Source: an uncultured Erysipelotrichaceae bacterium
GTDB taxonomy: Bacteria; Bacillota_I; Bacilli_A; Erysipelotrichales; Erysipelotrichaceae
Assembly: GCA_902786245.1 (NCBI GenBank)
Contig: CADABS010000001.1
Location: 62,001 to 126,000, forward strand
Length of the DNA stretch: 64,000 nt
Direction of reading: 5' to 3'
Each line of letters opens with the position of its first letter. The stretch's first letter is position 1. Shown piece by piece: positions 1 to 64,000 of the stretch. The translations under genes and the position numbers were made by a program. The notes under the pieces were generated by a model, which ran no database searches, was not told where the DNA came from, and saw only the letters and a program-made list of their open reading frames with translations.

Positions 1-77
1 TGATGTATTTTTCCATATATACCCCCAAAGGTTTCTGCTAAATCCATTATACATCGATGTATTCTTTCCGTATGTGC
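1..77. other. Short intergenic edge, no gene seen
   Basis: The first bases are AT-rich and hold no convincing reading frame, RNA gene or promoter. The only structure nearby is the terminator that follows. The window edge may cut a neighbouring intergenic region. Confidence 0.4.
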
Positions 78-105
78 AAAAAGAAAACCGCAGCCCATAC
101 TGCGG
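78..105 (-). terminator. Intrinsic terminator of the metalloprotease/lipoprotein pair
   Basis: Read on the minus strand, a 6-bp GC-rich stem (CCGCAG / CTGCGG, loop TATGGG) is followed by TTTTCTTTTT. It lies directly after the lipoprotein stop codon. Confidence 0.8.
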
Positions 106-109
106 TATA

Positions 110-823
110 CTAGTCGAAAGTATCAAATACAGGTCCTGCAGGTTCCCATTTTCCGGTAAAATTATTCAGCAATAGACCGGAATTTTCATTATACTCACGC
201 AATCCTCCGGCAAATCCTGTCATCCGCAATGCACCGGTAACCGGTACTGATTCATTGCTTTGAAAATATGCCAGATATGTTTTTCCTTCTTCCGGAAGAA
301 TATCATTATATGCCGCTTCATAAACATACTCCGGAATGGGTGTGCCGTTTTCATTCATAAGACGTTCCTGTTTCTCAATCGACTCAGGAATCTGAGCTGC
401 AGCATACTGTTCCCAGGTTACAAGTCCGCCGGTACGTGTGAAAATACAGGTCTGACCTGCATGCAGATCACCTTTAAGAGGCTCGATCACTTCAAGTGTT
501 CCATAAGTATACGCGGCTCCATTCCGGTTCAGTGATGCATTCCATGTATCTGCACCATCAATGGAAATAATTCTGACTAAGGCTGCCGATGTACAGAAGT
601 CCGCCATAGATGCAGGATCATCATTTCTTACCAGCAGATCAATCTCATAAAATGCTTTCATGACTCTTTCATCATCCAGAACAGATACTTCCGCTGTGAC
701 AGGAAGTGGTTCAGCATAAGAATCCGGTTCAGGGACGGTATCATTTTTCATAGCACCAGATGTATTTCCCGTGCATCCTGCAATCAGCAGCTGCATTAAA
801 AAGATTATATATATTTTTTTCAT
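110..823 (-). CDS. Secreted lipoprotein of unknown function
   Basis: A predicted membrane-anchored lipoprotein of about 237 residues; I do not recognise a named family. The start at 823 is chosen because translation there begins MKKIYIIF and gives a clean type II signal peptide with lipobox L-I-A-G-C (Cys17); an in-frame start 13 codons upstream would bury it. A Thr/Pro/Glu-rich linker (about residues 18-50) leads to a compact beta-rich domain with KGD, TGG and GKTYLAYF phrases, a pattern I associate loosely with extracellular domains of other Gram-positive lipoproteins. It starts 16 bp after the metalloprotease stop on the same strand and is followed by a terminator, so the two are very likely one transcript. 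A role as inhibitor, chaperone or substrate of the protease is only inference from position. Confidence 0.75.
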   Translation of the reverse strand: MKKIYIIFLMQLLIAGCTGNTSGAMKNDTVPEPDSYAEPLPVTAEVSVLDDERVMKAFYEIDLLVRNDDPASMADFCTSAALVRIISIDGADTWNASLNRNGAAYTYGTLEVIEPLKGDLHAGQTCIFTRTGGLVTWEQYAAAQIPESIEKQERLMNENGTPIPEYVYEAAYNDILPEEGKTYLAYFQSNESVPVTGALRMTGFAGGLREYNENSGLLLNNFTGKWEPAGPVFDTFD

Positions 824-839
824 GATAACGTACAGCTCC

Positions 840-1442
840 TTAGTAACTGTAAAGACTGACAACAGAGCTGTTATCTGTCAGCTGAACCGTGTTTACTGTA
901 CGGCCATGCTGAAGAGTGCACATTATGCTTTGTTGGTTCGTGTCATTGTGTTTCAGACCGAATGCGTGTCCCATTTCATGCCTGATTGTTCCATATGCGT
1001 CATAATTTGAATAAGAATCCATTAGAAATAATGAATTATTTATATGAATTTCTGCGTACCACCAGCTCGTCGTATAATGATTGACAACCGTGCCATCACC
1101 GGCATGCAGTCTTGTCAGCGCATAAGCGGTAGAATCAAAATCAGACAGATCAGTATGTGCATGGAAATCCATCATTGACCCGATATTTGAACTGACATAA
1201 TTCATGTATATCGGGTTATCCCATCCGGTATACATCCAGTTGTTAACGCCCCCGGTAATATAATCTTCCCATATACTGACACCTGATGCATAGTTAAGCC
1301 AGACAGTCACATTGGAAACACCGCTGATATATTTACAATTAGTATTGTATGGCTGTGTTGGAGTATTATCCGCAAATACAGGAACAGACAGGTCAGTCAT
1401 GAATAATAAAATCGTCAATAATACTGCAGTTATTCTTTTCAT
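840..1442 (-). CDS. Secreted matrixin-like zinc metalloprotease
   Basis: A 200-residue exported protein with a signal peptide (residues 1-24, ending VFA) and a metzincin zinc site, HEMGHAFGLKH at 155-165. The three histidines and Glu156 form the catalytic centre. A Met in QSIM (174) fits the Met-turn that defines metzincins. The length is that of a bare catalytic domain, without the prodomain or hemopexin repeats of animal matrixins. A strong ribosome site (AGAGGAGG, 6 bases before ATG) supports the start at 1442. The gene is visibly AT-richer than ppdK next to it, which hints at acquisition. It probably cleaves extracellular proteins or peptides; the substrate cannot be told. It forms a two-gene unit with the lipoprotein downstream. 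Confidence 0.85.
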   Translation of the reverse strand: MKRITAVLLTILLFMTDLSVPVFADNTPTQPYNTNCKYISGVSNVTVWLNYASGVSIWEDYITGGVNNWMYTGWDNPIYMNYVSSNIGSMMDFHAHTDLSDFDSTAYALTRLHAGDGTVVNHYTTSWWYAEIHINNSLFLMDSYSNYDAYGTIRHEMGHAFGLKHNDTNQQSIMCTLQHGRTVNTVQLTDNSSVVSLYSY

Positions 1443-1587
1443 TAAGTACCTCCTCTCACTAATTTCTTGAGATATGGAACAACAGTATCAGATGATATTC
1501 ACTAAGTAACATAAATGTGTTTGCAGGTCAACACGCATTGTCTATTCGGTCATGTTCGATGTCTGAACGGTTATGAGATGTTAAAAA

Positions 1588-1611
1588 AGACCACCCGGAT
1601 GAGGATGGTCT
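1588..1611 (-). terminator. Intrinsic terminator of ppdK
   Basis: On the minus strand AGACCA...TGGTCT forms a stem with TCCTCATCCGGG inside, followed by TTTTT. It lies about 60 bp after the ppdK stop. The rest of the 228-bp gap between ppdK and the protease gene is AT-rich; a TTGACC box on the minus strand near 1529 could belong to a protease promoter but has no clear -10 partner. Confidence 0.8.
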
Positions 1612-1670
1612 TCTTTCGATACTTGTTTATCCCGATGACCCCTTAGCTGATCATCTTCGGATCTGAAGAA

Positions 1671-4511
1671 TTACTTCTTCGCTGTTTTCTTAGCAGGTGC
1701 CTTCTTGGCTGCTGTCTTTTTCGCAGCTGCCTTTTTTGCAGGTGCTTTCTTCGGTGCTTCAGCTTTCGGCTCTACACCGTTCTCACGGTCGAGCTTGATC
1801 GCTGCCTGTGCCGCTGCCAGTCTTGCGATCGGTACACGGTACGGTGAGCAGGATACATAGTTCAGACCGACCTTGTTGAAGAATTCGATGGATGCAGGAT
1901 CGCCGCCGTGTTCACCGCAGACACCCAGATGGATGTCAGGACGTGTAGCCTTGCCGGCTGCGACTGCCATCTTGATCAGTTGGCCGACGCCCTCTGTATC
2001 AACATGTGCGAACGGATCGCTTTCATAAATGTGCTTGTCATAGTAGTCACCCAGGAACTTGCCGGCGTCATCTCTCGAGAAGCCGAATGTCATCTGTGTG
2101 AGGTCGTTTGTACCGAAACTGTAGAATTCAGCAGTCTTGGCGATTTCACCGGACAGCAGAGCTGCACGCGGAATTTCGATCATTGTACCGACCTTGTATT
2201 CCAAGTTCGCTTTTCTGTCAGCGATGACCTTGTCAGCTTCTGTCTTAACGATATTTGCTACATATTCAAGTTCTTTCGGCTCGCCTACAAGCGGAATCAT
2301 GATTTCCGGAACGAGCTTCCATGCACGGTGCTTCTTGTTAATGTCAATTGCCGCATTGATGATTGCTCTTGCCTGCATAGCGCCGATTTCCGGATAAGTA
2401 ACATCCAGACGGCATCCGCGGTGGCCCATCATCGGGTTGAATTCATGGAGTTCAGCAGCTGCAGCTGCGACATCCTTCAGTGTGATACCGAGTTCTTTTG
2501 CGATTTCCTTGGCAGCAGCTTTACCTTCTGCTGTTTCGGTGTTCGGCAGGAATTCATGCAGAGGCGGATCCAGCAGACGGATCGTAACACTGCGGCCCTT
2601 CATTGCTTCGAAGATGCCATAGAAGTCTTCCTGCTGGTACGGTTCGAGTTCAGCCAGTGCCTTTGCACGCTGTTCGCTGTTGCGGGCTACGCACAGCATA
2701 CGGATTGCCTTGATACGTTCCGGTGTGTTGAAGAACATATGTTCTGTACGGACAAGGCCGACACCTTCTGCACCGAATTCAACAGCTCTGGCTGCATCTG
2801 CCGGTGTATCCGCATTTGTACGGATCTTCAGTGTACGTCTTTCATCTGCCCAGTCCATGAACTTCTTGAAGTTGCCGGAGATCGTAGCAGGTACGGTCGG
2901 GATTTCTCCTCTGTAGACATTGCCGGTTGTGCCGTCAACAGAAATGACATCGCCTTCATTGAATGTTTCGCCGTTGACTGTGAACTGTCTCTTTTCTTCA
3001 CTGACAGAGATATCGCCGCAGCCGGATACACAGCATGCGCCCATGCCGCGTGCTACGACTGCCGCATGAGATGTCATGCCGCCGCGTACTGTAACGATTG
3101 CTTCAGATACATGCATGCCTTCGATATCTTCCGGAGAAGTTTCAAGACGGACGAGAACGACTTTCTTGCCTGCTTCTGTCCATGCCTTGGCATCGGTAGC
3201 CGTGAATACGACCTGACCGGAGCCGGCACCCGGAGAAGCTGCCAGACCCTTGGCTATAATGTCGGACTGCTTAGCCTTCAGAGCTGCCGCATCGAATGTC
3301 GGATGGAGCAGGTCATCGAGCTGCTTCGGCTCAACCATCATCAGAGCCTGATCTTTTGTGACAAGTCCTTCAGCGACCATGTCGACAGCGACCTTCAGTG
3401 CAGCAGCGGCAGTTCTCTTGCCGTTACGTGTCTGCAGCATGAACAGACGCTTGTCCTGGATCGTGAATTCCATGTCCTGCATGTCATGGTAATGTGCTTC
3501 GAGCTTCTTTCTTACATCGTCGAGAGCCTTGAATGTTTCCGGCATGCTTTCTTCCAGGGAAGGATACTTTTCTTTTCTTTCCTTCTCGGAGATGCCCATG
3601 CCTTTAGCCCATTCCTGGCTTCCCTTTTTGGAGATCTGCTGCGGTGTGCGGACGCCGGCAACGACGTCTTCGCCCTGTGCGTTGATCAGATATTCACCAT
3701 AGAAATAAGCATTGGAACCGGTGGACGGGTTGCGGGTGAAGCAGACGCCGGTCGCACAGTCGGTACCCATGTTTCCGAAGACCATGGACTGTACGTTGAC
3801 AGCGGTGCCCCAGTCGCTCGGAATGTCGTTCATCTTCCGGTAGTAGATTGCACGTTCGTTGTTCCAGGAACGGAAGACAGCTTCAATCGCGCGCTCGAGC
3901 TGAACTTTCGGATCCTGCGGGAAGTCTTCTCCCTTTTCGCTCTTGTAGAAATCCTTGAACTTCTGTGTCAGAGTCATCATGTCATCTGCGTTGAGTTCAA
4001 CGTCCAGCTTGACACCTTTCTCTTCTTTCAGTTCATCAATGATGACTTCGAATCTCTTCTTGGAAAGACCCATGACAACGTCAGAGAACATCTGAACAAA
4101 ACGGCGGTATGAGTCATATACGAATCTCGGGTTGTTGGAAGCTTCCGCCATAGCCTCTGCGACTTCGTCATTGATACCAAGATTGAGGATCGTGTCCATC
4201 ATGCCCGGCATCGATGCTCTCGCACCGGAACGTACCGATACAAGCAGCGGGTTCTTGGGATCGCCGAGTTTCTTTCCCATGAATTTTTCGAGCCATGTCA
4301 GATTCTTCTGAACCTGGGACATGATCTCATCATTGATCTTTTCGCCATCCGCATAGTACTGATTGCATGCTTCAGTCGTGATGGTGAATCCCATCGGCAC
4401 CGGCAGTTCAAGACTTGCCATCTCGGCCAGGTTTGCACCTTTTCCGCCGAGCAGCTCTCTCATCGAGCCGTTGCCTTCGGTAAATTTGTAGACGTACTTT
4501 TTAGCAGCCAT
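1671..4511 (-). CDS. ppdK: Pyruvate, phosphate dikinase with Lys/Ala-rich C-terminal tail
   Basis: Cytoplasmic PPDK, interconverting pyruvate + ATP + Pi and phosphoenolpyruvate + AMP + PPi. The ATP-grasp nucleotide-binding domain begins with KYVYKFTEGNG and GGKGANLAEMA. The swivelling phosphohistidine domain carries GGMTSHAAVVARG with His482 as phosphocarrier. The C-terminal PEP/pyruvate TIM barrel ends with VCGEHGGDP, Cys865 being the usual acid/base. Family members are about 875-880 residues; this one has 946. The excess is largely a tail of 31 residues (916-946) built from KKAPAKK and AAAKK units. It resembles histone-H1-like or HU tails and is not part of the known PPDK fold. The start has a GGGAGG ribosome site and a consensus promoter (4538-4566). 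No PPDK regulatory protein gene lies nearby. Confidence 0.97.
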   Translation of the reverse strand: MAAKKYVYKFTEGNGSMRELLGGKGANLAEMASLELPVPMGFTITTEACNQYYADGEKINDEIMSQVQKNLTWLEKFMGKKLGDPKNPLLVSVRSGARASMPGMMDTILNLGINDEVAEAMAEASNNPRFVYDSYRRFVQMFSDVVMGLSKKRFEVIIDELKEEKGVKLDVELNADDMMTLTQKFKDFYKSEKGEDFPQDPKVQLERAIEAVFRSWNNERAIYYRKMNDIPSDWGTAVNVQSMVFGNMGTDCATGVCFTRNPSTGSNAYFYGEYLINAQGEDVVAGVRTPQQISKKGSQEWAKGMGISEKERKEKYPSLEESMPETFKALDDVRKKLEAHYHDMQDMEFTIQDKRLFMLQTRNGKRTAAAALKVAVDMVAEGLVTKDQALMMVEPKQLDDLLHPTFDAAALKAKQSDIIAKGLAASPGAGSGQVVFTATDAKAWTEAGKKVVLVRLETSPEDIEGMHVSEAIVTVRGGMTSHAAVVARGMGACCVSGCGDISVSEEKRQFTVNGETFNEGDVISVDGTTGNVYRGEIPTVPATISGNFKKFMDWADERRTLKIRTNADTPADAARAVEFGAEGVGLVRTEHMFFNTPERIKAIRMLCVARNSEQRAKALAELEPYQQEDFYGIFEAMKGRSVTIRLLDPPLHEFLPNTETAEGKAAAKEIAKELGITLKDVAAAAAELHEFNPMMGHRGCRLDVTYPEIGAMQARAIINAAIDINKKHRAWKLVPEIMIPLVGEPKELEYVANIVKTEADKVIADRKANLEYKVGTMIEIPRAALLSGEIAKTAEFYSFGTNDLTQMTFGFSRDDAGKFLGDYYDKHIYESDPFAHVDTEGVGQLIKMAVAAGKATRPDIHLGVCGEHGGDPASIEFFNKVGLNYVSCSPYRVPIARLAAAQAAIKLDRENGVEPKAEAPKKAPAKKAAAKKTAAKKAPAKKTAKK

Positions 4512-4537
4512 ATAGCCTCCCTTTTTCTTCTATGAAA

Positions 4538-4566
4538 ATTATAAATCGTACATTTTCATTAAACAA
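4538..4566 (-). promoter_or_regulatory. Sigma-A-type promoter of ppdK
   Basis: TTGTTT, 17-bp spacer, TATAAT on the minus strand, 26 bp before the ppdK start. Upstream at about 4609-4630 the arms ATGCAC/GTGCAT flank a TGCGCA-rich core, a possible operator. Confidence 0.8.
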
Positions 4567-4643
4567 GGCAACACCTGAAAAAACAATTCAAAATGACATG
4601 CATTAATATGCACTTGCGCATGCGTGCATGCCACTGTGACAGG

Positions 4644-4668
4644 AAAAAAGGATGACTTAACGTCACCC
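4644..4668 (-). terminator. Intrinsic terminator of the hydrolase-like gene
   Basis: On the minus strand a GGTGAC / GTCATCC stem is followed by TTTTTT immediately after the stop codon, separating the hydrolase-like gene from ppdK. Confidence 0.8.
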
Positions 4669-5592
4669 TTATGCATCAAGATATTTTTCTGCGAAACCGA
4701 ACACCTTACTGAAGAACTCCGGATCTTCCGCCAGCGGCATTTCCGACGTATACAGTTCCTTCTGCGAAGAGCAGGAATAGTAGTTGTCGAATACCATGCT
4801 TGCAGGTATCCGCTCATCATTCATGTTGTGCATGAACAGCACCGGTGTCGATGACTGCTTGAGCTGTCTTGCCGTGCTGATGTCATTCAGCGAGAAATGC
4901 AGAATGTTTCTGACATACAGATCGATGCCCGGCATGAACGGCTTGCCGGAAACCTTGCAGTAATGCTGGATATTGTTCAGCAGAAGCTGACGGATATCCG
5001 AGTAGCCGCCTTCTTCAACGGCACATCTGACATTGGACGGAATATAATCGCCCAGTGCATTCATGACGGCAGCCGCACCGGCATCTTTTCCGTACAGAAC
5101 GATCTGTGCTTCGCTGTCGATATTCAGCAGATAATTGATCCAGCTGATCAGATCATAATGTTCATTCCAGCCCAGACTCGTATATCTTCCTTCCGACATG
5201 CCGTAGCCTCTTGCGTCCGGCGCAAGCACATTGAAGTCGCGGTGATCCGCTTCCCACAGCATCCGGATCATATCCGATCCGCAGGAATTGAATCCATGCT
5301 GCACGATCATCCATTTTCTTGAATCCGGATGATTCGTGATCCGCAGCGCATGCAGCTTCAGACCGTCAAATGAATCAATGAATTCATCTGTCCGGGAACT
5401 GTGCAGGAACCATTCGCTCATTTCACTGTCGTATTCTCCGGCAGATGAAGAACCGGAAGAAAGCAGCGATGAATTTTCCAGATCAAATGCGGTACGGAAT
5501 ACATAATAGCCGAATCCGGCATATGCTGCGGTTGCCGCTACTGCTGTCGTACCAGCCGCCTTCAGAAGGGTATGCTTTTTCTTTTCTGCCAT
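4669..5592 (-). CDS. Membrane-anchored alpha/beta hydrolase-fold protein with altered catalytic triad
   Basis: A 307-residue alpha/beta hydrolase-fold protein resembling B. subtilis YqkD. One N-terminal membrane segment (about 11-33) is followed by a Ser/Gly linker and the hydrolase domain, so the domain is probably extracytoplasmic. The oxyanion HGF motif (99-101) and acid-loop Asp259 are recognisable. The nucleophile elbow reads G-K-D-A-G: the normal Ser is Asp170 (codon GAT). In the place of the catalytic His the sequence reads SEMPLAEDPEFF, with no histidine. Either the enzyme uses an Asp nucleophile, as haloalkane dehalogenases and epoxide hydrolases do, or, since His is also missing, it is a non-catalytic binding protein. 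I favour the latter. It has its own terminator. Confidence 0.8.
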   Translation of the reverse strand: MAEKKKHTLLKAAGTTAVAATAAYAGFGYYVFRTAFDLENSSLLSSGSSSAGEYDSEMSEWFLHSSRTDEFIDSFDGLKLHALRITNHPDSRKWMIVQHGFNSCGSDMIRMLWEADHRDFNVLAPDARGYGMSEGRYTSLGWNEHYDLISWINYLLNIDSEAQIVLYGKDAGAAAVMNALGDYIPSNVRCAVEEGGYSDIRQLLLNNIQHYCKVSGKPFMPGIDLYVRNILHFSLNDISTARQLKQSSTPVLFMHNMNDERIPASMVFDNYYSCSSQKELYTSEMPLAEDPEFFSKVFGFAEKYLDA

Positions 5593-5626
5593 GATATTTA
5601 CCTCGGATTCATTACATTCTGCACAA

Positions 5627-5653
5627 ATTATATCATGCCTCTTATTTTTTCAA
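5627..5653 (-). promoter_or_regulatory. Putative promoter of the hydrolase-like gene
   Basis: A perfect TATAAT (5627-5632) lies 34 bp upstream of the start. The best -35, TTGAAA, is only 15 bp away and overlaps the end of valS; TTTTGA would give 17 bp. The -10 is convincing, the -35 less so. Confidence 0.5.
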
Positions 5654-8254
5654 AACTGCCAATCTTTCACAGACCGCATTATACTGCTTTCTGTATGCCT
5701 CCAGTTTCTGTTTTTCGCTTTCGACTTTGGCAGCCGGTGCCTTCTTCAGGAATCCTTCATTGCCCAGGATCTTCTCCGATCTTGCGATTTCCCCTGCCAG
5801 ACGTTCCTTTTCGCCTTCCAGCTTGCGCATTTCTTCTGCCGGATCGGAAAGCTGGCTGCTCGGGATATACAGCGAACCGTCTCTGACGGTTTCAACGGTC
5901 AGATCGCCGTCCAGCGATTCCTTCCATTCTGCTTTTGCCATCTTGCGGACGATCGCCGCCAGTGCTTCGGTCGGCGCAACGGTATTGCCGTCGAGATCTT
6001 TCATCATGAAATCGATATTCTCGGAAGGCTTGAGATCATTGGCATTCTTGACTTCGCGGATCTTCTGGATGGAAGAAAGAACTCTTTCCATGCCGGCCAG
6101 GTCTGCTGTTTCAATGCCTTCGATCTTCTGCGGCCAGGAAGCGATGCAGATGCTTTCACCGTTATGCGGCATCATCTGATAGATTTCTTCCGTCACAAAC
6201 GGCATGAACGGATGCAGCAGACGGACGATCGCATCGAGCATGACATACAGCGTGGAATATGCAGCTTTCTTTGCTTCTTCATCATTGCTGTTCAGAGCAG
6301 ACTTGCTCATTTCGACATACCAGCTGCAGAAGTCATTCCATACGAAGGAATACAGTTCATTGCCGACCAGTGCGAATTCATATTTTTCCATGTTTGCCGT
6401 GACATGGGCAACCGTTTCATTCAGCTTATTGAGGATCCATGCATCGCTGACGGAAAGATGCGAAAGATCCGTGTCTTCCGGTTTCATTCCTTCCGGCAGA
6501 TTCATCAGGACAAATCTGGAAGCGTTCCAGATCTTGTTGATGAAGTTCCATGCCGCTTCGACCTTTTCCGGAATATAGCGCATATCCTGGCCCGGTGTGC
6601 TGTTCGTCGTCAGGAAGAAACGCAGCGCATCGACACCGTACTGGTCGATGACATCCATCGGATCGACGCCGTTGCCCAGCGACTTGGACATCTTGCGGCC
6701 CTGGGCATCGCGGATCAGACCGTGGATCAGAACGTCCTTGAACGGACGGTCCTTGGTGAAATGTCTTGCCTGGAATGCCATTCTGGCAACCCAGAAGAAG
6801 ATGATGTCATAGCCGGTGACCATCGTGCTGGTCGGATAATACCTCTGCATGTCATCAGTATTTTCAGGCCAGCCCAGTGTCGCAAACGGCCACAGCGCAC
6901 TCGAGAACCATGTATCCAGAACATCTTCATCCTGAACCCAGTTATCGATATCCGCCGGCTCCTCTTCGCCGACATAGGTCTCACCGGTATTTTTGTTGTA
7001 CCATGCAGGAATGCGGTGGCCCCACCAGAGCTGACGGGAAATGCACCAGTCCTCGATATTCTCGAGCCAGCCGGTAAATACCTTCTCAAAGCGCTCCGGA
7101 TAGAAATTGATCTTCTGGTCCGGATCGTCCTGATGGGCAAGCACATCATCGGCGAGCGGCTTCATTCTGACAAACCACTGCTGGGAAAGATACGGTTCAA
7201 CAACGCAGTTCGTTCTTTCCGAATGGCCGACGTTATGCATGATATCTTCGATCTTGACGAGATTGCCTTCTTTTTCGATCTGCTCAACCAGACGGTCTCT
7301 GCACTCATAGCGGTCCATGCCTTCATAGATACCGGCCAGCGCATTCATCGTGCCGTCCGGATTCATGCAGATAGGCTTTGCGAGTCCGTGTCTTTCAGCG
7401 ATTTCAAAGTCGTTGGGGTCATGGGCAGGCGTGCACTTCATGGCACCGGTTCCGAATTCGACATCGACATAATCATCGCCGATGATGGGAATACTTTCGC
7501 CGTTGGCCGGATTCACCGCATGCTTGCCGATCAGATGGATAAAGCGTTCATCGGTTGGATTGACAACGACGCAGACATCGCCGAACATCGTTTCCGGACG
7601 GGTCGTCGCAACCGTAAAGGTATCGCCTGTTTCCTCAACAACATAATTGAAGTAATACATTTTGCCCGGGTCATCCTGGTAATTGACCTCGATATTCGAC
7701 AGGGCTGTACGCGCTTCCGGATCCCAGTTGATGATCCGCCAGCCGCGGTAGATCAGTCCTTCGTTGTACAGCGTGACAAAGACATGGCGGACTGCCGCGT
7801 TGAAGCCGTCATCCATCGTGAAGCGCTCGCGGGTGTAATCCAGGCTGTTGCCCAGCTTGGCCCACTGCTTGCGGATCGTTGCCGCATATTCTTCTTTCCA
7901 CTGCCATGCTCTTTCCAGAAACTTCTCCCGGCCGATGTCATAGCGGGAAATGCCTTCGCTCTTCAGTCTTGCATCGACTCTTGCCTGGGTCGCAATGCCG
8001 GCATGATCCATGCCCGGAAGATAAAGCATGTCATAGCCCTGCATACGCTTATAGCGGGAAATGATATCCTGCAGCGTATTGTCCCAGGCATGTCCGATAT
8101 GCAGAATACCGGTGACATTGGGCGGCGGAATGACGATCGTAAACGGATCCTTCGACTTGTCTCCGGCCTCAAAATAGCCCTTTTCAAGCCATTCATTGTA
8201 GCGGCCTTCTTCAACTGCCGCATGATCATATTTCTGTGCAAGATTCTTTTCCAT
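5642..8254 (-). CDS. valS: Valyl-tRNA synthetase
   Basis: Class Ia aminoacyl-tRNA synthetase that charges tRNA-Val, 870 residues, the usual size. Visible are the HIGH motif (PPNVTGILHIGHAWDN), the CP1 editing domain with TTRPETMFGD, the KMSKS loop (GRKMSKSLGNGVDP), the anticodon-binding domain and the C-terminal coiled coil (LEGEKERLAGEIARSEKIL onward) typical of ValRS. The frame is open further upstream, but the start is set at 8254 because AAGGAGG lies 7 bases before this ATG and the upstream stretch is the T-box terminator. folC, a common partner downstream in Bacillota, is absent here. Confidence 0.98.
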   Translation of the reverse strand: MEKNLAQKYDHAAVEEGRYNEWLEKGYFEAGDKSKDPFTIVIPPPNVTGILHIGHAWDNTLQDIISRYKRMQGYDMLYLPGMDHAGIATQARVDARLKSEGISRYDIGREKFLERAWQWKEEYAATIRKQWAKLGNSLDYTRERFTMDDGFNAAVRHVFVTLYNEGLIYRGWRIINWDPEARTALSNIEVNYQDDPGKMYYFNYVVEETGDTFTVATTRPETMFGDVCVVVNPTDERFIHLIGKHAVNPANGESIPIIGDDYVDVEFGTGAMKCTPAHDPNDFEIAERHGLAKPICMNPDGTMNALAGIYEGMDRYECRDRLVEQIEKEGNLVKIEDIMHNVGHSERTNCVVEPYLSQQWFVRMKPLADDVLAHQDDPDQKINFYPERFEKVFTGWLENIEDWCISRQLWWGHRIPAWYNKNTGETYVGEEEPADIDNWVQDEDVLDTWFSSALWPFATLGWPENTDDMQRYYPTSTMVTGYDIIFFWVARMAFQARHFTKDRPFKDVLIHGLIRDAQGRKMSKSLGNGVDPMDVIDQYGVDALRFFLTTNSTPGQDMRYIPEKVEAAWNFINKIWNASRFVLMNLPEGMKPEDTDLSHLSVSDAWILNKLNETVAHVTANMEKYEFALVGNELYSFVWNDFCSWYVEMSKSALNSNDEEAKKAAYSTLYVMLDAIVRLLHPFMPFVTEEIYQMMPHNGESICIASWPQKIEGIETADLAGMERVLSSIQKIREVKNANDLKPSENIDFMMKDLDGNTVAPTEALAAIVRKMAKAEWKESLDGDLTVETVRDGSLYIPSSQLSDPAEEMRKLEGEKERLAGEIARSEKILGNEGFLKKAPAAKVESEKQKLEAYRKQYNAVCERLAVLKK

Positions 8255-8270
8255 TTCTTCCTCCTTAGAT

Positions 8271-8474
8271 AAAAAAGGCATCCTTATGTAAGGACGCCTG
8301 TGCGTGGTACCACCTTGCTTGCTTCTCAAATACGTAACGTGTATGAACGGCATCTCCTACTCCTGTTTCAAAGATGCAGACTCCCGGACGACTTCCGCTG
8401 TGCATGCATATCTGCTTTCACCTGACGCAGACTCTCTCCAATGCGCTTCCAGCGTACTGCTTCCGTTCTCTGTC
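8271..8474 (-). promoter_or_regulatory. T-box riboswitch leader of valS (tRNA-Val sensing)
   Basis: The minus-strand leader contains the diagnostic T-box bulge sequence AAGGTGGTACCACGCA (about 8305-8320). It is followed by a terminator hairpin, GGCGTCCTTA / TAAGGATGCC plus TTTTTT (8271-8295). The UGGU bulge fits tRNA-Val with discriminator A. GGAC at the 5' end can pair with GUCC about 90 bases later to close Stem I. A GUC valine triplet sits just before that GUCC and is a plausible specifier codon. Uncharged tRNA-Val would stabilise the antiterminator and raise valS expression. Confidence 0.92.
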
Positions 8475-8480
8475 CTAAGC

Positions 8481-8508
8481 ATTATAACAAATCAGAATGC
8501 TTTTACAA
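8481..8508 (-). promoter_or_regulatory. Promoter of valS
   Basis: TTGTAA, 16-bp spacer, TATAAT on the minus strand, ending just before the T-box leader. It abuts the end of the upstream SH3b/3D gene. Confidence 0.85.
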
Positions 8509-8516
8509 TGAGCTTT

Positions 8517-9491
8517 TTACCAGTCGACCGCAATATCCACCTGGGTCGGATTCGTATAGGCGAATGTGCCTGTATCCGCGCAGATCGCCGTACCAAGACT
8601 CGTCTCAACGATTGAACCTCTCGGACGGATATCGAACGAACATGCGGCCATGACATAATCGCCGTACATCTTGACGCCGTCTTCTCTGACCCAGTAGTTA
8701 TAGCTGTAGCCGGCACTCTGCATCAGGCTGATGACGCCGCCCATCGGCAGATTGTAATACGTTTCCTTGCCGGAAGGGCCGATGATCGTTCCTCTCCAGG
8801 CATTCAGGACGGTGCCGTCCCAGTTCGGATTGCTCATCGGACCGCTGTATTCCTTGACAGGCTCGGGTTCCGGTTCGACATACATTTCATCCATCAGGGC
8901 ATCATGATCGACATAGACGACCGCGTCATTGTAGACGGCCTGCCAGTATTTATAATCATTGGTTCCGGTGATGACGATCTCGGTGTTGTATACACCGGAT
9001 GCCGCATCTGCCGCACTGTCGGACGGTGCGCTCTTGAGCACCGTATCCATGCTCAGCCATTTATGCATGTCCGCCGCATCGAAGATCTCTTCCGGCGAAC
9101 CGCTCAGCGCAGCCGAACGCACATAGCCGCTGACACCTTCCGTGTCCATGATCGATGCATATTCTTCACCGCTGCCCGTGACATAGACCATTTCCCGCTT
9201 TGCCAGCGTTCTGAGAGCCGGTGAGAGAACTTCATCTTCCGCCAGCATGTCAATATCGGTATTCAGCCAGTATCTCGGATAATTCTGACCGATCGGTTCC
9301 GGAGCTTCTTCTTCCACCTGCGGCAGTTCCACCGTCACATCAGTGATCTGCACTTCTTCCGCGTTGACATTGAAGTCCTTTGCGCTGCGGTCGACGAGAT
9401 TTGTCAGTATGCCGGCATAGCCCGTGGATACAGCCGTGATCAGTGCGAATCTGACTGCCCGGGGTATTCTGTTCCATATAGTTTTCATCAT
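8517..9491 (-). CDS. Membrane-anchored SH3b-like and 3D-domain cell-wall protein
   Basis: A 324-residue exported protein. One N-terminal membrane segment (about 10-32) is followed by an acidic linker, one or two SH3b-like modules (about 70-205; SGYVRSAAL is a typical SH3b end) and a Pro/Glu hinge PEPEPVKE. The C-terminal domain (about 225-324) matches the 3D fold, a double-psi barrel named for three aspartates. Here they appear in ADTG, VDIA and the terminal VDW. Such domains occur in lytic transglycosylase and resuscitation-type wall enzymes (YabE/YocH class). A role in peptidoglycan turnover or binding is therefore likely, but the enzymatic activity is unproven. Confidence 0.75.
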   Translation of the reverse strand: MMKTIWNRIPRAVRFALITAVSTGYAGILTNLVDRSAKDFNVNAEEVQITDVTVELPQVEEEAPEPIGQNYPRYWLNTDIDMLAEDEVLSPALRTLAKREMVYVTGSGEEYASIMDTEGVSGYVRSAALSGSPEEIFDAADMHKWLSMDTVLKSAPSDSAADAASGVYNTEIVITGTNDYKYWQAVYNDAVVYVDHDALMDEMYVEPEPEPVKEYSGPMSNPNWDGTVLNAWRGTIIGPSGKETYYNLPMGGVISLMQSAGYSYNYWVREDGVKMYGDYVMAACSFDIRPRGSIVETSLGTAICADTGTFAYTNPTQVDIAVDW

Positions 9492-9512
9492 AATTTATCA
9501 CTTCTTTTCTCA

Positions 9513-9541
9513 GGAAAAAAACAATGATCAGGATAGATCAT
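9513..9541 (-). terminator. Weak hairpin with T-tract between two membrane genes
   Basis: On the minus strand ATGATC / GATCAT with a 6-base loop is followed by TTG and seven T. It may terminate the upstream small membrane gene. It also begins almost exactly at the predicted start point of the next promoter, so an attenuator is possible. Confidence 0.45.
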
Positions 9542-9548
9542 CTGCTTT

Positions 9549-9576
9549 ATTCTATCACATTTGCCGGATATGGCAA
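9549..9576 (-). promoter_or_regulatory. Putative promoter of the SH3b/3D gene with palindrome
   Basis: TTGCCA, 16-bp spacer, TAGAAT on the minus strand. The -35 and spacer overlap the inverted repeat TTTGCC/GGCAAA, a possible operator. Confidence 0.5.
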
Positions 9577-9602
9577 ATTTCTGCGCACCGAAGCACCTGT
9601 CT

Positions 9603-9842
9603 TCAGCCCAGCAGACTCCTGACAAAAGGCGTCCGCAGGATCCTTCTGGTCAGAAATGCAGACAGGAAGAACAGCAGGATCATCCCGGCAAGCATGATAT
9701 AGGGATGCACTTCCCCGACTGCGTTGATCAGTGCCAGAAACAGATACAGACCGATATAGACAAGCACATAGATGCACATCGCACCGGCAAACAGCACCGC
9801 TTCCTTTTTATGCAGAACTCTTTTTTCGTTTTTCCCGTCCAT
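9603..9842 (-). CDS. Small two-helix membrane protein, unknown
   Basis: A 79-residue hypothetical protein. A charged N terminus (MDGKNEKRVLHKKE) precedes two hydrophobic helices (about 15-40 and 47-64) and a basic tail with RRILRTPFVR. By the positive-inside rule both termini should be cytoplasmic. The ribosome site is poorly placed: AGAGG sits one base from the ATG, AGAGGGG lies 15 bases away. The exact start is therefore uncertain. It is divergent from the SRAP gene. No function can be assigned. Confidence 0.55.
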   Translation of the reverse strand: MDGKNEKRVLHKKEAVLFAGAMCIYVLVYIGLYLFLALINAVGEVHPYIMLAGMILLFFLSAFLTRRILRTPFVRSLLG

Positions 9843-9887
9843 GCCTCTATATTAATTCCCCTCTGCATATTTCCGCAAACAAAATGT

Positions 9888-9893
9888 TACAAT
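9888..9893 (+). promoter_or_regulatory. -10 element of the SRAP gene (leaderless transcript likely)
   Basis: TACAAT ends exactly six bases before the ATG at 9900 and no Shine-Dalgarno precedes it. Transcription should begin at or next to the A of ATG. A good -35 is not evident. Confidence 0.5.
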
Positions 9894-9899
9894 AACTTC

Positions 9900-10454
9900 A
9901 TGTGCGGCAGATATCTATTTTTCGATGAACAGAATCAGAAACTCAGGGAACTGATCGAACTTGCCCGGCAGAAGCTGCCCAAAAAGCAGTTCGAAGAACT
10001 TTCCTTTGCGGATGTCTATCCCTCCGCAAAAGCACTGGCAGGCATTTATATTCCCGAAAGGGATGCAGTCGTGACCAGAGTCATGCGCTGGGGCTTTGAA
10101 ACAAATGGAAAAACGGTGATCAATGCCCGCAGCGAAACCGCACTGACCTCCAGGTTCTTTGCTGGAACACTGCCCTGTGCCCTGCCTGCTTCCCTGTATT
10201 ATGAATGGGATGAAAAGCGGAAGAAACATGCATTTGCCATCGATGAGATTCCGTTTTACCTGGGCGGTCTGTGCCGGAAAGCACCGGGCGGCTATGACTT
10301 TGTCATCCTGACCGAAGAAGCAGGCATGCCCCAGCGGACCATCCATGACCGCCAGCCCGTCATCTTCACCTATGAAGACGCAAAATACTGGTGCATTCAC
10401 GGCACCGGAGATGCTCTATCAAGATCCATCCGGCAAAGAATCATGCAGGAATAG
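9900..10454 (+). CDS. SRAP-domain protein (HMCES/YedK family)
   Basis: A 184-residue SOS-response-associated peptidase/DNA-protein crosslink protein. The start is set at 9900 because the family requires Met-Cys at the N terminus: after Met removal Cys2 forms a thiazolidine crosslink with abasic sites in single-stranded DNA. MCGRY is present here. Further family signatures are INARSET, YYEWD (with the active-site Glu) and the late IHDRQPVIF (active-site His). The frame is open upstream to 9561, but that part overlaps the divergent gene and would hide Cys2. The protein shields abasic sites at replication forks. It ends against a shared terminator with ruvB. Confidence 0.93.
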   Translation: MCGRYLFFDEQNQKLRELIELARQKLPKKQFEELSFADVYPSAKALAGIYIPERDAVVTRVMRWGFETNGKTVINARSETALTSRFFAGTLPCALPASLYYEWDEKRKKHAFAIDEIPFYLGGLCRKAPGGYDFVILTEEAGMPQRTIHDRQPVIFTYEDAKYWCIHGTGDALSRSIRQRIMQE

Positions 10455-10455
10455 A

Positions 10456-10480
10456 AAAAAACGCGGAAACCCGCGTTTTC
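10456..10480. terminator. Bidirectional terminator between SRAP gene and ruvB
   Basis: The palindromic stem ACGCGG / CCGCGT is flanked by an A-run on one side and a T-run on the other, so it can serve both convergent transcripts. Confidence 0.85.
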
Positions 10481-10486
10481 ATATGC

Positions 10487-11506
10487 TCAGAACAATGCGC
10501 CTGTATGCGTGATTTTCAGATGTTCATACGCCTTTTCCGTCACGACTCTGCCCCGGCTGGTCCGGTTGACAAAACCGATCTGGATCAGATAAGGCTCATA
10601 GACATCTTCCAGCGTCGTCGTTTCTTCGCTGATCGAATTGGCCAGTGCCTCCAGTCCGACCGGTCCGCCATGGAACCGTTCGATGATGCCGCGCAGATAG
10701 CGGATATCGACTTCGTCCAGTCCCAGACTGTCGACATGGAGACGGTCCAGCGATGTCTGTGCGATCTCCTTTGAAATCACGCCGTCATTGAGCACCTGGG
10801 CAAAATCCCTGATCCGCCGCAGCAGCCGGTTGGCGATCCGCGGCGTTCCTCTGGAACGTCTGGCAATCTCATGGACAGCTTCTTCATCGATCGGCGAACC
10901 GAGCACACCTGCCGTCCTTCTGACGATGCTGGAAAGCTGTTCCTCATCGTAATAATCCAGTTTCGAAACAATACCGAATCTGTCCCGCAGCGGCGAACTC
11001 AGATCGCCGGCCCGGGTCGTTGCGCCGACCAGTGTAAATGGCGGCAGGTCCAGACGCACACTGCGTCCGCCGGCACCGTTTTCTCCCCCGACCATGATAT
11101 CCAGCTCGAAATCTTCCATGGCCGGATAAAGAACTTCTTCGATCACTTTGCTGAGGCGGTGGATCTCATCGATAAACAGCACATCGCCCGGCTCCAGCAT
11201 CGAAAGGATCGCTGCCAGATCGCCCGGTTTGGAAATGCTCGGTCCGGAAGCCACCCGGATCCGGGAATGCATTTCATTGGCCAGAATAAACGCCAGCGTC
11301 GTTTTGCCCAGACCCGGCGGACCGTAGAGAAGAACATGATCGAGCGATTCATTTCTCTGCAGCGCTGCCTGGATATAGATGCGCAGATTCGCTTTCAGGC
11401 TTTCCTGGCCGACATAGTCATCCAGCCGCTGGGGCCGGATCGTCGCTTCAACGGCAGCTTCATCTCCTTCTGCTTCTGCAGCCAGAAGACGTTCATTCAC
11501 TTCCAT
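10487..11506 (-). CDS. ruvB: Holliday junction branch migration helicase RuvB
   Basis: AAA+ hexameric motor of RuvAB, 339 residues (usual length 330-350). Walker A is GPPGLGKTT, Walker B IDEIHR, sensor 1 GATTRAG, and the winged-helix end carries [15 protein letters not shown]. It moves Holliday junctions with RuvA during recombinational repair. It begins two bases after the ruvA stop, so the pair is translationally coupled; ruvC is absent, as usual in Bacillota, which use RecU. Confidence 0.98.
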
Positions 11507-11508
11507 TG

Positions 11509-12099
11509 CTAACCTCCGTTTCTGTTCATTGCCCGCAGGCCGATCCGCAGATATTCTGCTGTCGTAAGACCCGGGCTCTGTAACATTATATTCGCAGCAG
11601 AAGTCAGTTCTGCGCCTTTATAACCGAGATTTTTCAATCCTTCCAGTGCTTCCTGGATTTCCAGCGGATAGGATACTTCCTTCAGACGCGGCTGTTTCAC
11701 TTCCGCCGGCACGAGTTTGCCCTTGAGATCCAGGACGATCTGGGAAGCTGTCTTGGCACCGATGCCCGGCAGTTTCTTCAGCGCACTGACATTGCCTGTT
11801 TCCACTGCCGCAATGATTTCTTCATAGCCGGCCTTCGTAAACATATTCATGGCTGTCCGCGGACCGAGACCCTTGACGCTGATCAGCCGCATGAACAGGT
11901 CTTTCTCTTCCTGGGAAGAAAAACCGTAGAGACTGATATCATTCTCGCTGATCGCCATATGGACATATACCTTGATTTCCTGGTTCAGAGAAACATCTTC
12001 ACTGTGGGCATAGGCAATCTGAAAACCCATGCCGTTGTTGTCCAGAACGATCCAGTCGGCACCGTATGCCGCAACCGTACCTTTGATAAACGCAATCAT
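11509..12099 (-). CDS. ruvA: Holliday junction DNA-binding protein RuvA
   Basis: A 196-residue RuvA: N-terminal OB domain ([13 protein letters not shown]), helix-hairpin-helix region with [10 protein letters not shown] and [13 protein letters not shown], then a flexible linker and the C-terminal RuvB-contacting domain ([15 protein letters not shown]). It tetramerises on the four-way junction and loads RuvB. It lies 11 bases after obg and directly before ruvB on the same strand. Confidence 0.98.
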
Positions 12100-12110
12100 A
12101 GCGGACGCTC

Positions 12111-13385
12111 CTATTCGACAAAGTCCATGATATAATCGCCGACAATGACCTGATCGCCGTTTCTTGCGCCGGCATCATACAGCGCCTTGTCGACACCCAT
12201 CTTCTGCAGGGTTGCCGCAAACTGATATGCTTCATCATCCCGGTCAAGATCGATCTCCGATACCAGACGGTTGATCTTTTCGGAGACGACTTTCCAGCGT
12301 CTGGGTCCCTGGCTTTCCACTGTGAAGTCCGGACGCTTCGGCTCATAGCGGTATACGACCGTCTCTTCCGGTGCTTCTCTGTTTTCTTCCTCCGCTTCGC
12401 GGGCCTGTTCGATCTGCTCCATGGCCGCATAGAGAACTTCATTAATCCCCTCATGGGTCAGAGCACTGATCTCATAGACCTTCAGATCCGGATATTTCTG
12501 TTTGAATTCTTCCAGTACCAGTCCGGCATATTCATCGTCCATTTTATTGGCCACGACGATCTGCGGCTTTTCTTCCAGAGAAAGATCATAGCCGGCAAGT
12601 TCTTTATTGATGATTTCGTAATCCTCGGCCGGATTGCGCTCGCTGCCGCTCATGTCGAGAACATGGATCAGCACCCGGCATCTGCGGATATGGCGCAGGA
12701 ATTCATGGCCCAGGCCCTTTCCTTCGGAAGCGCCTTCGATCAGACCCGGCATATCTGCCAGGACAAAACCTCTTTCATCCGGGAGACTGACAACGCCGAT
12801 ATTCGGTTCGATCGTCGTAAACGGATAGTCGGCGATTTCCGGCTTTGCGTTGGTTACGACCGACAGGAACGTCGATTTGCCGACCGAAGGGAAACCGATC
12901 AGTCCGGCATCCGCCAGCAACCGCAGTTCCAGCTGCAGATCGAGACTTTCGCCGATCTCTCCGGGCTGGGCATATTCCGGCGCATCGTTCCTTGCCGTTG
13001 CAAAATGCATATTGCCCAGTCCCCCTCGTCCGCCATGGGCGATCAGAACTTTCTGGCCCGGCTCGGTCAGATCGGCAAGCAGATCATTGTTTGCCGCATT
13101 GCGGATCATCGTTCCCAGCGGCACTCCGACGATCACATCTTCGCCGGACTTCCCGTGCATTTTCTTGGTCATGCCCGGCGCACCGTTGCCGGCCTTGATC
13201 GAACGCGTAAAGCGCAGCTTCGTCAGAGTTGTTTCATTGGTATCGACCGCAAACCAGATATCTCCGCCGTCGCCGCCGTCACCGCCGAAAGGACCTCCAT
13301 TGGGATAATATTTCTCATGACGCCATGCGACTGCACCGCGGCCTCCGTCGCCCGCCTTCACATGGAGTTTCACTAAATCGATCAT
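12111..13385 (-). CDS. obg: Obg family ribosome-assembly GTPase
   Basis: A 424-residue Obg/CgtA. The N-terminal Gly-rich Obg fold begins MIDLVKLHVKAGDGGRG. The G domain has GFPSVGKST, DMPGLIEGA and NKMD; the C-terminal OCT domain is RFTVE/RRWKV-like and ends VDKALYDAGARNGDQV. It acts in late 50S assembly and stress control. The start at 13385 is chosen over an upstream one because GAGGAGG lies 6 bases before this ATG. A terminator sits between rpmA and obg, so only readthrough from the ribosomal genes, or an unseen promoter, feeds obg-ruvA-ruvB. Confidence 0.97.
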   Translation of the reverse strand: MIDLVKLHVKAGDGGRGAVAWRHEKYYPNGGPFGGDGGDGGDIWFAVDTNETTLTKLRFTRSIKAGNGAPGMTKKMHGKSGEDVIVGVPLGTMIRNAANNDLLADLTEPGQKVLIAHGGRGGLGNMHFATARNDAPEYAQPGEIGESLDLQLELRLLADAGLIGFPSVGKSTFLSVVTNAKPEIADYPFTTIEPNIGVVSLPDERGFVLADMPGLIEGASEGKGLGHEFLRHIRRCRVLIHVLDMSGSERNPAEDYEIINKELAGYDLSLEEKPQIVVANKMDDEYAGLVLEEFKQKYPDLKVYEISALTHEGINEVLYAAMEQIEQAREAEEENREAPEETVVYRYEPKRPDFTVESQGPRRWKVVSEKINRLVSEIDLDRDDEAYQFAATLQKMGVDKALYDAGARNGDQVIVGDYIMDFVE

Positions 13386-13397
13386 GCGTACCTCCTC

Positions 13398-13423
13398 AAA
13401 AAAAACTCCTGACAACGTCAGGA
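13398..13423 (-). terminator. Terminator between rpmA and obg
   Basis: TCCTGAC / GTCAGGA with a short loop, followed by eight T on the minus strand. It sits only 13 bp before the obg start and overlaps its leader, so it probably attenuates rather than fully stops transcription. Confidence 0.8.
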
Positions 13424-13437
13424 ATTTCTGTCTTCAA

Positions 13438-13725
13438 TTAAGCCTCTGCAGGATAAACTGAAACCTGTTTCTTATCTTTGCCGAGACGCTCGTATCTGAC
13501 AATACCTGCCGCCGTTGCGAACAGAGTATCATCACCGCCGCGCTTGACATTCTTGCCCGGGTAAATACGTGTTCCTCTCTGCCTGTAGATAATGGAACCG
13601 GCGTTTGTGAACTGACCGTCTGCCTTCTTGGCACCGAGTCTTCTGCCAGCGGAGTCACGTCCGTTCTTTGTGGAAGATACACCCTTTTTACTGGCAAAGA
13701 ACTGAATATCCAGTGTAAATCTCAT
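13438..13725 (-). CDS. rpmA: 50S ribosomal protein L27 with Prp-cleaved N terminus
   Basis: A 95-residue L27 near the peptidyl-transferase centre. The core [21 protein letters not shown] is classic. The N-terminal extension ending LDIQFF is removed between Phe and Ala by the Prp protease, a Bacillota feature. Prp is encoded immediately upstream, between rplU and rpmA, the conserved order. GGAGG 10 bases before ATG supports the start. Confidence 0.98.
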
Positions 13726-13730
13726 TGTAC

Positions 13731-14042
13731 TTAAACCTCCGTCATTTCTATTCTTACATACTTTTTGTTTGACTCGGCAATCGTCAGAAGCTGGTAGAGA
13801 CCCGTGCTCATGACGATATCCGTTGTCTTCGTCGGCTCTTCAACCGCAATTGCCAGATGGTTGTTATTGATTTCAACCGTTTCAATGCCGGCAATTTCAT
13901 AAATCGCATTGCATAAGCCGAACAGGACCGTGCTGACACCTGCGCAGATCAGATCCTTGCCGATCGTGCCGGAGCCAGAATGCCCTTCCGATTCAAGCAG
14001 AATCAGATGGCTTCCTTTGAAGGAAGCGGTGATTTCGATCAC
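13731..14042 (-). CDS. prp: Ribosomal-processing cysteine protease Prp
   Basis: A 103-residue cysteine protease that trims the N-terminal extension of L27. The catalytic pair is visible in [20 protein letters not shown]: His22 and Cys34 at the family's spacing. Translation starts at GTG (14042) one base after the rplU stop, with GAGG upstream, so it is coupled to rplU. The gene is essential in bacteria with this type of L27. Confidence 0.95.
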
Positions 14043-14043
14043 C

Positions 14044-14355
14044 TTATGCCTCGATGGATTCGACCGTCAGCTTTGTATACGGCTGGCGATGACCCTGCTT
14101 GCGACGGGTGGAGCCTTTTTTCTGCTTGTACTTGAAAATCGTGATTTTCTTGTCTTTGCCCTGTTTTTCAACTGTGCATGTTACTTTGGCACCCTCTACA
14201 TACGGAGTACCGATCTTTGTTGCGGCATCGCTGACCAGAACAACCTTGTCAAACACATACGTGTCACCGGCATTTACATCCAGTTTTTCAACAAAGATGG
14301 ACTGACCTGCTTCAACCTTCAGCTGCTTTCCGCCTGTTTCGATAATTGCGTACAA
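14044..14355 (-). CDS. rplU: 50S ribosomal protein L21
   Basis: L21 of 103 residues starting [11 protein letters not shown], a 23S rRNA-binding protein. I set the start at the TTG at 14355. It reproduces the family N terminus exactly and lies 8 bases after AGGAGG. Upstream in-frame GTG and TTG codons overlap or crowd the ribosome site. The C terminus has [18 protein letters not shown], typical of L21. It is first in the rplU-prp-rpmA transcript behind a structured leader. Confidence 0.95.
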
Positions 14356-14364
14356 ATTCAACAC

Positions 14365-14461
14365 CTCCTGACATTTATCTTAAGACGCGCCATTGAGGGG
14401 GCATTTCAGCACTTTTTCCCTTCTTTGAGCGGTTACCGACCTCATCACGAGGGCTGATAAC
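14365..14461 (-). ncRNA. Probable L21 leader, autoregulatory RNA
   Basis: About 95 nt lie between the predicted start point and the rplU ribosome site. They can fold: CCCTCGTGATGAGG is a hairpin and several GC-rich segments (GCCCCCTC, GGCGCG) follow. Structured leaders are known upstream of rplU in Bacillota. The assignment rests on position and foldability, not on a covariance model. Confidence 0.5.
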
Positions 14462-14467
14462 AGAGAT

Positions 14468-14496
14468 ATTCTACATGTAAACATTTATAACGTCAA
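14468..14496 (-). promoter_or_regulatory. Promoter of rplU-prp-rpmA
   Basis: TTGACG, 17-bp spacer, TAGAAT on the minus strand, overlapping the end of the upstream transglutaminase-like gene. Confidence 0.85.
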
Positions 14497-15830
14497 ATGA
14501 TTTCTTTCATTTCAAGCAATTCCGTCACGGAATCGAATTCATGGCGCTTTAGTCCCCGAGACTCCGTTTCAATCTCACCGGTCTGATTGTCATACGGATC
14601 GATCCGCCACTGTTCCTTTTTCACTGCAAATTCCTGCTGCAGATCATTCGAGGTGACAAGACGGTACGGATCCAGATTCCCGAAATAGAAATCATGCCGT
14701 TCCGTTTCCCCGGCCCGCCAGGCAGCGCCGCCGAAGGAACAGTCTGCCCACAGCCATCCGTACGGCTCGATTTCAAACATCGCCCAGTCATGGCTGCCTA
14801 CATGATCCGGTGTTACATACATACCGGACTGCCACCGGGCAGGGATCCCGGCACAGCGGCAGAGAACGATAAACAGCAATGCCTGGATGCCGCAGTCGCC
14901 CTTGCGGTACGAGGCCGCAAAATCAGGTATGCAGCCAAGGGTCATATACTCCGGTACAAAGGCATAGACGAGATTTTTTGTGACAAAATCATATATCGCC
15001 CTTGCTTTAGCCAACGGCTCATCGAGATGGCCTGTCAGTCCATCGCACAGATTCCGGATCAGCGGTGTAAAGACGATCTGCGGTTCCATTTCATCAAGAT
15101 CATGGTCATTCCGCACCGATGTTCTGTTTCCTTCCGGATGGACATAACGAGCCATGCATTCATAGCTGTATTCGACCGAAAAGCTGCGTCTTGAGGGATC
15201 TTCTGTTTCAAAGCAGACCGTCCGCATCAGGCTGTCTTCATCATCGATGATTCCGCCCGGACTGCACGAGATGATCTGAATGTTTCCGCAGTTGGGAGCT
15301 TTCGCAGGCAGCGGGATATGCACGCGCAGCTTTTCAAAGGAAATATCGTCAGGCAGACGGAGTTCCGTACGCATCCGCATGCGCATCGTACAGGAACCTT
15401 TCTCCTTCATATGCGCAATCATATCATTGAGCAGAACATTCCGCTGATGCGGATGTCCGGTTCTTTCCGCAATCTCCGGATAGACCTTTTTCATCGAATC
15501 GAAGAAGAGATGATGCAGTTTCTTTTCATCCCGGATCCTGTGTGTCAAAGCAGCGCCTATGCGGATATAATCCTGCAGTTCTTCCGCGCTGAAATCCGGG
15601 ATTTCTTTCTGCACCAGAGACAGTCCTTCCGCAAAAGTATACGGATATTCCCGCTCTATTCTGGAAATGACTTCTGTTTCCACAGCCAGTCTGCGCTTCA
15701 TGATTTCCGGTGTCAGCGGATCTTCCGTATAGCGGCGGATCAGATCCAGCGCTTCTTCGAAAGAACCATTGTTCTTTGCGCTTTCCACATCAGCGGGCAG
15801 CGCGATTCTCAGCAATTCGATATCTTTCAT
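14493..15830 (-). CDS. Transglutaminase-like cysteine protease-fold protein
   Basis: A 445-residue protein with a helical N-terminal half (1-170), a beta-rich middle region and a transglutaminase-like core. The catalytic triad is visible: Cys in KGDCGIQALLF, His in GSHDWAMFEI and Asp in WADCSFGG. There is no signal peptide, so it is likely cytoplasmic. Bacterial members are usually proteases or peptidases rather than crosslinkers. The last gene in a chain UPF0158 - GNAT - transglutaminase, it overlaps the GNAT stop by 4 bases (ATGA), indicating coupled translation. The substrate is unknown. Confidence 0.85.
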   Translation of the reverse strand: MKDIELLRIALPADVESAKNNGSFEEALDLIRRYTEDPLTPEIMKRRLAVETEVISRIEREYPYTFAEGLSLVQKEIPDFSAEELQDYIRIGAALTHRIRDEKKLHHLFFDSMKKVYPEIAERTGHPHQRNVLLNDMIAHMKEKGSCTMRMRMRTELRLPDDISFEKLRVHIPLPAKAPNCGNIQIISCSPGGIIDDEDSLMRTVCFETEDPSRRSFSVEYSYECMARYVHPEGNRTSVRNDHDLDEMEPQIVFTPLIRNLCDGLTGHLDEPLAKARAIYDFVTKNLVYAFVPEYMTLGCIPDFAASYRKGDCGIQALLFIVLCRCAGIPARWQSGMYVTPDHVGSHDWAMFEIEPYGWLWADCSFGGAAWRAGETERHDFYFGNLDPYRLVTSNDLQQEFAVKKEQWRIDPYDNQTGEIETESRGLKRHEFDSVTELLEMKEII

Positions 15831-16414
15831 AGATTTTTCCTGAAACTGAAATCATTCAATTTATATTTTGTTTCGGCACTTTCACTGCCTTTGACGATCT
15901 CGATGGTCTTCAGCACATCATAGCCGCAGGCTTTCAGAAAGCGGATCATCACTGCAGCAGAAGGATCCATGGGAATGGACAGTGCAAGTTCTGCATCCAT
16001 GGCAATGGCCTGTGCTTCCTGCAGCAGCGCTCTGCCGATGCCGCTGCGTCTTTCATTCTTCCGTACATAGATTTCCTTCAGAACCATCGCATCTTCTTTC
16101 TTCTCAGCCGCAAAATAGCCCAGTGCCCTTCCCTTGTCCATCGCCGCACAGACAAAGTACTTCTCGGAATCATTGAGATAGATGTCCTGCCGGCTCTGCG
16201 TATCAAGATTTACCGCCGGATATTCTTTGAGAAAATCATCCATCATGTATTCAATGACCGCTGCGTTTCTTTTCGTTACATCAACGATGCGGATATCGTT
16301 CTCTTCCGGTACCGGTGTCTTTTTCTCCGGTTCCTTCCGTTCGCCATGCATCCATTCTTCATCATCGAAGGAATCGTCTTCCTCTTCGACATCCGGATTT
16401 TCATAGTCATACAT
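15827..16414 (-). CDS. GNAT acetyltransferase with acidic N-terminal extension
   Basis: About 195 residues. Roughly the first 30 are very acidic (EEEDDSFDDEEW) and probably disordered. The GNAT domain follows, with acetyl-CoA loop NERRSGIGRALLQEA and flanking beta strands (MVLKEIYVR, ALSIPMD). The ATG at 16414 overlaps the UPF0158 stop as TGATG. An in-frame GTG six codons upstream is less likely because it lies inside that gene without its own ribosome site. The acceptor substrate is unknown. Confidence 0.82.
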   Translation of the reverse strand: MYDYENPDVEEEDDSFDDEEWMHGERKEPEKKTPVPEENDIRIVDVTKRNAAVIEYMMDDFLKEYPAVNLDTQSRQDIYLNDSEKYFVCAAMDKGRALGYFAAEKKEDAMVLKEIYVRKNERRSGIGRALLQEAQAIAMDAELALSIPMDPSAAVMIRFLKACGYDVLKTIEIVKGSESAETKYKLNDFSFRKNL

Positions 16415-16791
16415 CAGACCGTCTGTTCGCACCAGCGCACAGCTTTCTGACGGCGCATCCGGTCGCGGAAATCATACCAGTCCGATGTCAGATGGAAACG
16501 TTCGCAGGCTGCCCGGAACATCCGGAAAGCACCTTTGCCGTGAATGGCATTGGACAGCCATTCGGCTGCTTCCTCATCTTCCAGTGTTTCAATAAAACGG
16601 ACCATGTCGCCGTAGTCATCCAGTTCATGCTTATCAGGCAGTCTGTACATCTGCTGCAGATCCGCATCGCTGATGTCTTCCCTTTCCCAGACATTGACAA
16701 TGACATAGCGCTCTTCTGCCGGAAAGTAATAGATTTCCGTTTCCGCATCGATCTGATCGAGCATATCTGCCAGTTCTTCAATATGTACCAT
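16414..16791 (-). CDS. UPF0158 family protein
   Basis: A 125-residue acidic cytoplasmic protein. Family hallmarks are LPDKHELDDYGDMVRFIETLED, AIHGKGAFRMFR and the C-terminal WYDFRDRMRRQKAVRW. The biochemical role of UPF0158 is not known. AAGGAGG precedes the ATG. It is first in the three-gene run UPF0158 - GNAT - transglutaminase-like. Confidence 0.85.
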   Translation of the reverse strand: MVHIEELADMLDQIDAETEIYYFPAEERYVIVNVWEREDISDADLQQMYRLPDKHELDDYGDMVRFIETLEDEEAAEWLSNAIHGKGAFRMFRAACERFHLTSDWYDFRDRMRRQKAVRWCEQTV

Positions 16792-16830
16792 AATTGTTGA
16801 TCCTCCTTATTAAAAAGACGCAGAGCACCC

Positions 16831-17070
16831 TCAGCGCAGGTGCCTTGCGACTTTCTTTCTGTATTTTGTCCGTTCCTTCGGAGCGCAGTTGATCATGGAT
16901 GCCAGCAGAGAAAAAATCTTCAGCTTTGCGGAGGTGCTGTAGGAGTCATCCTTTTCGACCGCCGCCACCGTCAGATTCAGCTGATCAAGCAGTTCTTTTT
17001 CATCCATCTTTTCACAGCCCTCGGACGAAGCCATGAACGAATGCAGTATTTCCACATTATGCCGTGCCAT
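16831..17070 (-). CDS. Hypothetical 79-residue protein downstream of thiI
   Basis: A small, mostly helical protein, acidic in the middle and very basic at the end (KERTKYRKKVARHLR). I recognise no family. GGAGGTTCT directly before ATG and a start only 8 bases after the thiI stop make it a credible last gene of the ezrA-desulfurase-thiI operon. Confidence 0.65.
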   Translation of the reverse strand: MARHNVEILHSFMASSEGCEKMDEKELLDQLNLTVAAVEKDDSYSTSAKLKIFSLLASMINCAPKERTKYRKKVARHLR

Positions 17071-17078
17071 AGAACCTC

Positions 17079-18266
17079 CTAGAGGAATTCCTCGGTTTCT
17101 TTCTGCGGTTCCACCCGGACCGTCTCCATCGCATCCATCGCCTGCTGCAGCAGTGTCTGATAATCAAACGCCGCTTCATAGTATTCGCTCTTGCGGATGG
17201 TTGGTTTCGTTACGGGATTCTTGGGATCGAAGATCGTGCAGCAGTCCTCAAACGGCAGGATCGATGTTTCATACGTTCCGATCTTTCTTGCCAGATCGAT
17301 GATCTCGACCTTATCCATGCAGATGAGCGGACGAAGTACCGGAATCGAGATCACGCTGTTGATGCAGGCGATGCTTTCAAGCGTCTGCGAAGCGACCTGG
17401 CCGATGCTTTCACCGGTCGCAATTGCCAGACATCCGTACTTCTCAGCGGTCATTTCCGCCAGACGGTACATCATTCTGCGCATCAGGGTCACCGCATACG
17501 GATCGCCGGCTGTCTTATAGATCGCCAGCTGCAGATCCGTGAAATTGATCAGATGCACATGCATCTGTCCCTGGTATTCAGAAACCATCGAAGCCAGGGT
17601 CAGTACTTTCTGCTTTGCGTTTTCACTGGTATACGGCGGCGAAGCATAATGGATCGCCTCCACCTGCAGACCGCGCTTCATCAGCTCATAGGCCGCAACC
17701 GGCGAATCGATGCCGCCGGAAAGAAGAAGCAGTACCTTGCCGTTGATACCGGCCGGATATCCGCCTGCGCCGGGAATCTTCTCACTGGTCACATAGGCAC
17801 AGTCCCGGTGCACTTCCACCCGGATCGGCAGCTGCGGTTCATGCACATCCACCTTCAGATCCGTATTCTTCAGAATGACGGAAGCAGCCGCCCGGTTGAT
17901 CTCATCCGAGCGCATCGGATAGCTCTTGTCGTGCCGTTTCGAAATGATCTTGAATGTCTCCTTACCGCTGCTTTTTGCAAGTTCCAGACAGCATGCGCAG
18001 ATCGTTTCGATATCATTGCCGATCTTTTCCGTAAACGAAAACGAACTGATGCCGAAGACCTTCGACAGACGCTCACGCATCACATCCGCATCCGCACCGT
18101 TCAGCTTAATATAGATGCGGTCATAGGTCTTTGTATATTCCAGCCCTTCGATATCCGCTGTCATCGCTTTGACATTCCGGAACAGACGGGTAATAAAATC
18201 TTTTCTGTTTTTTCCTTTGGTGCTGAGTTCACCGTAACGGATCAGCACTGTATCATATTCAGCCAT
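17079..18266 (-). CDS. thiI: tRNA 4-thiouridine synthetase ThiI
   Basis: A 395-residue ThiI that makes 4-thiouridine at position 8 of tRNA. It has an N-terminal ferredoxin-like/THUMP region (LIRYGELSTKGKNR, then residues to about 165) and a PP-loop ATP pyrophosphatase domain with LLSGGIDSPVA. The C-terminal rhodanese domain of E. coli ThiI is absent, as in other Bacillota, so persulfide must come directly from the partner desulfurase. That gene overlaps it by 8 bases just upstream, the conserved B. subtilis order ezrA-nifZ-thiI. Confidence 0.97.
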   Translation of the reverse strand: MAEYDTVLIRYGELSTKGKNRKDFITRLFRNVKAMTADIEGLEYTKTYDRIYIKLNGADADVMRERLSKVFGISSFSFTEKIGNDIETICACCLELAKSSGKETFKIISKRHDKSYPMRSDEINRAAASVILKNTDLKVDVHEPQLPIRVEVHRDCAYVTSEKIPGAGGYPAGINGKVLLLLSGGIDSPVAAYELMKRGLQVEAIHYASPPYTSENAKQKVLTLASMVSEYQGQMHVHLINFTDLQLAIYKTAGDPYAVTLMRRMMYRLAEMTAEKYGCLAIATGESIGQVASQTLESIACINSVISIPVLRPLICMDKVEIIDLARKIGTYETSILPFEDCCTIFDPKNPVTKPTIRKSEYYEAAFDYQTLLQQAMDAMETVRVEPQKETEEFL

Positions 18267-19395
18267 AGTTCTGTATGATCTCCTTTACGGCATCCGCAAA
18301 TGCCATGACTTCTTCCATTGTGTTTTCATCGGACAGAGAAACCCTGATGCAGGAAGATGCACGGGTTTCCGAAAAGCCCATTGCCTGCAGCACATAGCTG
18401 GGATTCAGGCTCTTCGATTCGCAGGTGCTCCGGGCGCTGACAAGAAAGCCTTTCCGGTTCAGCGCATTCTGCATGACTTCGCTCGGAATCTTCTCATAGG
18501 AGAAATTGAGCAGACAGGCAACCGCATCGGCCGGGCTGTTGAATTCGATTCCTTCGATTTCCGCAAGTTTTGTCCGCAGGGCATCGCGCATCGCCCGGAT
18601 CTCCGGTTCATTCTTCCGTCTTTCCAGAGCCAGACGCAGCGTTTTGGCAAATACCATATTCGCCGGCGCATTGCTCGTACCGCCCCGGTAGCCGTATTCC
18701 TGCTCGCCGCCGTTGATCAGCGGAACCATCGGCACATGTCTTTTCCGGATCAGCAGACCGCTGCCCTTGAGTCCTTCCAGCTTATGCGCAGATACCGAGG
18801 CCAGATCGATATACTGCAGATCGACATCCGTCTTGCCGAGCGCCTGGGTCAGATCACTGTGCATGTAGGCATGGCTGTGCTTTTTGACATATTCCCCGAT
18901 CTCATTGATCGGATTGACGGAACCGACTTCATTGTTTACATGCATGATCGATACCAGCGCTGTATCCGGCCGGATAGCACGGATCGCATCCTCAACTGAT
19001 ACCCTGCCTTCGCTGTTGACCGGCAGGAAGGTGATTTCATAGCCGAACAGATCGCGCATCTGCAGACATGCATTCATGATGGATGAATGCTCGATCGATG
19101 TCGTTACGATATGCTTTTTCTCAGGTACGGCCAGACAGACGCCCTTGATTGCTGCACTGTTGGATTCCGAAGATCCGCCGGTGAAAATCACCTCATCGCT
19201 TTGAATACCCAAAAGCCCGGCAATGGCTGCCCGGGCTTTTTCCATCATTCTGCTGATCTCAGCGCCTTCATCATAGAGAGACTCGCTGTTGGCGTAGTAC
19301 TTCTCCAATAGACTCTCATAGGTCTTGAGAACTTCAGGATGGATCTTTGTTGTACTTGCATTGTCCAGATATATCCTACGCTGCACTTCTCGCAT
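18259..19395 (-). CDS. Cysteine desulfurase (NifS/IscS-like, ThiI partner)
   Basis: A 378-residue PLP-dependent desulfurase, Cys to Ala plus enzyme persulfide. It opens with IYLDNASTTKIHPEV. The PLP lysine is in SVSAHKLEGLKGSG and the mobile-loop cysteine in SARSTCESKSLNPS. The short Cys loop and position before thiI identify the ThiI-dedicated type (B. subtilis NifZ) rather than the SUF enzyme. It overlaps the end of ezrA by 20 bases and thiI by 8, so the three are translationally linked. The start codon is slightly uncertain: AAGGAGA lies very close to the chosen ATG, and a GTG three codons later has better spacing. Confidence 0.95.
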   Translation of the reverse strand: MREVQRRIYLDNASTTKIHPEVLKTYESLLEKYYANSESLYDEGAEISRMMEKARAAIAGLLGIQSDEVIFTGGSSESNSAAIKGVCLAVPEKKHIVTTSIEHSSIMNACLQMRDLFGYEITFLPVNSEGRVSVEDAIRAIRPDTALVSIMHVNNEVGSVNPINEIGEYVKKHSHAYMHSDLTQALGKTDVDLQYIDLASVSAHKLEGLKGSGLLIRKRHVPMVPLINGGEQEYGYRGGTSNAPANMVFAKTLRLALERRKNEPEIRAMRDALRTKLAEIEGIEFNSPADAVACLLNFSYEKIPSEVMQNALNRKGFLVSARSTCESKSLNPSYVLQAMGFSETRASSCIRVSLSDENTMEEVMAFADAVKEIIQNYG

Positions 19396-21106
19396 TCTCC
19401 TTGATCATCGATTCATAGTTTCCCGGATGAATCTTCTCGATCGTCGCAATCGCGATCTGCAGTGCCTGGGTATACTCGCCGTTTCGGAAGCACAGTTCCG
19501 ATCTTGTCAGTTCGGAATCGATATCCGCATAGGTGGAACGGTAGCGGTTGCCGAAGACGATCGTATTTTCGACCATGACGACCGTACCGACAACGTTGTT
19601 CACGTTATTGTACAGCTGATAGATGAAATTCAGCGCTTCCTGCAGCGTCGAATTCAGCAGCTGCGTATTCAGCGGCGTCTCCGCGATCAGATCTTCGAGA
19701 CGGTGAATATACTCATTGGCCCTCGACATATCCTCATCATAGTTGGCAGAGATATTCGGGAGCTTATACTTGCGGATCTTGACCTGCATCTGATTCATGA
19801 TGATCTGCAGCTTGACAAGCTGCTTGCGGGCTCTGTCTTCATCGCCGGCCGCGACTTCGATCCGGGTCCGGATCTGCTTCAGGGAATCATTCGCATTGCT
19901 GTAATCGCGGTTGAGCTCCTTCAGGGCCGAGAGCGCCTGGGTCGCCGGTACCTGATAGCTGCGGACATTCTCCATGACACCGGGCAGCTTTTCATTCAGA
20001 CGGTTCACTTCCGCCACGGCGGTATTGAGTTCTTCTTCCATCGAAGCCATGCCATAGCGCTCGGATACTTTCGCATATCCTTCATTGACGAACTTCATGT
20101 TCGCATTGGCATTGGCAACGAGTTCATCGATCTCACCGCGCAGTGTCTTCAGTTCTTCGAACGAACGCGCTTCCTTCTGGACCGCTTCATCCATCTGGGA
20201 AATCCGTTCCTTATAATCATCGAGATGTTCACGGATGCCGTCGGTGCTGCCGGTCCGTACTTTCTTCATGTCTTCCTTCAGGGAAGCATTCATGACCTGC
20301 AGATTCTTTTCGACTTCCAGATGGCGCAGATAGGCACCCATCTTCTTTGCCTTGGCATAATCCTGATGCAGGGTCTCCGCCATCTTCGGGATGACGCCGC
20401 GGGCATCTTCGATCAGCGCCGGCATCGTATCCAGCATGCCTTCCAGTTCGCCGATGCCATTGCGGATCGATTCCAGCTCGGCATTGGCTTTGTCGAAGTC
20501 ATTGGAATACATCCATTCTTCAAAGGTAGAGAACATCTTCTCCGTATCGGTCACCTTCTGCTCGACCATCGGCCAGGCAAAGGCAAGCCTTGTCGCATTT
20601 TCCTGGGCCATTGACTTCAGCGCCCGGAATTTGTTCTTGAGGGCGGTGACTTCCTGACGCTGGGCAGTCTCCCTTGCAAGGATCTCATCGAGACTCTGTT
20701 CCAGAGATTTCACCTGCGAATCCGCAACGGCAAGTTCCGTTTCCAGCGAACTCATCAGCGTCTGCGCTTTCGACAGCTTGCCGGCACCGATCAGTTCCTC
20801 GGCATCGGAAAGCAGTTCCGAGATCCTTGTCAGCTCGCTCTGGGATGCATCGAAGGCATCTTTGGCATTCTGCACCTTCTCGTTGCTCGCATCATCCGAC
20901 TTGCCGACGGCAACGGCCTTATTCATCTTGAAAGACACCGGTACATTCCGGATCTGCTGATAGCGCGTTTCCAGTTCCTTGAGATCATTGCGGAAACGGG
21001 TCGTCTTGACCCGGTGCAGGATCAGCCATACGGCCAGCAATATAACAATCACAGCAATTGCGATCAGTGTTCTTGTATCGGAAATCAATGAAAGAAATTC
21101 ATTCAT
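19376..21106 (-). CDS. ezrA: Septation ring formation regulator EzrA
   Basis: A 576-residue membrane protein with one N-terminal transmembrane helix (about 15-31) and a long cytoplasmic array of coiled-coil, spectrin-like repeats. EzrA binds FtsZ, prevents polar Z rings and helps coordinate wall synthesis at the septum. The identification rests on topology, length, the GNRYRSTYADIDSEL and FRNGEYTQAL signatures near the C terminus, and the conserved neighbours. An ATG three codons earlier lies only one base from the ribosome site (AAAGGAG); the ATG at 21106 has better spacing. Confidence 0.93.
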   Translation of the reverse strand: MNEFLSLISDTRTLIAIAVIVILLAVWLILHRVKTTRFRNDLKELETRYQQIRNVPVSFKMNKAVAVGKSDDASNEKVQNAKDAFDASQSELTRISELLSDAEELIGAGKLSKAQTLMSSLETELAVADSQVKSLEQSLDEILARETAQRQEVTALKNKFRALKSMAQENATRLAFAWPMVEQKVTDTEKMFSTFEEWMYSNDFDKANAELESIRNGIGELEGMLDTMPALIEDARGVIPKMAETLHQDYAKAKKMGAYLRHLEVEKNLQVMNASLKEDMKKVRTGSTDGIREHLDDYKERISQMDEAVQKEARSFEELKTLRGEIDELVANANANMKFVNEGYAKVSERYGMASMEEELNTAVAEVNRLNEKLPGVMENVRSYQVPATQALSALKELNRDYSNANDSLKQIRTRIEVAAGDEDRARKQLVKLQIIMNQMQVKIRKYKLPNISANYDEDMSRANEYIHRLEDLIAETPLNTQLLNSTLQEALNFIYQLYNNVNNVVGTVVMVENTIVFGNRYRSTYADIDSELTRSELCFRNGEYTQALQIAIATIEKIHPGNYESMIKENARSAA

Positions 21107-21194
21107 AGAAGACATGCTCCTTTCGTGTACACCCCGCTATTTTACCATGTTTCAACCCTGTCGGTGAAAGGTTTTGCAAACTTAATGCATGGTT

Positions 21195-21223
21195 TTGCCA
21201 CAGCTGCAGACTGTGTGTATACT
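21195..21223 (+). promoter_or_regulatory. Upstream promoter of rpsD (P1)
   Basis: TTGCCA, 17-bp spacer, TATACT. Confidence 0.65.
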
Positions 21224-21258
21224 TTATAAGGAATAAAAGTAAAGAGAACATCTTTTCA

Positions 21259-21287
21259 TTGACTTGCCTGTGCATCAATGATAATAT
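21259..21287 (+). promoter_or_regulatory. Downstream promoter of rpsD (P2)
   Basis: TTGACT, 17-bp spacer, TAATAT, 64 bp downstream of P1. A start near 21294 gives a leader of about 170 nt. Confidence 0.75.
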
Positions 21288-21293
21288 TTACGT

Positions 21294-21450
21294 CGCGTTA
21301 AATGATGGCAGCATACAGAGCCATGCATACGGCGTTACCGGCACGCGGCTGTGCCCCAGTAACCGGCTGCATTCGGTGAAACGGTTTACGGTAACACCCT
21401 GTATCGGTGATCTGTACCTGTTGTTGTTTCTCAGCCAATGTCATAACAGG
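21294..21450 (+). ncRNA. Probable S4 leader, autoregulatory RNA of rpsD
   Basis: A long GC-rich leader unlike the AT-rich promoter before it. It contains several complementary blocks, for example GGTTACTGGGG-type pairing between 21336 and 21365 and GTTTACGGTAAC around 21384. Autogenous S4-binding leaders upstream of monocistronic rpsD are established in Bacillus. The claim here is by position and foldability. Confidence 0.55.
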
Positions 21451-21462
21451 AGGAAACAAAAC

Positions 21463-22065
21463 ATGGCACGTTACACAGGACCTGTCTGGAAAAAAGCCAG
21501 ACGCCTCTCCTTCTCTGTTCTGGAAACAGGAGAAGAACTCAAGAAAAGAACATATGCGCCGGGTCAGCACGGACCGACAAAGAGAATCAAGCTCTCCAAC
21601 TACGGTCTGCAGCTCCGTGAGAAGCAGAGAATCCGTACAATGTACGGTCTGAACGAACGTCAGTTCGCCAATCTGTTCCGCAAGGCTTCCAAGATGGAAG
21701 GCATGGCCGGTGTCAACTTCCTGATCCTGCTGGAAAGCAGACTGGACAACCTCGTATACCGCATGGGCTTCGCAAGAACACGTGCAGCTGCACGTCAGCT
21801 GGTCAACCACGGCCATATCGAAGTCAACGGCAAGAAGGTCAACATCCCCAGCGCCGAGATCAAGCCGGGCAGCGTCATCGCTCTGCGTGAGAATTCCCGC
21901 AACATGAAAGTTGTCGCTGAAGCACTTGAAGCAAACATTGCTACACCTGCATTTGTCGAAGTCGACAAAGAGAACAAGAAAGGTACATTTGTCCGCCTGC
22001 CGGAGCGCAGTGAGCTCAACCAGGAGATCAATGAACCGCTCGTAGTCGAATACTACAACAGATAA
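21463..22065 (+). CDS. rpsD: 30S ribosomal protein S4
   Basis: A 200-residue S4, a primary 16S rRNA binder and usually a translational repressor of its own mRNA. It starts [15 protein letters not shown] and has the S4 RNA-binding fold near [24 protein letters not shown]. The zinc-cysteine cluster found in some S4 paralogues is absent. CAGGAGG, 9 bases before the ATG, fixes the start; the frame is open further upstream only through the leader RNA. Monocistronic, divergent from ezrA as in B. subtilis. Confidence 0.98.
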
Positions 22066-22075
22066 TGGTCTCACG

Positions 22076-22098
22076 GGAACCGGAAACGGTTCCTTTTC
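22076..22098 (+). terminator. Terminator of rpsD
   Basis: GGAACCG / CGGTTCC with a GAAA-type loop, followed by TTTT. Confidence 0.85.
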
Positions 22099-22102
22099 TA
22101 AT

Positions 22103-22136
22103 GCAAAAGCGGCCTGCACATGCAGACCGCCTTTTA
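22103..22136 (-). terminator. Terminator of the galactoside operon
   Basis: On the minus strand GCGGTCTGCA / TGCAGGCCGC forms a strong 10-bp stem followed by TTTT, 10 bp after the alpha-galactosidase stop. Confidence 0.85.
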
Positions 22137-22145
22137 TGTTTATGA

Positions 22146-23747
22146 TCAGGTTCTGTCCGGTTTCAGCCGGATATTGAAAATTTCCCTTTCCCGGAATCCG
22201 TCGAGCGTATAATCCACCACGATAATGTCATCCATTGTTGAAACATGCATATCCTGCGCTTCGGAAAGATGGCGCATTTCCTTATAGGTTTCAATCATCT
22301 GCGGCGAATAGGAACCGGGATCGTCACTGGTCAGGAAGACACCGCCCAGCAGCGCATCGAGACGGATCATCGCATCTTTCTGACTGTCTGAGAGGTCAAG
22401 GTTTTCATCCCTAACAAAGAATACATCCGGATCATTCAGCCATGCTCTGCCATTGAGCTGTCTTCTCGATACGGTATTGGCCAGGGAGTTTCGCGAGGAA
22501 GGTCTTTCCCGGTGGAAGCCATGCATATACAGCCGGTCATTCCAGTCGAGGGTGACATCGCAGCCGATCCGACAGTATTCGAATTTTCCGAAAGCAGGCA
22601 TCAGCGGTACACCGCATCCCAGGATCTCTTTATCCCCTGCGCATTCCCGCAGAAGATCCACCGCTCTGTACATCCGGGCCGCCCGGGTTTCTTTTCTTGT
22701 GCCGAACGGTGCCGCCGCATAGAGGAAATCCAGTTTGACAAGATCGAATCCCCATTCATTGAAGATCCGGTCAAATACCCTGCGCACATATTTCACGACA
22801 CCCGGATGATCGATATTCAGTCCGTAGAATCCGCTCCAGTTGCCGCCCTGAGCCCATGGCTCGCCATTGACTCTGATCAGCCAGTCGGGATGATCCTTCA
22901 CCAGCTGCGAATTGGCTTCAGCCGCAAACGGCGATACCCATAATCCTGCTTTGTATCCGCGGTTATGGATCTCTTCGACCATGCCTTTCAGACCGTCCGG
23001 GAATTTGACGGAATCGGTTTCGAGCCAGTCGCCGACAAACGGCTCCCAGCCGTCATCGATCTGGAAGAGATCTCCTCTCTGCAGAATTCTGCCGCATCCG
23101 TTCAGATCGCTGCAGATCGTTTCCTCGCTGATATTCTGATAGCGGTTGTACCAGCTCGAATAGCCATAGAGCTTTTTCTCTGTACGGGGATGAATATCCA
23201 TCGCCGCAAACCATCTGTCAAATACATCTTCCTGCGAACCTTCTGCCATAAACAGATCGAAAACATGATACGGACCAGTACTGACAAAACCGTAGCAGTC
23301 CCTTTCGATCTTCAGTTCTCCGCTTTCCGCATTGTATTCGAACATCGTATAGCCGGGCTTCTCATCCAGCGATGCGATCAGCTGATAATGCTCACCGGCA
23401 TGGAAACAGCACCAGGAAAAGCCATGGGTGATACCCCTCTGATTCGGATAATTCACGAAATGATAATCGGCGTAACGGTCGAAATGCCAGCGGTTCAGCA
23501 GCGGAGCCGGGATCGTGTCGATGCCGCGGACGCGGTCATAGCGTCCGTATTCCGGACAGGTCGACCAGGACTGGAATCCGTTCATGAAGACAGACATATT
23601 CTTTTTCCATGATACCTGTGTTGTTGCACCGGCATAGCGGAGTTTTTCTCCATCTGTATCGATGACGATATGATTGACGCCTTCCTGCAGTTCCGTTTCA
23701 TTCTGCAGCGACTGTTTTGAAGTATAAACTTCCCATGTCAGTTTCAT
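22146..23747 (-). CDS. GH36-type alpha-galactosidase
   Basis: A 533-residue clan GH-D glycosidase releasing terminal alpha-galactose (melibiose, raffinose type). An N-terminal beta domain precedes the barrel. Substrate-strand motif FQIDDGWEPFVGDW, nucleophile Asp in VKLDFLY and acid/base Asp in CRIGCDV are visible. It is shorter than the common 700-residue GH36 enzymes, with a reduced N-terminal domain. There is no signal peptide, so it acts on imported sugar. It is the last gene of the regulator - GH2 - symporter - GH36 operon, with a GGAGGTGAT ribosome site and a strong terminator behind it. Confidence 0.9.
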   Translation of the reverse strand: MKLTWEVYTSKQSLQNETELQEGVNHIVIDTDGEKLRYAGATTQVSWKKNMSVFMNGFQSWSTCPEYGRYDRVRGIDTIPAPLLNRWHFDRYADYHFVNYPNQRGITHGFSWCCFHAGEHYQLIASLDEKPGYTMFEYNAESGELKIERDCYGFVSTGPYHVFDLFMAEGSQEDVFDRWFAAMDIHPRTEKKLYGYSSWYNRYQNISEETICSDLNGCGRILQRGDLFQIDDGWEPFVGDWLETDSVKFPDGLKGMVEEIHNRGYKAGLWVSPFAAEANSQLVKDHPDWLIRVNGEPWAQGGNWSGFYGLNIDHPGVVKYVRRVFDRIFNEWGFDLVKLDFLYAAAPFGTRKETRAARMYRAVDLLRECAGDKEILGCGVPLMPAFGKFEYCRIGCDVTLDWNDRLYMHGFHRERPSSRNSLANTVSRRQLNGRAWLNDPDVFFVRDENLDLSDSQKDAMIRLDALLGGVFLTSDDPGSYSPQMIETYKEMRHLSEAQDMHVSTMDDIIVVDYTLDGFREREIFNIRLKPDRT

Positions 23748-23753
23748 GATGCA

Positions 23754-25127
23754 TCACCTCCGCAGCGCCGCTGCGATTTCTTCGGATTTCTCATCGGTGA
23801 GAATGAACTTCTTCCGGAATACCCATAAGGCAGCAGCCAGTCCGATGATCGGCGCAACCGTCATGATCAGACGCAGGCTGAACAGTGTCGAAGCACTCTG
23901 GGCAACGATTTCACCCGTATCGCCGGAATTGCCGGTAAAACCGATCAGATCCAGACCTGCACCGGCAATGAATACTGCAACACCGGATGCCGCCTTGACG
24001 ACAAATGTCTGCATGCTGAAGATGACCGATTCCTCACGGTGTCCCGTCTTCCATTCGCCGTAATCGACCGATGCGGAAAGGAATACCGTCGTCAGTACGG
24101 TCAGAATGCCGTTGGACGCAAATACGAGAATGCCCGGAATCAGCAGCAGCACCAGACTGGAGGACAGTCCGGTCAGACACATCACCAGCAATACCGCATA
24201 GCCGGTGATTGCGCCGCACAGGCACAGCTGAAAGATCTTTGTATTATCGAAGAACTTTCTGAGCAGCGGGTAGCCGGCCATCATGCCGAGGATCTGCGAT
24301 ACGCCGCCGACCATGGTAAACAGCGTATAGTCCGCTTTCCATCCTGCACCGCCGCCGATATCGTATTTGAAGAAATACAGGATCAGTGTGGAAGTGATAT
24401 ACAGGGCCGTATTGATCAGAATGATCGTAATGACCGTGATCATCGCCTGGTCATTCTGCAGCAGCGCCCGGAACATTTCGCCGATGGATGTGGTTTCCAT
24501 CTTCGTATCCGACCGGGTTTCTTTGATACTGACAAACAGGAACGCTTCCGTCACCACAAAGATCACGGCAATGATAATGGCAAACAGCCTGAATCCGGTT
24601 CTTTCACTGGCACCGCCCAGCAGACCGACGGACATGACCGTACCGATCGTGATCAAGGCATTGCCCACACCGGCACAGGTCCTGCCGACGACCGAGAGCT
24701 GTTCGCGGTCCTTCGCGTTGGAGGTTACGGCCGGAATCATCGACCAGTAAGGAATATCCATCATCGTATAGGTAACACCCCAGAGAATATACATGACCGC
24801 AAAATAGGTACGCAGCGCAGAGCCTTCCAGCTGCGGTGCACCGAACAGGAAGATCAGCACCACCGCATTGAGAACTGTACCGAGCAGTACCCAGGGTCTG
24901 AATCTGCCCCATTTCGTATTCGTCTTCTGCACGATGACACCCATAAACGGGTCATTGGCCGCATCGAATACCCGGGCGATCATCAGAATGAATCCGACAA
25001 ACGCCGCCGAGAGACCGAGCAGATCCTGATAGTAATAAAGAACAAATGAACTGGACAGCGCATAGACCATGTCCTTGCCGATTGCGCCGATGCCGTATGC
25101 GGCAATTTCTTTTTTCGTAAATTTCAT
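23754..25127 (-). CDS. GPH-family sugar:cation symporter
   Basis: A 457-residue integral membrane transporter with about 12 helices. The family signature after helix 2 is DAANDPFMGVIVQKTNTKWGRFRPW, matching the GPH (MelB/LacS/XynP) motif D-x-x-x-D-P-x-x-G with the following R-x-R-P-W. It should bring galactosides or other oligosaccharides in with Na+ or H+. It lies 5 bases from the GH2 gene and 6 from the GH36 gene, so the substrate is probably an alpha- or beta-galactoside. Confidence 0.92.
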   Translation of the reverse strand: MKFTKKEIAAYGIGAIGKDMVYALSSSFVLYYYQDLLGLSAAFVGFILMIARVFDAANDPFMGVIVQKTNTKWGRFRPWVLLGTVLNAVVLIFLFGAPQLEGSALRTYFAVMYILWGVTYTMMDIPYWSMIPAVTSNAKDREQLSVVGRTCAGVGNALITIGTVMSVGLLGGASERTGFRLFAIIIAVIFVVTEAFLFVSIKETRSDTKMETTSIGEMFRALLQNDQAMITVITIILINTALYITSTLILYFFKYDIGGGAGWKADYTLFTMVGGVSQILGMMAGYPLLRKFFDNTKIFQLCLCGAITGYAVLLVMCLTGLSSSLVLLLIPGILVFASNGILTVLTTVFLSASVDYGEWKTGHREESVIFSMQTFVVKAASGVAVFIAGAGLDLIGFTGNSGDTGEIVAQSASTLFSLRLIMTVAPIIGLAAALWVFRKKFILTDEKSEEIAAALRR

Positions 25128-25132
25128 TGCGG

Positions 25133-27472
25133 TTATCCTTTCACGGCCTGCAGAACGATCTTCTTCTCTGCAAGTCCCTGTGCTTTGAGTGAAACAATAA
25201 TCTCACCGGCTTCTCCTGCTGTCCGGATATAGGTGCCGCACATGCCGCCTTCTGCCGTGCATACATGCGGTCCGACGATTTCTGCCGGTCCCTGTACATC
25301 TATTTCCACCGGCAGCTGGGCATAGCTGGCAAGATTCCCCAGGTCATCCCTGATCTGCATGCGCAGTGCACACATATCGTATGTATCGCTTTCCCTCAGC
25401 TGCAGCGAGGAAGCCTGTACATCCAGATGCAGCGCCGTATGCGGCGAACGGATGACTGTCTTGACGACTTTGCCGTCTTTGACAGCTTCGAACTTCCATT
25501 CCGTACTGTCGCCGCCCCAGCCGCCGACGTATTTCCCGTACAGCGCAACGCCGTCTTCATATTTCATATGGTACTGGATCATGCAGCGGGCAAGCATCAG
25601 TTTGTACTGCAGAGGCAGACCGGCCATACCGTATTTGCCGGCTGCCGCCAGAGCATCATGGATCAGTCTTGCCTTGGTGCCGGTAAAGCCTTCTTTTGTC
25701 TCGAGCAGACAGCCGATCGTATCATCGATCTTCACCGGACCGTGCTTCAGTCCGCTCCAGCCTTCGCTTGTAAAAGAGGCCACAAAATCATCATTCTTGT
25801 ACAGACGCACCTCATCAGCATTTGTGAATGCATAGATTTCACCGAGATTGCCGGCCGGATAATCGCCGATATCCATCGGGGATGAGATCTCCAGCACCGC
25901 CATATCATCCTGCTGCGAAGCATAGACCGCAGCCGCCAGTTTCGGATTGCGGAAGCTGTCCATGACGCCGTGATAGCAGATCCTGTCGCCCGACCCGAAA
26001 TCCTTGTGTGTCGCATAATCAAACATGCACCACTGGAAACAGCCGATATGTTCACCATCCGCAACGGCATCGTTCAGGACTCTGGCATGGCGCAGGGCAT
26101 GGCTCTGCCTTCTCTGCCAGGTGTCGAAGCTTTTGGTCGGGAACATATGTCCGTTGGCTTCCGAAACAAGCATCGGCTTTGACATATCCGGCGTGACATC
26201 TTTCTTCGCCTTGGTGCCGCTGTTGTTTCCGGTATGCGAGAAATCGTTATAGGCATAGACATCTTCGAGCAGACTGCTCTTTTCCAGATACCGTACCCCG
26301 CTGGTCGGCCGGGTCGGATCCAGCCGGTGCGCCGTCTCATTGGTCATTCGGTACAGTTCATCATCGTCCATGGACTCATTGATACGCACACCCCAGAGGA
26401 TGATCGAAGGATGCTGGCGGTATTCCAGGACCATGTCCTTCGTATTCTCCAGTGCCTGTTTCTTCCAGTCTCTGTCACCGAGGTGCTGCCAGCCCGGGAT
26501 TTCCGTGAACACAAGCAGACCGAGCCGGTCGCAGGCATCGATGAATGCATGGCTCTGGGGATAGTGCGATGTCCGCACCGCATTGACACCCAGTTCTTCC
26601 TTGAGGATCCTGGCATCTTCCACCTGCAGGGAATCCGATACCGCATAGCCGGCATACGGATAGCACTGGTGGCGGTTGAGACCGCGCAGGAACACTTCTT
26701 CCCCATTCAGCAGCAGCTTGTCTTCCTGCAGTTCAATCGTCCGGAATCCGAAGGTGCACGCATATGTTTCTTCCCCGACTGAAATCGTACAGTTATAAAG
26801 CACCGGATGGTCCGGCGACCAGGGTCTTGCATTGGGAACAGCAACCGATGTCTTTCCGTTCACCGCCGGCACAGTCGTTTCCTGCATGAGATTGCCTTCA
26901 CCGTCACAGATCCGGATCAATGCAGGCTGACCGGACGGATCGCCGTCCATATAGAGATCGATCACAGCGGTTGTCAGATCCGGTGTTGTGATATAGACAT
27001 TGCGGATCATGGCCTTTTCATGTTCTTCGATCCAGACATGGCGGTAGATGCCGCCGTAGGTCAGATAGTCAATGACAAATCCGAACGGCGGCACGGCAGG
27101 ATTCTCGGTGGAATCCAGTTTCACCGTCACGGTATTGTCTTCATCAAAACGGACCAGATCCGTGATTTCAAACCGGAATCCGGTATAACCGCAACGGTGC
27201 GTATATGTTTCTTTGCCGTTGATATATACCGTCGCAATATGCGCTGCCCCGTCAAACCGCAGGAAATACCGCTTCGCAGGATCGCTTACCCGGAAGGTCC
27301 GGCGGTAGCCGCTGACCATCTGGTAGTCCTGCGGGTCGCTGTAATGCAGAGGCATCTCCTTCACCGTATGAGGCAGTCTTACATTTTCACCCTGTACCGT
27401 CCCATCCAGAAATCCCTGAGAAAATACAGGTGTGAATTCCCATCCATCGTCAATTCTGATCATCCTTGTCAT
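25133..27472 (-). CDS. GH2 beta-galactosidase-type glycosidase
   Basis: A 779-residue cytoplasmic GH2 enzyme. The sugar-binding jelly roll (residues 1-165), Ig-like domain (to about 255) and TIM barrel are in the normal order. FLRGLNRHQCYP starts the barrel, the acid/base Glu is in GVRINES, and the nucleophile Glu is in LVSEANGH. A C-terminal beta region follows. It is shorter than E. coli LacZ and more like compact GH2 beta-galactosidases of gut bacteria. The ATG at 27472 is chosen because AAAGGA lies before it; an in-frame TTG is two codons upstream. It overlaps the end of the TetR gene. Confidence 0.9.
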   Translation of the reverse strand: MTRMIRIDDGWEFTPVFSQGFLDGTVQGENVRLPHTVKEMPLHYSDPQDYQMVSGYRRTFRVSDPAKRYFLRFDGAAHIATVYINGKETYTHRCGYTGFRFEITDLVRFDEDNTVTVKLDSTENPAVPPFGFVIDYLTYGGIYRHVWIEEHEKAMIRNVYITTPDLTTAVIDLYMDGDPSGQPALIRICDGEGNLMQETTVPAVNGKTSVAVPNARPWSPDHPVLYNCTISVGEETYACTFGFRTIELQEDKLLLNGEEVFLRGLNRHQCYPYAGYAVSDSLQVEDARILKEELGVNAVRTSHYPQSHAFIDACDRLGLLVFTEIPGWQHLGDRDWKKQALENTKDMVLEYRQHPSIILWGVRINESMDDDELYRMTNETAHRLDPTRPTSGVRYLEKSSLLEDVYAYNDFSHTGNNSGTKAKKDVTPDMSKPMLVSEANGHMFPTKSFDTWQRRQSHALRHARVLNDAVADGEHIGCFQWCMFDYATHKDFGSGDRICYHGVMDSFRNPKLAAAVYASQQDDMAVLEISSPMDIGDYPAGNLGEIYAFTNADEVRLYKNDDFVASFTSEGWSGLKHGPVKIDDTIGCLLETKEGFTGTKARLIHDALAAAGKYGMAGLPLQYKLMLARCMIQYHMKYEDGVALYGKYVGGWGGDSTEWKFEAVKDGKVVKTVIRSPHTALHLDVQASSLQLRESDTYDMCALRMQIRDDLGNLASYAQLPVEIDVQGPAEIVGPHVCTAEGGMCGTYIRTAGEAGEIIVSLKAQGLAEKKIVLQAVKG

Positions 27473-28025
27473 ACGCAATTCCTTTCATGAGTATTACCAT
27501 CATTTCACGCAGTCCTTCACTGTAGGAAACAGATTCCTTTTCCAGCACATCGCTTTCCATGAAAGAAGTGATCGCCGATGCGATCATCGTCCGCAGTACC
27601 GGATACGATACTTTCCGGAACACCCCTTCCCGGCGTCCTTCTTCCAGCAGGGCAATGACCGGATCCCAGTCGCTCTGCAGATGTTTCTGCAGGGCGGATG
27701 CGGCTTTGGGATACTGCTGGGGCAGATCTGTCAGGCTGCGCAGATCCATGCCGGCATAGGTATCCGGCATCGCAATCAGAACCCGTTCTGCCTTTTCTTT
27801 CAGACTCAGCGTTTCATCCGCCAGGATCCTGCTCTTCGCTGCCTGGATCTTTTCAAAGGCATGATCGATCACTGCCGCGCACAGATCATCCTTGGACGGA
27901 TAAAAACGGTAGATCGTCTTCTTGGCAATATGAAGACGTGCAGCGATATCCTGCAATGTAAACTTCAGCCCGTATTCCCGGTACAGCTGCTCTGCTTCTT
28001 CAATGATCTTTTCTCTCAGTTCCAT
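27450..28025 (-). CDS. TetR-family regulator of the galactoside operon
   Basis: About 191 residues. The N-terminal helix-turn-helix is LTLQDIAARLHIAKKTIYRFYPSKDDL-like, the classic TetR DNA-binding domain. The C-terminal ligand/dimer region is divergent. Its end overlaps the GH2 gene, so it is the first gene of the operon and probably autoregulated. I chose the ATG at 28025. An in-frame ATG at 28058 coincides with the predicted transcription start and with one arm of an inverted repeat. Neither start has a strong ribosome site. The ligand is probably a sugar or its product, by inference. Confidence 0.85.
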   Translation of the reverse strand: MELREKIIEEAEQLYREYGLKFTLQDIAARLHIAKKTIYRFYPSKDDLCAAVIDHAFEKIQAAKSRILADETLSLKEKAERVLIAMPDTYAGMDLRSLTDLPQQYPKAASALQKHLQSDWDPVIALLEEGRREGVFRKVSYPVLRTMIASAITSFMESDVLEKESVSYSEGLREMMVILMKGIAYDKDDQN

Positions 28026-28026
28026 A

Positions 28027-28058
28027 ATGGAAACCCGTTTCCCTTTTACAGTTTCCAT
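28027..28058 (-). promoter_or_regulatory. Inverted repeat, putative TetR operator
   Basis: Eight-base arms ATGGAAAC and GTTTCCAT are separated by 16 bp and lie just downstream of a TATGCT -10 element, right before the regulator's start. This is a natural position for autorepression. Confidence 0.5.
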
Positions 28059-28068
28059 ACTAGCATAA

Positions 28069-28082
28069 TGAAAGCGCTTACG
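28069..28082 (-). promoter_or_regulatory. cre site (CcpA) of the galactoside operon
   Basis: TGAAAGCGCTTACG matches the catabolite-responsive consensus TGWNANCGNTNWCA at all but the last base. It lies between the presumed -35 and -10 of the operon promoter, so CcpA binding would repress. A second half site makes a larger repeat AAGCGCT/AGCGCTT (28072-28098). Confidence 0.75.
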
Positions 28083-28103
28083 CAACTGCGCAGCGCTTCC
28101 TGT

Positions 28104-28922
28104 TCAGATCCTGGATAAGATGAATTTCTCGATGACTTCCGCAACAGCACCGTGATCGCAGTCCCGCTCGGTAATGAAATCGCATTCCGGCTTCATGGAT
28201 TCGATCGTATTGGCAACCCCGACACCGAGCCCGGCCGCCTTGATCATGGAGAGATCATTGTAATTATCGCCGATCGCGATCGTATCCTTCGGGTCGATGC
28301 CGAGGATCTCCGCCAGCCGCAGCAGACCTGCCCCTTTATTGACGCCCAGCTTATTGAATTCCAGATAGCGGTTCGATGAATAGCTGACGTCCATGTCATC
28401 CGTGATATCGGTCAGCTGCGATGCAATCGAGCGCAGATATTCATGATCGGTGTTCTCATAGAGACACTTGACGATATCCTGTCCCCGCAGGAACTCCAGG
28501 TCCTTTTCATGGATCTCCGTGAATTCCTGGCGGTTGTCGAGGTATGCCACTTCATCGGGATTGATGTTGTAGACATACACCGTATCCTTCGTATAGACAT
28601 GCTGGCATACATTGTACTGCATGCCCCGTTTATACAGTTCATTGGCCTGATCGAAGGTAATGCCTTCAAAATGGATCAGCCGGTCGCCTTTGTTTTCGGT
28701 AATGGCGCCGCCGTTGAAAGAAATGACATACTGCCCCTCTTCTTCATACTGGCCCAGTTCCTTCAGTGTCCCGTAGGCAGTGAAAAACGGTCTTCCCGTG
28801 GCGCAGACAAAGTAAACGCCGAGATCCTTGAGCTTCTTGATCGCCTCAATGTTCTCACGGCATACCGTTCTGTCTTTCATGATCAGTGTTTCATCCAGAT
28901 CGCTCGCTATCAGTCTGTACAT
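28104..28922 (-). CDS. Cof-type HAD-IIB phosphatase
   Basis: A 272-residue HAD hydrolase of the Cof subfamily. Motif I is DLDETL (nucleophile in ASDLDET), motif II is in CATGRPF, the Lys in GVNKGAGL and motif IV GDNYNDLSM. The large C2B cap lies in between. Such enzymes dephosphorylate sugar phosphates, FMN or PLP; specificity cannot be read here. It is preceded by its own ribosome site, GGAGATCTGCAC, and by the terminator of the next HAD gene. Confidence 0.9.
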   Translation of the reverse strand: MYRLIASDLDETLIMKDRTVCRENIEAIKKLKDLGVYFVCATGRPFFTAYGTLKELGQYEEEGQYVISFNGGAITENKGDRLIHFEGITFDQANELYKRGMQYNVCQHVYTKDTVYVYNINPDEVAYLDNRQEFTEIHEKDLEFLRGQDIVKCLYENTDHEYLRSIASQLTDITDDMDVSYSSNRYLEFNKLGVNKGAGLLRLAEILGIDPKDTIAIGDNYNDLSMIKAAGLGVGVANTIESMKPECDFITERDCDHGAVAEVIEKFILSRI

Positions 28923-28974
28923 GTGCAGATCTCCTTTTTCTTCATTCTACCGTAATGCAGGACATGGTTCTAGA

Positions 28975-29000
28975 TAAAAAAGGAACAGCCGCACTTGCAG
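28975..29000 (-). terminator. Terminator of the gmk-HAD unit
   Basis: On the minus strand AGCTGC / GCGGCT within a longer imperfect stem is followed by TTTTTT, overlapping the stop of the upstream HAD gene. Confidence 0.75.
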
Positions 29001-29777
29001 CTATTCTGTGATCCATCCGTAATGGAGGCAGGCATTGCGGATTCCGTCATCCTCTGCCGCATCCGTTACATAATCCGCCATTTCCAGCAAAGCCGGATAG
29101 CCGTTGCCCATGGCAATCGAAGTCCATTCCTTCCGGAACATGACCATATCGTTTTCTCCGTCACCGAATACCACGACATCCTTAATATCCGCACCGAGCC
29201 ATTCCATCATGTCGCGGATGCCTTGATCCTTGGAATCATGCTGGTACCAGAAATAATCCGCTCCCATCCGGATATGTCCGAGCAGATTCAGATTCTGCAG
29301 ACGGTGCTCTTCGCTTTCCGGAATCGAGATATAGATCTTGTAGATATCGGTCAGATCATCAAATTCCATATCCGGCCGGTAGATATAATTCGTCTTTTCC
29401 CGCCGCTCCCCGAACTGTTCCAGGAACCGGTGATCGCGCATGACGACATCGATCGAGTCATTGATGGCAACCAGGATGCCATAGCCCAGCTCATCCGCTT
29501 CGTGGATGATGGTCAGGGCTTTCTCCCTGTCCAGCGGCGCGTTTCTGACAAGCTTTCCGTCCAGCACCAGGGCTGCACCGCCGTTGGCGACAAAATTGCG
29601 GATGCCTGCTTCCTCTGCCGCCGCAACCGTCTTGTAATAGGCCCGGCCCGTCGCAATCGCGGTAAAATGCCCGGCCGCCTCCAGCTTCCGCAGCGTTTCC
29701 AGAGCACTGGGAACCATTCTGCCGGTATGGATATCCGTCAGGGTCCCGTCGATATCAAAGAAGAAATACTTTTTCAT
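29001..29777 (-). CDS. Cof-type HAD-IIB phosphatase, gmk-linked
   Basis: A 258-residue HAD hydrolase with FFDIDGTLTDIHTG (motif I), AIATGRAY (motif II) and VVFGDGENDMVMF (motif IV). It overlaps the gmk stop by 4 bases (ATGA) and is therefore cotranslated with guanylate kinase. It is a paralogue of the neighbour at 28104 in family but clearly not a recent duplicate. The substrate is unknown. Confidence 0.9.
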   Translation of the reverse strand: MKKYFFFDIDGTLTDIHTGRMVPSALETLRKLEAAGHFTAIATGRAYYKTVAAAEEAGIRNFVANGGAALVLDGKLVRNAPLDREKALTIIHEADELGYGILVAINDSIDVVMRDHRFLEQFGERREKTNYIYRPDMEFDDLTDIYKIYISIPESEEHRLQNLNLLGHIRMGADYFWYQHDSKDQGIRDMMEWLGADIKDVVVFGDGENDMVMFRKEWTSIAMGNGYPALLEMADYVTDAAEDDGIRNACLHYGWITE

Positions 29778-30355
29778 TTTCCTTCATTGATGCGCTGTTC
29801 ATAGCGCTGAATAATAACTGCGATAATATCCGCTGCCAGCTGGATATCATCATTGCATACCGCATATTTATACTGCGATACCATTTCCATCTCCTGGGCT
29901 GCCTTGGCCAGACGTTCCTGGATGACTTCCTCCGGCTCCGTCTTGCGGCCCCGGATCCTTCTTTCCAGTTCTTCCATGCTGGGCGGAATAATGAAGATGC
30001 TCAGCACATCCGGCACCTTCTGCTGCACCTGCCGGCATCCCTGTGTTTCGATTTCCAATACACAGTTTTTGCCCATACTCCGGATCCGCTCCACTTCTTT
30101 CAGCGGCGTACCGTAATAATTGCCAACGAATTCCGCATGCTCCAGCATCTCGCCGTTTTCCACTGCACGCATGAATTCTTCTTTCGTTACGTAATAATAA
30201 TTCACGCCTTCCTGCTCACCCGGCCGCATTTCTCTTGTCGTCATCGAAACGGATGTGACAAGATTCAGTTCTTCTTTTTTCATCAGCTCGCCGAGGATCG
30301 TCCCCTTGCCTACGCCGGAAGGTCCGCTCAGTACGATCAGAAGTCCTCTGTTCAT
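29774..30355 (-). CDS. gmk: Guanylate kinase
   Basis: A 193-residue GMP kinase (GMP + ATP to GDP + ADP). The P-loop is LSGPSGVGKGTI. The GMP-binding region has SVSMTTREMRPGEQEGVNYYYV and the lid region RLAKAAQEM. The start at 30355 is favoured over one eight codons upstream because AGAGGGGGTG lies just before it. In many Bacillota gmk precedes rpoZ; here it precedes a HAD gene instead. A consensus promoter sits at 30382-30410. Confidence 0.97.
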   Translation of the reverse strand: MNRGLLIVLSGPSGVGKGTILGELMKKEELNLVTSVSMTTREMRPGEQEGVNYYYVTKEEFMRAVENGEMLEHAEFVGNYYGTPLKEVERIRSMGKNCVLEIETQGCRQVQQKVPDVLSIFIIPPSMEELERRIRGRKTEPEEVIQERLAKAAQEMEMVSQYKYAVCNDDIQLAADIIAVIIQRYEQRINEGK

Positions 30356-30381
30356 ATTTTCACCCCCTCTGATTAACAATC

Positions 30382-30410
30382 ATCATACGAATTAAAAACG
30401 ACTGCGTCAA
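30382..30410 (-). promoter_or_regulatory. Promoter of gmk
   Basis: TTGACG, 17-bp spacer, TATGAT on the minus strand. It overlaps the region driving the divergent rqcH, where TATACT at 30416-30421 is the likely -10. Confidence 0.8.
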
Positions 30411-30445
30411 TCGTGGTATACTTGAAATCTGAAAGCGGGGAAACT

Positions 30446-32083
30446 ATGGCACTGGACGGAATCTTATTATCACGCATCGTACCGCAGATCGCATCCGCGA
30501 TGCCTCTGCGGATACAGAAAATCTGGGATATATCACCGACGGAGATCCTTTTTCAGACACACGGATCGGCCGGCCGTCAGCTGCTGCTGATCAGCTGCCA
30601 TTCCGTATACAACCGGATCCTGTTTACAAAGCGCTCCTATCCGACACCCGATGAACCGGGCAATTTCGTCATGGTCCTGCGCAAGTACCTGGACGGCGGC
30701 ATCATGGAAAGCATTGAACAGGCAGGTCTGGACCGCTGGTGTCTGATCCGCATCAGCCGCCGCAACAACCTCGGCGACATGGAACATCTGAAACTCTATG
30801 TCGAACTGATGGGCAAATACGCCAATGTCATCCTGGTCAATGCAGAAGACCGCATCATCGATGCCCTCAAGCGGATCCCGCCGTTTGAAAACAGCCGCCG
30901 CACCATCCATCCCGGGGCTGTATTCCCGATGATGCCCGCCCAGGATAAAAAAGACCCTTTTGAAACACCGCTGATCGATCCGCAGAAAAGTCTGACGGCA
31001 CAGTTCTCCGGCTTCTCGCCGTTTCTTTCAAAGGAAACAGAATACCGGATGGCCAATGGCGAAAAATTCGAAGACATCCTGGCGGAGATCCGCACCTCCC
31101 GTCAGCTCTTTATTGCCAATGACCAGGGCGAAGCCGCCTTCCACTGCATCGAACTCAAGCACTGCGGTCCGTGCCGCAGCTATGAACTGTTCGAAGGCTT
31201 CGATATCCTGTATTACCATAAAGAAGAAAAAGACCGGATCCGGCAGATCTCCGGCGATACCTTCCGGTTTGTGCAGCGCCAGCTGAAACATCAGAAGACC
31301 AAGCTGCCCCGGCTCTTAAGCGAACTGGACGAAGCGAATGACTGCGCCCGCTGGAAGACATACGGGGAACTGCTGTATGCCTATAACATCACCGATACCA
31401 AAGGACAGACTTCCATCTCCCTGGAAGACTTCGAAACCGGCAAGCCGGTCACCATACCCCTCGATCCGAAACTGGACGGGAAAGGAAACGCCCGCCGCTG
31501 CTATCAGAAATATACGAAGCTGAAAAAAGGCCAGGTGTATCTGGCTGAGCAGATCGATCTGTGCGAAAAAGAGATCACCTATTTCCAGGGACTTCTGGAA
31601 CAGCTCGACCAGGCTGATTTCGATACGGCATCGGAAATGAAAGAAGAACTGATCCGGCTGGGCTATCTCAAAGAAGACCGCCGCCGCAGAAAGCGCAAAA
31701 AAGATACCGGACCGAAGATCGTGCATACCAAGGCACCCGACGGAACACCGGTCTCCTTCGGCCGCAACAACCTGCAGAATGATGCGCTGACATGGCATCT
31801 TGCCCGCAAGAACGAGATCTGGCTCCATGCCAAGGATTATCACGGTGCCCATGTCGTGATCCACGATGAGCATCCCTCCGAAGAAACGATGCGCTTTGCG
31901 GCGAATATCGCTGCCTTCTTCTCGGCTGGCAGACAGTCTTCCAGCGTTCCTGTCATCTGGTGTCCGCAGCGGAACCTGAAAAAAATACCCGGCGCAAAAC
32001 CGGGTATGGTACAGCTTGGTTCCTATAAAATGATCTACATCGATCCCGAGCGGGAAATCATTGAATCACTCGGACTGATCTGA
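30446..32083 (+). CDS. rqcH: RqcH (Rqc2/NFACT) ribosome quality-control protein
   Basis: A 545-residue NFACT protein, formerly called fibronectin-binding protein. NFACT-N begins MALDGILLSRIV, a HhH-like and coiled-coil middle (KLKKGQVYLAEQIDL) follows, and NFACT-R contains SFGRNNLQNDALTWHLARKN and WLHAKDYHGAHVV. RqcH binds stalled 50S subunits with peptidyl-tRNA and recruits tRNA-Ala to add degradation-marking alanine tails. The start at 30446 follows GCGGGG; an upstream in-frame ATG lacks a ribosome site. Its 3' end overlaps rluB tail to tail by 18 bases. Confidence 0.95.
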   Translation: MALDGILLSRIVPQIASAMPLRIQKIWDISPTEILFQTHGSAGRQLLLISCHSVYNRILFTKRSYPTPDEPGNFVMVLRKYLDGGIMESIEQAGLDRWCLIRISRRNNLGDMEHLKLYVELMGKYANVILVNAEDRIIDALKRIPPFENSRRTIHPGAVFPMMPAQDKKDPFETPLIDPQKSLTAQFSGFSPFLSKETEYRMANGEKFEDILAEIRTSRQLFIANDQGEAAFHCIELKHCGPCRSYELFEGFDILYYHKEEKDRIRQISGDTFRFVQRQLKHQKTKLPRLLSELDEANDCARWKTYGELLYAYNITDTKGQTSISLEDFETGKPVTIPLDPKLDGKGNARRCYQKYTKLKKGQVYLAEQIDLCEKEITYFQGLLEQLDQADFDTASEMKEELIRLGYLKEDRRRRKRKKDTGPKIVHTKAPDGTPVSFGRNNLQNDALTWHLARKNEIWLHAKDYHGAHVVIHDEHPSEETMRFAANIAAFFSAGRQSSSVPVIWCPQRNLKKIPGAKPGMVQLGSYKMIYIDPEREIIESLGLI

Positions 32084-32797
32084 GCTGACCATCGCGGTCA
32101 GCTTTTTGATTTCGTAGCTGCGCAGTTTCCGGTATTCGCCCTGACGCAGATTTCCGATTTCCAGATTGCCGTAGCGGATCCTTGCCAGCCTTCTGACCGG
32201 ACAGTGAAAATACTCCATCATCTTGCGGATCTCGCGGTTTCTTCCTTCAAAGATCGTGATCTGCAGTACGCTGCGGTTCTTGTTCTTCGAGCGGCTCAGG
32301 ACCGCAACATCCGCCGGCAGGGTCCGCTTTTCCTCAATGACGATGCCGTTGGACAGGATCCGTGCCATATCATCCGTAAACACGCCGTCCACAGCTACCT
32401 CATAGGTCTTTGGCAGATGCGAGCGCGGATGCATCATGAGATTGGCAAATTCACCGTCGTTGGTCAGGATGAGCAGACCGGTCGTATCATAATCCAGACG
32501 TCCGACCGGAAAGATCCGCTCCTTCACACCTTCAAAGCAGTCCAGCACCGTCGGCCTGCCCTTATCATCCGATACCGAGCAGATCGTCTGCTTCGGCTTG
32601 TTGAGAAGATAGTATACCTTTTCTTCACGGCCGATTTCCTGACCGTTGACTGTCACAACATCATTGACGGATACCTGGGTTCCCATCTCCGTCACGACTT
32701 TTCTGTTGACTCTGACTCTGCCCTGGGCAATCAGCTCCTCCGCTTTTCTTCTTGAAGCGATGCCGGCCCTGGCAATGACTTTCTGCAGCCGTTCCAT
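32066..32797 (-). CDS. rluB: 23S rRNA pseudouridine synthase RluB-like
   Basis: A 243-residue RsuA/RluB-family enzyme. The N-terminal S4 domain is MERLQKVIARAGIASRRKAEELI. The catalytic domain has GRLDYDTTGLLILTNDG with the nucleophilic Asp, and the end carries EGRNREIRKM. It probably makes the pseudouridine near the peptidyl-transferase centre. AGGAGG precedes the ATG. It is the last gene of the Nudix - GNAT/peptidase-like - ParB-like - rluB run. Confidence 0.93.
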   Translation of the reverse strand: MERLQKVIARAGIASRRKAEELIAQGRVRVNRKVVTEMGTQVSVNDVVTVNGQEIGREEKVYYLLNKPKQTICSVSDDKGRPTVLDCFEGVKERIFPVGRLDYDTTGLLILTNDGEFANLMMHPRSHLPKTYEVAVDGVFTDDMARILSNGIVIEEKRTLPADVAVLSRSKNKNRSVLQITIFEGRNREIRKMMEYFHCPVRRLARIRYGNLEIGNLRQGEYRKLRSYEIKKLTAMVSSDQSE

Positions 32798-32806
32798 ATC
32801 TGCCTC

Positions 32807-33082
32807 CTAATGTTTATTCTGCGTATTGCCCCAATAAGCCGAACCGGCCTTGGAATAATCATTCAGGATCATCACCGGAATCTTCCGGAAAGAAGAATCT
32901 GTTTCACACAGGATCGCACAGGCACTGAGCCGGCGGTTTCCGTCGACGCACACATAGCCGCCTTCCACGGCATTGACCTGCACCGGTATCGCGATATGCC
33001 GTTTGGCGATGCTCTCCAGCAGGATCCCCGGATCCTTTTTCTCATATTCGATTTCTTCCAGCATGACTGTTTTATTGATCAT
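32807..33082 (-). CDS. Mini ParB/sulfiredoxin-fold protein
   Basis: A 91-residue protein whose core VNAVEGGYVCVDGNRRLSACAILCE resembles the ParB N-terminal (CTPase/sulfiredoxin) motif G-N-R-R-L. There is no helix-turn-helix or C-terminal dimer domain, so it is not a partition protein. It overlaps the upstream gene by 4 bases and precedes rluB by 9 bases. It could be a small nucleotide-binding accessory protein; function is unknown. Confidence 0.65.
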   Translation of the reverse strand: MINKTVMLEEIEYEKKDPGILLESIAKRHIAIPVQVNAVEGGYVCVDGNRRLSACAILCETDSSFRKIPVMILNDYSKAGSAYWGNTQNKH

Positions 33083-33960
33083 AGTTCCTCTTTTACATAA
33101 ATCACGGTCGCAAACGGAAACAGTACCCGGTTCTTCAGATACGCCGCAGCTTCCTCGGTATGTTCACAGCGTCCGTATACACCGTTATAGAATACCGCTT
33201 TCCCGTTATGAATGCCGCGGTATGTTACATAATGGCCGCCCCTGGCATGGGTATAGAGCAGGATCCCGCATGTCTCGGGTATGAGCCTTGCACAGACCGC
33301 ATTGGACGGCCGGCTCAGATGCACAGGCAGTCCTTTGCGGCGCAGCCACAGGACGAGCCTGGGCAGGTCCTGGCCCATGACATCGCCCAGGAATGCATGT
33401 TTCTGCAGTTCCTCTGCACAGTTCTGCATCGGGATCTCATGGCCCATCATCCGCAGCAGGTTGTAGGCTGCGATCCATCCGCACCCTTTCGCTCTTGTAT
33501 CGAACCAACCGAACGGCAGTGCTTCCATCTTGCCCTGATCGACAATATATCCTTCCGGATCGAATACAGCATCCGGCACCATATACCGCCACTTCTCAAT
33601 GATTTTCTGCATGATCCTGCCTTTGGCATAGAAACCGCAGCCGTTCATCACCGCCGGTGCGATATCCGTATCCATCAGGACCTTTGCCGGATGTTTCATC
33701 TTGATGCTGCGCTCGCTGATCCAATAGACCAGCCGTCTCTTTTCACGCACACTCAGCGAAGGATCATGCATCAGTCTGATCATGACGCTGTCTCCTTCTT
33801 CGGTGACGGTCGCCGCTGCGATCTGCTTTCCTTCCGCAATGATGATGCCGGAAGCTGCCGAACCATGCGGAGAAAGCAGAAAATCCTCCGGCATCTCGGC
33901 ACCGAAGGAATCAAATATGAGCGGCCAGCGCACATCGGGAACGGTTCTGAACCGGATCAC
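33079..33960 (-). CDS. GNAT-like plus C39/papain-like cysteine peptidase-type fusion
   Basis: A 293-residue cytoplasmic protein that appears to have two parts. Residues 1-130 resemble a degenerate GNAT fold (GIIIAEGKQIAAATV, MNGCGFYAKGRIMQ). Residues 150-293 look like a papain-like C39-type domain. A Cys in KGCGWIAAYNLLRMMG is followed by GGHYVTYRGI (His) and VFYNGVYGR (Asn), the Cys-His-Asn/Asp order of such peptidases. No signal peptide, so an intracellular substrate is expected. It overlaps the genes on both sides by 4 bases. Both domain calls are by eye. Confidence 0.55.
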   Translation of the reverse strand: MIRFRTVPDVRWPLIFDSFGAEMPEDFLLSPHGSAASGIIIAEGKQIAAATVTEEGDSVMIRLMHDPSLSVREKRRLVYWISERSIKMKHPAKVLMDTDIAPAVMNGCGFYAKGRIMQKIIEKWRYMVPDAVFDPEGYIVDQGKMEALPFGWFDTRAKGCGWIAAYNLLRMMGHEIPMQNCAEELQKHAFLGDVMGQDLPRLVLWLRRKGLPVHLSRPSNAVCARLIPETCGILLYTHARGGHYVTYRGIHNGKAVFYNGVYGRCEHTEEAAAYLKNRVLFPFATVIYVKEEL

Positions 33961-34388
33961 AGCATCTCCTCATTGCGGGGATCGCTGTCCTGCAGCCAGC
34001 GTACTGCCTTGCGCAGCAGAGAGGCATCATTGTCATAGGTGATCAGCGCCATGGCATCGATGAGTTTGGTCCAGCGGATCTCCGACACTTCCTCTTCCTG
34101 CGCTTTTTCAGTGCCGCCGGCAGGTCTGGCAAGGAAATAGACGACTTCTTTGCGTACGCCTTCGCGCGGATGATAGGTGGTCGTTTCCCGGAAACCGTCG
34201 ATGAACTCCGCTACCAGTCCGGTTTCTTCCAGGATTTCCCGGGCTGCAGTTTCATGTTCAGTCTCGCCTTTTTTGATATGTCCCTTCGGAAAGCACCAGT
34301 GTCCCTGATTCTGCCGAATGACAAGCGTATAGATACGGCCGTCCTGTTCTTTGATCATTACCGCACCGCATGACTTTTCGTGTTCCAT
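33957..34388 (-). CDS. Nudix hydrolase (Ap4A-hydrolase-like)
   Basis: A 143-residue Nudix protein with a complete box, GHIKKGETEHETAAREILEETG. The context CGAVMI...CFPKGH and the short length resemble bacterial diadenosine tetraphosphate hydrolases or RNA pyrophosphohydrolase-like enzymes. It starts the four-gene unit ending with rluB. A TATGAT -10 lies upstream near 34419, in the short gap after the TetM-NYN gene. Confidence 0.88.
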   Translation of the reverse strand: MEHEKSCGAVMIKEQDGRIYTLVIRQNQGHWCFPKGHIKKGETEHETAAREILEETGLVAEFIDGFRETTTYHPREGVRKEVVYFLARPAGGTEKAQEEEVSEIRWTKLIDAMALITYDNDASLLRKAVRWLQDSDPRNEEML

Positions 34389-34437
34389 AGCACTCCCCCG
34401 CTTTTCATGTATTCACTATCATACCATAAATCGGTAT

Positions 34438-36936
34438 TCAGCCCAGCACTTCGCTGATCTGTTTCTCCGCCAGCAGAACGCTCTGTTCCAGTTCCCTTGC
34501 GGACATCCGCAGTCCGCCATGGGCAAGCACGGCGTTCTGAATCAGACCGTCGCTCGTCGCTGCCCGGATGGCACAGCGGTCTTTGAGTTCCAGCGATATC
34601 CGCTCGATATAGCTGTCTGCGGTTTCATCCGCTCTGGTATAGACGATCTCCATATCGCCACGTTTCATCGAAGAGCCGGCATTGTCCTTGCGCCGGTATC
34701 CGTCAAAGACAAGGATCATCTTCTCATTGCGGAATGCCTGATAATTGTACAGCCGGTCGATCAGCCGTTCCCGGGCCGTGGATATATCGACCTTTGCCAG
34801 TTCACGCAGATCCTGCCAGTCATAGATCATGTTATAGCCGTCCACGATCAGACACCCGGGCTTATGCACCGCCGGCTTTGCCTTCGGCTTCCGCATTTCT
34901 TCCTGTTCCTTCTTCTTCGCCGTTTTCTTTTCCGTACTGCGGTTGTTGCCGAAGGTGGAATCAAATACGCGTTTGAGTTCTTCATTGGACACCCGGTGCC
35001 GTACCGGCGAAGAGGAAGATGAATGCGCTTCTTCCGTTTTCAGCTGCACATGCATATGTTCATCCGCCAGATTCCAGGGAACGATATACCCGCTGCCGTT
35101 GGCACAGAACACAGAATCCGGTGTCCGGAAGCGGTCCGCATCGGGATCATAGCCGACCGCATCGATGACGGTACTGGGATCCTGACAGACATCATATGCA
35201 CCCGGTTCCCAGGAAAAGACGCCTTTGCCATGGCTGTATGCCGCAAGATCCGAGGCATAGTTCATCAGCAGCCGCACCGCGCCGCTGCCGTGTACATAAA
35301 CAATGCCGTCCGCCGTTTCCGCTACCTCTGCACTGGCATGTATGCGCTCCATATCGTACAGGGCATGGCTCAAAGCATCCGCCGGTATCCGCAGGCTGTA
35401 GCTGCAGTACGGCTCCAGCAGGATGTTTTCGCTTTTATAGAGACCCTGGCGCAGTGCCCGCATGGCTGCCTGGCGGAAGTCGCCTGCTTCGGTATGCTTG
35501 AGATGTCCTCTGCCGGCAATCAGCGTAATGCGCAGATCGCTCAGCGGGCTGTTGGTCAGGATGCCCCGCAGCTTTGCCGTACGCAATGCTGAAAGGACAG
35601 AAGCCTGCCATGCTTCATTCATGACATCGCGGGGACATTCACTGTCAATGACCAGACCGCTGCCCCGCTGCAGCGGTGTCAGCCGCAGATGGACTTCCGC
35701 ATAATGGCGCAGTGGTTCAAAATGGCCGCTGCCGATGACTTCCCCGGCAATCGTCTCCGCATACAGGATCCTGCCCGGTCCGAAATCGACTGCGATGCCG
35801 CTGCGTTTTTCGATCGTATGCCGAAGAACCTCTTTCTGCATATCGCCCATGATCTGCACATAGAGATGTCTGCCGCTTTCATCCGTACTGATCTGCAGCT
35901 GCGGATCTTCGGTTTCGATCTGCCGGAAGATCCTTGTCAGTTTGAGAACATCCGCCCGGTCCGAGCACAGGATTTCATAGGTCATGCATGCACTCAGCAA
36001 TGCTTCTTTTTCATCTTCTTCAAAACCGAGGCCGCTGCCGGCATCCTTGGAAGATATGCCTTTGAGGGTGCAGATCATGCCGGCGGATACTTCATTCACC
36101 GCATCGAACCGGGTTCCGTTATAGATCCGCACCGCATCCGCTTTTTCATCTTCCGTGATCCTGTCCCGCACATGCAGGGTTCCGCCGGTCACCTTGATAT
36201 GGGTCAGACGGGTGCCGTCGGTATCCTGGGAGATCCGGTAGACCCTTGCCCCGAATTCTTCCGGATATTCCCGGTATCCGGCCTGGGCAGCAACCGTATC
36301 GAGCAGTGCATCGACATTCTGCCGCTTCAGAGCCGAACCGAAAATGACGGGAATGTACTTCCTTGCCGCAAATGCCTCCTGCAGCAGTCTTTCATCGATT
36401 TCTCCGCTTTCCAGATATGTTTCCAGCAGTTCTTCACTGCACATTGCCAGCTGCTCGGGATCCTGCGTATCCGCCCGCAGACAGGCGCTGCCGCATTTCT
36501 TCTGCAGTTCTAAAAGGATCTCTTCTTCGCTTCTGTAGCAGATATCCATCTTGTTCACAAAGATCATGCAGGGCACATTGTAATGTTCCAGACACCGCAG
36601 GATCGTTTCCGTATGGCTCTGGATGCCGTCCGGTCCGCTGATGACAAGCACTGCCAGATCAATGACCCGCAGGGTCCTTTCCATTTCCGATGAAAAGTCG
36701 ACATGGCCCGGCGTATCCAGGATCTGGATCGTCGTATCCTTCCAGGAAAGGCAGGCTTCCTTGGCATAGATCGTAATGCCACGCTCCCGTTCCTGCTCGT
36801 CATAATCCAGCAGGGAATCGCCGTGATCCACCCTGCCCCAGGACCGGATCGAACCGGCCAGATAGGACATCGCTTCTATACATGTTGTTTTTCCGGCATC
36901 GACGTGTGCCAGAACTCCGATCACCATATGTTTCAT
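34438..36936 (-). CDS. TetM-like ribosomal-protection GTPase fused to YacP/Rae1-type NYN endonuclease domain
   Basis: An 832-residue two-part protein. Residues 1-640 follow the EF-G-like layout of TetM/TetO: G1 HVDAGKT (11-17), RERGITI (51-57), G3 DTPGHVD (74-80), NKMD (128-131), then beta-barrel, III, IV and V domains without an EF-G-type insertion. A Lys-rich linker (about 655-693) leads to a NYN domain (694-832) of the YacP/Rae1 type. It has CLIVDGYNMIYDW (Asp699), LVFDGYRR, TRADETADSYIE (Asp770, Asp774) and ATSDGLIQ, the acidic residues of the metal site. Free-standing Rae1 cuts mRNA in the ribosomal A site. The fusion should deliver that activity to a ribosome with the GTPase bound. The G domain is clearly divergent from acquired tetracycline-resistance proteins, so resistance should not be assumed. 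No ribosome site precedes the ATG. Confidence 0.9.
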   Translation of the reverse strand: MKHMVIGVLAHVDAGKTTCIEAMSYLAGSIRSWGRVDHGDSLLDYDEQERERGITIYAKEACLSWKDTTIQILDTPGHVDFSSEMERTLRVIDLAVLVISGPDGIQSHTETILRCLEHYNVPCMIFVNKMDICYRSEEEILLELQKKCGSACLRADTQDPEQLAMCSEELLETYLESGEIDERLLQEAFAARKYIPVIFGSALKRQNVDALLDTVAAQAGYREYPEEFGARVYRISQDTDGTRLTHIKVTGGTLHVRDRITEDEKADAVRIYNGTRFDAVNEVSAGMICTLKGISSKDAGSGLGFEEDEKEALLSACMTYEILCSDRADVLKLTRIFRQIETEDPQLQISTDESGRHLYVQIMGDMQKEVLRHTIEKRSGIAVDFGPGRILYAETIAGEVIGSGHFEPLRHYAEVHLRLTPLQRGSGLVIDSECPRDVMNEAWQASVLSALRTAKLRGILTNSPLSDLRITLIAGRGHLKHTEAGDFRQAAMRALRQGLYKSENILLEPYCSYSLRIPADALSHALYDMERIHASAEVAETADGIVYVHGSGAVRLLMNYASDLAAYSHGKGVFSWEPGAYDVCQDPSTVIDAVGYDPDADRFRTPDSVFCANGSGYIVPWNLADEHMHVQLKTEEAHSSSSSPVRHRVSNEELKRVFDSTFGNNRSTEKKTAKKKEQEEMRKPKAKPAVHKPGCLIVDGYNMIYDWQDLRELAKVDISTARERLIDRLYNYQAFRNEKMILVFDGYRRKDNAGSSMKRGDMEIVYTRADETADSYIERISLELKDRCAIRAATSDGLIQNAVLAHGGLRMSARELEQSVLLAEKQISEVLG

Positions 36937-36944
36937 ACCAGAGT

Positions 36945-36950
36945 ATTATA
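36945..36950 (-). promoter_or_regulatory. -10 element of the TetM-NYN gene
   Basis: A perfect TATAAT lies 8 bases before the ATG and shares its first T with the pepF terminator T-run. The 5' leader would be about 2 nt. The -35 (TGGCAA at 17 bp) is weak and lies inside the terminator stem. Confidence 0.55.
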
Positions 36951-36976
36951 AAAAAACGGCGGCATGATTGCCACCG
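36951..36976 (-). terminator. Terminator of pepF
   Basis: CGGTGGC / GCCGCCG stem followed by a T-run on the minus strand, 10 bp after the pepF stop. Confidence 0.85.
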
Positions 36977-36986
36977 TTGTTATTTA

Positions 36987-38792
36987 TTACAGTCCCAGCG
37001 TATCCGCGATCTGCTCTGCTTCTTCGACCGCTGCAGCGAACTTCTTCAGTGCGGTTTCCACCGGTTCCGGTGTAGTCAGATCGACGCCGGCATGTTTCAG
37101 TTCATCCAGCGGATAGGCACTGCTGCCCATGGACAGGAATTCCAGATACTTCTGCACCGCCGCATCGCCGCCATGCAGGATCCTGTCGGCCAGCGCAACC
37201 GCTGCCGAATAGCCGGTCGCATAGACGTAGACATAGAACGGCCGGTAGAAATGCGGAATCCGCGACCATTCATAGCGGACCAGCGGATCGACCGTGAGAT
37301 CTTCGCCGAAGTAGGTACGGATCAGTTTCTCATACATCGCACAGAATACCGACGCATTGAGCGCTTCCCCTTTTTCGCACAGTTCATGGGCCTGCTTCTC
37401 GAATTCCGCAAACATTGTCTGCCGGTAGACCGTGCCCTTGAATCCTTCCATGACCTGGTTGAGCAGCACCAGACGTCTGGCCGGATCTTTTTCTTCTTTC
37501 AGCAGCGCTTCAATGAGCAGGTTCTCGTTGACCGTGGAAGCGACCTCCGCAACAAACAGCGAATAATCCGCATACTGCGGCGGCTGGTTCGCATTGGTAT
37601 GCCATGTGTGCATGGAATGGCCCATCTCATGGGCAATCGTCGAAACATCATTGAGACGTCCGGCAAAATTGGTCAGGATGTACGGATTGGAATCATAGCA
37701 TCCGGAAGAATAGGCACCGCCGCTCTTGCCTTTGTTGGGATATACATCGATCCAGCGGTCGCGGAACGCACCTCTGACCGTATCGCAGTATTTTTCACCC
37801 AGCGGCGCAACTGCCTTGAGAACAAGCTCCTGGGCCTGTTCATAGGTATATTTATCCTGGGAACCGGCTGTCAGAGGCATATATACATCGTAATAATGCA
37901 GATCATCCAGCTTCAGCAGTCTCTTCCGCAGCCGGACATAGCGGTACATCGTATCCATATGGGCATGCACGGTATTGATCAGATTGTCATAGACCGATAC
38001 CGGCAGCGCATCGGCCGCCATCATCATTTCTCTGGAAGAACCGTATCCCCGGACCCTGGCTTCTGCCGCAGACGTCTTCAGTACACCGGCATAGGCTGAC
38101 GCAAAGGTGTTTTCATGATGTTTGTAGCCTTCGTAATACTTCTCAAATGCATCCGCCCGCAGGACTCTGTCGGGATCTGTCTGCAGCAGGATGAATCCGG
38201 CATCGCTGACTTCGTGCAAATTGCCTTCGCTGTCTTTTGCATCTTCGTAGTACATATCCGCATCCATCAGGCTTTCCGATACCATCGAAGGCGTTGCCAG
38301 TGCTTCCGAGAAAGCTGCCAGCAGTCCTTCCTGTTCTTTGGAAAGCATATGCGGTTTACGTCTGAGCAGATCATGGAGATAGAAGCTGTAGTCCTGCAGC
38401 TTTTCACTGTCCGCGATCTCTTTCAGAACATCTTCGCCCAGACTCAGGATCTCCGGTTCGGCAAAGGCCGTCATCTCGCCCAGGGACGAATACTTCCCGT
38501 AGCAGCGCATGTACATCGACTGCGCCGCCGGATCGCGGGTATCTTCGCTGTGGCGCAGACTGGCATAGGTAAACAGCTTTGACATATGCCGGCTGGTGTC
38601 TGTCAGTCCCTGCAGATATGCAAGGATGGCATCGGCTTCATGCAGCTTTCCCTGCCATGCACTGAGCTTTGCGCACTCTGCGTCAATGCCGGCAAAATCG
38701 TCTTCCCATGCGGCGTCGGACGCATACATGGAAGTCAGATCCCACATGTACGCGGGATCCATGTCTTTTCTTTCTCTGATCGTTTCACTCAT
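36987..38792 (-). CDS. pepF: Oligoendopeptidase F (M3B)
   Basis: A 601-residue cytoplasmic zinc metallopeptidase. The M3 site is HEMGHSMHTWH with the further Glu in a helix after it (EVASTVNE). Length and the N-terminal helical domain (MWDLTSMYASDAAWEDDF) match PepF, which degrades oligopeptides of about 7-17 residues. It overlaps the end of the YjbR/EVE-like gene by 8 bases and ends at a strong terminator. Confidence 0.96.
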   Translation of the reverse strand: MSETIRERKDMDPAYMWDLTSMYASDAAWEDDFAGIDAECAKLSAWQGKLHEADAILAYLQGLTDTSRHMSKLFTYASLRHSEDTRDPAAQSMYMRCYGKYSSLGEMTAFAEPEILSLGEDVLKEIADSEKLQDYSFYLHDLLRRKPHMLSKEQEGLLAAFSEALATPSMVSESLMDADMYYEDAKDSEGNLHEVSDAGFILLQTDPDRVLRADAFEKYYEGYKHHENTFASAYAGVLKTSAAEARVRGYGSSREMMMAADALPVSVYDNLINTVHAHMDTMYRYVRLRKRLLKLDDLHYYDVYMPLTAGSQDKYTYEQAQELVLKAVAPLGEKYCDTVRGAFRDRWIDVYPNKGKSGGAYSSGCYDSNPYILTNFAGRLNDVSTIAHEMGHSMHTWHTNANQPPQYADYSLFVAEVASTVNENLLIEALLKEEKDPARRLVLLNQVMEGFKGTVYRQTMFAEFEKQAHELCEKGEALNASVFCAMYEKLIRTYFGEDLTVDPLVRYEWSRIPHFYRPFYVYVYATGYSAAVALADRILHGGDAAVQKYLEFLSMGSSAYPLDELKHAGVDLTTPEPVETALKKFAAAVEEAEQIADTLGL

Positions 38793-39753
38793 CGTTTTCT
38801 TCCTCCCCGGGATACAGTTTACTGATCTCTTCTCTGAGCGGCTGTGTCATATAGCGGGCACCGCGGATATTCGTGATGCCCAGTTCCTTCAGTCTTTTCC
38901 GGTCAATCTTTCCGTCTTTATACATGGCAATGCACTTCAGCCGGCACATCTGATCGATCTTCATCGGTTCATCATGTCTGCCTTTATAAGGCAGATTGCA
39001 TTCTGTCACGATGCATTTATAGCGGATGGAGCCGAACGGCATGCCATAGTAAATATAGACCAGATCGCCTTCCTGCGCATCAAAACTCTGTTTCCAGTAC
39101 AGCTGTTTTGATACGGAAAAGCCATGGTCCAGATCAAAGTATTTCGGATTGGCAGGGATGATCCATTCTTTTCTTTCGCCTTCACGCCGGCCTGCATGCG
39201 TCTGTACAGGTATGGATCCTGCAATCTGCGTATCGGTATATGTATCATCCAGCGGAATGCGCTGATACACGGTACGGCCATGGCGCACCGTCTCATACCG
39301 GCTGCTTCCGCCCTGTTTCATGCGGATCTCCAGAAACTCCATGCCGGTTTCTTCATCGGATACGATCCTGGCATCTCTGCTTTCATCCCCATATCCTTCT
39401 GACGCCAGCACGGCAGCGATCCGTTCCGACTGATCATAAGCATAGCGGACCTGATTGAAACAGGCTTCTGCAATCTCCTGCAGCTTTGCCATGTATTCTT
39501 CGCGGATCATTGCAGCGTAGGCACCTTTTGGGCCGGCCGCCCGCAATGCGATATACGGATCGCCTGTTTCCGCATCGTTTACTTCGCTGAAAATACGCAG
39601 ATCCGCACCGACGGTAATACGCGCCTCAAAAACACCGTGACCCAGCGGAAACACAAAGCACAGATTCCCGTTTTCATCTTTTCTGAAACCGTATGCCGCC
39701 ATGCGTTCTCTGTTTCCCCGCATCCGGCGCAGCAGCAGCCTGTCCTCATTCAT
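38785..39753 (-). CDS. YjbR/MmcQ-like plus EVE/PUA-like two-domain protein
   Basis: A 322-residue cytoplasmic protein. The first 105 residues resemble the MmcQ/YjbR DNA-binding-like fold, with GAYAAMIREEYMAKLQEIAEACF. The second half (about 190-322) looks like an EVE/PUA-type domain. It starts WIIPANPKYFDLDHGF, continues EGDLVYIYYG, and ends with TNIRGARYMTQPLREEI, typical of EVE proteins that bind modified bases. A nucleic-acid-binding role is inferred; I know no function. It overlaps pepF by 8 bases. TAGAAT lies 10 bases before its ATG and there is no good ribosome site. Confidence 0.6.
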   Translation of the reverse strand: MNEDRLLLRRMRGNRERMAAYGFRKDENGNLCFVFPLGHGVFEARITVGADLRIFSEVNDAETGDPYIALRAAGPKGAYAAMIREEYMAKLQEIAEACFNQVRYAYDQSERIAAVLASEGYGDESRDARIVSDEETGMEFLEIRMKQGGSSRYETVRHGRTVYQRIPLDDTYTDTQIAGSIPVQTHAGRREGERKEWIIPANPKYFDLDHGFSVSKQLYWKQSFDAQEGDLVYIYYGMPFGSIRYKCIVTECNLPYKGRHDEPMKIDQMCRLKCIAMYKDGKIDRKRLKELGITNIRGARYMTQPLREEISKLYPGEEENDE

Positions 39754-39771
39754 AACGATTCATATTCTACC

Positions 39772-39785
39772 ATTGTGTGAACAAT
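39772..39785. promoter_or_regulatory. Small palindrome in a divergent promoter region
   Basis: ATTGT/ACAAT arms spaced by four bases lie between the -10 boxes of two divergent genes, a plausible operator for an unknown regulator. Confidence 0.3.
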
Positions 39786-39837
39786 TGCGCATTTCCTTTT
39801 GAATTCTGTTATACTTTTGCGTATTGGAGAAAAAACT

Positions 39838-41325
39838 ATGGCAAAGAAAGCGTTTGATTCAAATAAGTACCTGGCTCTGCAGAGAGACAAGATTCTGGAA
39901 AGAATCAATATGTTCAGCGGCAAGCTCTATCTTGAATTCGGCGGCAAGATGTTTGAAGACTTCCATGCGTCAAGAGTCCTGCCGGGCTATGATCCCAACA
40001 ACAAGATCAAGCTGCTCACGGAACTCAAGGATCAGGTCGAACTGATCATCTGCATCAACGCGAATAATATTGAGCACACCAAGGCGCGGGGGGATCTGGG
40101 CATCTCGTATGACCAGGAAGTATTCCGTCTGGTCGATGCGCTGCGGGCACTGGATCTGTATGTCGGATCGGTCGTCATCACCCAGTATGCCCATCAGCCT
40201 TCGGTCGATATCTTCCGCAACCAGCTGACCAAGAGCGGCATCCACAGCTATCTGCACTATCCGATCAAGGGATATCCGACCGATGTCGATTACATCGTGT
40301 CGCCGGAAGGACTCGGCAAGAACCAGTATGTACCGACCGAAAGAAACCTGATCGTCGTGACGGCACCGGGTCCGGGCTCCGGAAAGATGGCTACCTGCAT
40401 TTCCCAGCTCTATCATGACCATGCCAACGGCATCACATCGGGCTATGCGAAGTTCGAAACCTTCCCGGTCTGGAACCTGCCTCTGCATCACCCGGTCAAC
40501 CTGGCCTATGAAGCAGCCACTGCCGATCTGGATGACATCAACATGATCGACCCGTATCATCTGGAAGCCTATGGCAAAACAGCCGTCAATTATAACCGTG
40601 ACATTGAGATCTTCCCGGTCCTGAACCGGATCATCACCCGGATCCTCAATGAATCCCCCTACAAATCACCGACTGACATGGGCGTCAATATGGTCGGCTA
40701 TGCGATCACCGATGAAGAAGCCGCGATCGAAGCATCCAAGGCGGAAATCATCCGCCGCTACTACCAGGCCCAGGTCGATGTCAAAAATGACAGGATCCCG
40801 GAAACAGCCGTCTCCCGGATCAAGCTGCTCATGAATGAAACATCGATCAGTCCGGATGACCGTACGGTCACGATCGCCGCCCGGAAAAAAGCAGAAGAAT
40901 CAGGCGAACCGGCAATGGCCCTGCAGCTCAGTGACGGACGCATCGTCACCGGCCGCACATCCTCGCTGTTCGGTCCTTCCGCAGCCGTCATCATCAACGC
41001 GATCAAGGCGCTGGGAAATATCGATAAAGATACGCATCTGATCGAACCGGAATATGTCAAGCCGATCCAGGAACTCAAAGTCAACAACCTCGGCAACCGC
41101 AATCCCCGTCTCCATTCCGACGAGCTGCTGATTGCTCTGGCCATTGCGGCAATGACCAATCCCGCCACAAGGATCGCCATGGAACAGCTTTCCAAGCTCA
41201 AGGGATCGGAAGCCCACTGCACCGTCATCCTGCCGCTGGAAGATGCCAATGTCTTCCGCAAGCTCGGTGTCAATGTCACCTTCGACCCGGTCTACCAGCG
41301 CAAGAATCTCTATCATCCCAAGTAA
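39838..41325 (+). CDS. DUF1846 (UPF0371) family protein
   Basis: A 495-residue cytoplasmic protein belonging to DUF1846. Recognisable segments are [18 protein letters not shown] at the start, [21 protein letters not shown] (a P-loop-like motif) and [19 protein letters not shown]. The family has structures but no firm biochemical role; nucleotide binding is plausible. The start at 39838 follows GGAGA; an upstream in-frame ATG lacks a ribosome site. TATACT at 39810 is the likely -10. A GC-rich terminator follows. Confidence 0.93.
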
Positions 41326-41330
41326 TACAG

Positions 41331-41352
41331 AGCCGGCACATGCCGGCTTTTC
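41331..41352 (+). terminator. Terminator of the DUF1846 gene
   Basis: AGCCGGC / GCCGGCT stem with a 4-base loop followed by TTTTCT. Confidence 0.85.
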
Positions 41353-41357
41353 TCATA

Positions 41358-41381
41358 ATAAAAGCAGAAACTCAGTTCTGC
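41358..41381 (-). terminator. Terminator of tdk
   Basis: GCAGAA / TTCTGC on the minus strand followed by TTTTATTAT; the stem includes the last tdk codons. Confidence 0.7.
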
Positions 41382-41950
41382 TCATCTTCCTTCCGCAGCT
41401 TTCCCTGCAGGAAATGTTTCCGGCACAGGGCAATATACTCATCATTGGCCCCCAGCATGATCTGCGTTCCTTCCCGGACGATGCCATTGGCATTGTAGCG
41501 GGCATTGCAGGTCGCTTTCTTTCCGCACCAGCAGACCGTCTTGACTTCACGGATCTCATCGCAGATGGCCAGAAGACGCTGGCTGCCCTCAAACAGATTG
41601 TTCTGAAAGTCTGCCCGCAGACCATAGCACAGTACCGGTACATTCAGGTCATCGACGATATGGGCAAGGAAATCGATCTGTTCCTTTTTCGCAAACTGGA
41701 TCTCATCGACGATCACCGCATCATATTTCTGCAGTTCCTCACCGCTCATTGCGCATATATCGCTGAGCAGAACACATTCTTTCTGCAGACCGATCCGGGA
41801 ACGGATGATCCGGTTTCCGTCTCTGCTGTCAATATCCGTTTTGGCCAGAAGCGCGTTCTGACCGCGTTCGCTGTAATTATAATGCGCCATCAGCGCATTT
41901 GCCGTCTTTGAGCTGCCCATGGCTCCGTAATAGAAATATAGCTTTGCCAT
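41372..41950 (-). CDS. tdk: Thymidine kinase
   Basis: A 192-residue type II thymidine kinase (thymidine to dTMP, salvage). The P-loop is YYGAMGSSKTANAL and the Walker-B-like segment VIVDEIQF. The lasso domain has VCWCGKKATCNARYN with zinc cysteines. The start at 41950 follows AGGAGG; the extra upstream codons contain the ribosome site itself. Single-gene unit, divergent from pepT. Confidence 0.96.
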   Translation of the reverse strand: MAKLYFYYGAMGSSKTANALMAHYNYSERGQNALLAKTDIDSRDGNRIIRSRIGLQKECVLLSDICAMSGEELQKYDAVIVDEIQFAKKEQIDFLAHIVDDLNVPVLCYGLRADFQNNLFEGSQRLLAICDEIREVKTVCWCGKKATCNARYNANGIVREGTQIMLGANDEYIALCRKHFLQGKLRKEDEQN

Positions 41951-42036
41951 AAAACCTCCTTGCACTGAGTGTCATTTTACCATGAACTTCCGCAGAACCG
42001 CCATGGTATAATGTTCGGCAGTAAAGAGGTGCTGAC

Positions 42037-43281
42037 ATGAATGAATTCTATGAAAAAACAAAAGAACGTCTGATCCGCTATGCAAAGATCGATACCCAGT
42101 CGAAAAGCGGAACCGATGCGGTGCCGACAACGATGAAACAGTTCGATCTGGCCCGTATGCTGCGCGATGAAATGGAACAGATCGGCGTATCCGATGTCTG
42201 GCTGGATGAAGACAAATGCGTTGTCTACGGCATCCTGCCGGACAATACCGGTACAGATACCGCCAGACCCATCGGCTTTGTCGCCCATATGGATACTGCC
42301 CCGGATGCGTCCGGAACCGATGTAAAGCCCTGGGTGCTGGAAAACTATGACGGAAGCGATATCGTGCTCAATGCCGAAAAGAACATCGTCATGAAACCGT
42401 CGGAATTTCCGAACCTGAACATGTACATCGGCCAGGATCTGATCCTGACAGACGGTACGACCCTGCTGGGCGGCGATGACAAGGCAAGCATTGCCTCGAT
42501 CATGACCATGGCGGAATATTACTGCGCACATCCGGAAATCAAGCACGGAAAGATCGCGCTTGCATTTACACCGGATGAAGAAGTCGCCGGCCTTGCCAGA
42601 GACCTGGATCTGGAAAGATTCGGATCGCCGGTCGCCTATACGCTGGATGGCGATCATCTGGGCTGGTATATGGATGAAACATTCAACGCTTCCGAAGCAC
42701 AGATCACCATTCACGGCGTATCGGTCCATACCGGCACTGCCAAAGGCATCATGAAAAACGCTGTCGATATCGCTGCGGCCTTCATGAATGCCCTGCCTGC
42801 CTATGAAAAACCGCAGTATACAGAGGGACGGGAAGGATTCTTCCATATGATCTCGTGCAATGCGACATGCGAGCTGGCTCAGCTGCGTCTGATCGTCCGC
42901 GACCACAGTGCCGTGCAGTTTGAGATCCGTGAAAACTATCTGCGCATGGTCACCGCAGAACTCAATGAGAAATACGGCGAAGGCACGGCGGAGCTGAAGA
43001 TCATTCCCCAGTACCGTTCCATGAAGGAAGTCATCGATACCGTTCCGTATATGATCGAAGATCTCAAAAAAGCCATCCGTTCCTGCGGCATTGAACCGCA
43101 GACCGAAGCCTTCCGGGGCGGCACCGACGGCTCAGCCCTGTCCCACCGCGGACTGCCCTGTCCGAACCTGTCAGCGGGATATGAAAATGCCCATGGCCGT
43201 TTCGAATATGTACCGATCCAGTCCATGGAGAAAAATGTCGAGATCCTGCTGAAACTCTGCGCCATCTACGCAGAGGGATAA
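42037..43281 (+). CDS. pepT: Peptidase T (tripeptidase)
   Basis: A 414-residue M20B aminotripeptidase. Two-zinc-site residues are visible in FVAHMDTAPD, LLGGDDKASIA and AFTPDEEVAG; the dimerisation domain is inserted in the middle and HGR(F)EYVPIQSMEKNVE closes the protein. It removes N-terminal residues from tripeptides, complementing PepF nearby. TATAAT at 42007-42012 and AGAGGTG provide expression signals. Its 3' end overlaps the opposite GNAT gene by 16 bases. Confidence 0.96.
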   Translation: MNEFYEKTKERLIRYAKIDTQSKSGTDAVPTTMKQFDLARMLRDEMEQIGVSDVWLDEDKCVVYGILPDNTGTDTARPIGFVAHMDTAPDASGTDVKPWVLENYDGSDIVLNAEKNIVMKPSEFPNLNMYIGQDLILTDGTTLLGGDDKASIASIMTMAEYYCAHPEIKHGKIALAFTPDEEVAGLARDLDLERFGSPVAYTLDGDHLGWYMDETFNASEAQITIHGVSVHTGTAKGIMKNAVDIAAAFMNALPAYEKPQYTEGREGFFHMISCNATCELAQLRLIVRDHSAVQFEIRENYLRMVTAELNEKYGEGTAELKIIPQYRSMKEVIDTVPYMIEDLKKAIRSCGIEPQTEAFRGGTDGSALSHRGLPCPNLSAGYENAHGRFEYVPIQSMEKNVEILLKLCAIYAEG

Positions 43282-43859
43282 TAGATCATCGTATACATCC
43301 GCAGTCCCGACGCAAGAACCGCATGACGTTCGGCATGCATGCCGATATGTTCATACTTGGCTGCTTTAAGAGGACTGTCCGTATCCAGAATACAGGGAAT
43401 GCCGCAGGCATCCGCTTCCGCAAAAGGCGCCGCAAGAAGCGCCCGCAGAAGTCCCCTGCCGCGGTATTCCTTTTTGATTGCGACAAGCGAAACATCCACG
43501 TAGTCCGCATCCTTCATATGCACCACCGTATAGTCATCCCAGCCCTGCCGGTCGATGATCATTTTCTGCATTGTCCTTGCCGGCAGAACCCGCATATATC
43601 TGTAGAGAATATAGAGATCCATGTACCATGGCAGACCATGGTCTTTATGGTGCCATACGCAGTATCCCTCTTCCTTTTCATTCAAAGCATACAGCAGACC
43701 GTATCTGGAATACACGCGCACTGTCTCACGGAAATACAGCAGCGCCGTCTTTTCATCCATGGCTCTGGACAGGGCTCCGTCTTCGCTGCAGAAAGCTTCC
43801 GCAAAGACAGCGGCGATTTCATCGGTTCTCTCACGGCTCAGGTTTCTCAGTGCGATCAT
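43266..43859 (-). CDS. GNAT-family acetyltransferase
   Basis: A 197-residue protein. The acetyl-CoA signature is VSLVAIKKEYRGRGLLRALLAAPFAEAD, and the preceding region has a long helical insert. The start at 43859 (MIALRNLSRERTDEI) is preferred over an upstream one because it fits the fold. TATATT lies exactly six bases upstream, suggesting a leaderless transcript; GGAACC offers only a poor ribosome site. The substrate is unknown. Confidence 0.8.
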   Translation of the reverse strand: MIALRNLSRERTDEIAAVFAEAFCSEDGALSRAMDEKTALLYFRETVRVYSRYGLLYALNEKEEGYCVWHHKDHGLPWYMDLYILYRYMRVLPARTMQKMIIDRQGWDDYTVVHMKDADYVDVSLVAIKKEYRGRGLLRALLAAPFAEADACGIPCILDTDSPLKAAKYEHIGMHAERHAVLASGLRMYTMIYYPSA

Positions 43860-43865
43860 GGTTCC

Positions 43866-43871
43866 AATATA
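43866..43871 (-). promoter_or_regulatory. -10 element of the GNAT gene (leaderless transcript likely)
   Basis: TATATT on the minus strand, six bases before ATG. It lies just behind the terminator of the lipoprotein gene; no clear -35. Confidence 0.4.
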
Positions 43872-43875
43872 GCAG

Positions 43876-43907
43876 AAAAAAATCCGGACACCCAAACGGA
43901 TGCCCGG
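43876..43907 (-). terminator. Terminator of the KEET-repeat lipoprotein gene
   Basis: A 10-bp stem (CCGGGCATCC / GGGTGTCCGG, loop GTTT, two G-T pairs) is followed by ATTTTTTT on the minus strand. Confidence 0.9.
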
Positions 43908-43922
43908 ATCATAGATACGGGA

Positions 43923-44723
43923 TTACTTAACAGTGACAGAAGTGATATGCGGATTCATTCCGTTGTACCAGTACAGGAATCCTTCCATATCAACGACATC
44001 GCCGACCTGCAGACCGGAAACTGTCTTGTATACATCGGTCTCTTCATCTGTCAGATATGCTTCAACACAGAAGTCATACGTTGTGCCATTGAGAGAAGCC
44101 TTGAAGTAGATGTCATCCTTCTTTTCCTGTTCGTTCTTGAAGGCAACCGCATGGCCTTCGCCGTCATAATCTTCAATCGTCAGACCTTTGAAGGCAACCT
44201 TCTTGTTCTGTTCATTGATGATTTCATCCTTGCCGAGCAGATCTGTAACATCGGTAACCGGAGCGATCCAGTTTCCGTCCAGGATCTCGATCTGCGGCAG
44301 CTTTCCGTTTTCATCTTCGCCGATTTCGATCTCACCGGAGAATTCAGCTCTCGCACCGGTGACACGGATCTTCTGTCCTTCAACCAGTTTTGCGAAATCT
44401 TCTTCCGTTACTTCTGCGTTGTAAACAAAGATTGCTCCTTCTTCATTCTGTGTATACAGAGTAGCAGCGCCTTCCCACCAGTTCTGCTTTGCCTGTACAT
44501 ATGTTTCCATGACGACAGGTGTGCCTTCTTTTGCTGCGACATAGTCCGCATAGCTTGTCAGTTCAACGGATGTCTCTTCCTTTGTCTCTTCTTTGGTTTC
44601 TTCCTTTGTTTCTTCTTTTGTCTCTTCTTTTGTTTCGCCGCCTGTTTCAGTTGTTTTGCTGGAGCATCCGGCAACCGTCATTGCCAGGCCGAGTGCCAGC
44701 AGCCAGTTCATTCTGTTTTTCAT
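43923..44723 (-). CDS. Lipoprotein with KEET repeats and OB-fold-like domains
   Basis: A 266-residue lipoprotein. A lipid-attachment box TVAGC ends the signal peptide (start at 44723, AGGAG upstream). Six ETKE-type tetrapeptides follow as an acidic, probably extended stalk, then an Ala/Glu-rich globular region. This has two copies of an OB-like pattern: EGQKIRVTGARAEFSGEIEIG and LQVGDVVDMEGFLYWYNGMNPHITSVTV, as in bacterial OB-fold (BOF/YdeI-like) or DNA-binding-derived exported domains. Ligand unknown. It lies between the ABC importer and a GNAT gene with its own promoter and terminator. Confidence 0.78.
   Translation of the reverse strand: MKNRMNWLLALGLAMTVAGCSSKTTETGGETKEETKEETKEETKEETKEETSVELTSYADYVAAKEGTPVVMETYVQAKQNWWEGAATLYTQNEEGAIFVYNAEVTEEDFAKLVEGQKIRVTGARAEFSGEIEIGEDENGKLPQIEILDGNWIAPVTDVTDLLGKDEIINEQNKKVAFKGLTIEDYDGEGHAVAFKNEQEKKDDIYFKASLNGTTYDFCVEAYLTDEETDVYKTVSGLQVGDVVDMEGFLYWYNGMNPHITSVTVK
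44577..44638 (-). repeat. 12-bp tandem repeat coding for Glu-Thr-Lys-Glu units
   Basis: Five to six imperfect 12-bp units (plus-strand form TCTTCTTTTGTC with third-position changes) encode the stalk of the lipoprotein. Such repeats can vary in copy number by slippage. Confidence 0.85.
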
Positions 44724-44762
44724 TCTTTTCTTTCTCTCCTCGTGTTCTGTTGAACAATACAC

Positions 44763-44791
44763 ATTATATGCTCATTTGTCCCGATAGACAA
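44763..44791 (-). promoter_or_regulatory. Promoter of the KEET-repeat lipoprotein gene
   Basis: TTGTCT, 17-bp spacer, TATAAT on the minus strand. It lies directly after the stop of the ABC substrate-binding protein; no strong terminator separates them. Confidence 0.75.
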
Positions 44792-44795
44792 ACAA

Positions 44796-46376
44796 TCATG
44801 ATTCTCTTCGTCTCTGTGTCCAGACGTAATAGATGGCGATCAGCACCCATAATACCGCCAGTGCGGAAAGCAGGAACTTCGATTCCGCCGGCAGCGGACC
44901 GAGATCCTTTGAACCGGACCCGGCAGAAGTTCCCTGGTCAAGGTGATACAGCGAGGCAACGGCTTCGAATACACCGTCAAGATAATTCTCATCCGTTTCC
45001 CTGCCCCAGCGCATGGCCTTGGTTGTATTTTCGATCAGCTGTCCGGCCGCATCGCGCAGCGAAGCCGATCCGTTGAATACCGGTGTGACAAACGTATTCC
45101 CGGTATTTTCCAGCAGCAGCCGCGAAGCCTTGATCTTGATATCATAATGATCCGTGCCGTCGCTTCCCTCTGCGTCCAGATACGCCTGGTACTCCGGCGA
45201 TTCCTGTGCCTTCAGCGTTACCGGCACATAGCCTTCCGTCTCGGCATAAGCAATCTGCACATCGTTGGTGATCAGATACTGGGCAAACAGCCAGGAAGCC
45301 AGAACCTCCTGGGAATCTTCCTTGTTGAAGACACAGATCGAAGGTCCCTGCGAGATCATCTGGGGATTCTGCGGATCGAACTGCGGCACCGTCCGCACTG
45401 CCGTTTCAAATTCCACCAGCGCCGATTCGGCAATATCGATCAAAGGCGCATGCGAACCCATCCAGGTCGCACCGGCCGTCGAGTCGATCGCGAAGATGCA
45501 CTGTCCCGCATTGAGGAAGTTTGCCGGATAGGACGAGATCTTGAACGTCGAGAAAGCAAGACTCTTTGCATGGGGCATGATCATCTCCAGGATTTCCTTC
45601 GTCTCATCGCTGAAGATCAGGATATTTCCGTTTTCATCGGAATACGGATAATTCTTCTGCCGCAGCATCTGGATCATCATGTTGTCCGTCGACTTGTAGA
45701 TGATCGGGATCATGACATTCTGTCCGTTGATCTTGAAGGTTCCGTCGGGATTCTGCGCCATCGCAGCTTCCGCAACTTCAAACATCCAGTCCCATGTCAC
45801 CGTTTCCGGCACCGTATAGCCCAGTGCTTCGACATAGGTCTGATTGATATAGCATGCCTCGGTCGAACGCATGAAAGGAATCGCATAATGCGTATCCTTG
45901 ATCAGGCATTCATCCAGGAACTGGGGAACGATCTCATCGCGCTTTGGCCCGTCAAACAGCACCTCGCTGCCACCCAGACCGTATTTTGCATCATCAAACA
46001 GGCTGTCCAGGGGAACGACGACATTCGAACCGGTCATATATGTTGCGATATGGTCGGGATAGGTAATACAGACATTCGGTGTCGTATTCGTTGAAATGTT
46101 CGTAATGACATCATTGTAGATGCGGCCGTAATCGGTATACAGACGCATATTCACCTTGACATTGGGATACAGTTTTTCAAACCCGGCAATCGCTTCGTTG
46201 TAGATCGCCGTCTGTACCTTGTTCGTATCATTCTTTGCCCAGAACGTGATTTCATATTCCTTTGAAGTATCAAAGGATTCCGGCACATCGAAAGCAGCCG
46301 TGCTTCTGCCGCCATGGCAGCCGCTGAGTGTTACCGCCGCCATCAGGCATACCGCCGCAAACCATAAACGTTTCAT
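44796..46376 (-). CDS. ABC carbohydrate substrate-binding lipoprotein with C-terminal membrane helix
   Basis: A 526-residue family-1 solute-binding protein. Lipobox TLSGC (Cys20), then the periplasmic-binding fold beginning YEITFWAKNDTNK and ending near residue 480. Unusually a Ser/Gly linker and a final hydrophobic helix with a basic end (LLSALAVLWVLIAIYYVW then TQRRRES) follow, so the protein appears anchored at both ends. It is the last gene of the ATPase - permease - permease - binding-protein operon and overlaps the permease gene by 4 bases. The substrate is probably an oligosaccharide. Confidence 0.9.
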   Translation of the reverse strand: MKRLWFAAVCLMAAVTLSGCHGGRSTAAFDVPESFDTSKEYEITFWAKNDTNKVQTAIYNEAIAGFEKLYPNVKVNMRLYTDYGRIYNDVITNISTNTTPNVCITYPDHIATYMTGSNVVVPLDSLFDDAKYGLGGSEVLFDGPKRDEIVPQFLDECLIKDTHYAIPFMRSTEACYINQTYVEALGYTVPETVTWDWMFEVAEAAMAQNPDGTFKINGQNVMIPIIYKSTDNMMIQMLRQKNYPYSDENGNILIFSDETKEILEMIMPHAKSLAFSTFKISSYPANFLNAGQCIFAIDSTAGATWMGSHAPLIDIAESALVEFETAVRTVPQFDPQNPQMISQGPSICVFNKEDSQEVLASWLFAQYLITNDVQIAYAETEGYVPVTLKAQESPEYQAYLDAEGSDGTDHYDIKIKASRLLLENTGNTFVTPVFNGSASLRDAAGQLIENTTKAMRWGRETDENYLDGVFEAVASLYHLDQGTSAGSGSKDLGPLPAESKFLLSALAVLWVLIAIYYVWTQRRRES

Positions 46377-47245
46377 CCCTTGGTACCTCCTCTGGAAACA
46401 CCTTCCATGATCTTCTTATGGAAAATCAGGAAGATGATGATCAGCGGCACGGAAATGACAACGACCGCCGCCATCATCGCCGGGATGTTCTCCCGTCCGA
46501 ATCCGCTCTCACGGATCGTCTGGATACCGTTGGATACAAGGAAATATGCCTCATTATCCGTGATCAGCCGCGGCCATACATAGGAATTCCAGCATTCAAT
46601 GACCTTCAGAATGATGATCGTGATCACCGTCGGACGGCAGATCGGCAGCATCACCTTCCAGAGATATTTGAAATCGGAAGTTCCGTCCACCTTCGCCGCC
46701 TTGTACAGTTCATCCGGGATCTGCTCGAAATTCTCCTTGAGCAGATAGATATAGAATACCGACGTCACCGAAGGCAGGATCAGACCCAGAAACGTATTGC
46801 GCAGACCCCAGTCCGTGATCGTAACGAAATTGGTGATGATGACCAGTTCATTCGGAATCATCATCAGGGAAAGGAACAGCGTAAAGGTCAGATTTCTGCC
46901 CTTGAAATTCAGTCTTGCGAACGCATATGCCGCAAAGATGATCACTCCCAGCATCAGTGCCGTCGTGCATACGGTAAAGATGATCGTATTCAGGAAATAC
47001 CTGGCCAGAGGCACGGTTGTGAATGCGTCTTTATAGTTCTGCAGAGTCGGTGTCAGGGTAAAGAATTTCGGAACATATTCGCTGTTGTAGGAACTGTAGC
47101 TCTTGACCGATGTCAGCACCATCCAGTAGAACGGGAACAGGACGATGAATGCCCATACCGTCAGAAAGAAATAGGTAACCGTCTTGCGGATCTTTTCATT
47201 CCGCCTGGCTTTCTGTTCGATTTTCGCGTAATCATTCATTTCCAT
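46373..47245 (-). CDS. ABC sugar permease, MalG/UgpE type
   Basis: A 290-residue inner-membrane permease with about six helices and an EAA loop (IPDELYKAAKVDGTSDFKYLWKVMLP). FPFYWMVLTSVK near the start is typical of MalG-like proteins. The ATG at 47245 lies just after the stop of the first permease and has GAGGGGGTG in front; an upstream in-frame start is less likely. It pairs with the 47247 permease. Confidence 0.93.
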   Translation of the reverse strand: MEMNDYAKIEQKARRNEKIRKTVTYFFLTVWAFIVLFPFYWMVLTSVKSYSSYNSEYVPKFFTLTPTLQNYKDAFTTVPLARYFLNTIIFTVCTTALMLGVIIFAAYAFARLNFKGRNLTFTLFLSLMMIPNELVIITNFVTITDWGLRNTFLGLILPSVTSVFYIYLLKENFEQIPDELYKAAKVDGTSDFKYLWKVMLPICRPTVITIIILKVIECWNSYVWPRLITDNEAYFLVSNGIQTIRESGFGRENIPAMMAAVVVISVPLIIIFLIFHKKIMEGVSRGGTKG

Positions 47246-47246
47246 G

Positions 47247-48146
47247 TCACCCCCTCGCCGCATTGTTCTTTCCGGAGATCAGCAGGTTGATGCACGTAAT
47301 CGTCAGAACGATTGCGAACAGGATCAGCGCCGCCGCACTGGCATAGGAAGGATAGCCGCCGCTGTTGCCGTAGAGCATGTCATAGATATAGCCGACGATC
47401 GTGTTCATGCCGGCCGCGTTCAGATCCGTGCCGAACAGCGCGACTGCGTCCGAATATGCCTTGAAGGCACCGATGAAACCGGTGATGATCAGATAGAAGA
47501 TCATCGGCGAAATCATCGGCAGCGTGATCTTCGTGAAGATGCGCAGCTTCGATGTGCCGTCGATCTTGGCAGCCTTGTAATAATCCTGGTTGACCGATGC
47601 CAGCGCACTGGTCAGGATCAGGATCTTGAACGGCATGACGATCCATACCGTGTAAATGCACAGCACCATCATCTTTGCCCAGTACGGACCGTCGATGAAA
47701 TCGATCGAGCTTCCTCCGAAGGCATTGATCAGCAGATTGATCAGACCGTCGGAATATGCCGTCTTCTTGAACAGGATCATGAAGACAAGACCGACCGCCA
47801 GGGTATTCGTCACATACGGCAGAAAGAATACCGTCTGCAGGAAATCGCGCAGCTTCGTAATCGAATTGAGTCCGACCGATATGAGCAGTGCCAGTCCGGT
47901 TGACAGCGGCACTGTGATAATGACAAGAATGAACGTGTTCTTCAGGGCCTGGATGAAATAGGGATCATGCAGGACATAGGAAAAATTGAACAGACCTGTC
48001 CCGGTGGATGACTGGGATGCGAAATTGTATTCTTCCTCGAGGGAATAGATGAATACGTCAAACAGCGGATAGATCATGAATATTCCCAGGAATATGATTG
48101 CCGGCAGCAGATACAGCCAGGCTTTTTTATTATTCTGTTCGATCAT
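47247..48146 (-). CDS. ABC sugar permease, MalF/UgpA type
   Basis: A 299-residue permease. It opens KKAWLYLLPAIIFLGIFMIYP, the classic MalF/UgpA start, and has an EAA loop with YYKAAKIDGTSKLRIFTKITLP. It overlaps the ATPase gene by 4 bases. The ratio of parts (one ATPase, two permeases, one lipoprotein) is that of CUT1 importers for oligosaccharides. Confidence 0.93.
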   Translation of the reverse strand: MIEQNNKKAWLYLLPAIIFLGIFMIYPLFDVFIYSLEEEYNFASQSSTGTGLFNFSYVLHDPYFIQALKNTFILVIITVPLSTGLALLISVGLNSITKLRDFLQTVFFLPYVTNTLAVGLVFMILFKKTAYSDGLINLLINAFGGSSIDFIDGPYWAKMMVLCIYTVWIVMPFKILILTSALASVNQDYYKAAKIDGTSKLRIFTKITLPMISPMIFYLIITGFIGAFKAYSDAVALFGTDLNAAGMNTIVGYIYDMLYGNSGGYPSYASAAALILFAIVLTITCINLLISGKNNAARG

Positions 48147-49249
48147 AATCTGCCCTCTTCAAACGGCAGCGCCTCTTCCGTCGTCTTCGAGAACAGGCGG
48201 ACCTTGAACGGCTTCAGCGAGAAGCGCACCGTATCGTCATCGATCGCTTCGCCTCTGCTTTCGGAAGGAATGATCGAGCGCAGATCGCCGCTGAGCGAGC
48301 ACGGATGCGTGGATACGACACTGGTATCGCGGCCCATGACTTCGACATTGCGCAGCTTCACGCTGAACGGTCCGTTTTCATCAAGCACGAATCCTTCCGG
48401 ACGGATACCGCAGTAAACTTCCTGATCGGCGATGCCGGTGACGGCCATGACATCTTCTTCACCGATCTTCAGGCGTCCGTTTTCCACCCGCGCTTCCAGG
48501 ACATTGATCGCCGGTGTGCCGAGGAACTTGGCGACAAACAGATTGGCCGGATTATCATAGACATCCTGCGGTCTGCCGATCTGCTGGATCACACCGGCAC
48601 TCATGACTACGATCATATCGGAAATGGACATTGCCTCTTCCTGGTCATGGGTGACGAAAACCGTCGTAATGCCGGTTTCGCGCTGGATGCGGCGGATCTC
48701 TTCTCTGGTCTGCAGACGCAGTCTTGCGTCCAGATTGGAAAGCGGTTCATCGAGCAGAAGCACCCGCGGCATCTTGACCAGAGCTCTGGCAATGGCGACA
48801 CGCTGCTGCTGGCCGCCCGACATCTCGGCCGGCTTTCTATTCAGCAGCTTTTCGATCTGTACAAGCTTTGCGGCTTCGGTGGCTCTTGCGACCATCTCCT
48901 CTTTGGAAAGACGGTCCTTCCCCTTGAAATTCTGCAGCGGAAACATGATATTCTGCAGTACTGTCATATGCGGATAAAGCGCATAGCTCTGGAAAACAAG
49001 TCCGACGCCGCGGTTCTCCGGCGGCAGATCCGTGACATCATCTTCCCCGAAGAAGATCTTTCCGCTGGTCGCTGTTTCCAGTCCGCTGATCAGGTTCAGC
49101 GTCGTGGACTTTCCGCATCCGGACGGACCGAGAAGACCGATCAGCTTTCCGTCGGGAATCTCAAAATTGAAGTCATTCACTGCAATGACTTCACCCGCAC
49201 CGTCGAGGCTGGCGAACTTTTTCGTCAGATTCTGAAGAACAACTTTCAT
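48143..49249 (-). CDS. ABC sugar importer ATPase, MsmK/UgpC type
   Basis: A 368-residue CUT1 ATPase. Walker A GPSGCGKST (41-49), signature MSGGQQQR (143-150), Walker B VLLLDEP and switch His in FVTHDQEEA are present. A C-terminal TOBE/OB domain follows (GIRPEGFVL). It energises the two permeases; MsmK-type ATPases can serve several importers. It is the first gene of the operon. A palindrome upstream may bind a regulator. Confidence 0.95.
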   Translation of the reverse strand: MKVVLQNLTKKFASLDGAGEVIAVNDFNFEIPDGKLIGLLGPSGCGKSTTLNLISGLETATSGKIFFGEDDVTDLPPENRGVGLVFQSYALYPHMTVLQNIMFPLQNFKGKDRLSKEEMVARATEAAKLVQIEKLLNRKPAEMSGGQQQRVAIARALVKMPRVLLLDEPLSNLDARLRLQTREEIRRIQRETGITTVFVTHDQEEAMSISDMIVVMSAGVIQQIGRPQDVYDNPANLFVAKFLGTPAINVLEARVENGRLKIGEEDVMAVTGIADQEVYCGIRPEGFVLDENGPFSVKLRNVEVMGRDTSVVSTHPCSLSGDLRSIIPSESRGEAIDDDTVRFSLKPFKVRLFSKTTEEALPFEEGRL

Positions 49250-49274
49250 TTTCTGTACCCCTTATAGATATGTA

Positions 49275-49284
49275 AGAATATTCT
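49275..49284. promoter_or_regulatory. AGAATATTCT palindrome upstream of the ABC operon
   Basis: A perfect 10-bp palindrome lies about 26 bp before the ATPase gene, overlapping a TAGAAT that could be a -10 box. The regulator is unknown. Confidence 0.35.
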
Positions 49285-49298
49285 ATCACTGCCTGTGT

Positions 49299-49736
49299 TT
49301 ACTGTGCCACGGATAATTCCATGCACACATGCGGAATGCCGTCTTCATCGAATTCATCCGAGCATACCGAAAATCCCTCGCGCGCATAGAATCCTGCCGC
49401 ATAGGTCTGCGCCTCCAGCATGATCCTCTTTACTGCAGGATCCTTTCGGATCTCTTCCACTGCCGCATGCAGCAGAATACCGCCGTACCCCTGTCCTCTT
49501 TTCTTTGTCAGCACCCGGCCGATCTGCATTGTTCCTTCTTCTTTTGCGAACCAGCGCAGATAGGCAGCGATCCCGTCTTCTTCTTCGATGAAGAAGTGGA
49601 CTGATCTCAGATCAATCCCGTCCGGATCGAGATACGGGCAGGTCTGCTCCACGACAAAGACCTCCGCCCGGACTTTCAGAATTTCATACAGTTCCTGCAG
49701 AGACAACTGTTCGAATGTGCGCTGTTTCAGTTCCAT
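49299..49736 (-). CDS. ElaA-like GNAT acetyltransferase
   Basis: A 145-residue GNAT of the ElaA group. It starts MELKQRTFEQLSLQELYEILKVRAEVFVVEQTCPY, a very typical ElaA opening, and carries RVLTKKRGQGYGGILLHAAVEE as acetyl-CoA loop. The start at 49736 follows AGAGG by nine bases. Function unknown. Confidence 0.88.
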   Translation of the reverse strand: MELKQRTFEQLSLQELYEILKVRAEVFVVEQTCPYLDPDGIDLRSVHFFIEEEDGIAAYLRWFAKEEGTMQIGRVLTKKRGQGYGGILLHAAVEEIRKDPAVKRIMLEAQTYAAGFYAREGFSVCSDEFDEDGIPHVCMELSVAQ

Positions 49737-49775
49737 ACAACCAATCCTCTCATTTCCATCATTGTACTGCATTTG

Positions 49776-49797
49776 AAAGACCTGCGTATGCAGGTCT
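49776..49797 (-). terminator. Hairpin after the rtcB unit
   Basis: AGACCTGC / GCAGGTCT, loop of four, directly after the small basic gene on the minus strand. The following T-tract is poor (TTCAAAT), so termination may be weak. Confidence 0.4.
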
Positions 49798-49798
49798 C

Positions 49799-49963
49799 TC
49801 AAAGCGATCGGATCTGTTGATGTGTGCTTGCTTTCAGCCTGGCCCTGGAGAGATTCTTCTTTCTGCCGTCCTGGACCGTACGCATATGCGGGATCCTGGG
49901 TCCGCGGCGGCTGTCATTGATTCTCTTTTCTTCCAGGCGGCGTTTCTTACCGGCCTGTTTCAT
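49799..49963 (-). CDS. Small very basic protein coupled to rtcB
   Basis: A 54-residue reading frame, MKQAGKKRRLEEKR at the start, with about one third Arg/Lys and few hydrophobic residues. The ATG overlaps the rtcB stop (AATGA), with AGGTGA inside the last rtcB codons as ribosome site, and a hairpin follows the stop. This arrangement argues for a real, translationally coupled gene. Composition suggests RNA or ribosome binding. No family recognised. Confidence 0.6.
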   Translation of the reverse strand: MKQAGKKRRLEEKRINDSRRGPRIPHMRTVQDGRKKNLSRARLKASTHQQIRSL

Positions 49964-51162
49964 TCTTCACCTGCCTTGAAATTGTATACCGGGCGGATGA
50001 TGGAAATGACTTCGCATGTATCGGTGATGCATGCCATGATCTCTTCCATCTTCTTGTATGCCATCGGTGCTTCATCGATCGTATGGATATTGACGCTGGT
50101 CGTATAGATGCCCCGCATCTGTGCTTCGTATTCTGCCATAGAGAAATTTCTCTTTGCCTGCGCTCTTGAACAGATCCGTCCGGCCCCATGCGGTGCCGAG
50201 CAGTTCCATTCTTCATTTCCCTTACCGATGCAGATCAGCGATCCGTCCTTCATATTGATCGGAATGATCAGCTTCTCTCCTGCCATCGCCGATACGGCAC
50301 CCTTGCGCAGGATCATGTTTTCCGTATCGATATAGTTATGGATCGTGCAGAACGATTCCGCCGCATGCCAGCCCATGCCTTCGAGAATGATCTGTGCCAT
50401 CGTCTTCCGGTTCCATACCGCATATTCCTGCATGATCTTCATGTCATGGATATATGCCTTCAGCACATCACCGGTACAGTATGCATCCGCAGTGGATACT
50501 GCCGCTCTTTCTTTTCTGTATGCCAGTATCGCAGCCTGAATTTCAGATGTGCGTCCGGCCTCTTTGTATTCGCGGATCAGACGGCCGATATCACCCTCCA
50601 GGAAGCCCCTGCTGGAATCTGCCGCCCTCTGCGTGTAGTAACTGCATGTCCCGACCCCGGCATGGCGGCTGCCCGAATGGATGACCAGCCACAGCGTCCC
50701 TTCTTCATCTCTGTCCACCTCGATGAAATGGTTGCCGCCGCCCAGTGTCCCGATCGAACGCAGGGCCCGGTCCATATCAATTGCTTCCCGGCAATACAGT
50801 TCATCCAGACGCAGATGCGAAATATTTTCATGGGCCTGTGTACGGATATTGAATCCGGCCGGAATCTGTGCATGGATGAGCCGGTCCAGCTTTGCAAAAT
50901 CCGCTTCCTGTTCCTCCAGACGGATCACTTCCATACCGCAGCCGATATCAACGCCGACAAAAGAAGGAACACATGCATCATGGATCGTCATAGTTGTGCC
51001 GATCGTGCATCCCTTGCCGGCATGCACATCCGGCATGATCCGGATCTTTTCCCGGGCAAGAAACGGCAGCGAGCACATTTCCCGGATCTGTGCTTCCGCG
51101 TTTTCATCGAAGGTTTCCGCATAGATGACCGCTTCATTGCATGTTCCTCTGACTGTTCTCAT
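49960..51162 (-). CDS. rtcB: RNA-splicing ligase RtcB family
   Basis: A 400-residue RtcB joining 2',3'-cyclic-phosphate (or 3'-phosphate) and 5'-OH RNA ends using GTP. Metal-site motifs are GVDIGCG (Asp71, Cys75), GGGNHF (His145), HSGSRH (His162) and IHNY (His275). The His325 in HGAGR is the guanylylated residue. It is shorter than the 480-residue archaeal type, like other bacterial RtcB paralogues. No archease gene lies nearby. A promoter (51244-51272), an 80-nt leader and AGGAGG ribosome site precede it. It probably repairs RNA cut by toxins or nucleases. Confidence 0.95.
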   Translation of the reverse strand: MRTVRGTCNEAVIYAETFDENAEAQIREMCSLPFLAREKIRIMPDVHAGKGCTIGTTMTIHDACVPSFVGVDIGCGMEVIRLEEQEADFAKLDRLIHAQIPAGFNIRTQAHENISHLRLDELYCREAIDMDRALRSIGTLGGGNHFIEVDRDEEGTLWLVIHSGSRHAGVGTCSYYTQRAADSSRGFLEGDIGRLIREYKEAGRTSEIQAAILAYRKERAAVSTADAYCTGDVLKAYIHDMKIMQEYAVWNRKTMAQIILEGMGWHAAESFCTIHNYIDTENMILRKGAVSAMAGEKLIIPINMKDGSLICIGKGNEEWNCSAPHGAGRICSRAQAKRNFSMAEYEAQMRGIYTTSVNIHTIDEAPMAYKKMEEIMACITDTCEVISIIRPVYNFKAGEE

Positions 51163-51243
51163 GTTCTTTTCCTCCCAAACACATCATAAATCTTTGCAGG
51201 AATAAAAAAAGACGCAGATGAACATAGTTCACCGACCCCTGTA

Positions 51244-51272
51244 TTTATATTATTTTCCGATATTTTTATGAA
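51244..51272 (-). promoter_or_regulatory. Promoter of rtcB
   Basis: TTCATA, 17-bp spacer, TATAAA on the minus strand. The leader contains GTGAAC/GTTCAT followed a few bases later by seven T (about 51204-51232), possibly an attenuator. Confidence 0.55.
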
Positions 51273-51303
51273 TATTGCTGTTTCTTTGTGACCCCTTTTA
51301 AGG

Positions 51304-51309
51304 TACGAT
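51304..51309 (+). promoter_or_regulatory. -10 element of the WYL-type gene
   Basis: TACGAT ends exactly six bases before ATG. The bases between, AAGGGT, could double as a ribosome site if transcription starts further upstream. Confidence 0.35.
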
Positions 51310-51315
51310 AAGGGT

Positions 51316-52293
51316 ATGGAACAGAAACTGAAAATCTATGTGCCGCAGAAAACAGCTGCGATCCTTGCCCAGGATGCGGAACTGTTTGAATTCCGCAAGA
51401 AAGACCGCTCGGTCAACCGCAATGCTTTTCTCAATACCCTGACCGTACGCTATTTTGATCATTACCGCCGGGAAACCGAAGCGACCCATGCGTCCATTGC
51501 GGAAGTCCTGCAGAACTTTGATCTGCCGCAGGAACAGAGCAGCCGGATCGCCGATGTCCTGCTGGTACATCTGCAGAAAGATAACGTATGGGATGAAAAG
51601 AACGATATTGCCCTGTCCCTCAAGCCGACCCGGGAATCCGGCGATCTGATTGCCTGGATCGAATCTTCCATGCTGGGAGGAAACAGTCTTTCCGGATGGT
51701 TCCGCAATATGTTCGCTTCCTACGCTTCCATGCCGAGAGACATCCGGGAAAAAATCATTTTCTCCGATACTCTGGAACAGATCAATGAAGCGATCCGGTC
51801 CGGATGCAGGATCAGTTTTTCTCTGCGCCGGGATCCTGCCGTCATCTATACCGCTGAACCGTATGCCGTCGATTCTTCGCATGGCGAACTGTTCAATTAT
51901 CTTGTATGCATGGAAAACGGCCGGCCCATGTCCTTCCGTCTTTCCCGCATCCGCCGGGTGATCAGACTCTCGGAAACATTCCGCTTTTTACCGGAAACTG
52001 TACAGGAGCTGGAACGGATCGTCCGCACCGGACCCCAGTATGCATTCCGGCGTCCCTGCCATGTCAGCGTACAGCTGACGGATACCGGTGAAAAACGCTT
52101 TGAATCGATGTATCTGCACCGTCCCGTATATACATCCGTGCATGACCATATCTATGAGTTCAGCTGTTCGCCTGTGCAGATCCTGCAGTATTTCAGCCGT
52201 TTCGGCAAAGACGCAGTGATCCTGGAACCGGCATCGCTGGCCATGGAAATGAAACGCTTTTATGAAGAAGGAGCTTCCGTATATGACTGGTAA
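51316..52293 (+). CDS. WYL-domain protein with ribbon-helix-helix-like N terminus
   Basis: A 325-residue putative regulator. The N-terminal stretch (MEQKLKIYVPQKTAAIL then DRSVNRNAFLNTLTVRYF) resembles a ribbon-helix-helix DNA-binding unit. A WYL-type SH3-like domain lies at about 155-230, with NYLVCMENGRPMSFRLSRIRRV. WYL domains sense nucleic acid or ligands in regulators of defence and stress genes. It overlaps the next GNAT gene by 11 bases. Confidence 0.68.
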   Translation: MEQKLKIYVPQKTAAILAQDAELFEFRKKDRSVNRNAFLNTLTVRYFDHYRRETEATHASIAEVLQNFDLPQEQSSRIADVLLVHLQKDNVWDEKNDIALSLKPTRESGDLIAWIESSMLGGNSLSGWFRNMFASYASMPRDIREKIIFSDTLEQINEAIRSGCRISFSLRRDPAVIYTAEPYAVDSSHGELFNYLVCMENGRPMSFRLSRIRRVIRLSETFRFLPETVQELERIVRTGPQYAFRRPCHVSVQLTDTGEKRFESMYLHRPVYTSVHDHIYEFSCSPVQILQYFSRFGKDAVILEPASLAMEMKRFYEEGASVYDW

Positions 52294-52819
52294 CCTGTCC
52301 CTGAAAGACTGGCCTGCAGCGAACAGCGAGTATGAACTTTCCGAACTCTACCGAAATACCGATCAGTCCAACTGTCTTGTCGCGGTCCGTGTACCCCTGC
52401 AGTATCCCCAGACTTCTGCCTATCTGCAGGCGGTATTCACGCATAATAACAACGGCAGATATTTTGACTGCCAGGCCGTGATGCTGGAGGATTCCATCAT
52501 CGGAAAGATCGAAACGACCGTCTATGAAAACGGCATCGGCGAACTTGATTTTGTTCTGCGCAAAGAGTATACCGGCAGACACATCGGCCGTCAGGTGCTG
52601 GCAATGTATATCGAACGGCTCCGTACCCTGCGCATCTGCCGGGGCTTATGCGCATATGTCGATCTGCGCAATCAGGCAGCCGGAAGGATCCTGCTGGCCA
52701 ACGGCTTCCACGGCACCCGCCGTTTCAGTGCCGATGTCTCTGTCCCCGATGGAAATACCATCCGCATCGAAACCAGACAGGGTATGGAACTGCAGCTCGT
52801 TTTTGAAGAAACCGTGTAA
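52283..52819 (+). CDS. GNAT-family acetyltransferase
   Basis: A 178-residue GNAT protein. LDFVLRKEYTGRHIGRQVLAMYIE is the acetyl-CoA loop and LCAYVDLRNQAAGRILLANGF the following strand. The start at 52283 is chosen because AAGGAG lies 9 bases before it, although an ATG exists seven codons upstream. It overlaps the WYL gene, so the two are coupled. Confidence 0.8.
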   Translation: MTGNLSLKDWPAANSEYELSELYRNTDQSNCLVAVRVPLQYPQTSAYLQAVFTHNNNGRYFDCQAVMLEDSIIGKIETTVYENGIGELDFVLRKEYTGRHIGRQVLAMYIERLRTLRICRGLCAYVDLRNQAAGRILLANGFHGTRRFSADVSVPDGNTIRIETRQGMELQLVFEETV

Positions 52820-52830
52820 AGGATTATAAT
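52803..52830 (+). promoter_or_regulatory. Promoter of the GT4 glycosyltransferase gene
   Basis: TTGAAG, 16-bp spacer, TATAAT, overlapping the end of the GNAT gene. Confidence 0.7.
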
Positions 52831-52857
52831 GTTCTCTGCATTGGAGAGACTAAAAAC

Positions 52858-54267
52858 ATGAAAGTATGTCTGCTGAATGATTCATTCCCGCCGGTCATTG
52901 ACGGTGTCGTCAATGCCGTGCTGAATTACGCGGAGATTCTCAACAGGGACGGAATCGAAACGATCGTCGGAACACCGTATTACGAAAATGCCGGATACAG
53001 TGACTATCCCTATAAAGTCATCCCGTATCCCTCTCTGGATACCAGTGCCCTGACGTCCGGCTATCGGGCCGGATATCCTTTTCCGATCAAAGAAATCGCA
53101 TCCATGGCTGCTTTTGAACCGGATGTGATCCATACCCACTGCCCTGTGAGCAGTGCTTTTGTCGCGCGTTCCCTGCGCGATGTCACGGATGCGCCTGTCG
53201 TTCTGACATGGCATACCAAATACGACATGGATATTCACAATGTCATCGGTGACAACATCCTTGCGGATGAAAGCATCAAAGCCCTGATCACCAATGTCAG
53301 CGCCTGCGACGAAGTCTGGACCGTATCCGACGGCGCCGGAAAGAATCTGCAGTCGCTCGGCTATCAGGGCGATTACAGGGTCGTTCTCAACGGCGTTGAT
53401 TTCCCGAAAGGAAAGATCACCGGACCCCAAGCCGATGCCATGCTGCAGAAATATGATCTTCCTTCTTCCGTACCGGTATTCCTCTATGTCGGCAGGATCA
53501 TGAACTATAAAGGTCTGCCCCTGATCATCGATGCCCTGCAGATGCTTTCTGCAAAGGGTTATGACTACCGCATGATCTTTACCGGTTCCGGTGGCGACCG
53601 ACAGTCTCTGATCGAAAAGATCACTGCATCCGGCATTGCCTGCGACTGCTTTGAAGGAGAACAGCTGCAGACATCCATCCACAGCGGCAGCTCTCTGCCG
53701 GGACGGATCATCATGACCGGTCCGGTATCCGACCGTATGCAGCTGAGAATGATCAACAGCCGGGCAGATCTGTTTGTCTTCCCATCTGTCTTTGATACAA
53801 ACGGTCTGGTCGTACGGGAAGCCGCTGCCTGCGGGCTGGCATCCGTACTGATCAGAGGCAGCTGTGCAGCCGAAGGCATCAGCGACGGCATCAACGGCTT
53901 CCTCTGCGAAGAAAACAGTGCATCCCTGTCTGCCGTACTCGAACAGGCATGTCTGCATACCGATGTCTTCCGGGCTGCCGGAGAAAGAGCCATGGATGAA
54001 ATCTATATATCCTGGCAGGATGCGGTCCGGACTGCCGAAGGACTCTATGCAGATCTGATCAGACGCAAAAAAAGCGGAGCACTGCCCCGCCGTGAATCCT
54101 TTGATGATCCCTTGTTTGATATGGCCGCAGACGCTGTGCGCCGCTACATGCATACCGTCAATGAAGAACTGCCTGTCTATGAAGGCATGATCGAAAACTT
54201 CATCGACCGCAGAGAAACCATGCGCAATGATCTGGAAGCACGCATCCGCAGCTTCCTGAATCTCTGA
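52858..54267 (+). CDS. GT4 glycosyltransferase (glycolipid type)
   Basis: A 469-residue retaining GT-B enzyme. N-terminal acceptor domain MKVCLLNDSFPPVIDGVVNAVLNYA is typical of diacylglycerol glucosyltransferases and related lipid mannosyltransferases. HTHCPVSSAF follows, then the donor domain with FLYVGRIMNYKG and the FDTNGLVVREAAACGLASV segment, equivalent to the E-x7-E motif with Asp in first position. It most likely builds membrane glycolipids or lipoteichoic acid anchors; the sugar is not certain. A C-terminal helical tail of about 70 residues is extra. Confidence 0.85.
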   Translation: MKVCLLNDSFPPVIDGVVNAVLNYAEILNRDGIETIVGTPYYENAGYSDYPYKVIPYPSLDTSALTSGYRAGYPFPIKEIASMAAFEPDVIHTHCPVSSAFVARSLRDVTDAPVVLTWHTKYDMDIHNVIGDNILADESIKALITNVSACDEVWTVSDGAGKNLQSLGYQGDYRVVLNGVDFPKGKITGPQADAMLQKYDLPSSVPVFLYVGRIMNYKGLPLIIDALQMLSAKGYDYRMIFTGSGGDRQSLIEKITASGIACDCFEGEQLQTSIHSGSSLPGRIIMTGPVSDRMQLRMINSRADLFVFPSVFDTNGLVVREAAACGLASVLIRGSCAAEGISDGINGFLCEENSASLSAVLEQACLHTDVFRAAGERAMDEIYISWQDAVRTAEGLYADLIRRKKSGALPRRESFDDPLFDMAADAVRRYMHTVNEELPVYEGMIENFIDRRETMRNDLEARIRSFLNL

Positions 54268-54288
54268 AAAACACGGAACCGTGTTTTT

Positions 54289-54290
<2 letters not shown>
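54268..54290. terminator. Bidirectional terminator between GT4 and GH1 genes
   Basis: AACACGG / CCGTGTT stem with A-run and T-run on its two sides, at a convergent junction. Confidence 0.85.
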
Positions 54291-56936
<2,646 letters not shown>

Positions 56937-56994
56937 GAAAACTCTCCTTCAGATAACTGAAACCATTGTAACAAAGAGTTCATGCCGGCAAAAC

Positions 56995-57019
56995 AAAAAG
57001 AAGACCGTTCAGGTCTTCT
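56995..57019 (-). terminator. Terminator of the hydrolase / nucleoid-protein genes
   Basis: AGAAGACC / GGTCTTCT stem followed by TTTTTG on the minus strand, just after the gene at 57047. Confidence 0.85.
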
Positions 57020-57046
57020 GATATAACTGCTTTCAGTCAGTAATAC

Positions 57047-58084
57047 TCAGTTGCGGTTGGTGATCTGGCGGACCGAGCGGATCTCGATCGTGATCGTACC
57101 GTCATTGCGGGCTGTAAATTCAATGAATTCGCCGCCTTCCGCATATTCTGCCGGAAAGGAGATTTCAATGCCCGTATCCGTTGCGATGCGCTGCTTCTTC
57201 ATCGAGGTGCTGACGGCTTTTTTCGGCAGTTCCGTCTCTTTCGGCAGAGTGATCTCTTCTGCCTTTTTCATAAACAGGTCTGCCATCTGCGGAGCATCCT
57301 CAAAGATTTCTGAGACCATCGTATCCGGCTTCAATGGCATGCCTTCTTCCGCGGCTTCGGATATATAATTCTTGACCTTCGAAAGCACGACTGCCGGATT
57401 CTCCTGCAGTTCCCTTGCGGTTTCATCCGCGATTGCCTTGACATGTTCAATAACTTCCCGGCGCGACATCCCGGACTGTGCTTCCAGCAGTCTGTCCTGT
57501 ATGATCTTCCCGCCGTCCTTCCATTTCGCATCATCCGTAAACATGATCTCACCGCTGAGCATATTGATCAGCGCAGACGCTGCGGCAGGTCGGGAAGAAG
57601 CAGGCAGTGCGGTCTGATGAAACGACAGTGCATTTTCGATCATGCCCTGTTCTGATTTGACAAACGGCACAACCGTATCCTGTTCTTCCAGCATCACCAT
57701 GGCAATATACGGCACATCGTCATCCCTGCAATCGGCAAACAGCACATATACCGACCGGGCTTCTTCATTCTGCAGATAGGACGAAAGACCTTCGCAGACC
57801 ATGCCGGTGAACTGCGGAAAGGAAGCTTCCCCGCGGAAATACCGTTCCATTTCCGACCGGAACTGACTTTCCTTTGCAAATACTGCGGGTCTGGCCCGCA
57901 TGTCATTCTGACACCGGCTGACATATTTTCTGACAAATTTAAATGTCAGCGGATCTTCGAGATCCATCGTTCTTTCCGACAGCGTGATCTGTTTCCGTAC
58001 GCCGTCCAGTATATGCAGCACGGCCGCATTGATTTCCAGGCCGTGTTTCTTTTCTTCCAGTATGTCATCTGTTTCTGTCATCAT
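57047..58084 (-). CDS. 37-kDa nucleoid-associated protein (NA37/NdpA-like)
   Basis: A 345-residue protein resembling NdpA/YejK. The opening INAAVLHILDGVRKQITLSE and TFKFVRKYVSRCQNDMRAR match the family N-terminal region; the middle carries YVLFADCRDDDVPYIAMVML. The C-terminal beta part ends with FIEFTARNDGTITIEI. Such proteins bind the nucleoid; their function is unclear. It overlaps the alpha/beta hydrolase end by 20 bases, indicating coupled translation. Confidence 0.72.
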   Translation of the reverse strand: MMTETDDILEEKKHGLEINAAVLHILDGVRKQITLSERTMDLEDPLTFKFVRKYVSRCQNDMRARPAVFAKESQFRSEMERYFRGEASFPQFTGMVCEGLSSYLQNEEARSVYVLFADCRDDDVPYIAMVMLEEQDTVVPFVKSEQGMIENALSFHQTALPASSRPAAASALINMLSGEIMFTDDAKWKDGGKIIQDRLLEAQSGMSRREVIEHVKAIADETARELQENPAVVLSKVKNYISEAAEEGMPLKPDTMVSEIFEDAPQMADLFMKKAEEITLPKETELPKKAVSTSMKKQRIATDTGIEISFPAEYAEGGEFIEFTARNDGTITIEIRSVRQITNRN

Positions 58085-58901
58085 TCACCTCTGTTTCCAT
58101 ATTAAAGAATTCTCTGACCCTGCGGTTGATATCCGCTGCCTGCTCTTCATATACCGAATGTCCGTATCCGGGATATACATATCGCTCACAGCGCAGGATA
58201 CTGGCAATTTCCTTGCCGGCTTCGGCTGTGACGATATGATCCTCTGCGCCATCAAGCACCAGCACACTGCACCGGATATTTTTCAGGATCTCCCGGCAGT
58301 CAAAGGAAAGGATCGTTTCCGCCAGCCGGATAAATCTTTGATGATCCATCATTTTGGCAAACCGGGCAGCCAGCGGCAGCAGCTTCCCGTATTTCTGCAG
58401 ATATCCTTTCGAATATGTACGCAAAGCATAATCCGCAAAGATCTGATTGATTTCACTGCGTTCTGCCATCAGGCACCACCGCCGGATATTTTCCGTGATT
58501 GTTTCATTGACCCGGCAGGCAGTGACTCCCAATACCATCTTCTTTACAAGATCCGGACGTCTGGCCGCAAGGACCTGGGCAGCCATGCCGCCCTGCGATA
58601 CGGCAAGTACATATGCATCTTTGAGATGCAGTGCATCCATGCCGTCGGCGATATCCTGTGCGATATCTTCGATAGAAAATCCTTCCGGTACGTTTTCCCT
58701 GCGGTCAAAACAGTATACCGTATACGCCTGCGCAAAAGAACGGTACAGAACCAGCAGACCGGAAAGAGCACGGATGCCTCTGACATCCTGCAGATTGAGC
58801 CCGCTGATCAGCACCATCGTCTTTGTACCGCTGCCGAAACGGATGCAATTCATTATACAGTTTTCTGTCTGTACCTGTATCTGCGCGGCATTGTAAAACA
58901 T
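58065..58901 (-). CDS. Alpha/beta hydrolase with intact triad
   Basis: A 278-residue cytoplasmic hydrolase. Nucleophile Ser in LAVSQGGMAAQ, acid in LDGAEDHIVT and His in YPGYGHSVYEEQ give a complete triad, unlike the relative at 4669. No signal peptide. It lies one base after the GH13 stop, so it is probably cotranscribed. The substrate could be a carboxylester or a lactone; unknown. Confidence 0.85.
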   Translation of the reverse strand: MFYNAAQIQVQTENCIMNCIRFGSGTKTMVLISGLNLQDVRGIRALSGLLVLYRSFAQAYTVYCFDRRENVPEGFSIEDIAQDIADGMDALHLKDAYVLAVSQGGMAAQVLAARRPDLVKKMVLGVTACRVNETITENIRRWCLMAERSEINQIFADYALRTYSKGYLQKYGKLLPLAARFAKMMDHQRFIRLAETILSFDCREILKNIRCSVLVLDGAEDHIVTAEAGKEIASILRCERYVYPGYGHSVYEEQAADINRRVREFFNMETEVNDDRNR

Positions 58902-58902
58902 C

Positions 58903-60582
58903 CTACTTCACCTTCAGCACTGCTGCCTGGTATGGCAGGAAATGCAGGGTTCTGCCGGACAGCGGATGATCACAGTTATTGAGCAGTACATCATATTCCT
59001 TCAGCCATGCCGGCAGGGTATATGCCGTTTTTCGGGCAGAGAAATTGCCGATGACAAACAGCTTTTCACCCTTCCATGTCCGGCTGTAGGCAATGATCCG
59101 CTGATTGTCATGATCGAATTCCTGCGTTTCGCCGTAAATCAGCGTCTCATATTCACGCCGCAGCTGCAGTACCTTCTGATAGAAACGGTAAACAGACTGA
59201 TCGCTTTCCAGGTCTTTTTTTACATTGATCTTCTGATAGAGCGGATTGACGCACTGCCACGGTGCATGGCCGGCATTGAAGCCGCCGTTGACACTGTCAT
59301 CCCACTGCATCGGCACCCGGGCATGGTCTCTGGCACCATAGCGGATAAAGCGGAACGCCAGCTTCTTCGGCATCCCGTAGGAGCACATCAGATCATAGAC
59401 AAAATGGCTAACCGGATCCTTCAGTTCATCAATGTTCTTAAAATCAGTATTCGTGAGTCCGCATTCCTGACCCATATAGATAAACGGCGTACCGAAACCC
59501 ATATAGGTGATCACCGCCAGCATCGTCGCAGCTTCATAGCGGTATTTCTCCGTATCGATCGAGAAGCGGCTGACTGCGCGGGGATTGTCATGGTTCTCAA
59601 GAACCAGCGTATTCCATCCCTCCCGGTAATTCGCCTTCTGCGGTCCCAGCAGTCCGTCCTTGAACTGCAGCAGATCAAACGGCTTCGGGAAGAACTTCTT
59701 GGCCGCAATATTATCCGCATCCAGATGGGCAAAGCTGAAAATACTGTCCAGCTCATGATTGCTTTCTCTGACATATTCCCGGGCATCTTCCTCGGAAGGA
59801 TGGAACGATTCCCCTACCGTAAAGCTGTCGTACTTTGAGAGTGCTTCCCGGTTCAGCTGCTGCAGGAATTCATGCATGCGCGGCCCGTCGACAAAATACT
59901 GCGCGCCTTTCTGGTATGTTTTCTCATTGTCATCCTGAAACGGCCAGACCTTGGAAAACATATTGAATACATCGAAGCGGAATCCGTCGACACCCTTCTC
60001 GAGCCAGAATTTCAGAATATCGATGATCTCTTCCCGTACCTTTTCGTTTTCCCAGTTGAGATCTGCCTGTTCCCTGCAGAAAAGATGGAGATAGAAATCC
60101 TCTGTTCCTGCGATCTGTTCCCAGGCACTGCCGGTAAATGTCGATTCCCAGTTGGTCGGCGGCAGCAGTTTTCCGCCTTTATGGATACCGGGCTTTATAA
60201 TGTAGTAATCACGGTAAGGCGAATCCGGGGAAGAAACAGCGCTCTTAAACCACGGATGCTCAATCGAAGTATGATTGATCACCATATCCATGATCACTTT
60301 CATATTGCGTTTATGGCATTCGTCCAGAAGATGATCAAAGTCTTCCATGGTTCCGAATTTTTCATCGATGGCCTTATAATCGCTGATATCATAGCCGTAA
60401 TCAAAATCCGGCGATTTGTACAGCGGCGAAAACCAGATGGCTGTCGCCCCGAGATCCCGGATATAGTCCAGTCTGGAAATAATGCCCTGTATATCGCCCC
60501 ATCCGTCATTGTCAGAATCCATGAAACTGAACGGATATACCTGATAGACGACTGCGTTTTTATACCAATGTGTTTTTTCCAT
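58903..60582 (-). CDS. GH13 alpha-glucosidase / oligo-1,6-glucosidase-like
   Basis: A 559-residue cytoplasmic GH13 enzyme. WYKNAVVYQVYPFSFMDSDNDGWGD starts the barrel. Catalytic residues are visible in GVDGFRFDVFN (nucleophile Asp), TVGESFHP (acid/base Glu) and LENHDNPR (third Asp). The Val after the nucleophile Asp is the residue usually linked to isomaltose-type alpha-1,6 specificity. Parts such as QADLNWEN also resemble trehalose-6-phosphate hydrolases, so the exact subfamily is open. The ATG at 60582 has seven-base spacing from GGAGG; the one two codons upstream is too close. Confidence 0.88.
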   Translation of the reverse strand: MEKTHWYKNAVVYQVYPFSFMDSDNDGWGDIQGIISRLDYIRDLGATAIWFSPLYKSPDFDYGYDISDYKAIDEKFGTMEDFDHLLDECHKRNMKVIMDMVINHTSIEHPWFKSAVSSPDSPYRDYYIIKPGIHKGGKLLPPTNWESTFTGSAWEQIAGTEDFYLHLFCREQADLNWENEKVREEIIDILKFWLEKGVDGFRFDVFNMFSKVWPFQDDNEKTYQKGAQYFVDGPRMHEFLQQLNREALSKYDSFTVGESFHPSEEDAREYVRESNHELDSIFSFAHLDADNIAAKKFFPKPFDLLQFKDGLLGPQKANYREGWNTLVLENHDNPRAVSRFSIDTEKYRYEAATMLAVITYMGFGTPFIYMGQECGLTNTDFKNIDELKDPVSHFVYDLMCSYGMPKKLAFRFIRYGARDHARVPMQWDDSVNGGFNAGHAPWQCVNPLYQKINVKKDLESDQSVYRFYQKVLQLRREYETLIYGETQEFDHDNQRIIAYSRTWKGEKLFVIGNFSARKTAYTLPAWLKEYDVLLNNCDHPLSGRTLHFLPYQAAVLKVK

Positions 60583-60597
60583 ATGCATGCCTCCAAG

Positions 60598-61379
60598 TCA
60601 GAAAGGAAAAAAGGAACGGTACTGCAGAAAGATCATGGATGCGCCTGATACCGTCAGGACAGCTCCGGTAACCAGTCCGACCGTCCTGGCGGCACCCGGT
60701 TGGCAAACCTTGCCGAGCGAAAACACCGTTGCGGTGATAATGCATACAAGCATGACATCCCATTTTTCAACAATGATCGCCGGATGGATCAGAATATGGC
60801 TGATGGATGCGATCAGGCCGTAAATGTCATGATGAAGGTACTGGTTCCCACCGCCGTCCTTACATCCATGCCGAGAAATACGGTAAATACCACAAGCATT
60901 ATCATTCCCCCGCCGGTGCCGACAAACCCGGTCCCGAAACCGATCGTCAGTCCGAAAAACAGAGATACGGCAATATCCTTCCAGTTCAGCTGCGATCCCC
61001 GCACAGCAGGTTCTCTGTGCGATGAATCCGGACTGACCAGAAACCTAATCCCGATGAAAAACGTCAGGAACAATGTAAATCCGCTGAGCACGGTATTGCC
61101 GGCGAGATACGCCGCCCAGCTGCCGGCTGTATACATGGCGATGATGCATACGAACATGATCCAGCCCCGTTTCAGATCGATATTCTGATGGCGGTAATAG
61201 GTATACGAAGTGACGGCAGATCCGAGCATATCAGAAGCCAGGGCAATCGCCGTTGCCTGATACGCACCTGTTTCCGAGGCAAAGTACGGACAGAGCACGA
61301 TCAGCACCGGCACCATGACGGCAGCGGCGGAAAGCCCGGCCAGACCCGTTCCGATCCCGGCTCCGGCATTCCATCTCAG
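60598..61379 (-). pseudogene. Frameshifted TauE/SafE-family anion exporter
   Basis: The frame from about 61379 encodes a membrane protein with the opening GAGIGTGLAGLSAAAVMVP of one TauE/SafE subgroup. It runs to GTSTFIMTFTA and hits a stop near 60815. The adjacent frame continues seamlessly with LIASISHILIHPAII and TGAVLTVSGASMIFLQYRSFF, ending at 60598 just before the GH13 ribosome site. One missing C (GCC-TGA instead of GCC-CTG) explains this. There is also no ATG, GTG or TTG for the first conserved segment: the frame opens with CTG after a stop. Either the gene is decaying or the sequence has an error. Confidence 0.8.
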
Positions 61380-61972
61380 TCAGGCTGCTGCCCGTCATGG
61401 GCAAGCCATGCGCATTCCGTCAGCTTCATATCGGTAAATACCGCGGTAAAGCTGGAATCCTCCGGGCTGCAGGCATAGATTCCGAAACGGATTTCCCCGC
61501 CGCCTTCATGCATATGGCAGATGCGCATCTGCGAATACTTGATGCCATCGGTCGAGCATTCGATGCAGTAGTCATCTTCCCGCCGGCTCAGCCGGTACCA
61601 CATCGTCTTTATATCCGCCGGAATTTCCGTCGTTGCCCAGTCCGAAAAGCCGTGGTTCGTCACGACCGATCCGAGATGCTGGAAAGAAGTATTCTCATAT
61701 TCGACCGATGCCTTGAGCCAGTTCTCCGCATCCAGATACATGACGATACCGCACTGATCAAAGCGGTGGTGGCTGCCGGAAAAATCCGTCCGGACGACAA
61801 AACTGAAATACTTCTCATCCGTCTTCATCTGCAGACACGGTGCGCTGTCATTGCGGAAATGGTAATACGTACGCTGCCAGAGGTCCGTATGCGGATCCGT
61901 TGTGATTTCGACCATGTCATCGGTGATGTGATATTTCTGCGGTTTTCTGGTCCATTTCATTTTTTCAATCAT
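61376..61972 (-). CDS. DUF1349 concanavalin-like protein
   Basis: A 198-residue beta-sandwich-type protein of DUF1349. Family features are TTDPHTDLWQRTYYHF, QCGIVMYLDAENWLKASVEYEN and the late EIRFGIYACSPEDSSFTAVF. Such lectin-like modules bind carbohydrates or act as lyases. There is no signal peptide. GAGGTAAGAGAA precedes the ATG. Confidence 0.88.
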   Translation of the reverse strand: MIEKMKWTRKPQKYHITDDMVEITTDPHTDLWQRTYYHFRNDSAPCLQMKTDEKYFSFVVRTDFSGSHHRFDQCGIVMYLDAENWLKASVEYENTSFQHLGSVVTNHGFSDWATTEIPADIKTMWYRLSRREDDYCIECSTDGIKYSQMRICHMHEGGGEIRFGIYACSPEDSSFTAVFTDMKLTECAWLAHDGQQPD

Positions 61973-61982
61973 TTCTCTTACC

Positions 61983-62651
61983 TCACTCCAGTACGACGAC
62001 TGCTTTGCTCAGATAGGACATATACATGCAATAGGCGATCAGCCCGAGTACGGACGAAGCCGATGCGATCACATCGACGGTATCTTCCGGTATCTTTATA
62101 AATGCAGGAAGTCCGTCCCCGCATGCCTTGCATACATTGGCAACAGCCGATACGGCAAACACCGCAATGCCCCGGTTTCTCATCTTCGGCTTATCGAGCG
62201 CATCCGTCAGTTTCGAGATGCCGAGCACCGTCATCAGGATCAATACGATATTCATCACCGGCTTGATGATCCGGATGATGTTCAGTGCCATATCCGCCCT
62301 GTCTTTGAAGATCGTCGAAAGCACGCTGCCGGCGATCTCCAGCAGCAGCGAGAATACCGCAAGAAACAGCGCAACCCGGAAGGATTCTTCATCATCCGAA
62401 GCCTGCTTGAGTCCGATGATTTCCAGAATCAGTCCGATGACCGGCAGGATCAGTGCCGCAATGCCCATGATCACCGCAGCCGTTGTCAGCGTCTCTACCG
62501 TTTCCTTGTCCGTGATGTATCCGTGTCCCGTGTCCTGCCCTACCAGCAGTGTAATGATCAGAAGCGCAACCGCCAGCACTGCGAACAATACCTTGAACAG
62601 CTGTGCGGCATGCAGTTTTCTGATGCCTCTGTATGCTTCTTCAAATTTCAT
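61983..62651 (-). CDS. Multi-pass membrane protein, unknown
   Basis: A 222-residue protein with about six hydrophobic helices (near 18-38, 54-81, 90-112, 127-147, 161-175 and 191-214) and short loops. I recognise no family. AAGGGG before ATG supports the start; the DUF1349 gene follows 10 bases later. Confidence 0.75.
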   Translation of the reverse strand: MKFEEAYRGIRKLHAAQLFKVLFAVLAVALLIITLLVGQDTGHGYITDKETVETLTTAAVIMGIAALILPVIGLILEIIGLKQASDDEESFRVALFLAVFSLLLEIAGSVLSTIFKDRADMALNIIRIIKPVMNIVLILMTVLGISKLTDALDKPKMRNRGIAVFAVSAVANVCKACGDGLPAFIKIPEDTVDVIASASSVLGLIAYCMYMSYLSKAVVVLE

Positions 62652-62697
62652 GTCCGTTTACCCCTTATCCTGTCAGACTGTATTCATGCACTGTTTC

Positions 62698-63903
62698 TCA
62701 GTATCTGCCGCCGTAATCGGCCTGCAGTCTCTTCTTCAGCGCAGCGATTTCATCTTTCTTCATTCCGATCCGTACAAGATAGTCCTCTGCCTGACCTGCA
62801 AGATCCGTATCCGCACCGATCTCATCGATGCCGAATGCCCTCTGCAGGGATTTCAGAATGTTTCTTTCCGCAGTCTTCGTATACTGCTCACTGCCTTCTT
62901 CAATATTGTAATAATCTGTGAAGGTTTTCATATAGTCATCGATGATTTCATCTTTGCCGGCACCCATCAGACATTCCAGAATGGCTGCCGCAAATCCGGT
63001 CCTGTCCTTTCCTTCTTTGCAATGCAGAAGATACGGTCCCTCATTGGCTGCAATGAACCGGAAGCCTTCCGCCAGTTTCTCTTCAAACTCAGCGGAGGAA
63101 AAATCAATATTCATATTCAGAGCGATGATCCGGCAGCCGGAATAATAGGATCCGGGATAATCCGCATAGGCTTTCATTCTTTCTTCCGTGTCTGTCATAT
63201 TGATGACCGTACCGATCAGCGCATTCATCATCGCCTCATCTGCCTGTCTGCTGCGGCCGAGCGAAGGATCGATCGGAGAAGAAGAACGGAACAGTGTTCC
63301 TTCCCCCATGCCCGCGGTTCTGATCTCCCGGAAGTTGGCGTATTCGGCATCGCTGAGATAGGCATAGTCTTCCCGTTTATTCGTCCGCACGCCGCCGGTC
63401 TGATGCATGGCATATTCTTCCGCATAGCCCTGCTTTTCCGCCATGGAAACAGTCACCGGCACCGATGCGTCAAAGCCTTCGCAGTATTCCCAGACATAGC
63501 CGGGTTCTGCATCCATACTGTGCTTTACGGCGATGCCCATGGTTTCGGCAAGGCTGCCGGTATTGATTGCCAGAACAACATACTCCCGGCCGCTGTTTTC
63601 ATCCGTGATCCAGGCACAGACCGGTTCGCCGCTGTCCGCATCGGTATATTGTACACCGACCGGCATTTCCATTTCTGCACTGCCGATGGTCACAAGCACA
63701 ACATCCGCCGGCTCATAACCGAGTGCACGCATCGCCTCCGCTCCCACCGAGAGAACGATATTTCCGTATTTCGAAATACTGTCTATTCCGGCTTCAAATA
63801 CCGGATATTCTTCCGTTTCTGTATCTTCCGGCTGCTTCTGCACCGCACAGCCGGTCAGCAGAAAGATCACTGCGATGATTCTGATGAGGTATTTTCTGTA
63901 CAT
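62698..63903 (-). CDS. Lipoprotein tyrosine phosphatase with SAM-HAT-C-like N-terminal domain
   Basis: A 401-residue exported lipoprotein. Lipobox LTGC gives Cys19. Residues 43-125 (KYGNIVLSVGAEAMRALG, then VLAINTGSLAETMG) resemble the C-terminal beta-barrel of SAM hydroxide adenosyltransferases. The phosphatase half (165-400) holds HCKEGKDRTG, with Cys295 and Arg301 as the P-loop of an Iphp-type tyrosine/dual phosphatase. It sits outside the membrane and may act on phosphoproteins, phosphoinositides or host signals. GGAGAA before ATG and a TATAAT near 63936 support expression. Confidence 0.82.
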   Translation of the reverse strand: MYRKYLIRIIAVIFLLTGCAVQKQPEDTETEEYPVFEAGIDSISKYGNIVLSVGAEAMRALGYEPADVVLVTIGSAEMEMPVGVQYTDADSGEPVCAWITDENSGREYVVLAINTGSLAETMGIAVKHSMDAEPGYVWEYCEGFDASVPVTVSMAEKQGYAEEYAMHQTGGVRTNKREDYAYLSDAEYANFREIRTAGMGEGTLFRSSSPIDPSLGRSRQADEAMMNALIGTVINMTDTEERMKAYADYPGSYYSGCRIIALNMNIDFSSAEFEEKLAEGFRFIAANEGPYLLHCKEGKDRTGFAAAILECLMGAGKDEIIDDYMKTFTDYYNIEEGSEQYTKTAERNILKSLQRAFGIDEIGADTDLAGQAEDYLVRIGMKKDEIAALKKRLQADYGGRY

Positions 63904-63935
63904 TCTGATGTTCTCCTGATTCAGACTTCCCCTTT

Positions 63936-63941
63936 ATTATA
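63936..63941 (-). promoter_or_regulatory. -10 element of the phosphatase gene
   Basis: TATAAT on the minus strand, 32 bases before the ATG. A GC-rich palindromic patch (CAGCC/GGCTG, about 63944-63958) occupies the spacer; the -35 is not evident. Nothing else is seen to the end of the window. Confidence 0.4.
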
Positions 63942-64000
63942 CACAGCCCGGCCGGCTGCGTATGCACAAGAAAACTAATGGCGTGTACGGGCCACCCGGC

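Follow-up and report, generated by a model that had tools for sequence, protein, structure and literature searches.

A protein encoded in a 64,000-nucleotide stretch of DNA from an uncultured Erysipelotrichaceae bacterium (contig CADABS010000001.1; hereafter, the window) raises the question of why a translation GTPase of the EF-G type should be joined, in a single chain, to a nuclease of the Rae1/YacP type, and whether the product serves in tetracycline resistance or in the cleavage of mRNA on the ribosome. The gene lies at positions 34438-36936 on the minus strand, as are all of its parts described below, and forms an intact frame of 832 residues without stops. A preliminary description had read its product as an EF-G-type GTPase, a linker and a Rae1/YacP-like NYN domain in one chain, and that observation was confirmed, with the open reading frame, the Pfam matches and the Rae1 fold in agreement; because the same fusion is found in more than 100 genomes, its occurrence goes beyond chance. 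The GTPase half displays the five domains, the P-loop and the catalytic histidine of the EF-G superfamily of translation GTPases: a G domain with the P-loop AHVDAGKT and the sequence DTPGH (residues 2-216, positions 36289-36933; Pfam GTP_EFTU, 1.5e-49), domain II (residues 230-296, 36049-36249; a weak Pfam match to EF-G_D2), domain III (residues 317-386, 35779-35988; Pfam EFG_III, slightly under its cut-off), domain IV (residues 390-502, 35431-35769; Pfam EFG_IV) and domain V (residues 506-585, 35182-35421; Pfam EFG_C). These are followed by a family-specific C-terminal extension (residues 586-632, 35041-35181; consensus SVFCxHGAGYxVPWxxVxxxMH), by a linker that is predicted to be disordered (residues 633-692, 34861-35040), and by the nuclease domain (residues 695-832, 34441-34854; Pfam NYN_YacP over residues 696-829, 3.2e-39). 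In an AF2 model of the full-length chain the GTPase and NYN domains are well predicted, the linker falls below a pLDDT of 50 over residues 634-690, and the two halves take up no defined mutual arrangement (pTM 0.60).

The relationship of the nuclease half to Rae1 is evident at the level of profile, structure and active site. Its match to PF05991 scores 135 bits, versus a gathering score of 24.6; a comparison of its sequence with those of solved structures returned Bacillus subtilis Rae1 (5MQ8/5MQ9, 4.8e-20, approximately 35% identity) and otherwise a single chance match (E 0.8); and its AF2 model, with a pLDDT of about 90 or more across nearly the whole domain, superimposes on Rae1 5MQ9 with an rmsd of 1.8 A (E 1.6e-10). 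In an alignment of 44 fused and nine free-standing domains, five residues are invariant in all of the fusions and all of the free-standing relatives: Asp699 (codon at 34840-34842; Rae1 Asp7), Asn702 (Rae1 Asn10), Asp745 (34702-34704; Rae1 Asp53), Asp774 (34615-34617; Rae1 Asp81) and Asp796 (34549-34551; Rae1 Asp104). Glu778 is kept in 41 of the 44 fusions, and position 770 is an aspartate in just six of them; the acidic set that had been proposed for this domain therefore stands for Asp699 and Asp774 and fails for Asp770, with Asp745 and Asp796 conserved instead. Purifying selection acts strongly on both halves, as judged from the three pairs of most similar fusions, which give dN/dS values of about 0.08-0.11 for the NYN domain and 0.11-0.17 for the GTPase, with mostly far higher dN in the linker outside its conserved motif. 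These ratios, together with the invariant active sites (the GTPase catalytic residue, His78 of DTPGH, is also unchanged in all 44 fusions), indicate that both enzymes are maintained, and the fusion is very probably an active endonuclease.

While the window's domain thus shares with B. subtilis Rae1 its fold and all of its catalytic aspartate and asparagine residues, the latter protein is free-standing, is encoded in the rlmB operon, has no GTPase and carries a C-terminal tail (WRRG, with W164 and R166) that is lacking here, where the domain stops near Rae1 residue 140. In B. subtilis, an allele with the substitution R166P in that tail causes loss of function (PMC6613710). The tail lies outside the active site that defines PF05991, and its absence limits the statement that the domain works exactly like Rae1, not its membership in the NYN fold; because the tail is missing, the domain may not bind the ribosome or choose codons as Rae1 does, and some of the contacts made by Rae1 itself may have been substituted in the fusion.

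The distribution of the fusion indicates that it takes the place of a free-standing gene. The preliminary description had made its proposal depend on there being no separate yacP in the same genome, and none was found: a PF05991 profile search of that genome returned one match, the fusion itself, and the cysS-mrnC-rlmB region passes directly to a sigH-like frame with no yacP between them, at the rlmB-yacP-sigH slot in which yacP/rae1 is present in B. subtilis, Clostridioides difficile and Listeria. The empty slot and the sole PF05991 gene together imply that the fusion stands in for the free gene. Across the window's family the NYN domain is present in 116 of 171 genomes; 109 of its 120 places are frames of 700 residues or more, and six of the 11 short-frame places are cut at contig ends (G508 and G498 being judged from coordinates and the others inspected directly). 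Short NYN frames in G508, G498, G481, G506, G501, G484 and G528 were considered as free-standing genes and rejected as contig-end cuts. When 393 genomes of the phylum were surveyed, 40 had both the NYN domain and this GTPase, the exceptions being two genomes with the GTPase alone (G282, G119) and one with the NYN domain and a shortened GTPase (G132), and a free-standing yacP alongside the fusion was found in none of the 393. The nearest named relative is from Holdemanella biformis, also of the Erysipelotrichaceae (51-52%), and the fusion is single-copy, chromosomal, common across much of its order and not mobile. Free yacP genes on records labelled as plasmids (C. difficile, Listeria, S. aureus, B. 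subtilis) were rejected as mobile copies, those records carrying the chromosomal rlmB operon and thus resembling fragments of the chromosome. Fusions on two records labelled 'Bacteriophage sp.' (L185 and L186; MT835563 and MT835514) were likewise rejected as phage genes, since the gene content of the records is that of a bacterial chromosome (with addAB-like, feoB-like, rsmH-like, gltX-like and dapF-like neighbours, recognized by eye) and they are likely mislabelled; in viral contigs no YacP-type nuclease was found, the matches there being to unfused relatives, Tet proteins and EF-G only.

The segment that joins the two enzymes had been described as rich in lysine, a property that proved not to be conserved, given a net charge that ranges from -2 to +11 among the fusions. 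What is conserved is its length, 58-66 residues in most fusions, and a motif, [IV]SDEELKR[IV][FY]xxT[YF]G, at residues 649-666 (34939-34992), about 45 residues before the NYN domain, where a short helix is predicted with low confidence. The motif averages about 2 bits per column, versus about 0.9 on both flanks, and in the alignment it is found neither in unfused GTPases nor in free Rae1.

Natural variants of the fusion provide a deletion series, in which the coupling of the two activities becomes testable. Within a single genus of the same family (g16) are found full fusions of 829 and 821 residues (G465, G451); fusions of 594 and 603 residues (G132, G456; 64% identical, from two species) in which domains IV and V are gone and the chain passes from approximately GTPase residue 386 through an acidic spacer to the linker motif and the NYN domain; and nuclease-only genes of 201 and 205 residues (G462, G466; again two species) consisting of the linker motif and the NYN domain. 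The nuclease-only and domain IV-V-deleted genes (L118:6850-7455, L119:7501-8118, L085:7843-9627 and L123:6752-8563) all retain the catalytic residues as well as the motif. The nuclease-only genes share the gene order of the full fusion of G451, with an ung-like gene upstream and a dus-like gene downstream, and a search of both genomes found this GTPase nowhere else; the shared order and the lack of the GTPase elsewhere indicate that the GTPase half disappeared at this very locus. In a further genome (G293; L084:7027-9518) a GTPase frame of 684 residues, which keeps the linker motif, overlaps by 4 bp an NYN frame of 146 residues, an arrangement that could be a real fission or an assembly frameshift.

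The converse is also seen, in GTPase-only relatives from Paenibacillus, Ligilactobacillus, Subdoligranulum and the genomes of family f12, with Paenibacillus carrying the GTPase alone plus a free yacP. The unfused proteins of the first three genera, named 'Translation factor GTPase family protein', belong to the same clade as the window's GTPase, at 38-41% identity and with a similar domain IV tip and extension, but have neither the linker motif nor the nuclease. A tree of NYN domains does not reject a single fused clade (p-AU 0.255), and a GTPase tree places these unfused proteins beside the fused proteins of Clostridia (support 96/98), so that a single origin of the fusion is possible and either gain or loss may have occurred in the unfused lineages.

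In the window's family the gene is predicted to be expressed from a leaderless mRNA. A TATAAT hexamer (36945-36950), the -10 element of a predicted leaderless promoter, ends 8 nucleotides before the ATG; a terminator-like stem-loop 3' of pepF (36955-36978) has a T tract that runs into the hexamer; and no Shine-Dalgarno sequence lies upstream of the gene. The same arrangement of stem-loop and TATAAT is found again among relatives in the window's family. When the fusion genes of 20 additional genomes from the window's genus were scored for a -10-like hexamer (five of six positions matching, or better) within 12 nucleotides of the start, 13 possessed one, versus 2.9% at random positions, a contrast for which the relatedness of the sample, including two pairs of near-duplicates, makes the p-value optimistic; other genes of the same loci, scored by a looser rule, had such a hexamer in seven of 133 cases. 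Shine-Dalgarno-like sequences are present before the fusion genes of families f2 and f19, Agathobacter and Monoglobus, and outside the window's family the leaderless arrangement was not seen. The fusion mRNA in the window's family is thus predicted to begin at or adjoining the ATG, and so to be leaderless.

What the joined protein does can be approached through its free-standing counterpart. Cleavage of mRNA in the A site by Rae1 frees that mRNA for tmRNA, and tmRNA is present in the genome described here. Rae1 itself has been shown to attack mRNA in the A site (PMC12320835; PMC6613710), and by analogy the fusion probably also acts on ribosome-bound mRNA. The reading favored here, held at about even odds, is that of a chromosomal, ribosome-associated factor that replaces Rae1 with a tethered version of it; that the GTPase targets the nuclease to the ribosome is credited to the same degree. 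Domains I-V would dock the protein on stalled or slow ribosomes, at the site where translation factors bind; the NYN domain, on its tether of approximately 60 residues, would reach the decoding region and cut the mRNA in a vacant A site, and tmRNA would then rescue the truncated complex. A linker of that length can span much of the ribosome, and because some 60 of its residues are predicted to be disordered, reach does not discriminate between models. The GTPase would mainly raise the local concentration of the nuclease and select the ribosomes that are visited, and may be regarded as a helpful yet replaceable targeting module, since nuclease-only orthologues persist.

Two elements of the mechanism originally suggested fare less well. 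Placement of the nuclease by the GTPase in a single step would be sterically awkward in the full-length protein, in which domain IV and the NYN domain should exclude each other from the A site; because both cannot share that site, they would act there in turn. The natural forms without domains IV and V hint that the NYN domain can take the place of domain IV. That cleavage should depend obligatorily on GTP hydrolysis is argued against by the occurrence of each half alone in some lineage (syntenic nuclease-only orthologues on the one hand, GTPase-only relatives on the other), and strict coupling is considered unlikely. It is an open question by which factors endonucleases are brought to stalled ribosomes in bacteria, and the known set of A-site nucleases has been described as incomplete (PMC12320835); in the present protein a targeting module and a nuclease are found in one polypeptide.

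The same variants bear on the possibility that the two halves merely travel together, with the GTPase performing a ribosomal task of its own, such as freeing the A site or resetting it, while the NYN domain works as an ordinary Rae1 that gains co-expression and proximity, but no mechanistic coupling. The GTPase-only proteins, the nuclease-only orthologues, the overlapping frames of the split gene and the disordered linker would all be expected from such an arrangement. Weighing against it are the dominance of the fused form in the family (most places being long frames, and six of the remaining 11 contig-end cuts), the conservation of both the length and the motif of the linker, and the persistence of the connection between domains G-II-III and the NYN domain even where domains IV and V have been deleted, so that this explanation is possible but doubtful. 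A more elaborate scheme, in which the protein acts in two strokes, would have the GTPase half enter in the manner of EF-G and domain IV clear or reset a stalled A site and leave, after which the NYN domain, positioned by the conserved linker motif, would swing in and cut the mRNA; in forms without domains IV-V the nuclease itself would fill domain IV's place, and a leaderless mRNA would maintain synthesis of the factor when normal initiation is blocked. That scheme is judged decidedly unlikely.

A third explanation, that the protein arose as a ribosomal protection protein against tetracycline to which an RNase has been added, and still confers resistance, follows a remark made in passing by Atkinson in 2015, and depends on whether the GTPase is of the TetM type in a functional sense, as the preliminary description had assumed. 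The GTPase shares with TetM and TetO the five-domain EF-G-like plan, and the curated models that match it best are indeed Tet models; its matches to them nevertheless stay below cut-off, with 363 bits on the tetracycline-protection equivalog NF012153 against a required 775 and 879 for a control TetM, and with 381-422 bits for relatives from Agathobacter, Monoglobus, Paenibacillus and Ligilactobacillus. Identity is 26.6% to TetM and 25.8% to the EF-G of the same genome, versus 34-53% within its own clade, and in a maximum-likelihood tree (with long branches at its base) the GTPase and its unfused relatives form a clade apart from TetM/O/W/S and EF-G with 100/100 support. The domain IV loop YYSPVST of TetM, whose Pro509 lies in the tetracycline site (PMC8161019), is replaced in this clade by a conserved HLKHTEAGDF or HLKHTEGGDF; in the window the tip loop reads GRGHLKHTEAGDFR (residues 475-488, 35473-35514), and in the alignment it is conserved across fused and unfused members. 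The tip histidine aligns with that of EF-G, from which the protein otherwise differs in identity and in coexisting with a separate EF-G gene. The extension at residues 586-632 is present in neither TetM/O/W/S nor EF-G. Cys584, just before it, and Cys611 and His629 within it might bind metal, though their conservation is incomplete; a zinc site was set aside, these residues being kept in only 31, 37 and 37 of the 44 fusions.

Low identity, scores below the curated cut-off, the lack of the drug-expelling loop and a single-copy chromosomal, vertically inherited gene together argue that the GTPase half is not, as judged from its sequence, a TetM-type resistance protein. The presence of members without domain IV points the same way, and resistance as the function of the fusion is very improbable, even though the Bacillus cereus group has an unfused TetM-like gene on its chromosome, of this clade or another, that does confer it (PMC5209696) and NCBI names the Agathobacter rectalis fusion, WP_306784676.1, a 'TetM/TetW/TetO/TetS family tetracycline resistance ribosomal protection protein'. 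That name bears out the earlier expectation that such fusions are annotated automatically as resistance proteins (the Monoglobus fusion is instead named 'translation factor GTPase family protein'). Many chromosomal annotations of the 'TetM/TetW/TetO/TetS family' in gut Firmicutes are probably not resistance genes, and their mislabelling bears on resistome counts. The weakest alternative, an RNase recruited to the ribosome for maturation of rRNA or tRNA and not for mRNA decay, accords with the role first proposed for NYN domains (cited in PMC4342817) and with the position of free yacP beside rlmB and mrnC, but the characterized member, Rae1, cuts A-site mRNA and the gene for the fusion no longer lies in the rlmB operon, so that this alternative is highly improbable.

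The architecture itself is not new. Atkinson reported in 2015 that the Tet proteins of ten Clostridiales had acquired a YacP-like NYN domain, as a possible novel mechanism of resistance (PMC4342817), and those proteins have the same order of a Tet/EF-G-like GTPase and then the nuclease in one chain. That sentence was the only mention of the fusion found in the literature searched, and, in keeping with what had been stated beforehand, no functional study was found there. Whereas the earlier report proposed an acquired resistance domain, the present analysis covers more than 100 Erysipelotrichales-type genomes, and adds the truncation series within one genus and its GTPase-only converse, the split gene, the linker motif and the predicted leaderless mRNA, with novelty being provisional for the truncated variants.

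Gene neighbors conserved across genera were not found for the fusion. In the window, a ribosome quality-control gene of the RqcH/NFACT type (30413-32083, plus strand) lies approximately 2.4 kb away, in a neighborhood that is not conserved; two proteins of 293 and 322 residues encoded on the same strand as the fusion (33079-33960 and 38785-39753, both minus) have no Pfam or NCBIfam match, and a 91-residue protein (32807-33082, minus) resembles, by eye, a lone ParB-type N-terminal domain. In another genome (G125, L086:14561-16615), a second and very divergent EF-G-like protein of 684 residues is encoded approximately 4.5 kb from the fusion.
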